NCBI GenBank assembly: GCA_016936135.1
Contig: JAFGPP010000089.1
Coordinates: 1 to 37,723 of the forward strand
Origin: Thermoplasmatota archaeon
GTDB taxonomy: Archaea > Thermoplasmatota > E2 > DHVEG-1
Reading direction: 5' to 3'
DNA length: 37,723 nucleotides
Shown: positions 1-37,723 of the stretch, piece after piece
How the letters are laid out: every line of letters starts with the position of its first letter
How positions within the stretch are numbered: position 1 is the first letter of the stretch
Notes under the pieces: model-generated
The model's database searches: none
What the model saw: only the letters and a program-made list of their open reading frames with translations
What the model was told of the DNA's origin: nothing
Made by a program: the position numbers and the translations under genes

Positions 1-2
1 AA

Positions 3-87
3 TGCAGGGGGAGCGATTCGAACGCCCGAACCTCTACAGGAACAGATCTTGAGTCTGTCGCCGTTGACCTGGCTTGGCTACCCCTGC
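3..87 (-). tRNA. tRNA-Leu (anticodon CAA)
   Basis: Reverse complement GCAGGGGTAGCCAAGCCAGGTCAACGGCGACAGACTCAAGATCTGTTCCTGTAGAGGTTCGGGCGTTCGAATCGCTCCCCCTGCA folds as a cloverleaf: acceptor GCAGGGG/CCCCTGC, anticodon stem ACAGA/TCTGT with loop CTCAAGA (CAA), long variable arm, T-loop TTCGAATC. Confidence 0.95.
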
Positions 88-140
88 AAAACGGATGCAG
101 GAATAATTTTGACGTAATAAAATTTAGGGTGATTTTTTAT

Positions 141-1073
141 TCATTGGACTAATCCTTTTCGGTTTTTTTGTTTGTTTACAATAATCAATCCAATTAACAC
201 GAGAACACCACCTAAAAAAAAGAATAAAGTGATTTTTTCATCAAGAATTAAGTAACTAAATATAGTGGATAAGACCGGAATAAAGTATAAATATACTCCT
301 AATTTAGAGGCATCTTTTACTTCGAGGGCAACATACCACAATACATAACCTATTATTGTTGGAAATATACTTAAGAAAATTACTGATACCCAACCAACAT
401 AAGACATTTTTGCAACCTCAACGAAAAGCGAAGAGCTTACAAATGGAAACAAACCTATAATTCCAAAAATAAATGCGTAAAATGTTAGAGAAAGCGCAGA
501 ATATCGTTTCAATAATTTCTTTCCGGCAATTGTATATCCAGCTGCTACTAATGATGCAATTACAACACCTAAGGCCCCATAGATGTATTGAATTTCTATA
601 AATGTTTCATTACTTCCAAGAGTAGAAATAACAATGACTCCAATTAGTGATATAACAATACCAAAAGCTATTTTTAAAGTAATATTTTCCTTTAGAAAAA
701 TAGTCGCCAAAATCGCTGTAAAAATTGGAATAGTTGCAATTATCAAACTAGAAACACTTGCGGATACGAATTGCTCTCCGTAATTTAATCCCAAGTGATA
801 AATGATAATTCCAAGAAATCCAAGTAAAAAAATTGGTAAAATATCTTTCTTTTTGAGATGGGAAAATTTTTTTTTAAAAATAAGGAAAACTAAAGAAAAA
901 ACAACACATGTTATAAATAGTCGCATTATAGTGAGATTTACCGGAGAAAGTTCTGTTAATCCAATTTTAATGACGGGAAAAGCAAATGCCCAAAAGACTA
1001 TAGGAAAGCCAATTATAGCAAAAAAATATTTTTTTACTAATTCTGGTTTTTTTATTTTGTCTGTCGATTGCAT
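141..1073 (-). CDS. EamA/DMT-superfamily transporter
   Basis: 310-aa ORF with about 10 hydrophobic segments; EamA-like motifs (FWAFAFPVIKIGLTELSPVNLTIMRLFI, GEQFVSASVSSLIIATIPIFTAILATIFLKE). Confidence 0.88.
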   Translation of the reverse strand: MQSTDKIKKPELVKKYFFAIIGFPIVFWAFAFPVIKIGLTELSPVNLTIMRLFITCVVFSLVFLIFKKKFSHLKKKDILPIFLLGFLGIIIYHLGLNYGEQFVSASVSSLIIATIPIFTAILATIFLKENITLKIAFGIVISLIGVIVISTLGSNETFIEIQYIYGALGVVIASLVAAGYTIAGKKLLKRYSALSLTFYAFIFGIIGLFPFVSSSLFVEVAKMSYVGWVSVIFLSIFPTIIGYVLWYVALEVKDASKLGVYLYFIPVLSTIFSYLILDEKITLFFFLGGVLVLIGLIIVNKQKNRKGLVQ

Positions 1074-1256
1074 TTTTCATCAGTTTATTAATTTAAATTA
1101 ATGTCTTGATTCATCAAAGTAACAGATCAATGCAGCCTAGAACAAATCTCCTGCTTTTATAGTTTTCAACATTTATGCCTTAGATAGTTTTATAAGTATA
1201 ATATAAAATTTAAACAAAATATAATATTTACATAATTAAATACAAGGGGGAATTTT

Positions 1257-2732
1257 ATTACAATAAGGGAACAATGGGGATCCCGGTGCGCCTTTATCAT
1301 GGCAGCCATTGGTTCGGCAGTAGGATTAGGAAACGTATGGAGGTTTCCGTACATCTGTTATAAAAATGGAGGGGGTGCCTTTTTAGTACCTTATTTTGTT
1401 GCATTATTTTCTGCTGGTATTCCCCTATTGATACTTGAATTCTCCATTGGACACATAACGAGAAGTCCTCCACCACTTGCTTTTAAAATGTTTAATAAAA
1501 AATTGGAATGGTTGGGCTGGTGGTCTGTTCTTATTCCATTTGTCCTGGCCGCCTATTACGTTGTTGTAATGTCGTGGTGTTTTTCATATATGATTTATTC
1601 TTTAGATCTTAGATGGGGTATGCAGGCAGAACAATTTTTCCTAAATAATTATCTAGGAGTAACTGGCAATCCGGCGATTTTGGGAGGACTACGTATACCG
1701 ATTGTAATTGGTTTGATTGCGGTTTGGTTTTTAATTTTTTTAATACTTTATAAGGGGGTAAAAAGAATTGGAAAGGTGGTTGCATTAACCGTTCCACTTC
1801 CTACAATTCTACTAATAATTTTGACCATAAGGGGTTTAACTCTCCCAGGTGCTATAGAAGGCATTAGTTATTATTTAACACCAAATTTCTCAAGACTTTC
1901 GGATGTAAATGTATGGCTTTCTGCATACGCTCAAGTATTTTTTTCTTTAGGTGTTGCGCAAGGGATTATGATAACTTATGCAAGTTTTTTGAAAAAAAAA
2001 TCGGATTTAACTAATAATGCCTTTATTGTTTCGCTAGCCGATGCTGGAACCTCTTTTTTGGCAGGATTTACGGTTTTTAGTGTTGTCGGGTATCTATCAT
2101 TTTCACAAGGAATTGGAATAACACAATTGGACATATCGGGTCCAAATTTGACATTTATCACATACCCCACATCAATTTCTCTTCTGCCCTTTGCCGCATC
2201 AATTTTTGGCATTATTTTTTATATAGCATTATTAACATTTGGCATTGACTCGGCATTTTCTATGATTGAACCTATTGCTTCCAGTATTAATAAAAAGTGG
2301 AATTTATCTAAAACGAAGATAACAGCTATTGTATGTTTGCTAGGTTTTTTTGCAAGTTTATTGTTTGCTACAGGTAGTGGAATTTACTGGTTGGAATTAT
2401 TAGATAATTTTATTGCAAATTTTGGACTTGTAATGATAGGTCTAGTGGAATGTATTGTTATTGGATGGTTATATAAGACATCGAAGATTCGCCAACATGC
2501 TAATAAAACATCTGAAATAATGATTGGTATATGGTGGGATTTTCTAATTAAATATGTAATTCCGTCTGTTTTAGTTATTTTATTAGCTATTTCAATCTTT
2601 GATAATGTTATCAATCCTTATGGAGATTTTGCTACATGGGTAATTATTTTAGGCGGGGTATTGCCTTGCATAATAATTTTTTTGGTGGCTTTTATTCTTA
2701 TGAAATTCAAAAATCAAAAGAAGGTGACATAA
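1257..2732 (+). CDS. Sodium-dependent transporter, NSS/SNF family
   Basis: AAIGSAVGLGNVWRFPYICYKNGGGAFLVPYF is the NSS TM1 signature. Conserved upstream residues (REQWGSRCAFI) are encoded in frame before the first ATG at 1299. The start at ATT 1257 is inferred; the track ORF begins at 1299. Confidence 0.9.
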   Translation: MTIREQWGSRCAFIMAAIGSAVGLGNVWRFPYICYKNGGGAFLVPYFVALFSAGIPLLILEFSIGHITRSPPPLAFKMFNKKLEWLGWWSVLIPFVLAAYYVVVMSWCFSYMIYSLDLRWGMQAEQFFLNNYLGVTGNPAILGGLRIPIVIGLIAVWFLIFLILYKGVKRIGKVVALTVPLPTILLIILTIRGLTLPGAIEGISYYLTPNFSRLSDVNVWLSAYAQVFFSLGVAQGIMITYASFLKKKSDLTNNAFIVSLADAGTSFLAGFTVFSVVGYLSFSQGIGITQLDISGPNLTFITYPTSISLLPFAASIFGIIFYIALLTFGIDSAFSMIEPIASSINKKWNLSKTKITAIVCLLGFFASLLFATGSGIYWLELLDNFIANFGLVMIGLVECIVIGWLYKTSKIRQHANKTSEIMIGIWWDFLIKYVIPSVLVILLAISIFDNVINPYGDFATWVIILGGVLPCIIIFLVAFILMKFKNQKKVT

Positions 2733-2734
2733 TT

Positions 2735-2839
2735 ATTCCTTTATCAGGTATTATAATGTTGATTTTTGGTTGTATTGTTCTGTACGGCGGGTTAATATAT
2801 TTTTTATACAGGGCTTATCAAAGTAAAAGAAAATATTAA
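2735..2839 (+). CDS. MetS-like small subunit of NSS transporter (single TM)
   Basis: C-terminal part of the track ORF 2636-2839 reads IPLSGIIMLIFGCIVLYGGLIYFLYRAYQSKRKY, a one-TM peptide with the GGL motif typical of MetS-type subunits, immediately after the NSS gene. The Shine-Dalgarno AAGGTGA (2721-2727) precedes ATT codons at 2732/2735. Confidence 0.6.
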   Translation: MPLSGIIMLIFGCIVLYGGLIYFLYRAYQSKRKY

Positions 2840-3705
2840 TTCAGGCCCGGCGTATTTAAAATAGTTAAAAAAAATTCCCACATCATTTCCAAGAAAATTG
2901 GAACATGATAAAATAATGTTCTTGCTTTTGGCATACTTACTTCAAATGTTGCCATATCACTTTTAGCCTGCAATTCATCATAAGCTATTACCTGGATTGT
3001 AAATGTTTTTTCTTTTAACCAGACGTGACTTACTTGGACCTCTTCACCTGATGAACATGGGCCCATGTATAGTGTTTCCGAGCCGTCACTCCAGTTTATG
3101 TAATAAAATACATCACCACCCTCTGGATCAATTGCTGAAATAAAATAATAATATTCTTCTCCAGTTTTTCCCCTGTGTTTTCCCGTTATTGTTGGTTTCT
3201 CAGGTGCCTGATTTTTTTTAGTTGGGTATCCGGCATTTATCCATCCGTTTATACCTCCAGGCATATTGTAAATTGTACCAACAAAACCATGATCAATTAA
3301 AATGTTGACTGCATTAAAGCTTCGAAATCCCTGTACACAATAAAGAATTATTTCTTCCCCTGTATATAAATCCATGAATTCCTGTACAATTGTTTCATTA
3401 TCCCATTCACAAACACAATGGTGTCTTGGATTTTCTGGGGAGGGCGTATCAATACGCTCAAACATCCATTCTGGATCGGTTCTCACGTCTATAGGAACTT
3501 GAATCCCATTAGAAGTATTGGTAAGCAGCAACCATGCTTCCTGAACCGTAATATTTGTGTAACCCATATTGCTGAGCGATGAAGAAGTATCTTTGTAATT
3601 TTCAATTTCGATAATTTCAGAGGACGCAAACAAATTAAGTGAATTAATTAATAGTACCAAAATCAAAAGAGTCGTTAGAGATTCCATTTTTAAATTTTTA
3701 TTCAT
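2836..3705 (-). CDS. Secreted/membrane-anchored rhodanese-domain protein with PKD/Ig-like domain
   Basis: N-terminal hydrophobic signal; rhodanese loop YCVQGFRS (CxxGxR) and MPGGINGWINAGYP; then an Ig/PKD-like segment (PEKPTITGKHRGKTGEEYYYFISAIDPEGGDVFYYINWSDGSE); C-terminal hydrophobic stretch. Confidence 0.8.
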   Translation of the reverse strand: MNKNLKMESLTTLLILVLLINSLNLFASSEIIEIENYKDTSSSLSNMGYTNITVQEAWLLLTNTSNGIQVPIDVRTDPEWMFERIDTPSPENPRHHCVCEWDNETIVQEFMDLYTGEEIILYCVQGFRSFNAVNILIDHGFVGTIYNMPGGINGWINAGYPTKKNQAPEKPTITGKHRGKTGEEYYYFISAIDPEGGDVFYYINWSDGSETLYMGPCSSGEEVQVSHVWLKEKTFTIQVIAYDELQAKSDMATFEVSMPKARTLFYHVPIFLEMMWEFFLTILNTPGLN

Positions 3706-3878
3706 TTTTGCACCAGCAATATCGTGGTTAATTAATATTAATAACTATATTAATAATCATGATTTAAAATTTTGGTCAATTTTTTAATAAATTACTTAAT
3801 AAAAAGAAAACTCATTCAAAGAATTCATTAAATCTAAATACGGTAATTATATAATTAGAAAAAATTGGAGTGGACAAA

Positions 3879-4931
3879 ATGATTGAAAAAACCATCAGAT
3901 GTCCAAGTTGTAAAAATCAATTAACGATTAACGGAAATCCTGGAGATAAAATTCAAATTATATGCCCAAGCTGCAATTCAAAGGGAGTATTTACATTTCC
4001 CCACGAGGAATCATTTTTAAGTGAGTCTAATCCCATTCAGGTTCTTAATCTAACTAAAAAATTTAATAATTTCATAGCTGTAAATAATATATCATTTTCG
4101 GTAAAAGCTGGAGAAATTTTTGGCTTTCTTGGCCCAAATGGGGCTGGTAAAACCACCACTATGAAAGCAATTCTTAGTTTAATTAATACAAACTCTGGTC
4201 AAATTAAAATAAATGGGATAAGCATCCACAAGGATCCAAAAGTTGCTCACAAATATGTTGGATATTTACCAGAAAGAATCGCTTTTTATGATAATCTTAC
4301 AGCCTTACAAAACATGTATTTTTATGCAGATATGAAAAATACCCCAAAAGGTGAGTGTAAGCCTTTGCTAGACGAAATGGGGCTGGGGGGGGCACTTGAT
4401 AAAAAAGTTGGCAAATTTTCTAAAGGTATGCAACAGAGACTTGGCATGGCATGCGCATTGATTGGAAGTCCTCCAATCTTGGTTTTAGATGAACCATCTG
4501 GTGGTCTCGATCCCAGAGGTGTGGCTCTTATAAGGAAAAAAATAAGAGAAATGAAATCAAAAGGTACGACGGTGTTTCTTTCTTCACATATACTAAGTGA
4601 AATCCAAGAAGTTTGTGATCGTGTTGGAATCATCGACAAAGGCGTTCTTGTCGCTCAAGACTCGGTTTCAAAACTAAGTGAAAAATTAAAATTAAAACCA
4701 AAAATTACCATTGAACTAGAACAAATATCAAACGAGGTTGTAGAGGCTGTAAAAAAAGTACAAGGTGTTGAAAAGGTCGATGTAAAAGGCAAAAACATTG
4801 ATATCATTTGTGATCCTAAATCAAAATCAAAGGTAATTTTAGCAGTTGAAAAAGCGGGTGGATCAGTAATCAATATTCAAACAAAAGAACCGTCTCTTGA
4901 AGAAGTCTTTTTGAAAGTTACGGGGGAATAG
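3879..4931 (+). CDS. ABC transporter ATP-binding protein with N-terminal zinc ribbon
   Basis: CPSCKNQL...CPSC zinc-ribbon, then Walker A GPNGAGKTT, signature FSKGMQQRLGMA, Walker B ILVLDEPSGGLDP. ATG at 3879 with upstream GGAG is preferred to the GTG at 3870. Confidence 0.93.
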   Translation: MIEKTIRCPSCKNQLTINGNPGDKIQIICPSCNSKGVFTFPHEESFLSESNPIQVLNLTKKFNNFIAVNNISFSVKAGEIFGFLGPNGAGKTTTMKAILSLINTNSGQIKINGISIHKDPKVAHKYVGYLPERIAFYDNLTALQNMYFYADMKNTPKGECKPLLDEMGLGGALDKKVGKFSKGMQQRLGMACALIGSPPILVLDEPSGGLDPRGVALIRKKIREMKSKGTTVFLSSHILSEIQEVCDRVGIIDKGVLVAQDSVSKLSEKLKLKPKITIELEQISNEVVEAVKKVQGVEKVDVKGKNIDIICDPKSKSKVILAVEKAGGSVINIQTKEPSLEEVFLKVTGE

Positions 4932-4933
4932 AG

Positions 4934-5794
4934 ATGAATACAACCTTTGAAAAAATATTGAAAAATCCCGTATCAATTATTGCAAGAAAAGAAATTATGG
5001 ATAATGTCAGAAATTTTTGGATTATCCTGATAACGATTATTTTTGCAATATTAACTGTTGCAATGTCGGCATTTGGTGCATATTTTTCTGAAGGTTGGCA
5101 GGACCTTGGAATGACAATAGCATTAATGATGTCGATTGTTCAGCTATTGGTTCCAATAATTGCCCTTATGCTAGGATATGCGGCAATTGTAGGTGAAATT
5201 GAAAAAGGTTCTATGAATACTCTCGTTTCCTTACCGGTCAAAAGAATTGAAATAATACTTGGAAAATTTTTAGGACTAGGAATTGTACTAACATTTTCTA
5301 TAGTTGTCGGATTTGGTATAGCTGGAATTATAATTGGAATTATGGTACCGGATGTAAACTACATTGAATATCTGATTTTTATTGCAGCTACCGTACTAGT
5401 GGGTCTTGTATACCTAAATGTTGCTTTGTTTTTCTCAACTTTATTTAAAAAAAGATCGACTGCCTTGGGAGGTGCAATTTTTTTATGGTTTTTCTTTAAT
5501 ATGATACTCCCAGTAATACTAATGGGTATAGCATTTGCAGGTGCAGCATTTTCAGATATCTTGGAAGGAACTGTTCCAGAATGGTATTACGGCATACAGC
5601 TTATTAACCCTATGTCAGTTTATTCAGCGCTTGTTACCTTGAATGTTGAAGGTGTTCTCTCATCCGCTTCTGGTGCCGTGCAGATACAATATCCTTCTTT
5701 TTACACCACTTGGTTAATGGTCTTAATACTATTTGTTTGGATTGTTGGATTTCTATTGCTATCTTACCAGAGATTTAATAAAAAAGATATCTAA
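4934..5794 (+). CDS. ABC-2 type transporter permease (NosY-like)
   Basis: Six-TM permease directly downstream of the ATPase; IARKEIMDNVRNFWIIL and EIEKGSMNTLVSLPVKRIEIILGKFLG are ABC-2 permease signatures. Confidence 0.9.
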   Translation: MNTTFEKILKNPVSIIARKEIMDNVRNFWIILITIIFAILTVAMSAFGAYFSEGWQDLGMTIALMMSIVQLLVPIIALMLGYAAIVGEIEKGSMNTLVSLPVKRIEIILGKFLGLGIVLTFSIVVGFGIAGIIIGIMVPDVNYIEYLIFIAATVLVGLVYLNVALFFSTLFKKRSTALGGAIFLWFFFNMILPVILMGIAFAGAAFSDILEGTVPEWYYGIQLINPMSVYSALVTLNVEGVLSSASGAVQIQYPSFYTTWLMVLILFVWIVGFLLLSYQRFNKKDI

Positions 5795-6543
5795 ATTTTT
5801 TTAACTATTTTTTCTTTTAATATTTTCAATTTTTCTAAATAGTATTCATTATATTCGAAATTAAAATCATAAATCACGTCCATCAAAATTAATGGCTCTG
5901 CAGATGCAATTCCATAATCCACTATAACTTCTGGCTTTTCTAGAGTAACGCTTATATCTAAAAGATTAAGCTTTCCCATTCCTACTTTTTCAATTGCCGA
6001 TGCTATCCTTCTGATCTGATTCCAAAGATAAGTCTGTGCATAAAATTCTATTATTAGGTAATCTTTAGTATCTTCAATAATAATATTTTCAATTGTTCTA
6101 ACAGGGTTTTTACCCTCTTCAATTCTTGCGAAATTACTGAAATTGTGCTCACCCGTAAAAAGAGATGCTGCTGAAAGAATGATATCGATATCACATCCAT
6201 TTTTTTTTAAATAATAACGGTAGATTCTTTGCTTTGCATATCTTGGATAGAAATCAGGTTCAACTTGTTTTAAACCGTAAAATAAAATGTCATCTTGATT
6301 GTTGATATCTGAAAAAATATTATCAAGCGATTTTTCTGTGTTAAAGGCGATAACATTACCTAAAGCCGAGACTTTTTTATCTGTCCTACTGGCAAATCTA
6401 AAGATCGATTTTTGTGGATCAGATATATAATCGTTCTCCATTAAAGTTTTAATTATTTCCCCCTCAACTGTTTTAAGATTTGGTTGTTTAGCAAAGCCAT
6501 GAAACTGGTTACCATTGTATCCAAATTTAAGTGCAAGTCTCAT
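5791..6543 (-). CDS. truA: tRNA pseudouridine synthase A
   Basis: KFGYNGNQFHGFAKQPNLKTVEGEI and FASRTDKKVSALGNVIAF (catalytic Asp in the RTDK motif), FLWNQIRRI-like YLWNQIRRIAS. Confidence 0.92.
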   Translation of the reverse strand: MRLALKFGYNGNQFHGFAKQPNLKTVEGEIIKTLMENDYISDPQKSIFRFASRTDKKVSALGNVIAFNTEKSLDNIFSDINNQDDILFYGLKQVEPDFYPRYAKQRIYRYYLKKNGCDIDIILSAASLFTGEHNFSNFARIEEGKNPVRTIENIIIEDTKDYLIIEFYAQTYLWNQIRRIASAIEKVGMGKLNLLDISVTLEKPEVIVDYGIASAEPLILMDVIYDFNFEYNEYYLEKLKILKEKIVKKI

Positions 6544-6708
6544 AATTATTGGTAGATAATTACTAATTAAATAAAAATTTAATATACATTGACGGGTAGT
6601 CAGTAAAATTGAATATTTTGGGATTTAAAGGAAAAATAAATTTTACTAATTTCGATAAGGTTAAAATAGTAACTAATTATTTTCCTTAAAAAAGTGAGGG
6701 TGAAATTT

Positions 6709-7350
6709 ATGGATATTAGTAAGATTATAAACCAGGCTATAAATATAATGCTTAAACCGAAGGAGACTCTTAAGAAATTAAAAAATGAAAAGGTTACAAG
6801 AAATGATATGATTATTTATCTTGGAATAGTAGGCATTCCAACATTTATTGGTTTATTAATTGGATATGGATTCGTTTCTGGTCTTAACTGGAATACTGGT
6901 GGAAGCTTAATTGGATGGGGTTTTGTAATTGCAATTATTGGGTACATATTTTCAATTATTGGGCTCTTTGTATTTGCTTATATACTAAACGCACTATCGG
7001 AGAATTTTAAATCTAAAAAAAATCTAATGCAATCTGCTAAATTGGTCGCTTATTCGGCAACACCCTGGCTAGTTCTTGGCATATTCTATGTATTCCCCGC
7101 TGCAGGTGTAATATCTTTTCTCGGTGGAATTTATGGCTTATATATTCTATATCTTGGCCTTCCGATTTATATGGAAACACCAAAAGAACAACAAGTACCA
7201 TACTTTGTGGTTGGATTTATCATTTTCATTATAGTAATGGCCATAGTATGGTGGATTATTGGCTGGATTTGGGGATCATTACTATGGAGTTACATATGGG
7301 GGAGTTATTATCCATATGGATACACGCCGTGGTCGCCGTGGATGAGATAA
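6709..7350 (+). CDS. Yip1-family membrane protein
   Basis: Multi-TM protein with the N-terminal motif INQAINIMLKPKETLKKLKNE, typical of archaeal Yip1 proteins. ATG at 6709 follows GAGGGTGA; the track ORF starts at GTG 6694. Confidence 0.75.
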   Translation: MDISKIINQAINIMLKPKETLKKLKNEKVTRNDMIIYLGIVGIPTFIGLLIGYGFVSGLNWNTGGSLIGWGFVIAIIGYIFSIIGLFVFAYILNALSENFKSKKNLMQSAKLVAYSATPWLVLGIFYVFPAAGVISFLGGIYGLYILYLGLPIYMETPKEQQVPYFVVGFIIFIIVMAIVWWIIGWIWGSLLWSYIWGSYYPYGYTPWSPWMR

Positions 7351-7361
7351 ATAATAAAAAA

Positions 7362-8387
7362 TTATTCCAATAAAAAATAATTACCTTCAATATTTACTAC
7401 TTTCACCATTTTATCTTTAATCGAGATATTTTTTGGTTTTTTAATTTCTATTATTTGAAAGGTTTCAGGATGCATAATTTGAATTTCTTCACCTTGTTCG
7501 CTTACCAATATCATTTTTTTGATAAGCTCCCTTCCACCCAAAATCTTAATCTCGTCATTGTTTTTTGAGTCTAGTATATTTTCCTTTAGCGTAGATAATT
7601 CAATTACATGCAATTTATTTGATGAAATTGAAGTTATATAATAATATGTGCCCCTATGAGAGATAAAATCGTCTTTTTTGTATGCAGGAAATCTTAACAA
7701 GTATGTCATTCTATACACTTGTCTGCTATCTTTCATGCCTACGTTTCTTGATGATATTTTTAATTCTCCGCCATTTTGTTTCTGGAGTTTTTTAACAATG
7801 GCCAGTGCAGCAGATTTTTCACTTAAGAAAAAATCGATTCCTCCTCTTTCAATTCCTATATCAGTAATAAAGAGGGCCCTATCCCCTCTGTGATGCATAG
7901 CATTTACTTCGTTTTCTACATTAGTTTGTATTGCTAAAAGTTCTGATTTAGATAAACTTCGATTATTCGCTCTAACCTGAATTATTGCTTCATAATAGCC
8001 TCCAAATCTTTTTGAGCAAACATCGCACACGCTTTTCTTCAGATATACAATAACATCGTGACTCTCAGAAATTTGGTTTTTATCAAGCATGCCTTTTATC
8101 AAAATGTGGCAATGAATTCCGTCAGGGAATTCCTGACATTTTGGTTCTATTTCAATATTTGTTAATTCTTTGCTTATTTGAAAAGAATGAAAAATCCATT
8201 TTTTTAGAACATCTTCAAAAGGCTCTAAAAACCAGGTATTTTTATACTTGTAAGAATTACAATGAGAACAATAACCAATATCAATCAATTTTGGACCGCT
8301 GGTAAAGGAATGATTTTTTAGATAACATTCAACACATACCCCATTCTTGTAAATTTCTCCTTCCTTTCCGCATTCAACACAAAACAT
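7362..8387 (-). CDS. NMD3-family ribosome-associated protein (archaeal)
   Basis: N-terminal zinc-binding MFCVECGKEGEIYKNGVCVECYLKNH...YCSHCNSYKY, and KKSVCDVCSKRFGGYYEAIIQVR, characteristic of NMD3. Confidence 0.88.
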   Translation of the reverse strand: MFCVECGKEGEIYKNGVCVECYLKNHSFTSGPKLIDIGYCSHCNSYKYKNTWFLEPFEDVLKKWIFHSFQISKELTNIEIEPKCQEFPDGIHCHILIKGMLDKNQISESHDVIVYLKKSVCDVCSKRFGGYYEAIIQVRANNRSLSKSELLAIQTNVENEVNAMHHRGDRALFITDIGIERGGIDFFLSEKSAALAIVKKLQKQNGGELKISSRNVGMKDSRQVYRMTYLLRFPAYKKDDFISHRGTYYYITSISSNKLHVIELSTLKENILDSKNNDEIKILGGRELIKKMILVSEQGEEIQIMHPETFQIIEIKKPKNISIKDKMVKVVNIEGNYFLLE

Positions 8388-8477
8388 ATTTTACTCCAAC
8401 GTCATTATTTCTTTATCTAAGAATACAACTCATTTTATAAGTATTAAATGTTACTTATTATTTTTTAGTGATAAATA

Positions 8478-8972
8478 TTGATAATTATTAGAGATGCAAC
8501 ATTAAGAGATTTAACAGATATTACAGAAATATACAATGAAGCTATTTTAAATACAGTCGCAACCTTTGATACCAATATTAAAACACTGCATGAACAAAGA
8601 TCATGGTTTAATAAGCATGGTTCAAAAAATCCAATAATTGTTGCAGAGGATAACGGAAAAGTCGTAGGTTGGGCATCATTAAGTAAGTACTCTGACAGAT
8701 GTGCGTATTCGGATACTGCCGAGCTTTCATTATATGTAAGAAAGGAATTCCAAGGTAAAGGAATTGGAAAAAATTTAATGAAGGAAATTGTTAAAAAAGG
8801 AAAGCAAGCTGGGCTTCATGCAATCATCTCAAGAATTGCTGAGGGAAATCAAGTCTCTGTTCATCTTCATAAAACAGTTGGATTTGAACATGTCGGGATC
8901 TATAAAGAAGTTGGATACAAGTTCGGGAAGAGATTAGATGTTTATTTGATGGAAAAATTATACAATAAATGA
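8478..8972 (+). CDS. GNAT N-acetyltransferase (phosphinothricin acetyltransferase-like)
   Basis: IRDATLRDLTDITEIYNEAILNTVATFDT and ELSLYVRKEFQGKGIGKNLMKEIV (acetyl-CoA binding); TTG start after GTGAT. Confidence 0.88.
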   Translation: MIIIRDATLRDLTDITEIYNEAILNTVATFDTNIKTLHEQRSWFNKHGSKNPIIVAEDNGKVVGWASLSKYSDRCAYSDTAELSLYVRKEFQGKGIGKNLMKEIVKKGKQAGLHAIISRIAEGNQVSVHLHKTVGFEHVGIYKEVGYKFGKRLDVYLMEKLYNK

Positions 8973-8975
8973 AAA

Positions 8976-9566
8976 TTATTTTTTAATTGCTTTGAATCCG
9001 CCTTCAAAGGCTTTTGTATTAATCTCTTTAAATTTAGCAGGCACATTTTCAAGTATTGTTTCCAATAAGATGTCCTTACTAAAAGGCAATACTTCTGTTG
9101 CTGCTAGCGACCCCAACATTACAATATTTTTTGTAATAATTGCTCCAGCATCTCTAGCAATTTTTGTGGCATCGACCTTGTATAACTTTGCATAATTTTT
9201 GATTTCTTTAAAAACCTCATCAACAGGAGGATATTTTTCCATGCCAACCGAAACTGTAAAAGGTATGACTGGCGTAATGTCTGTAATTATTTTTGTATTT
9301 TTATTTGAATAACCAATGTACCTCAAAGACTCAATAGGTTCCATGCTTAAAATAGCATCTGCAGTACCGCTAGCAGCAAGAGGACCTGTAACTCTACCCA
9401 TTCTTACAGTACAATTAACCGAGCCTCCTCTCTGGGCCATTCCATGAACTTCAGAAACAAAAACATTTACTTTTGCTCTAACCGCAGCTTTTCCAAGAAT
9501 ATTAGCAGCAGTGATAACGCCTTGCCCACCTACACCAGTAAGAATGATATTTGTTTTTTCTTTCAT
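8976..9566 (-). CDS. iorB: Indolepyruvate:ferredoxin oxidoreductase subunit beta
   Basis: ILTGVGGQGVITAANILGKAAVRA...SEVHGMAQRGGSVNCTVRMG; overlaps the 3' end of iorA. Confidence 0.92.
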   Translation of the reverse strand: MKEKTNIILTGVGGQGVITAANILGKAAVRAKVNVFVSEVHGMAQRGGSVNCTVRMGRVTGPLAASGTADAILSMEPIESLRYIGYSNKNTKIITDITPVIPFTVSVGMEKYPPVDEVFKEIKNYAKLYKVDATKIARDAGAIITKNIVMLGSLAATEVLPFSKDILLETILENVPAKFKEINTKAFEGGFKAIKK

Positions 9567-11440
9567 TTCCTGACCCCCTTTTTATGAATTGCATCAAATG
9601 GACAAACCTCTGTGCAATTGCCACATCCGTTACATTGCTGATCGTCAATGTGAATACTTCCATCCTCAGCATAGTAAAAAGAGGGGCATCCAAATCGGGA
9701 TATACAAATCTTACATTGCCTACATTTTTCTTGATCTATCTCATAGACATAAATGTCCTCGCCACGTTTTCCTTTGTCCCTATTTTCCAATAAAATACAA
9801 GGTGATTTACTTACAACCACTGCAGGACCTTTAAATTCTAGTGCCCTTTTGAAAGCTTCAGTTGTCTCCTTAATTTTATTCGGATCTACTACTTCTATGT
9901 GTTCAACTCCACAGCCTTTTACAACCTCTTCTACAATAATTTTCTTTGCTGGACGTCCCATTCCATCTAATTCTGTACCTGGGTGAGGCTGATGTCCTGT
10001 CATCGCTGTGGTTCTATTGTCAAGAACTGTAATCACAACATCATGATTATGGTGAACGGCATCAATAATTGGCGGGATTCCAGAGTGGAAAAATGTTGAA
10101 TCCCCCATAAAAGAAATTACTTTTTGATCAGTAGCAACTGCTAATCCGCACGCTGTTCCCGCATTAGAGCCCATACAAAGAAGTAAGTCTGCCATCTCCA
10201 GCGGCTTTTCTCTCCCCAGTGTATAACAGCCTATATCGGTTGGATAAACAACGCCTTTTGGTTGCGCTTTTTTTGCTGCATAGTATGTAGCCCTATGTGG
10301 ACATCCAGGGCACAAGGCAGGTGGTCTGTTGGGAAGAGAAAGAATTGGTTTAGAAGGTTTTTTGATAGGATTTTTTAACTCAAAGATCTTGGTAAGCGCC
10401 TGGATAACGATATCTGGATTGTATTCAAATAATCTTGAAAAGTGCCCCGTGGATTTACCGTAAATTTCAACTTTACAACCAATTTCAAAAATCAATGCTT
10501 TAAATTGATTTTCAAGAATTGGTTCAAGTTCTTCAACTACTATTATTTTTTTACATAATGAAAGAAACTCTTTGCACATTTTCTTTGGCAAAGGGTGTGT
10601 CATACCCAGTTTTAAAATTCTAACGTTTAAATTAAGATCATCAACAGCTTCTCTAACATAATTAAACGCAACACCAGAGGCAACAATACCCCAATCTTTG
10701 GGTTTTCCCACCTCTATAATTTCATTAAATTCTGATTTTTCAGATATTTTTTCAGCTTTTTCTAGCATTTTCAAAAGTTCAGGATGTCTAATACGGGCAA
10801 TGGCAGGAGTTGTCACAAGCATTGGACTTTTTTCAAAATGGCCTTTTTCTCTAGGTTTTAACGGTTTTTTAAGTTTGACAGCTCCTCTGGCATGATTTAA
10901 TCTCGTAGTTGTTCTTAATAAGATAGGCGAGTGAAGTTCCTCTGAGATTTCAAAAGCTTTTCTGGTCATCTCTTTTGCTTCTTGTGGAGTTGTTGGTTCA
11001 AGCATGGGGGAGCCAGAAAATAAAGCAAAATATCGGTTATCCTGTTCATTTTGAGACGAATGGCATGAAGGGTCATCTGCTGTAACAATTACATGTCCGC
11101 CTCTGGTTCCAACATATAAATATGTCATAAATGCATCGCTTGCCACATTTAATCCCACATGTTTCATACATGTTAGCGATCTTAAACCAGAAAACGAAGC
11201 TGCTGCAGCAACTTCCAATGCAACCTTTTCGTTTGTAGAATACTCAAAATAATATGGTGGTTTTTTCGATTTTTTACTTAAATATTTGGCAATATAAGAG
11301 AAAGTATCAGCAATTTCTGATGATGGTGTGCCAGGGTAAGTTGTGGCAACATCCACTCCGGCCTCAAGAGCCCCTCTTGTAATTGCCTCATTTCCAAGTA
11401 AAAGTATTGTTTCATCAGGTTTTGATTCAATTATTTCCAC
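9563..11440 (-). CDS. iorA: Indolepyruvate:ferredoxin oxidoreductase subunit alpha
   Basis: LLGNEAITRGALEAGVDVATTYPGTPSSEI; TPP domain (ALCPGCPHRATYYAAKK, MGDSTFFHSGIPPIIDAVHHN); C-terminal two [4Fe-4S] ferredoxin motifs (CRQCKICISRFGCP, CNGCGNCTEVCPFDAI). Confidence 0.95.
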   Translation of the reverse strand: MEIIESKPDETILLLGNEAITRGALEAGVDVATTYPGTPSSEIADTFSYIAKYLSKKSKKPPYYFEYSTNEKVALEVAAAASFSGLRSLTCMKHVGLNVASDAFMTYLYVGTRGGHVIVTADDPSCHSSQNEQDNRYFALFSGSPMLEPTTPQEAKEMTRKAFEISEELHSPILLRTTTRLNHARGAVKLKKPLKPREKGHFEKSPMLVTTPAIARIRHPELLKMLEKAEKISEKSEFNEIIEVGKPKDWGIVASGVAFNYVREAVDDLNLNVRILKLGMTHPLPKKMCKEFLSLCKKIIVVEELEPILENQFKALIFEIGCKVEIYGKSTGHFSRLFEYNPDIVIQALTKIFELKNPIKKPSKPILSLPNRPPALCPGCPHRATYYAAKKAQPKGVVYPTDIGCYTLGREKPLEMADLLLCMGSNAGTACGLAVATDQKVISFMGDSTFFHSGIPPIIDAVHHNHDVVITVLDNRTTAMTGHQPHPGTELDGMGRPAKKIIVEEVVKGCGVEHIEVVDPNKIKETTEAFKRALEFKGPAVVVSKSPCILLENRDKGKRGEDIYVYEIDQEKCRQCKICISRFGCPSFYYAEDGSIHIDDQQCNGCGNCTEVCPFDAIHKKGVRK

Positions 11441-11534
11441 AATATTCCCCCTATTTTATCAAATACAATAGGTAGTACAATCTTGGAAAATTAGGGATAG
11501 CATATAAATCTAACTAATTAATTGTCTAAATATT

Positions 11535-12887
11535 ATGAAGAAGAGAATTGCTTTAACAATAGCTGGATCCGATCCCTCTGGAGGGGCAGGAGTTCAAGCC
11601 GATATCAAATCATTTAATGCTGTTGGAGTACATGGATTGTCTGTAATCACTTGTTTGACCGTACAGAATACAAAAAGAGTGGTAAAAATTATCAGTATTT
11701 CCCCAAAAGAAATCAGTCAGCAAATTGATGTTTTATTGGAAGATGTAAAACCTGATATTGTTAAAACCGGAATGTTATATGAAAAAAATATTGTATCTAT
11801 AGTTTCAGATAGGATATCTCAAAATGATCTAAGAGTCGTTGTAGACCCTGTTATGGTGGCAACTAGTGGAGATAGTTTATCTAAAAGTGATTTTGTTGAT
11901 GCAATTAAAAATAAATTAATACCAATTACTTTCATATTAACTCCAAATATTATGGAGGCAGAGGTTTTAACAGATCTAAAACTAAGTACGTTAGAGAGTA
12001 TAAAAAAATCTTGTAAGGATTTATATGATTTAGGTGCGAAAAATGTCTTAATAAAAGGAGGACATCTTAAAGGCCCGATGGTTAAAGATGTTTTTTTTGA
12101 TGGTAGTAAATTTAATGTTTTATCCTTGCCAAGAATTGATGAAAAAAAAGCACACGGCTCTGGTTGTACGCTATCCGCAGTTATCGCAGGTTTAATTGCA
12201 AAAGGAATTACTCCATTAGATGCCGTAAATAATGCCAAATATATTATTTGGAATATGATTAATCAAGGTTACATTATTGGTAAAGGTTCCGATGTTTTAG
12301 ACCATTCTGTTATAAACGTATGCGATGTGCCTTTAAGTTTTCCATCCAACACTCGATTTTCTATCTGGAGAGAATTGAAAGATGCAATTGACGAGCTATT
12401 GAATTTTCTACCTTTGAATCTAATACCTGAGGTTGGCATTAATTTTGGTTATGCTTTAAAGGATGCCAAATCCACCAGGGATGTTTGTGCAATTAATGGA
12501 AGAATAGTAAAAACACTTTATCATCCAGCAAGAATTGGAGAAATTGACTTTGGTGCTTCAAAACATATTGCCTCTATAATTCTTGCTGCAATGAAATACT
12601 ATCCAAATACTAGATGCGCAATGAATATCAAATTTTCAAAAGAGACAATTGAAAATTTTAAGAAAATAAATTTATCCATAGGTAATTTTGATAGAACAGA
12701 TGAACCTAAGGATGTAAAATCGACAATGGAGTGGGGCACAGGAAAGGCAATTTCTAAATTGAATTATGTTCCCGACATAATCTATGATGAGGGGGGTTTG
12801 GGTAAGGAGCCGATGATAAGAATTCTTGGTAAAGATCCAAATGACGTTATTGGTAAAGCTCATAGTTTATTAAAATCTAGAATCTAA
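11535..12887 (+). CDS. thiDN: Bifunctional HMP(-P) kinase / thiamine-phosphate synthase (ThiD-ThiN fusion)
   Basis: ThiD: IAGSDPSGGAGVQADIKSFNAVGVHG, AHGSGCTLSAVIAGLIAKG. ThiN: PEVGINFGYALKDAKSTRDVCAINGRIVK...EWGTGKAISKLNYVPDIIYDEGGLGKEPMIRILGKDP. Confidence 0.94.
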   Translation: MKKRIALTIAGSDPSGGAGVQADIKSFNAVGVHGLSVITCLTVQNTKRVVKIISISPKEISQQIDVLLEDVKPDIVKTGMLYEKNIVSIVSDRISQNDLRVVVDPVMVATSGDSLSKSDFVDAIKNKLIPITFILTPNIMEAEVLTDLKLSTLESIKKSCKDLYDLGAKNVLIKGGHLKGPMVKDVFFDGSKFNVLSLPRIDEKKAHGSGCTLSAVIAGLIAKGITPLDAVNNAKYIIWNMINQGYIIGKGSDVLDHSVINVCDVPLSFPSNTRFSIWRELKDAIDELLNFLPLNLIPEVGINFGYALKDAKSTRDVCAINGRIVKTLYHPARIGEIDFGASKHIASIILAAMKYYPNTRCAMNIKFSKETIENFKKINLSIGNFDRTDEPKDVKSTMEWGTGKAISKLNYVPDIIYDEGGLGKEPMIRILGKDPNDVIGKAHSLLKSRI

Positions 12888-12930
12888 AATTACAAAAAAA
12901 TTTTTCATAAAAATCTCCTTAATTTGCATA

Positions 12931-12945
12931 GAAAGGTTTATAAAT
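12931..12945 (+). promoter_or_regulatory. Archaeal BRE/TATA promoter of alba
   Basis: GAAAGG-TTTATAAAT about 60 nt before the alba ATG; the leader contains the strong SD GGGAGGAG (12989-12996). Confidence 0.65.
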
Positions 12946-13003
12946 AGTAGAATTGTTGATAGGGGACAACACCTGACAATGAACTAACAGGGAGGAGAGT
13001 AAT

Positions 13004-13294
13004 ATGGCCGAAAAAGGAACCGCAGATGAAAACACAATATATGTAGGAAACAAACCCCCAATGAGCTATGTGCTTGCAGTCGTAACACAGTTCAATGGTG
13101 GATCTGACGAAGTAATAATCAAGGCAAGAGGTAGAGCAATTAGCAGAGCAGTAGATACAGCAGAAATAACAAGAAATAGATTTGTAACAAATGCGAAAGT
13201 AAAAGAGATAAAAATTGGAACAGAAGGAATTACAAACGAAGAAGGAAAAAGTTCAAACGTTTCTTCGATTGAGATAACGTTATCAACCAAATAA
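13004..13294 (+). CDS. albA: Alba family DNA/RNA-binding protein
   Basis: [51 protein letters not shown] is the diagnostic Alba sequence. Confidence 0.97.
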
Positions 13295-13356
13295 TCAGGT
13301 AACCACGTTATCAAGACTTTGTAGCCTTTGTAGTTCATTAAAGGAATTTGGGTTAA

Positions 13357-13390
13357 GGATTGTTCATCAATCCACTTTTTATTTTTTTAT
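13357..13390 (+). terminator. Stem-loop plus T-tract downstream of alba
   Basis: GGATTG-TTCAT-CAATCC (6-bp stem) followed by ACTTTTTATTTTTTTAT. Confidence 0.5.
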
Positions 13391-13495
13391 TAAAATACGT
13401 TGATACAATAATTCACCAGGTATTAATTTTTTGATTTTTCTCGAAACAAAAATCATTTAAACTATGATTCGTATGCATGTTCCCCATTGATAAAC

Positions 13496-15136
13496 ATGGT
13501 TAATTATATTATTGTCACTGGGGGTGTTGTTTCTGGATTGGGTAAGGGTATAACAACCGCTTCAGTTGGTAAAATTTTACAGTTACATGGATACAAAGTC
13601 ACAGCGATAAAAATTGATCCTTACATAAACTGCGATGCTGGCACGCTGAGGCCTACCGAACATGGGGAGGTATGGGTAACTGAAGATGGAGGCGAAATTG
13701 ACCAAGATCTGGGCCATTATGAACGGTTTCTTGACATAAATATTCCAAAATGTCATAACATTACCACAGGCCAGGTTTACGGTGCAGTTATTGAAAAAGA
13801 AAGAAATGGCAAGTATTTAGGCAAAACAGTACAGCCAATTCCTCATGTTACAGATGAAATAAAAAGAAGAATAAGAAAGCCTTCAACAGAGGGGAAATTT
13901 GATTTTGTTATTGTTGAAATCGGTGGCACCGTTGGCGATTATGAAAATGTCCTCTTTCTTGAGGCTGTACGTCAGATGAAGCTTGAAGGAGATAAAGTCA
14001 TTTATGTGCATGTTACATATGTTCCAGTTTTAGACTCACTTGGTGAAGCTAAAACAAAACCGACCCAGCACTCAGTAAAAAGATTAAGAGAAACTGGAAT
14101 TCAACCAGATTTCATTGTTACACGCACAAAAGAGCCCTTAGATTTTGTACGAAGGGAAAAAATTGCTATGTTTTGTAATATTCATGAGGAGGATGTAATT
14201 TCTGATTCAGATGTTGATAATGTGTACAAAGTCACTCTGCTGTTTGAGGAACAAAACTTCTGTAAAAAGATACTTAATAAGCTTAATTTAAGAAAAGATC
14301 ATAATGAATTAAAAAAATGGAAAATGTTTCTCAAAAAAATAAGTAATCTTGAGCAATCTGTTAAAATTGGTATTGTGGGTAAATATTTTGATATTGGTAC
14401 CTCTCAGCTATCTGATTCCTATATTTCAGTCATCGAGGCGGTTAGACATGCTGCCTGGAATAATAATTTGAAGTCGGAGATACGTTGGATAGATTCAAAA
14501 ACATTTGAGAAAAACCCCAGAGATCTTGCCCTTCTTGAGGGAATTGATGGCATTATCGTTCCTGGCGGTTTTGGTTTGTCAGGAATTCAGGGAAAAATTG
14601 ATACCGTGAAATATGCAAGAGAGCACAATATCCCATACTTGGGGTTATGCCTAGGTATGCAACTGGCAGTGGTTGAATTTGCCCGTAATGTCTGTAACAT
14701 TAAAGAAGCAAATTCTCGCGAGATAGAAAAAAAACCTGTTGAACCTGTTATTGATTTCATTCCTGAGCAGGCAAAAATTATTTTTGAATCAAGATATGGT
14801 GCCTCTATGCGTCTTGGCTCATATCCTGCAATTCTAAAAAAAGGTTCTGTTGTACAAATGTTATATGGTAAAACAAAGGTGTCAGAGCGTCATAGGCATC
14901 GCTACGAAGTAAACCCGGATTATATTTCTATCCTCGAGAAAAACGGGATGGTTTTTTCAGGAAAGTCACCTGATGGCATATTAATGGAGTTTCTAGAACT
15001 TCCCAATCACCCATTTTTTGTAGCAACCCAATCACACCCTGAATTCAAATCAAGACCAATGAAACCCGCACCTTTGTTTAACGGTTTAATCAGGGCTGCC
15101 ATTAAGAAACAAGAGCTCATACGCTGTTCAGTGTAA
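13496..15136 (+). CDS. pyrG: CTP synthase
   Basis: MVNYIIVTGGVVSGLGKGITTASVGKILQLHGYKVTAIKIDPYINCDAGTLRPTEHGEVWVTEDGGEIDQDLGHYERF; glutaminase motif GLCLGMQLAVVEF. Confidence 0.97.
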   Translation: MVNYIIVTGGVVSGLGKGITTASVGKILQLHGYKVTAIKIDPYINCDAGTLRPTEHGEVWVTEDGGEIDQDLGHYERFLDINIPKCHNITTGQVYGAVIEKERNGKYLGKTVQPIPHVTDEIKRRIRKPSTEGKFDFVIVEIGGTVGDYENVLFLEAVRQMKLEGDKVIYVHVTYVPVLDSLGEAKTKPTQHSVKRLRETGIQPDFIVTRTKEPLDFVRREKIAMFCNIHEEDVISDSDVDNVYKVTLLFEEQNFCKKILNKLNLRKDHNELKKWKMFLKKISNLEQSVKIGIVGKYFDIGTSQLSDSYISVIEAVRHAAWNNNLKSEIRWIDSKTFEKNPRDLALLEGIDGIIVPGGFGLSGIQGKIDTVKYAREHNIPYLGLCLGMQLAVVEFARNVCNIKEANSREIEKKPVEPVIDFIPEQAKIIFESRYGASMRLGSYPAILKKGSVVQMLYGKTKVSERHRHRYEVNPDYISILEKNGMVFSGKSPDGILMEFLELPNHPFFVATQSHPEFKSRPMKPAPLFNGLIRAAIKKQELIRCSV

Positions 15137-15183
15137 TTTAATTAACTCAATGCAAAATTCATCTTTTTATAAATAATTAAAAA

Positions 15184-17399
<2,216 letters not shown>

Positions 17400-17480
17400 A
17401 CAAAAACTTACCTTAATCTTCTGAGGAACCATGTATCTAAAGTATTTATTAATATATTTTTTGAAAGAGAGATTTGTGTT

Positions 17481-20400
17481 TTATTTAACCTTTTGTTTTT
17501 CTGGTTTAATAATAACTGCATGTCCCAATCTACCATCTAGTTTAACAATTAGGGGAGAAGATAGACGAACGTGACTAACGAATCTACTTTTTTCTTTCAA
17601 AGTCTGTTTTTCAAGCCATGACCAATCTACATTACTTTCATTGGAATGCAATGGTATGTCTATATATCCTATACCTTTGCTTATCATATTCTGGAAGAAA
17701 TGAGTTCCTTGTGATGGCCTAATGTTGAAATTTTCTAATGCAGTCTCTACTATGACCCTCACACCAGAAATATGGCCCCAGCGAACAGGCACCCCTAACC
17801 ATCTATCTTGAGTTCCCCACCGCCCAGGTCCAATTAAAAGATAAGGAGACGAAGATGAGACTAATTTTTTGTTTATTGCTCCAATTTCTTCTGCCATCTC
17901 AACAGTTTTTGATGAATCAAAACCCTCAGAAGGTATGTAAACAATATCATATATACTATCTATCAACCCATTCCCTAAAGCCCTATCAGACCGTATAAAT
18001 ATTTGTTCTTGTTTTATTTTGTCCCAGTCAATATCATATTTTTCTTGCGATATGACAAATGGACGTATCTGTAAGATGGCAAATGTTGGCGGTTTTTTAT
18101 TTTCAGGATCGATATTTACTGCAAACTCAAATTCGACGGGACAACCCATTCCTTTTTGACCAATAGTTAAAATATCTTGAAGAATCGGAGCTAGAGGAAA
18201 AGCATCATATTTTAAAATACCAGCAAAGGTAATTATTGGAAAACCATCGGAGGACAAACCATCTCTAATCATTCCATCGTTTCTATCATAAGTGCTGGCA
18301 ACAAGATCAAGCGAACCATCCTTTAATATCTCTTTTATTGTCAGTTTTTTACAAGTATCAATCTGTGGCTCATTCAAATCTATATATTTATTTAATAAGT
18401 CTAAAAAATATAGTTCACGTTGTGAATTCTCAAGGGCGGATTCTGGTGTAGAAAAATCTGGATTAACATCAGGATAACGTGGTGAAAATCTAAAAACTTT
18501 CTCCCCACCCACAACTATTTTACCAAAACCAACAGCTATATTTGCTATTCCATCTTCAGAAGTCTGATGAGACACTGGATAGAAATTATAGGATTTTGCT
18601 ATCCCAGATAAAGTCGGATAAAATCTTCCATTGTATTTTTGTCCTACGAGTTCCTGGATTACTATAGCCATTTTCTCTTCTTCAATTTTTAATGACAAGG
18701 ATTCAGAGTAGACTCTTGGTTCCTTGAAAAAAACTGATGCATAAATAAGTTTTATAGCATGACATAGCTGCTGCAATCTTATATTATCATCTTCGTGATT
18801 ATTTGGTAATAGGTAAGTGTTATACATACCTGCAAAAGGATGGTTTTGGTAATCCTCAAGAAGACTAGACGACCTTACTGCCAAGGGTGTTTTGAAATGT
18901 TGTAATGTAACCGCAAGATTTTGTTTCAATTCATCACATATTTCACATTTGAGAAACTCTTTTGCAATTTCTTCATCTGAAAGTTGTTCATTTTTAAAAA
19001 ATTTATAGAGATTATTATCATTAACAAATCTATCAAACTCAAGTGTGCCAATCACAACCGAATTTGGAACTTTTACTATCGTATTTTTGTATTTTTCATC
19101 TAGCTTATATCTTGCAATAAGAGCTCGCATAAAAGCAAGACCTCGTCCTTTACCTCCAAGGGAATCTCCCCTAAGTCGAGTAAAAGAGGAATCGAATTCG
19201 AATTTTTGTCCTTCAAAATCAGTAATAATGCCCCTTTGTTTATTTCTGCGAGCATTGTTGAATACATTTATCAGATGCTCTCTCACTTCATTAAGATCTG
19301 AAAAATCTGATACTTTTTTTGGACGTAGCTCATTGGCAAGATTAAATTCGCATCTGGCCATAAGCCAGTTAGAAAAATGATTTCTCTGTGAATGATATAC
19401 AATTGATTCAAGTGGAACTTTTTGCAATACCTCCTCGAATTCTTTCATGTTTGATGCACGTGCTATTTCAGTTGTTTGAACGTGTTTATTTTCTAATTTT
19501 ATATCTTGTAAACTCTTTTTAAATTGTTTTTCAGATTTAGGTAAAAAAAATACAAAGTCCCCAAATCCAAGTTTATTTAATAGAAAATGCTGAAAATCTT
19601 GTACAAGTGTTGGTGAATTTTTGTTCAAAAAATAAGCGTCTAATTCATCGGCTTTTGTCTGATTTTTAATTTCTGAAGACTGCATGAGTAAAGGCAAATG
19701 TGGATGATTGTTACGAATCATTTGTAAAAACTCATGACCTGCTACTGGATTTACTTGCCCATTTTGTTTGAATGAAACATCAGAAAGTACACCTAAGATG
19801 AATTCTTTGTATTTTTTATAATAGTAATATGCTTCCTCATATGTTTCTGCGAGTAATATTTTTGGTCTAGCTCTCCTTCGCAAAAGTCGTTGCATCTCAT
19901 TTAAATCATCAGAAAGAGAGCGTCTTGTTTGTTGTACTACTTCAGTTAAAAGAATTGGGAGAAGTCTGGAATAATAATAGATTGAGTCCTCCACCATGAT
20001 AAGAACTCGAACATTTCCATTTACAGTATCATATTTTACATTAATACTGTCTTCAACATACTTTATAATAGCAAGAAAAATCGTTGGGTCTCCAGTCCAA
20101 GCAAAGATTTTATCTATACCACAAGCAGCAATATTTTCCTCCTCGAAAAGATTTATATCTGCTCTATCTGTTGCTAAAAGAATGACCGGTAAGTCTGGAT
20201 GAATTTTTTTAATTTTTTTGCCAAATTGAAAAGGATCCATTCCAATGTTTTTAGCCATTGTTATAACTAAGTCATATCTGCGTACCTGCAATTTCGATAA
20301 TGCCTTTTCTCCAGAGGAAACGCGTGTTACTCTTGGTGGTGAACTAAGTAAAAGGTGTTGATATTCTCCTATGACTAATTCAGCAATGAGCCCTTCCTCT

Positions 20401-20555
20401 TCAATAATAAAAGCATCATATAAACTTGATACAATAAGAATTTCTTTTACCCTATAGGGCATAAGAGAGTGATAGATTTGACTACGAAGTTCATATGTTT
20501 CTTCGAAATCCTCTTGAATTCTCAAACTATGAGAACCACTGTTACTTGACTTCAT
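17481..20555 (-). CDS. PEP-synthase/PPDK N-terminal (ATP-grasp) domain protein with two receiver-like domains
   Basis: 1024 aa. Receiver-like folds near KEILIVSS...YDLVITMAKNIGMD and VRVLIMVED...GVLSDVSF. PPDK-N-like core LRGDSLGGKGRGLAFMRAL, LAVRSSSLLEDYQNHPFAGMYNTYL. Novel-looking C-terminal PYLLIGPGRWGTQDRWLGVPVRWGHISG. Confidence 0.85.
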   Translation of the reverse strand: MKSSNSGSHSLRIQEDFEETYELRSQIYHSLMPYRVKEILIVSSLYDAFIIEEEGLIAELVIGEYQHLLLSSPPRVTRVSSGEKALSKLQVRRYDLVITMAKNIGMDPFQFGKKIKKIHPDLPVILLATDRADINLFEEENIAACGIDKIFAWTGDPTIFLAIIKYVEDSINVKYDTVNGNVRVLIMVEDSIYYYSRLLPILLTEVVQQTRRSLSDDLNEMQRLLRRRARPKILLAETYEEAYYYYKKYKEFILGVLSDVSFKQNGQVNPVAGHEFLQMIRNNHPHLPLLMQSSEIKNQTKADELDAYFLNKNSPTLVQDFQHFLLNKLGFGDFVFFLPKSEKQFKKSLQDIKLENKHVQTTEIARASNMKEFEEVLQKVPLESIVYHSQRNHFSNWLMARCEFNLANELRPKKVSDFSDLNEVREHLINVFNNARRNKQRGIITDFEGQKFEFDSSFTRLRGDSLGGKGRGLAFMRALIARYKLDEKYKNTIVKVPNSVVIGTLEFDRFVNDNNLYKFFKNEQLSDEEIAKEFLKCEICDELKQNLAVTLQHFKTPLAVRSSSLLEDYQNHPFAGMYNTYLLPNNHEDDNIRLQQLCHAIKLIYASVFFKEPRVYSESLSLKIEEEKMAIVIQELVGQKYNGRFYPTLSGIAKSYNFYPVSHQTSEDGIANIAVGFGKIVVGGEKVFRFSPRYPDVNPDFSTPESALENSQRELYFLDLLNKYIDLNEPQIDTCKKLTIKEILKDGSLDLVASTYDRNDGMIRDGLSSDGFPIITFAGILKYDAFPLAPILQDILTIGQKGMGCPVEFEFAVNIDPENKKPPTFAILQIRPFVISQEKYDIDWDKIKQEQIFIRSDRALGNGLIDSIYDIVYIPSEGFDSSKTVEMAEEIGAINKKLVSSSSPYLLIGPGRWGTQDRWLGVPVRWGHISGVRVIVETALENFNIRPSQGTHFFQNMISKGIGYIDIPLHSNESNVDWSWLEKQTLKEKSRFVSHVRLSSPLIVKLDGRLGHAVIIKPEKQKVK

Positions 20556-20664
20556 ACTAACACTACTTTTATTAAAATTGATTTGCTATCAAACAACCAA
20601 GCCATTATAATTTTTTTTCCTATTACGTGTTAAACAATAAAAATATAAAAAGGGAGAGGTGGAA

Positions 20665-22002
20665 TTAAACTATACCTTGATCTAGCATAGCATCAGCGAC
20701 TTTAACAAAACCCGCTATATTTGCACCTTTTATGTAATCAATTTTTTCTTTTTGCACAAGTCCATATTTTACACAAGAATCATGTATGGTCTTCATAATG
20801 TGATGGAGTTGTTTGTCAATCTCTTCAGAGGTCCAACTGATTCTCATGCTATTCTGCGTCATTTCCAAACCAGAAACAGCTACGCCACCTGCATTTACTG
20901 CTTTACCTGGTGCAAAAAGTATTTTTTCTGTTGCAAGTTTTGCAGCACTAGCTGTACAACCCATATTGGAAACCTCTGCGATTAACATGCATCCCTTTTT
21001 AATCAAATTTTTTACATCGTTTTCATCCATTTCATTTTGTGTAGCACAAGGCATTGCTATATCACATTTTACTTCCCAGGGTCTTTTACCAGAGTAAAAA
21101 GGCACTTTATATTTCTTCGCGTAATCTTCAACACGATCATTATTTGATGCGCGCATTTCAAGTAAATAATCGATTTTTTCTCCTTTTACACCATCTTTGT
21201 CATAAATATATCCGTCAGGGCCGGATAATGTCACAACTTTTGCGCCTAGTTGATTGAGTTTTAACGCCGCGCCCCAAGCAACATTGCCGAAACCAGAAAG
21301 TGTGACAATTTTTCCCTTTAATGTTTCATTTTTGTTTTCTAGCATCTCTTGAACAAAATACACTGCACCATAACCTGTGGCCTCTGGTCGAATGAGACTT
21401 CCCCCCCAATTAATTCCCTTACCAGTTAAAACACCCGTAAACTCATTTCTTAGTTTCTTGTACATGCCAAAAAGATAACCAATTTCTCGTCCGCCTACAC
21501 CAATATCTCCTGCTGGAACATCAGTATTTGGACCAACATGTCGGAACAGTTCCATCATAAAGGATTGACAAAATCTCATTATCTCCATATCTGATTTTCC
21601 TCGAGCGTTAAAATCTGATCCGCCCTTTCCACCGCCCATAGGTAGACCAGTTAAACTATTTTTAAAAATCTGTTCAAATCCTAAGAATTTAAGAATACTT
21701 AACGTTACACTTGGATGGAACCTAAGCCCGCCCTTATATGGGCCTATTGCACTATTGAATTCAACACGATAACCACGATTTACCTGAATTTCTCCTTTGT
21801 CATCTACCCACGGGACCCGAAACATTATTGTACGTTCTGGTTCTACAATGCGTTCCAATATCTTTGCCTTTTTGTATTTAGGGTTTTTCTCTATATAAGG
21901 CATGATGCTTTCGACAACCTCTTGCACTGCTTGATGAAATTCCTTTTCACCAGGATTTCTTTCGATGACTTTATCCATGAACGCTTTTACGGTTTCTTCC
22001 AT
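20665..22002 (-). CDS. gdhA: Glutamate dehydrogenase (hexameric type, about 445 aa)
   Basis: GYRVEFNSAIGPYKGGLRFHPSVTLSILKFLGFEQIFKNSLTGLPMGGGKGGSDFNARGKSD; VTLSGFGNVAWGAALKLNQLGAKVVTLSG. Confidence 0.97.
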   Translation of the reverse strand: MEETVKAFMDKVIERNPGEKEFHQAVQEVVESIMPYIEKNPKYKKAKILERIVEPERTIMFRVPWVDDKGEIQVNRGYRVEFNSAIGPYKGGLRFHPSVTLSILKFLGFEQIFKNSLTGLPMGGGKGGSDFNARGKSDMEIMRFCQSFMMELFRHVGPNTDVPAGDIGVGGREIGYLFGMYKKLRNEFTGVLTGKGINWGGSLIRPEATGYGAVYFVQEMLENKNETLKGKIVTLSGFGNVAWGAALKLNQLGAKVVTLSGPDGYIYDKDGVKGEKIDYLLEMRASNNDRVEDYAKKYKVPFYSGKRPWEVKCDIAMPCATQNEMDENDVKNLIKKGCMLIAEVSNMGCTASAAKLATEKILFAPGKAVNAGGVAVSGLEMTQNSMRISWTSEEIDKQLHHIMKTIHDSCVKYGLVQKEKIDYIKGANIAGFVKVADAMLDQGIV

Positions 22003-22011
22003 ATATTATTC

Positions 22012-22105
22012 CCCTGATATATTCGTGGTCCGTATCGTACTCCATTATTAAAACTTTAGTATTAATCAGGGTGGACACGCCTGTCAGATGATTATTTATA
22101 TAATT
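22012..22105. promoter_or_regulatory. Divergent gdhA/nuoE-like control region with inverted repeats
   Basis: CCCTGAT (22012-22018) and ATCAGGG (22065-22071) inverted arms; GACA-cgcc-TGTC (22074-22085) just upstream of the TATA-like ATTTATATAA, which drives the + strand gene. Confidence 0.4.
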
Positions 22106-22139
22106 TAGGAGATTTATCGTAAGTTATTAAAATATATTA

Positions 22140-22640
22140 ATGATTCAAAACCCTACATCTCGGGGGAATTGCTTTATTGAAACTGCAGAAATCGATAAAA
22201 TACTAGAAAAACACGAATATAAAAAATCAGCCTTAATACCAATATTACAGGAAATACAGTCTAAGAATCGCTGGCTCCCCTGTGAAACTCTAAAATATGT
22301 TTCTGAGAAACTTGATATACCATTAATCGACGTCTATAGTTTAGCTACTTTTTACAAATCATTTAGTTTGAAACCGCGTGGAAAACATGTAATAACTGCT
22401 TGTTGTGGGACTGCTTGTCATGTTAGAGGAGGACCCAAGGTTTTACAAGAGATACAAAATCAGTTAAATATAGGAGTGGATGAAACAACTCCTGATAAAA
22501 AATTTACTCTCGAAACAGTACGTTGCCTCGGCGCCTGTGCTCTAGGTCCTTTAGTTGTTATTGATGGTAAATATCATGGACAAATGAATACCAAGAAAGT
22601 CGCATCTATATTGAAGAAATACTCGAAGAAAAATAAATGA
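22140..22640 (+). CDS. NuoE-like [2Fe-2S] thioredoxin-fold subunit
   Basis: LIPILQEIQSKNRWLPCETLKYVSEKLDIPLIDVYSLATFYKSFSLKPRGKHVITACCGTACHVRGGPKVLQEI...ETVRCLGACALGPLVVIDGKYHG. Confidence 0.94.
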   Translation: MIQNPTSRGNCFIETAEIDKILEKHEYKKSALIPILQEIQSKNRWLPCETLKYVSEKLDIPLIDVYSLATFYKSFSLKPRGKHVITACCGTACHVRGGPKVLQEIQNQLNIGVDETTPDKKFTLETVRCLGACALGPLVVIDGKYHGQMNTKKVASILKKYSKKNK

Positions 22641-22678
22641 TTGCAAAATTTTCTAATTAAAATATAAAGTGGTAGGAA

Positions 22679-25600
22679 ATGAAAAAAATACATAAAGCAG
22701 CAGATCTAAAACAAATCAAAGAGAACATTATCAAAAATAGTGGTAAAGGGAAAACACTAATAACTATTTGTGGGGGCACTGGATGTAATGCTTCTGGTTG
22801 CGAAAAAGTTATATCAGCATTTAGACGAGAAATTAAAAAACAAAGACTTAAAGATAACGTTGATATTAAAATCACAGGCTGTCATGGTTTTTGTGAAAAA
22901 GGACCCATTGTTGTTATTCACCCAAAAGGTATTTTTTATAAACAAGTAAAACCAAAGGATGTAAAGGACATATTAACTGAAACTATTGTAAAGGGAAAAA
23001 TTGTTGACAGATTGCTGTATATTGATCCTCTAACAGGTAAAAAAATTATCTATGAAAAAGACGTGCAGTTTTATAAGGGGCAAAAACGCATCGTGTTTGC
23101 TAATAATGGATTATTGGATCCATATAAAATTGAGGATTATTTCGCAATATGTGGTTATGAAGCAGCAGCGAAAGCTTTAACCAATATGAGACCCGAAAAA
23201 ATTATTGATGAAATTAAAAAATCTGGTTTAAGGGGCAGAGGAGGAGCCGGTTTTCCTGCTGGGTTAAAATGGGAATCGTGCAGAAAATCCAAGGGCACTA
23301 AGAAATACATTATTTGTAATGCTGATGAGGGCGATCCTGGAGCATATATGGATCGTAGCCTTATCGAGGGCAACCCATTCAGTATTCTTGAGGGAATGTT
23401 AATCGGTGCTTATGCAATAGGCGCAAACCTAGGAATCGTTTATGTTCGAGATGAATATCCAATTGCAGTTAAAACCATGAAAAATGCAATAGAACAGGCG
23501 CAGAAATATGGGTTACTTGGTAAAAACATTTTAGGATCAGATTTTGATTTTGATATGACTATAGTTAGGGGCGCTGGGGCTTTTGTCTGTGGAGAAGAAA
23601 CTGCCCTCATCGCCTCTGTAGAAGGAAAGAAGGGAGAACCTCGACAAAGGCCACCTTTTCCGACTCAAAAAGGATTATGGGGCAAACCAACTAATATAAA
23701 CAATGTAGAAACATGGGCAAACATTCCCTACATAATAAAAAAAGGATCGAAGTGGTTTGCAAGCATAGGTACTGAAAAAAGTAAAGGAACAAAAATTTTC
23801 TCTCTTGTTGGAAAGATTAATAATACAGGCCTTGTAGAAGTACCTATGGGAATTACCCTAAAAGAAATGATTTATAGCATTGGCGGAGGCATACCGGAGA
23901 ATAAGGCATTTAAGGCGGTACAAACCGGCGGACCATCTGGCGGATGCATACCAAAAGAATTACTGGAAACTCCAATTGATTATGAGAAACTCAAAGAAGC
24001 GGGTTGCATCATGGGCTCTGGCGGCATGGTGGTTATGGATGAAGATACCTGCATGGTGGATGTTGCCAGATATTTCCTTGAGTTCCTACAAGATGAATCT
24101 TGTGGAAAATGTTTGTCATGCCGTGAAGGAACAAAACGCATGGCAGAAATCATTACAGACATAACAAAAGGACAGGGAAAAGAAGGAGATATAGAACTTT
24201 TAACAGAGCTGGCTAAAGTTGTAAAAGATACTTCTATGTGCGGTCTTGGTCAAACCGCTGCAAACCCCGTATTATCGACAATAAAATATTTCCGAGATGA
24301 ATATGAGACCCATATAATAGATAGAAAATGCCCCGCCGGAGTTTGTCGTGATTTATACATTTCTCCATGCCAGAATGCGTGTCCCGCAGGCATGAACGCA
24401 CCGGGATATATTTCACTAATTGGTGAAGGTCGCTTAACAGAAGCTCTTGCACTTGCTCTTGACACTAATCCTTTCCCATCTGTATGTGGGCGGATTTGTG
24501 ATCATCAATGTATGTTTAAATGCCGCCGAAATCAGATTGACGAACCAGTCGCGATTAGATCTTTAAAAAGATTCATCGGAGATTATGAAGAAAATGGCAT
24601 AGAGTATCCGTCAATAGTTTATCCAAAAGAGATAATGCCATTTAAGGTTGCTATAGTTGGAGCAGGACCCGCTGGATTAAGCTGTGCATATTTCCTTGCT
24701 AGATTAGGTTACAAACCTACAGTTTTCGAAAAACTACCTGTTGCTGGAGGCATGATGGCGGTTGCCATCCCTGAATATCGTTTGCCAAAAAAGATCTTAC
24801 AAAGAGAAATAGACAACATAAAAAAAATTGGCGTCGATATTAGACTTAACACAGAAGTTGGAAAAGACATAACTATCTCCCAGCTTTGGTCGCAAGGATA
24901 TCAAGCATTTTTTATTGCTGTTGGAATGTATGGTGATAGGCGCCTTGGGATACCAGGCGAAAATTTAGAAAATGTGATACAGGCTGTCGATTTACTTGAA
25001 AATATTAATCTTGATAAGCCTGTTGTTTCCCCCGCAGGAAAAAAAGTTATTGTGATAGGTGGAGGAAATTCTGCAATCGATGCTGCAAGAACAATGCTAA
25101 GAATGGGTGCCAAGGAAGTAACGATACTTTATCGTAGGACCAGAAGAGAAATGCCTGCGTATGCCGAGGAAGTTGAAGCGGCAGAACATGAGGGTGTAAA
25201 GCTTAGATTCTTAATTGCACCTGAAAAAATATTTGGTGAAAAAGGCAAAGTGAAAAGCATCGAATGCATAAAAATGAAACCAGGTGATTTTGATAACGAG
25301 GGACGACAAAAGCCCGTTCCTATACAAAATAGTAATTTTTTCATTGATACAGATATAATTATTCCAGCCATTGGCGAATTTTCCGATGTATCTGGACTTT
25401 TTACAGGCCTTGATGTTGAAACTTATCCTGATGGTACTGTCAAAACAGATAAACATGGACGTACAAGTATACCAGGAATATTTTCTGGTGGCGACGTTAC
25501 ATCTGGTCCTGCTACCGTAATTAATGCTGTTGCCGCAGGTGAGCGGGCAGCAGTTACAATCGATCAATATTTTACTAAAGACAGGACAAGGAAATATTCT

Positions 25601-25840
25601 TGGAGGGAACATAAAAAAGTTGATACTTATTTTGATCCCGAAGCAGAACCAGTTAAATATGGAATGCAGAAACCAAAGGTTTTGCCACCCATTGATAGAA
25701 AAGGCAGTTTTGAAGAAGTGGAAATGTGTTACACAAAAGCTCTTGCCATAAAGGAAGCGAAAAGGTGCTTACGCTGCGACTTAGAAATAGAGTTGCAAGA
25801 AAAACTTCGTGAGGAAAAACCTTTAGAGGTGAAACGATGA
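22679..25840 (+). CDS. NuoF-like NADH/FMN subunit fused to GltD/NfnL-like FAD NAD(P)H oxidoreductase
   Basis: N-term Trx-like [2Fe-2S] (TICGGTGCNASGC...TGCHGFCEKGPIVVI); NuoF core (RGRGGAGFPAGLKWESC, CNADEGDPGAYMDRSLIEGNPF, GAGAFVCGEETALIASVEG, ESCGKCLSCREGT, SMCGLGQTAANPV); then CQNACPAGMNAPGYISLIGEGR...VCGRICDHQCMFKC...[22 protein letters not shown]...IGGGNSAIDAARTMLRMGA. Confidence 0.95.
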   Translation: MKKIHKAADLKQIKENIIKNSGKGKTLITICGGTGCNASGCEKVISAFRREIKKQRLKDNVDIKITGCHGFCEKGPIVVIHPKGIFYKQVKPKDVKDILTETIVKGKIVDRLLYIDPLTGKKIIYEKDVQFYKGQKRIVFANNGLLDPYKIEDYFAICGYEAAAKALTNMRPEKIIDEIKKSGLRGRGGAGFPAGLKWESCRKSKGTKKYIICNADEGDPGAYMDRSLIEGNPFSILEGMLIGAYAIGANLGIVYVRDEYPIAVKTMKNAIEQAQKYGLLGKNILGSDFDFDMTIVRGAGAFVCGEETALIASVEGKKGEPRQRPPFPTQKGLWGKPTNINNVETWANIPYIIKKGSKWFASIGTEKSKGTKIFSLVGKINNTGLVEVPMGITLKEMIYSIGGGIPENKAFKAVQTGGPSGGCIPKELLETPIDYEKLKEAGCIMGSGGMVVMDEDTCMVDVARYFLEFLQDESCGKCLSCREGTKRMAEIITDITKGQGKEGDIELLTELAKVVKDTSMCGLGQTAANPVLSTIKYFRDEYETHIIDRKCPAGVCRDLYISPCQNACPAGMNAPGYISLIGEGRLTEALALALDTNPFPSVCGRICDHQCMFKCRRNQIDEPVAIRSLKRFIGDYEENGIEYPSIVYPKEIMPFKVAIVGAGPAGLSCAYFLARLGYKPTVFEKLPVAGGMMAVAIPEYRLPKKILQREIDNIKKIGVDIRLNTEVGKDITISQLWSQGYQAFFIAVGMYGDRRLGIPGENLENVIQAVDLLENINLDKPVVSPAGKKVIVIGGGNSAIDAARTMLRMGAKEVTILYRRTRREMPAYAEEVEAAEHEGVKLRFLIAPEKIFGEKGKVKSIECIKMKPGDFDNEGRQKPVPIQNSNFFIDTDIIIPAIGEFSDVSGLFTGLDVETYPDGTVKTDKHGRTSIPGIFSGGDVTSGPATVINAVAAGERAAVTIDQYFTKDRTRKYSWREHKKVDTYFDPEAEPVKYGMQKPKVLPPIDRKGSFEEVEMCYTKALAIKEAKRCLRCDLEIELQEKLREEKPLEVKR

Positions 25841-26523
25841 TTGAATTAACGATAGATGGGTTACCTGTTCTGGTAGAGGAGGGTTCAACAATTCTTGATG
25901 CTGCTCGATTTTATGGTATTGATATTCCAACTCTTTGCCATAACGATGGTTTGACTCCGTACGGTGCTTGTCGCTTATGTGTCGTTGAAATAGGTAAAGG
26001 AGAAAATGCAAAGTTGGTGTCCTCATGTACTTATCCTGCGGAACCGGGCTTGGTGGTTAGAACAAATTCAAAGCGTGTCACAGAGGCACGTAAAGTACTT
26101 GTTGAGCTTTTAGTCGCCATGTGCCCATCATCTAAGACTGTTCAGGACCTTGCTTCAGCAATGGAGGTCAAAAAAGTTAGATTTAAAGTTGAACATAATG
26201 ACTGCATCCTATGTGGACTTTGTGTCCGAATGTGTGAAGAACAAATGATGGCAAAAGCAATCGGTTTTGTAAACCGTGGCAAAGATAGAAAGATCACAAC
26301 ACCGTTTGATATGAAATCAGATGTTTGTAGAACGTGTGGTGGTTGCATGTACATTTGTCCTGCGTGCGAACTCCGCTGTCAAGGACCAGATGCAGAAACG
26401 GATTTATGCAATGCTTGTCTAAATGTTCAACCTGTTTGTTTAAAAGAAGAGGATAATAAAATGTGCTTCCTAGGTACATGTGGATGGTGTTATGAAGAGC
26501 TAGGAAGGAAGAAAAAGAAGTAA
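25837..26523 (+). CDS. NuoG-N/HoxU-like ferredoxin subunit with extra Cys-rich tail
   Basis: [2Fe-2S] CHNDGLTPYGACRLCVVEI...CTYP; two [4Fe-4S] CILCGLCVRMCEE and CRTCGGCMYICPAC; Cys-rich C-terminus. Confidence 0.9.
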   Translation: MIELTIDGLPVLVEEGSTILDAARFYGIDIPTLCHNDGLTPYGACRLCVVEIGKGENAKLVSSCTYPAEPGLVVRTNSKRVTEARKVLVELLVAMCPSSKTVQDLASAMEVKKVRFKVEHNDCILCGLCVRMCEEQMMAKAIGFVNRGKDRKITTPFDMKSDVCRTCGGCMYICPACELRCQGPDAETDLCNACLNVQPVCLKEEDNKMCFLGTCGWCYEELGRKKKK

Positions 26524-26551
26524 GAATAATTTGAAAAAATGGGGGAAAAAT

Positions 26552-28132
26552 ATGTCGTTAACAAAAATAAATGCATCTGCAGCAACGCTTAGCAAAAATA
26601 GAACCGAGGGAGCCATTAATACACTTAGTGGAATGTGTGCCACTTGTGTTGATGGTTGCATAGGGATGTGTGAAATAGGAAAATCGGCCTATAGAGGCCA
26701 TGAGGTAATATATCCTCAACCTTTTGGTATTATCACTTCAGCATGCGAAAAGATTTACCCGGTTGACCTTTCCCATTTCACTATTCTTGGAGGAGTTGTT
26801 GGTGCTTGGGGTATTGAAACAGATAGTGACCGTGCAATATTTTCAAACGTCAATCTTGAAAGAACTGTTTGCAAAAATAATCCAATCAAGGTTAAAATGC
26901 CGATGATCATTCCTGGCCTTGGCTCAACTGCCATCGCAAAGAACAATTGGGAAGGGCTTGCTATTGGTGCTGCTTTATCAGGTATTCCCCTTACTATCGG
27001 TGAAAACGTCTGTGGCATGGATCCAGATTCAGAATTTGTTAAAGGAAAAGTGAAACACTCCCCTGATCTAGAATGGAGAGTAAATCTTTATAAAAAATGG
27101 CAGCGTGATGGCTATGGTGCAATTATTGTTCAGGCAAATGTAGAGGATACAAATCTAGGCGTTCATGAATATGCTATCTCTGATTTAGATGTAGATGCAG
27201 TGGAATTGAAGTGGGGGCAAGGAGCAAAAAACATTGGTGGAGAAGTAAAAATTAAGGATTTGAAACGTGCCCAGGAATTGAAGAAAAGAGGATATGTTGT
27301 TCTCCCTGACCCAACTGATAAGAACATTATTGCAGCTTTTGAAAAAGGAAGTTTTCGGGAATTTGAGAGGCATTCTAGAGTAGGAATGGTTTCTGAGGTG
27401 GGATTTTTAAAACGTGTGAAAGAACTACGTGATTATGGCGCAAAACGAGTTTTCCTTAAGACGGGGGCCTATCGACCCGTCGCACTTGCTCAAGCAGTAA
27501 AATATGCATCGAAAGCAAAAATTGATCTTTTAACTGTTGATGCTGCTGGTGGAGGAACTGGTATGAGTCCCTGGCGGATGATGAATGAGTGGGGAGTTCC
27601 TCAAGTTGAGCTACATTCTATGCTTTACAACTATGTTGATAAACTTGCTAAGAAGGGCGAATATGTACCAGATATTGCTATAGCTGGGGGATTTACATTT
27701 GAAGATCAGATACTTAAGGGACTTGCACTAGGGGCACCATACTTCAAACTCGTTGGAATGGCTCGTGGACCATTGGCTGCAGCAATGGTTGGAAAAACCA
27801 TTGGCAAAAAAATTAATGAATCGCAAGTGCCAGTATACATAGAAAGGTTTGGAACTACTGCTGAGGAGATTTTTGTTACAGCACCTAATCTAAAACAAAA
27901 ATTTGGAAAAGATTTTGAAAAAATTCCAACAGGTGCTATGGGGTTGTACACATACATGGAAAGATTACATCAGGGGCTAAGACAGATCATGGCAGGATGC
28001 AGAAAATTTACTTTGGATTACATATCAAGAGACGATATTGCTGCTCTTACAAAGGAGGCATCAGATATCAGTACTATTCCATATATCACAGATGTTGACT
28101 CTAAAGAAGTAGGTAAAATATTAAGCAGCTAA
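26552..28132 (+). CDS. Glutamate-synthase-like FMN-binding domain protein (GltS/GltB domain 2 family)
   Basis: IIPGLGSTAIAKNNWEGLAIGAALSGIPLTIGENVCGMDP, VELKWGQGAKNIGGEV, LTVDAAGGGTGMSPWRMMNEWG, APYFKLVGMARGPLAAAMVG. ATG 26552 follows GGGGG; the track ORF starts at TTG 26531. Confidence 0.88.
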   Translation: MSLTKINASAATLSKNRTEGAINTLSGMCATCVDGCIGMCEIGKSAYRGHEVIYPQPFGIITSACEKIYPVDLSHFTILGGVVGAWGIETDSDRAIFSNVNLERTVCKNNPIKVKMPMIIPGLGSTAIAKNNWEGLAIGAALSGIPLTIGENVCGMDPDSEFVKGKVKHSPDLEWRVNLYKKWQRDGYGAIIVQANVEDTNLGVHEYAISDLDVDAVELKWGQGAKNIGGEVKIKDLKRAQELKKRGYVVLPDPTDKNIIAAFEKGSFREFERHSRVGMVSEVGFLKRVKELRDYGAKRVFLKTGAYRPVALAQAVKYASKAKIDLLTVDAAGGGTGMSPWRMMNEWGVPQVELHSMLYNYVDKLAKKGEYVPDIAIAGGFTFEDQILKGLALGAPYFKLVGMARGPLAAAMVGKTIGKKINESQVPVYIERFGTTAEEIFVTAPNLKQKFGKDFEKIPTGAMGLYTYMERLHQGLRQIMAGCRKFTLDYISRDDIAALTKEASDISTIPYITDVDSKEVGKILSS

Positions 28133-28239
28133 CAAAAAATTTCATTAATTTCTTTTTTCTATTTTTTTAAAGATTAAGTTTTCGATAATTTAGTAGTTTT
28201 TAATAAATAAAAAAGAATACCTGATTTTGGGGAAAGTAA

Positions 28240-29595
28240 TTGGAGACTAGTCTATTGACAGAGAAGAGCGTTTATTCTAAAGAGGAGGTTTTAAATCTAA
28301 CGGAAAAAGAAAATATTTTATTTATTAGACTGCAATTTGTTGATATTTTGGGCTTTCCAAAAAATATCGTAATTCCCTCAAGCAGATTTGAAGAGGCGCT
28401 TGATGAAGGCATGCCGTTTGATGCTTCCTCGATTGCAGGATACGCAACCATTGAAGAATCCGATAAAATTGCAATGCCTGACCCAAATAGTTATGTTATA
28501 TTGCCTGATTGTATTGAATCTAGAAAAACTGCAAAAATAAATTGTGATATTTATGAACCAAATGGAGAGCGTTTTACTGGAGATACAAAGTATGCATTGG
28601 AAAAAATTGTAAACAAATCAAGGGAATTGGGTTATACATTCAATACGGGACCCGAATGTGAATTTTTTTTATTCAAAAAAAACGGTGAACAAGCGACACT
28701 GATTCCAAATGATTCGGCCGGTTACTTTGATTTATCGCATCGAGATCTTGCAGAAGGCGTTAGAGCTGAGATATCTCTTGCAATGGAACAAATGGGTATA
28801 AAAACTTATACCCTTCATCACGAAGTTGCTGGTGGACAACATGAGATTAATTTTAGATATGACGATGCTTTAACAACAGCAGATAGGGTTATTTCTTTAA
28901 AATATGTTACAAAAGTGATTGCCACGAAACATAATCTTCATGCTTCATTTATGCCAAAGCCGATTTATGGGGCCAGTGGCTCAGGAATGCATACTCATCT
29001 TTCACTATTTACTAAAAGTGGAAATAACGCCTTCTTTGACCCAGACGGGCAGCATCAACTGAGCAAAATTGCTGAGCAGTTTATTGCTGGAATTTTAAAA
29101 TACATCAAAGAGATAACCTTAATCTTAAATCCGACTGTCAATTCATATAAAAGATTGGTACCTGGTTATGAAGCACCCACTTATATTTCTTGGGCAAATA
29201 GAAATAGAAGTGCTTTGATAAGAATTCCATCAAGAAAAGGAATGAGTGCAAGATGTGAACTAAGAAGTCCCGATCTTTCTGGTAACCCTTATTTGCAGTT
29301 TGCAGTTATGCTTGCAGCAGGCCTAAGAGGCATAAAAGAAAAGCTAGTTCCGCCCAGACCCGTCGAGAAAAATATTTATTCATTAAACGAACGCGAAAGA
29401 AAGCAATATGGTATCGAAAATTTACCGGATAGTCTTGGCCACGCACTGGCTCTAGCTAAACAAAGCGACATGCTAAGAACCGTTATTGGAGACCACATTT
29501 TTGAGAATCTTATTCATGTTAAAACAGAAGAGTGGAGCAAATATCGAACGCGAGTTTCAAAATGGGAAATTGAACACTATTTGCCGATATTGTAA
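28240..29595 (+). CDS. glnA: Glutamine synthetase type I
   Basis: VDILGFPKNIVIPSSRFEEALDEGMPFDASSIAGYATIEESD; GPECEFFLFKK; HHEVAGGQHEINFRY; SGSGMHTHLSLF; NPTVNSYKRLVPGYEAPTYISWANRNRSALIRIP. TTG start. Confidence 0.97.
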   Translation: METSLLTEKSVYSKEEVLNLTEKENILFIRLQFVDILGFPKNIVIPSSRFEEALDEGMPFDASSIAGYATIEESDKIAMPDPNSYVILPDCIESRKTAKINCDIYEPNGERFTGDTKYALEKIVNKSRELGYTFNTGPECEFFLFKKNGEQATLIPNDSAGYFDLSHRDLAEGVRAEISLAMEQMGIKTYTLHHEVAGGQHEINFRYDDALTTADRVISLKYVTKVIATKHNLHASFMPKPIYGASGSGMHTHLSLFTKSGNNAFFDPDGQHQLSKIAEQFIAGILKYIKEITLILNPTVNSYKRLVPGYEAPTYISWANRNRSALIRIPSRKGMSARCELRSPDLSGNPYLQFAVMLAAGLRGIKEKLVPPRPVEKNIYSLNERERKQYGIENLPDSLGHALALAKQSDMLRTVIGDHIFENLIHVKTEEWSKYRTRVSKWEIEHYLPIL

Positions 29596-29638
29596 TAACT
29601 TCAAAATTGCGACATTTTTTAAGTTTAATTAATTCCTT

Positions 29639-30418
29639 CTATAGAAAAATGTAAATCGACAGCATAGCTGCAATTATTGGTTGATGGCCCAAATATATCG
29701 CAAGTGAATGTTTTCCCATCCACGAGAGGGCACATATCGGCCGGTAGTTCGAAATGTCTGGTAAATGAAATCTTCTTTCATTACCATTATACAAGACATT
29801 ACCAAGAAATATTCCAAATAATACTCCACCAAACCATGGAAATAACGGAAAATAATCAAGGGTGTATCTCCAAATATCAGGTTGATGGATTCCGATAATA
29901 AGATGAAGTACTGTAGGGTTTTCAATTGTAAAGTTGGCCATTAAAAAGGCGATTATCCAAACGATGCATGCAGTAATTATATTATATTTTTTTAATTTTA
30001 AAAAAGGTATACTTAAAATTATAGACAAACCAATGAAGTGTAATACACCAAAAATAACGGGTCTTTCTGGCATGACAATAAATGATACAATATTTATTAT
30101 TAACCCAAGACCACAAATCTTTAATCCCCTTGTCGCAACATGTTTGTTGAATTGTTTTTGTTTTTCTTCAGACAAGTACTTTTTCTTCTGTTGGCAAATG
30201 GCAAGGCAAATTCCTACTAATGCAAAAAAGATAAGTGGTACTATTTTTTGCATCTGGTATATCTCATGGTTAAGTGGCACAACACCGAAATAATCTAGAT
30301 CCCAAAGTAAATGAAGAAGAATCATTAGACCAATAGCGACTCCGCGGAGTGCGTCTAATTCAATGAATCTATCTCCATATTTCCTATTAATTGATACATT
30401 TTCAATTTCTGCAGTCAT
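29639..30418 (-). CDS. HGSNAT/DUF1624-like membrane protein
   Basis: RFIELDALRGVAIGLMILLHLLWDLDYFGV; FPWFGGVLFGIFLGN; WMGKHSLAIYLGHQPIIAAML, typical of heparan-alpha-glucosaminide N-acetyltransferase catalytic-domain (DUF1624) proteins. Confidence 0.82.
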   Translation of the reverse strand: MTAEIENVSINRKYGDRFIELDALRGVAIGLMILLHLLWDLDYFGVVPLNHEIYQMQKIVPLIFFALVGICLAICQQKKKYLSEEKQKQFNKHVATRGLKICGLGLIINIVSFIVMPERPVIFGVLHFIGLSIILSIPFLKLKKYNIITACIVWIIAFLMANFTIENPTVLHLIIGIHQPDIWRYTLDYFPLFPWFGGVLFGIFLGNVLYNGNERRFHLPDISNYRPICALSWMGKHSLAIYLGHQPIIAAMLSIYIFL

Positions 30419-30568
30419 GATCTAATTTAAAGAGGAATAAGTAAATAATACAAAAAATTATCTGTTTAAGAGGCTTACTCTAGAAACGAAAAAATTTGTT
30501 TTTCACTAATTATAAATAGTAAACGATTTATTCTTTTTTCATAATTATATGGATTAGATGGGTAAAAG

Positions 30569-30949
30569 ATGATCAATACTATTGAACAATTTGGGAGGAA
30601 TGCTGGTAGATTATGGGAAGTATTGTATTCCAACGGCCCACTTACAGAATCCCAATTGCTAGATTTTTCCAGCTTGAGACCTTATGAATTTTATATCGCA
30701 ACAGGGTGGCTTGCAAGGGAGGATAAAATATCTAAAAATGAAGAGTTATTTGCGTTGGGCAAGACGAATCTTACAAGTGAAATTGGGACAAACGCCGGTA
30801 AGATTTGGAGTTTAATTAGTTCAAAAGGTGAAGTTGATATACCATCTATTTCAATATCGACTGGATTAAATTATGAACAAACTTTTTCTGCATTAGGTTG
30901 GCTTGCTAGAGAAAATAAAATCCAAATAAATCTATCTGAGAAAGATTAA
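30569..30949 (+). CDS. Tandem DUF2582-like winged-helix protein
   Basis: Two internal repeats: GRNAGRLWEVLYSNGPLTESQL...YEFYIATGWLAREDKI and GTNAGKIWSLISSKGEVDIPSI...YEQTFSALGWLARENKI. TATA-like TTATAAATA near 30510. Confidence 0.75.
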   Translation: MINTIEQFGRNAGRLWEVLYSNGPLTESQLLDFSSLRPYEFYIATGWLAREDKISKNEELFALGKTNLTSEIGTNAGKIWSLISSKGEVDIPSISISTGLNYEQTFSALGWLARENKIQINLSEKD

Positions 30950-30957
30950 CTTGTTGC

Positions 30958-31242
30958 TTATCCAACGTAGTGAGGTGCCTCTTTGTCCATATCTTCCTTG
31001 TCATTTGGTTTGATATCATAAACATCTATTGCCAGAATCACATGTAATGGAATTATCCTGATTTTTCCTTTCATCTCTCCATGGCTTTTGTCCAGCTCCA
31101 TTATAAGACCAATTTCATCAATACCAATTGATATAAATCCCTTGAAAACCCCCATACTCTCTAGTGCATTATCTCTGCTACCCATAGATATAATCTTATA
31201 TGTTGAGCCTTCTGTTAACTCCAATTCCGGTTTTTTGTTCAT
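30958..31242 (-). CDS. Conserved small hypothetical protein (94 aa)
   Basis: Compact ORF overlapping the 3' end of the upstream wHTH gene by 4 bp, same strand; no family recognised. Confidence 0.65.
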   Translation of the reverse strand: MNKKPELELTEGSTYKIISMGSRDNALESMGVFKGFISIGIDEIGLIMELDKSHGEMKGKIRIIPLHVILAIDVYDIKPNDKEDMDKEAPHYVG

Positions 31243-31685
31243 TTATTATCCATCCTTTGACTTTCTATTAATTTCTGTAAATGCTCTACGGTTTTGCCAT
31301 AATTTTCTATTGCTACTTTCAAGTGTGCCTCAACAAAGTTCCAAGCTTTTTGGATGTTTCCATACCTGATTCGGTAGGCTTTTTTATTTTGTTTGGTGAT
31401 CTCATCAAGGACTTGAACTTCTTCAAGAACATCAAACCCTTTAAGTTTGTTTAGATGTCTATATATAGTGGGTCTAGAGGTTTTCATTTCTGATGCGATT
31501 TCATCAACAATCCATGCCTTTTCAGGGTGCTTTAAAAAAAAGTCTGCAAATATTTTGTATGGAATTGTTGGATCTGATCCTTTGGAGATATATCCTATTT
31601 GTTCGAAAAATTTTTTTGCAACTACATCAGGGTCGTCTTCGCCTGTCAAAGGAGTGTTGCTTCCTACAAGCATTTGGAAAGTCAT
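31239..31685 (-). CDS. Winged-helix transcriptional regulator
   Basis: HPEKAWIVDEIASEMKTSRPTIYRHLNKLKGFDVLEEVQ is a typical wHTH; C-terminal helical segment. Confidence 0.8.
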   Translation of the reverse strand: MTFQMLVGSNTPLTGEDDPDVVAKKFFEQIGYISKGSDPTIPYKIFADFFLKHPEKAWIVDEIASEMKTSRPTIYRHLNKLKGFDVLEEVQVLDEITKQNKKAYRIRYGNIQKAWNFVEAHLKVAIENYGKTVEHLQKLIESQRMDNK

Positions 31686-31939
31686 TTAATTCACACCTTT
31701 TATGAATATCTAAAGTAATTAAAAATATTTGGTTAACAATGTCAAGTGAGTATTATTACTATTTAAGTCGTGTCCTTCAATTTTAAAATTGAATTGAGAA
31801 CTTCTTTGCCCCTTTTAAATAGTCTTTCTAGGAAAATTGCGTCTAATTTTCATAAATCCTCCCCATATCCCCTGTCTTCGTTAATTTTACATAATAAATT
31901 GGTTTTTAAAAAATAGCAAAATTTTTTATTGTATGATCG

Positions 31940-32090
31940 TTTCTAAAAAGTGTTGGGGGAATTTGAATTTGAAAGATGGGCAAACCTTTACTAACTCGAT
32001 TCCTTAAAAATAAACATTGGGGTTGTAAGTGACTTAACGGGTCACTAGATATTAAGTGCCTGGTTCCCCCCTCCCCAATTTTTTCTGGCA
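31940..32090 (+). ncRNA. Candidate structured noncoding RNA / regulatory RNA
   Basis: No convincing ORF; ATTGGGG(32016-32022)/CCCCAAT(32073-32079) stem enclosing AGTGAC(32028-32033)/GTCACT(32041-32046), then a T6 tract; GGGGGAA(31955-31961) can alternatively pair with TTCCCCC(32064-32070). A/T-rich TATA-like TTTTTAAAAA sits upstream. Confidence 0.3.
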
Positions 32091-32116
32091 TCTTCTAGAC
32101 TGTATAAGCTTTTTTG

Positions 32117-33385
32117 CTAGAGCAACTTTGTTTGCCCTCGAATTTTGTAATTTGTGAGATCTTTAAAAATATCATCTTCATGAAGAATGTTCAAAATTTC
32201 CGATGTTGATGAGGATATCCTAATTTCTCTTGTTCTGCCATATCTTCCCTTAGATATTACACGTGCCGTAATAATACCAAGCATATCTAATTCCGAGATT
32301 AAATCTGCCACTCTTCTCTGGGTCAAAGAATCTGTTCTAGTTTTTCTACAAAGATCCTTGTAAATTTCATAAACTTCTCCAGTTGTAATAACACCAGAAA
32401 TTCCGTCCTTTCTATCTTGTTGTTCTCTAAGAAGAACGGCAAGAAGTATTTGTTTTGATTGGGTTGGTAAAGTACGAACAACCTCCATTATTCTATCAAT
32501 CTCGATTTTATTCTGGGCCAATCGTACAAATTTTTTTGTAATTTTGGTTGCGCCACCTCGTTCCGCCTGTTCAGCTGAGATTCTTAACAAATCTAATGCC
32601 CTCCTTGCATCACCATGTTCTTGGGCAGCTAGCGCCGAACAGAGTGGAATTACATCATCGTCAAGAATATTTGGCTTAAGAGCTATTTTCGCCCTCTGTT
32701 TAAGTATATCTTGCAACTGACTTGCATCGTAGGGCGGAAAAATCATGTTTTCCTCGCCAAGACTAGATTTTACCCTAGGATCTAAAAATTCGGTGAATTT
32801 TAGATCATTAGATATTCCAACGATTGATACCTTGGCATTTTGGAGATTGCCGTTTATTCTTGACAAATTATAAAGTGCTTCGTCTCCTTTTAATTTGTCT
32901 ACTTCATCCAGAATAATTACCGTAACACCACCTTCTTTGTCTATCATTTGTATGAGTTTTGCATATACCTCGTCAGTTGGCCATCCTGTAAAGGGAATAC
33001 GTTCTGACCACTCATTGATCAGATGGTTAGTAATATTTTGCAAGAGTCGATATTGTGTATCTACTATCTCGCAATTTAAATATACAAAATTGATTTTTTT
33101 ACTTGTTTCTAACCCTTTCCTAAGTAATTCTTTTCCGATGAATTTAGTAACAGCTGTTTTTCCTGTTCCGGTCTTACCATATATAAAAACATTTGATGGC
33201 GTTTCGCCTCTCAATGCAGTTACCAATATTGATGCCAAATCGTTGATTTCTTTACCACGGTGAGGTAAAATTTCTGGCATATAACTTGGACGCATCGCTT
33301 CTCTATCAATAAACAATCCATCTGATTTTAACAAATGTCCGAATATATCACTATTAACTGTGTTTTTGCCTATAAGAATACTCAC
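32117..33385 (-). CDS. cdc6: Orc1/Cdc6-family replication initiator
   Basis: IYGKTGTGKTAVTKFIG (Walker A), TVIILDEVDKL (Walker B), DPRVKSSLGEENMIFPPYDASQLQDIL (sensor/ORC), AAQEHGDARRALDLLRISAE, C-terminal winged helix; GTG start. Confidence 0.97.
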   Translation of the reverse strand: MSILIGKNTVNSDIFGHLLKSDGLFIDREAMRPSYMPEILPHRGKEINDLASILVTALRGETPSNVFIYGKTGTGKTAVTKFIGKELLRKGLETSKKINFVYLNCEIVDTQYRLLQNITNHLINEWSERIPFTGWPTDEVYAKLIQMIDKEGGVTVIILDEVDKLKGDEALYNLSRINGNLQNAKVSIVGISNDLKFTEFLDPRVKSSLGEENMIFPPYDASQLQDILKQRAKIALKPNILDDDVIPLCSALAAQEHGDARRALDLLRISAEQAERGGATKITKKFVRLAQNKIEIDRIMEVVRTLPTQSKQILLAVLLREQQDRKDGISGVITTGEVYEIYKDLCRKTRTDSLTQRRVADLISELDMLGIITARVISKGRYGRTREIRISSSTSEILNILHEDDIFKDLTNYKIRGQTKLL

Positions 33386-33775
33386 CCCGGTTTTCTCATA
33401 TAAATAGATTTAGTGTATTTAACATTATTTAGCATTATTTGAGAATTTTAATTAATTTTTTTGTAAATTTCTTCAAATAATTGGATTTAATGGGTAGGCC
33501 TTTATTTCGTGTGGAGATCTAGATTTTATTTTTGATTTTTTATCAATGCTTATCAACAATTTTTTTTAAAAAAATCGGAATGCTCATATACGGGCAAATA
33601 AATACGTTTCAGGATATATTACATCAAGACTAATCTTACTATAAATCATCAAATATAATATTTCCAAGCGAAATTAAGGGGTCCCCGTCGCACAAGTAAT
33701 CTAAATCTAATAACAACTAAAAAATAGTAAAAAATTGTGAATTTTGATTTTGATAATCAAATATATATTATTTTT
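33386..33775. promoter_or_regulatory. Possible replication origin (ORB-like element plus AT-rich region upstream of cdc6)
   Basis: TTTCCAAGCGAAATTAAGGGGTC at 33661-33683 resembles the archaeal ORB consensus (TCTCCAGTGGAAACGAAGGGGT, from memory; about 17/22 matches). AT-rich tract at about 33527-33576. Confidence 0.4.
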
Positions 33776-34018
33776 TTAACTGCCAAGGATAACTACATCT
33801 TTTACTGATCTAATAGAATCAAAGGGGAAAACAAGATGCCCTTGTTTGTCTAGATGATATAATCTCGGATCTACATCATCTGATGGCTCTATTAAAACAT
33901 TTAACAATTCTCCAGTTTTTTCGTCAACTGTCGAATTTCTAAGTATCCCTAGATATAACCCCTCTTCGCTCATGACAGTTTTTCCTCTTAATTCGTTTTC
34001 CATTAGTTTCAATATCAT
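33776..34018 (-). CDS. PRC-barrel domain protein
   Basis: MENELRGKTVMSEEGLYLGILRNSTVDEKTGELLNVLIEP...FPFDSIRSVKDVVIL is a canonical PRC-barrel pattern. Confidence 0.85.
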   Translation of the reverse strand: MILKLMENELRGKTVMSEEGLYLGILRNSTVDEKTGELLNVLIEPSDDVDPRLYHLDKQGHLVFPFDSIRSVKDVVILGS

Positions 34019-34040
34019 CCCTCCATCCTAATTCCCAATA

Positions 34041-36419
34041 TTAAGTATATTGAATGTCCTTATCTCTTTTATCTTTTTTGTCTATCGCACTCCCAAGGTC
34101 CTTGGTAATTTTTTCATAATATTTTATTATTTCATCGTTAATGCTGGCTCTTGATTTTGATAAAGCCTCATCGAAATATTTTTTTGAAACCTCTTTGGTT
34201 TTAATGTCTTCTCTTAGTGCAGTCATTGCTGCTTCTCTGCATACTCCTGCAATATCGGCACCAGAAAATCCTTCAGTGTTTGATGCCAACCAATAGAATA
34301 ATTTATCAATGGATGACATCTTTTTCAAAACTTGTTTAATATCAATTTGGTCATCTTTTAGTTTGTTTAGTTCCTTCTGGGAAATAACTTCCCCGCTTGT
34401 CCCCCTTTTTAAAATATCTATTAATTCACTTTTTTTAGTCAATTCGCTCTCAATTACCTTCATTTCTTCATTTGTAACTTTTAACGGCATATTTCGGGCA
34501 TGTATCTTAAATATTTTTAATCTAGAATCAAAATCAGGAGCAGGAATTAAAATTAATCTATCAAATCTTCCTGGCCGCAGCAGAGAAGGATCAAGTATAT
34601 CAGGTCGATTTGTTGCACCTATTATAACAACACCTTCCATACTTTCTAAACCATCAACACTTGTTAATATTTGGTTTACGACACTTTCAGTAACATGTGA
34701 CCCCGAATAAGCTCCTCTCCTAGGTGCTATCGAATCTATCTCATCTAGAAATACAATTGTGGGTGCAACTTGCTTTGCTTTTTTGAATAGCTCCCGAATC
34801 GCCTTCTCGCTTTCTCCTACCCACTTGCTCATTACTTCTGGTCCTTTTATTGAAATAAAATTTGCTTTGGATTCGTTTGCTACTGCTTTTGCAAGAAGAG
34901 TTTTTCCAGTTCCTGGGGGCCCATAAAGTAAAATTCCTCTAGGGGGCTCTATACCCATACGACTAAAGACCTCTGGTTGTGTAAGTGGCCACTCAACCGA
35001 TTCTCTAAGACTCTGCTTTATGTCTTCTAAGCCTCCAACGTCGTTCCAAGAAACTTTAGGAACTTCGACAAAAAATTCACGCATTGCAGAAGGCTCAATT
35101 CCCTTATGAGCATTTTTAAAATCTTCCATCGTGACTTCCATTTTTTCGAGGACTTCGAGAGGGATTGCTTTTTCAAGATCAATTTCTGGTAGATATCTTC
35201 TTAATGCATTCATTGCTGCCTCACGTGCAAGTGCAGCAAGATCGGCACCGACAAAGCCATAAGTGCTGTCAGCAAGTTGGTTTAAATCACAGTCATCACT
35301 TAAGGGCATGCCTCTAGTATGAATTTGTAAAATCTCTTTACGTCCTTTTCTGTCAGGGGCATCAATTCTTATTTCTCTGTCAAAACGTCCTGGTCGTCTT
35401 AACGCAGGATCCATTGCATCGGGTATGTTTGTTGCGCCAATAACGATTAACTTTCCGCGGCCCTTGAGACCATCCATGAGAGTTAACAATTGAGATACGA
35501 CTCTTCTCTCAACTTCACCATGAACCTCGCTTCTTTTTGGGGCAATTGCATCTATCTCGTCGATAAATATAATAGATGGGGCATTTTTTTCTGCATCTTC
35601 AAATATTTTTCGTAGGTTTTCTTCACTCTGGCCATAAAATTTGCTCATTATTTCTGGGCCATTTATTGTATAGAAGCTAGCACCAGATTCATTAGCTACT
35701 GCCTTGGCGATTAGTGTTTTTCCAGTTCCGGGGGGTCCATGAAGCAACACCCCTTTTGGCGGGTCTATACCAAGACGATTAAAAATTTTCGGGTGTTTTA
35801 TTGGAAGCTGAATCATCTCCTTAACTTTCTCTAATTCCTCCTTGAGGCCCCCTATGTCTTCATAACTAACTCTGGGGCCCTCAGGTTCAAGATCTTTGGC
35901 TGCCTCCTCTTTTACATTTACTATGGTATTTTCGCTAATTAATATAATTCCACTTGGCTTGGTATCCATAATAATAAATGGGAGTGCACTGCCAAAGAGA
36001 GCAATCCCTGGTACAATTATGCTGTCGCCTTTGGCCAACGGTCTTTTTAAAAGACCCTTTTTAATTAAAACTTCAATGCCCTTTCCAAATTGAATCTGTT
36101 GTCCTTTGGATATCAATGGAGCAAGGGATACGCTGTTTGCAATTTGTACGTCTGCTCTTCTAATTTTGACACTATCCCCAAGACCAGCCCCGGCATTTTT
36201 TCTGGTTAAGTTATCAACACGGATAATTTTCTTTCCTTCGTCTGTTGGGTGTGCGCGCCAAACGACAGATGCAGTTTTCTTAGACCCCTCAATTTCAATA
36301 ACGTCACCGATAGATAAATCTAATTCCATACGAGTTTGGTGATCAATTCTTGCTCTACCATAACCTACGTCTTGCTGAAAAGCTTCTGCGACCTTTAAAA
36401 CAGTCTCATCTTGGTTCAT
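34041..36419 (-). CDS. Cdc48/p97/VAT-type AAA+ ATPase
   Basis: Double-psi barrel N domain; two AAA modules each with GPPGTGKT and DEID, SRH arginines ([44 protein letters not shown]). Confidence 0.97.
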
Positions 36420-36743
36420 TCCACACTCACCGCATTAAAGTCAATCTAAATATTGAATGCGATAACTCATATAAATTTCCATTCATGGATCTTAAATTTC
36501 TGCCTATCGCAGCAAGATATAATTAAACTCAAATCAAAATATTAAATAGAAATTTTTTGTCAATACAACATGGTTCAGGATTTTTATCTATATATCTAAA
36601 CTTCTATAAATACTTGATTATTATATTTATTATGATATTTGTATTTGTTTTGACGCTATTTGCACTTTAAATGGCAAAATACTTTTTACTAAAATTTTTG
36701 TGCATACTTTTTAAATAAGAAAAATATTCGTAGTTACGAAAAC

Positions 36744-37391
36744 ATGCAATTTAAGCATATTTCGTTACTATTTTCACTTTCATGTATGTTTCTCCTCTAT
36801 TTTATTTCAACTCTTACGCAACCAGTCTATATTGATATATATGAAATACAAAATTACGAGAATAAGGTAGTTACTACCCAGGGTCTTGTTAAAGAATATT
36901 ACAATACAAAATATGGAAATCTGATTATTTGTTTGACAGATAATTCTTCGTCAATTACAATTTTTTCTGAGGAAAATTTTGATTTAGAATTTGGAGACAA
37001 GATTCAAGTTACGGGAAAAGTTCAAAAATATGAAGACGAATGGGAAATTGTTGTGGACAGTAATCGAAATATTTGTCTAATTACCAAATGGGCGAATCTA
37101 TCTGTGCCAATATGGCAGGTCGCTCAAAATCCCGATAAATACGAAAATCTAAACATTAATGTGACCGGAATTGTCGACCTTGTTAATGACGATTATTTTT
37201 TCCTTAAAGACATCGAAAAAAATCATACGGTTATGGCCATATCAAATATTAACGTTAAAAAATTCATTGGTCAACAGGTTTGGGCAAAAGGGCGGTTGGA
37301 ATATTATAATGAGCAACTAATGTACAGGTTTTACGTTTCCCAAGATGTCAATTCCTTGGAATTAATACCGATTGGGAGTGAATATGATTGA
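36744..37391 (+). CDS. Membrane-anchored/secreted tandem OB-fold-like protein
   Basis: N-terminal hydrophobic anchor; two OB-like repeats (VVTTQGLVKEYYNTKYGNLIICLTDNSSSITIFSEENFDLEFGDKIQVTGKVQKY and INVTGIVDLVNDDYFFLKDIEKNHTVMAISN...GQQVWAKGRLEYY). Confidence 0.65.
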   Translation: MQFKHISLLFSLSCMFLLYFISTLTQPVYIDIYEIQNYENKVVTTQGLVKEYYNTKYGNLIICLTDNSSSITIFSEENFDLEFGDKIQVTGKVQKYEDEWEIVVDSNRNICLITKWANLSVPIWQVAQNPDKYENLNINVTGIVDLVNDDYFFLKDIEKNHTVMAISNINVKKFIGQQVWAKGRLEYYNEQLMYRFYVSQDVNSLELIPIGSEYD

Positions 37392-37723
37392 TCTGCTCTT
37401 GGTGTTGTTGTTTAGTTTTCTTGGTGTACTTACAGGAATTGCTACAGGGTTGCTGCCAGGTCTGCATGTCAACAATATTGCCTTAATCTTATTGTCAATG
37501 TCTGGTAGTGTCGTGCTTTCACTTAGTTTTCTTGTTAATTACGGTATTTCGGAAAATTTTATTCTGTTATTGCTTTGCGTTTACATTATAACTACTTCTC
37601 TGTCTCACACATTTCACGACACAATTCCAACTACTTTCCTGGGCGCTCCTGAAGAAGATACAGCATTGTCTGTTCTGCCTGCCCACTCCTTGTTATTAGA
37701 AGGAAAGGGATTTGAAGCGGTAG
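37384..37723 (+). CDS. TctA/COG1784-like membrane protein, truncated by window end
   Basis: My translation from ATG 37384: MIDLLLVLLFSFLGVLTGIATGLLPGLHVNNIALILL...SHTFHDTIPTTFLGAPEEDTALSVLPAHSLLLEGKGFEAV; TctA-type GLLPGLH and FLGAPEEDTALSVLP motifs. Confidence 0.85.
   Translation, partial: MIDLLLVLLFSFLGVLTGIATGLLPGLHVNNIALILLSMSGSVVLSLSFLVNYGISENFILLLLCVYIITTSLSHTFHDTIPTTFLGAPEEDTALSVLPAHSLLLEGKGFEAV

Follow-up and report, generated by a model that had tools for sequence, protein, structure and literature searches.

A receiver-linked protein with a PEP-synthase-type ATP-grasp core, encoded beside glutamate dehydrogenase in archaea and Bacteroidota, is a candidate phosphotransferase

The locus and the encoded protein

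The window, the whole stretch of DNA analyzed here (37,723 nucleotides), comes from a Thermoplasmatota-type archaeal assembly of 1.7 Mb that is 86% complete. On the minus strand, an ORF with an ATG start and a product of 1024 aa lies between gdhA and an nfn/gltD-like gene pair. It is a real gene rather than a chance reading frame, because it is conserved across Thermoplasmatota and Bacteroidales. The features of the gene and its neighbors, all on the minus strand, are as follows.

15184-17432, minus strand: nfn/gltDH-like flavoprotein pair, downstream; a neighbor only in the closest relatives and a small number of other loci
17481-20555, minus strand: whole ORF, degenerate receiver, receiver, linker, ATP-grasp core and C-terminal domain (from the ORF call, Pfam and orthologs)
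17484-18032, minus strand: C-terminal domain, aa 842-1024; no Pfam family; GPGRWG and SQGTHFF motifs; possibly a divergent swivelling domain
17700-17702, minus strand: codon of His952, invariant in 117/117 relatives and at a predicted helix start; candidate catalytic or phospho-accepting residue
18033-19166, minus strand: PPDK_N/PEP-synthase type ATP-grasp core, aa 464-841, with K469, R561, E567, D568, E810 and Q829
19185-19481, minus strand: linker, aa 359-457, with a weak DUF5752 match (E 1.6e-6 for the protein)
19566-20012, minus strand: receiver 2, intact, aa about 182-330, with E189, D190, D259, S293 and K312
19779-19781, minus strand: codon of D259, predicted phosphoacceptor of receiver 2
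20046-20450, minus strand: receiver 1, degenerate, aa about 36-170, with T99 in place of Asp and conserved Y46-D47 and W153
20665-22002, minus strand: glutamate dehydrogenase (GDH; gdhA), probable partner, 110 bp upstream of the window gene

Positions 20665-29595 of the window form a compact nitrogen-assimilation set consisting of GDH, NuoE/NuoF-like and ferredoxin-type subunits, a glutamate-synthase-region protein and glutamine synthetase.

The family is large and already widely annotated, under the sole name “PEP/pyruvate-binding domain-containing protein”; what is new is the domain combination, the gene context and the role proposed below. No function assigned to the family was found in family libraries or in the literature, and the literature search returned no text on DUF5752.

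The initial annotation, made from the sequence, described two receiver-like domains, the first with Thr where the phosphoacceptor Asp is expected and the second with the Asp kept. Pfam agrees, with Response_reg (E 8.5e-8) matching in two stretches. The phosphoacceptor position of receiver 1 is T99, and T, I, L or C are most frequent there among the relatives. Receiver 2 carries the response-regulator set of acidic pair, phosphoacceptor Asp, Ser/Thr and Lys: among the 98 relatives having the receiver region, the acidic pair is conserved in 95/98 (E189) and 92/98 (D190), D259 in 98/98, S293 in 97/98, and K312 in 95/98. In its full set of phosphorylation residues, receiver 2 is like two-component response regulators, whereas the degenerate receiver 1 and the output, an ATP-grasp enzyme instead of a DNA-binding or cyclase domain, set the protein apart from them. 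Eight HATPase_c matches occur in the host genome, none of them paired with the window gene.

The PPDK/PEP-synthase ATP-binding core, also recognized earlier, was matched by PPDK_N (E 1e-36) and keeps its ATP-site residues, with K469, R561, S562, E567, D568, E810, and Q829 showing little or no variation across 117 relatives, among them the nucleotidyltransferase-bearing paralog and minimal forms of 578 aa. An hhalign comparison of the core with the host genome's own PEP synthase, the genuine enzyme encoded at a separate site on contig 26, gave a probability of 99.5% over 326 columns. Like PEP synthase and PPDK (PpsA, PpdK), the window protein has the PPDK_N core with the ATP-site residues retained; unlike them, it has two N-terminal receivers and another C-terminal domain, and it lacks the PEP/pyruvate TIM barrel and a recognizable PEP-utilizers His domain. 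Pfam matched neither PEP-utilizers (PF00391) nor PEP-utilizers_C in the protein, there was no match to the PEP/pyruvate-binding TIM barrel, and the chain stops after a C-terminal domain of 183 aa. The absence of a barrel had been noted from the start, and a full PEP synthase architecture, which would have spoken against a separate function, was not found.

The same ATP-grasp core is re-used for other substrates in rifamycin phosphotransferase, the prodigiosin ligase PigC, and other PPDK_N enzymes. The window protein might likewise be a metabolic dikinase resembling PEP synthase, with a C-terminal domain that binds a small substrate, for example one derived from glutamate or 2-oxoglutarate, for phosphorylation, much as rifamycin phosphotransferase acts on its drug. 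An intact ATP site in the PPDK_N core and the occurrence of this core in metabolite-modifying enzymes are in keeping with such an activity, but we consider it unlikely, as no second substrate domain was recognized and the two receivers and the gene context favor regulation. The NCBIfam models of PEP synthases, of PigC, and of rifamycin phosphotransferase match only in part and far below threshold; for rifamycin phosphotransferase, PigC, and similar enzymes, only ~100-150 residues match, with 26-50 bits against cut-offs near 1000, and the rifamycin phosphotransferase models cover the ATP-grasp part only.

The C-terminal domain

A block near the C-terminus had been singled out as distinctive, and conservation bears this out. 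The GPGRWG motif is present, and its G909, P910, G911, and R912, together with G921, E937, G950, H952, F953, and Y964, are invariant in 117/117 relatives. Residues 842-1024 had no Pfam match even at an E-value of 10, PF00391 included, and a PDB sequence search with the domain returned chance matches only. A PF00391 scan of the host genome identified only PEP synthase and an enzyme-I-like protein. Homology of the domain to PEP-utilizers was tried with hhalign against a narrow and a slightly wider set of His domains, with negative results for both.

An AlphaFold2 model of the C-terminal domain alone, built from six sequences, reached a pLDDT of 67 and a pTM of 0.70, and in this model the helix of model residues 111-119 begins beside His952 (model residue 112). 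A full-length model from four sequences had a mean pLDDT of 37 and was set aside. Structure prediction followed by Foldseek, the check suggested in the initial annotation, thus yielded a model of the domain and a weak match, but no confident fold match: the hit of highest probability was 7cnr_B of aconitase X (probability 0.89, E 6.9e-3, TM 0.33/0.42), which we take to be the small swivelling beta/beta/alpha subunit of that enzyme. The swivelling beta/beta/alpha fold is the general fold of the PPDK phospho-His domain. By eye, the order of strands and motifs is as in the PEP synthase His domain, with His952 at the place of the catalytic His.

The strand order, the position of His952, and the weak fold match would fit a highly divergent, cryptic phospho-His swivelling domain, a reading to which profile-profile comparison lends no support. 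The earlier statement that the protein has no such domain is correct as far as sequence searches go, but an invariant His952 at a helix start and a fold weakly resembling a swivelling domain leave room for a cryptic one.

Distribution of the family and its glutamate dehydrogenase neighbors

Some match to the window protein occurs in 149 of 390 Thermoplasmatota genomes when bare PEP synthases are counted in, and about 70 of the 390 have full or near-full family members. In the Bacteroidales sample, 132/149 genomes match, and all but two of these hold full-length members of about 1000 or 1160 aa, frequently as tandem copies. The family is much rarer in the sample of the class Bacteroidia. No relative of the window protein was found on viral contigs. 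Two Bacteroidota clades fall among archaeal clades in a tree of the core (quick method, midpoint root), which suggests at least two inter-domain transfers, or great age with losses.

Among 66 loci from archaea and Bacteroidota in which both flanks of the family gene exceed 3 kb, 36 have GDH within 3 kb of it. This count is descriptive and does not serve as a test, since clear flanks were one ground for choosing the loci and the loci lack phylogenetic independence. Within Bacteroidales, coordinates of the matches listed place GDH within 3 kb in at least 29 of 106 genomes, compared with about 0.7 expected by random placement. GDH-adjacent loci are spread over several deep clades of the tree. The genomic association of the family with GDH exceeds chance.

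The arrangement of the two genes changes between loci. They are co-directional with GDH upstream in the window, L005, L132, L133, and L137 and with GDH downstream in L129; convergent in L053, L115, L116, and L124; divergent in L007, L114, L117, L121, L123, and L130; and divergent with two or three genes intervening in L054, L143-L146, L149, and L150. In Parabacteroides distasonis, gdhA is divergent from the gene of a “PEP/pyruvate-binding domain-containing protein”, on whose other side lies another GDH, and in Phocaeicola massiliensis, the family gene is flanked by GDH genes on both sides. The GDH neighbors belong to two subfamilies, GDH-I and GDH-II, the latter lying beside another paralog group, while neighbors other than GDH differ from locus to locus. 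The nfn pair was set aside as a functional partner, as most GDH-bearing loci are without it.

A GDH-II operon is repeated in archaea and comprises GDH-II, a receiver-type or short paralog, a nucleotidyltransferase paralog, and a convergent calcineurin-like phosphoesterase gene 0-13 bp away. The nucleotidyltransferase paralog (L042:8563-11694, with similar ones in L039, L040, L041, L044, L050, L051, L056, and L057) has 1040-1087 aa, the PPDK_N core, the GPGRWG/HFF domain, and an extra C-terminal nucleotidyltransferase (NTP_transf_2 in the one scanned), and it is usually located within this operon. The phosphoesterase (“SDLHG”; L042:11703-12545, L112:10011-10868, and equivalents) adjoins it, being convergent in archaea and placed between two family members in one Bacteroidota locus.

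A phylogenetic profile with gdhA had been suggested as a check; almost every genome sampled carries GDH, which leaves such a profile weak on its own. Most Bacteroidales without the family gene and many Thermoplasmatota retain GDH, and a few genomes have the family gene but no GDH-I match, e.g., G596, G632, and G655, and G356 and G302. What does recur, and in two domains of life, is the GDH gene neighborhood.

In 1996, Baggio and Morrison reportedly described one or more trans-acting genes downstream of gdhA that affect GdhA activity in Bacteroides thetaiotaomicron, and GdhA activity in Escherichia coli is said to have needed a 3-kb downstream segment. One locus of a Bacteroides-type genome (L163, genome G734) has the order GDH-A, catalase, family gene (3.0 kb), GDH-B. 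Members of the genus Bacteroides were chosen by means of a B. thetaiotaomicron GdhA sequence, which we take as a guide to the genus and not as proof of species. BT_1970 and BT_1973 are presumably the two GDH genes of B. thetaiotaomicron. BT_1971 is a catalase (PMC4595636, PMC12596196). With the catalase at BT_1971, the counterpart of the window gene should be BT_1972, provided that B. thetaiotaomicron has the gene order of L163. The family gene may therefore be regarded as a candidate for the 1996 factor: in Bacteroides-type genomes it adjoins GDH genes or lies between them, and the trans-acting gene(s) reportedly lie downstream of gdhA. The identity of the two is a proposal.

The GDH neighborhood could also result from shared nitrogen regulation and not from direct action on GDH. 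The family would then be a broader nitrogen or energy regulator, in which a receiver-controlled phosphotransferase acts on another partner (PII-like, PTS-like, or another protein) or makes a small-molecule signal, and GDH proximity reflects a shared regulon. Nearly half of the examined loci have no GDH within 3 kb, which is easier to understand on this basis, as are the genomes having the family gene but no GDH-I match, the tandem paralogs in Bacteroidales, and the minimal 578-aa forms without receivers from other Thermoplasmatota families, whose retrieved flanks contain no GDH. However, GDH recurs as a neighbor in changing orientation and as two types while other neighbors vary, and a trans-acting gene beside gdhA was reported in 1996. 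We regard the broader role as possible but somewhat doubtful.

A proposed role in the control of glutamate dehydrogenase

Our preferred reading, with a probability of about 0.45, is that the window protein is a response-regulator-gated ATP-grasp phosphotransferase targeting GDH. The architecture, the conserved residues, the spread of the family, and the GDH association are the established part of this model. A nitrogen or redox signal would lead to phosphorylation of D259 in receiver 2, as its intact residues suggest, and phospho-D259 would release the PPDK-type core, which is predicted to bind ATP from its fully conserved ATP-site residues. The core would then transfer phosphate, possibly via His952, to a partner protein and so alter its activity; gene context and the 1996 Bacteroides report suggest that this partner is most probably the GDH encoded next to it. 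A partner protein is the favored acceptor because there is no PEP/pyruvate barrel. In the GDH-II operons of related archaea, the nucleotidyltransferase paralog and the calcineurin-like phosphoesterase could modify or reverse the change in GDH. The chemistry, the direction of the effect (activation or inhibition), and the target site are putative. The GDH columns in which linked and unlinked enzymes differ (E187, G366, Y423) revealed no obvious phosphate acceptor, and these differences are confounded by ancestry.

The initial annotation had anticipated a signal-dependent phosphotransferase acting on a partner, and the intact receiver, the ATP-grasp residues, and the missing barrel support this. 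GDH is the most likely partner, but nfn is not a general signal, being common to some loci only. AceK acts on isocitrate dehydrogenase, and GlnE and GlnD belong to the glutamine synthetase system. The window protein would resemble these in modifying, under the control of a signal, an enzyme central to nitrogen or carbon metabolism; no sequence kinship is claimed, and the modification is conjectural.

GDH might also be activated through binding, without phosphotransfer, by a non-catalytic activator or chaperone whose ATP-grasp core serves as an ATP sensor. This would suit the need for a second gene for GDH activity reportedly described by Baggio and Morrison, but the full conservation of the ATP-grasp residues, R912, E937, and His952 is more typical of an enzyme and makes such a role very unlikely.

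In gut Bacteroides, GDH is one of the main routes by which ammonia is assimilated, and a gene of this family, with no assigned function, is present in about 130/149 sampled Bacteroidales genomes and many archaea. If the GDH-directed phosphotransferase model is true, nitrogen control gains a new mechanism and the PEP-synthase ATP-grasp core a new use, and the trans-acting gene of the 1996 GdhA report would have a concrete candidate. A bolder extension, which we think doubtful, is a new signalling class common to archaea and Bacteroidota, in which protein kinases derived from PEP synthase, gated by a receiver and equipped with a cryptic phospho-His domain, reversibly phosphorylate GDH, accompanied by a nucleotidyltransferase paralog and a dedicated phosphoesterase.

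Other N-termini occur in and around the family. A distant member of 872 aa from another Thermoplasmatota family (L048:6561-9176, genome G213) has an unrecognized N-terminus that resembles a KaiC/RecA-type domain (“TGLPGLDEILNGVILGDNVVY”). In Bacteroidota, a sensor-like N-terminus, “ELNCLY...PPAWQYP” (L112:9173-10021; L113:4664-5791; L112:5714-9160), is fused to a separate nucleotidyltransferase and to a CRP-like regulator, and the family members of 1160 aa open with a stretch related to it.
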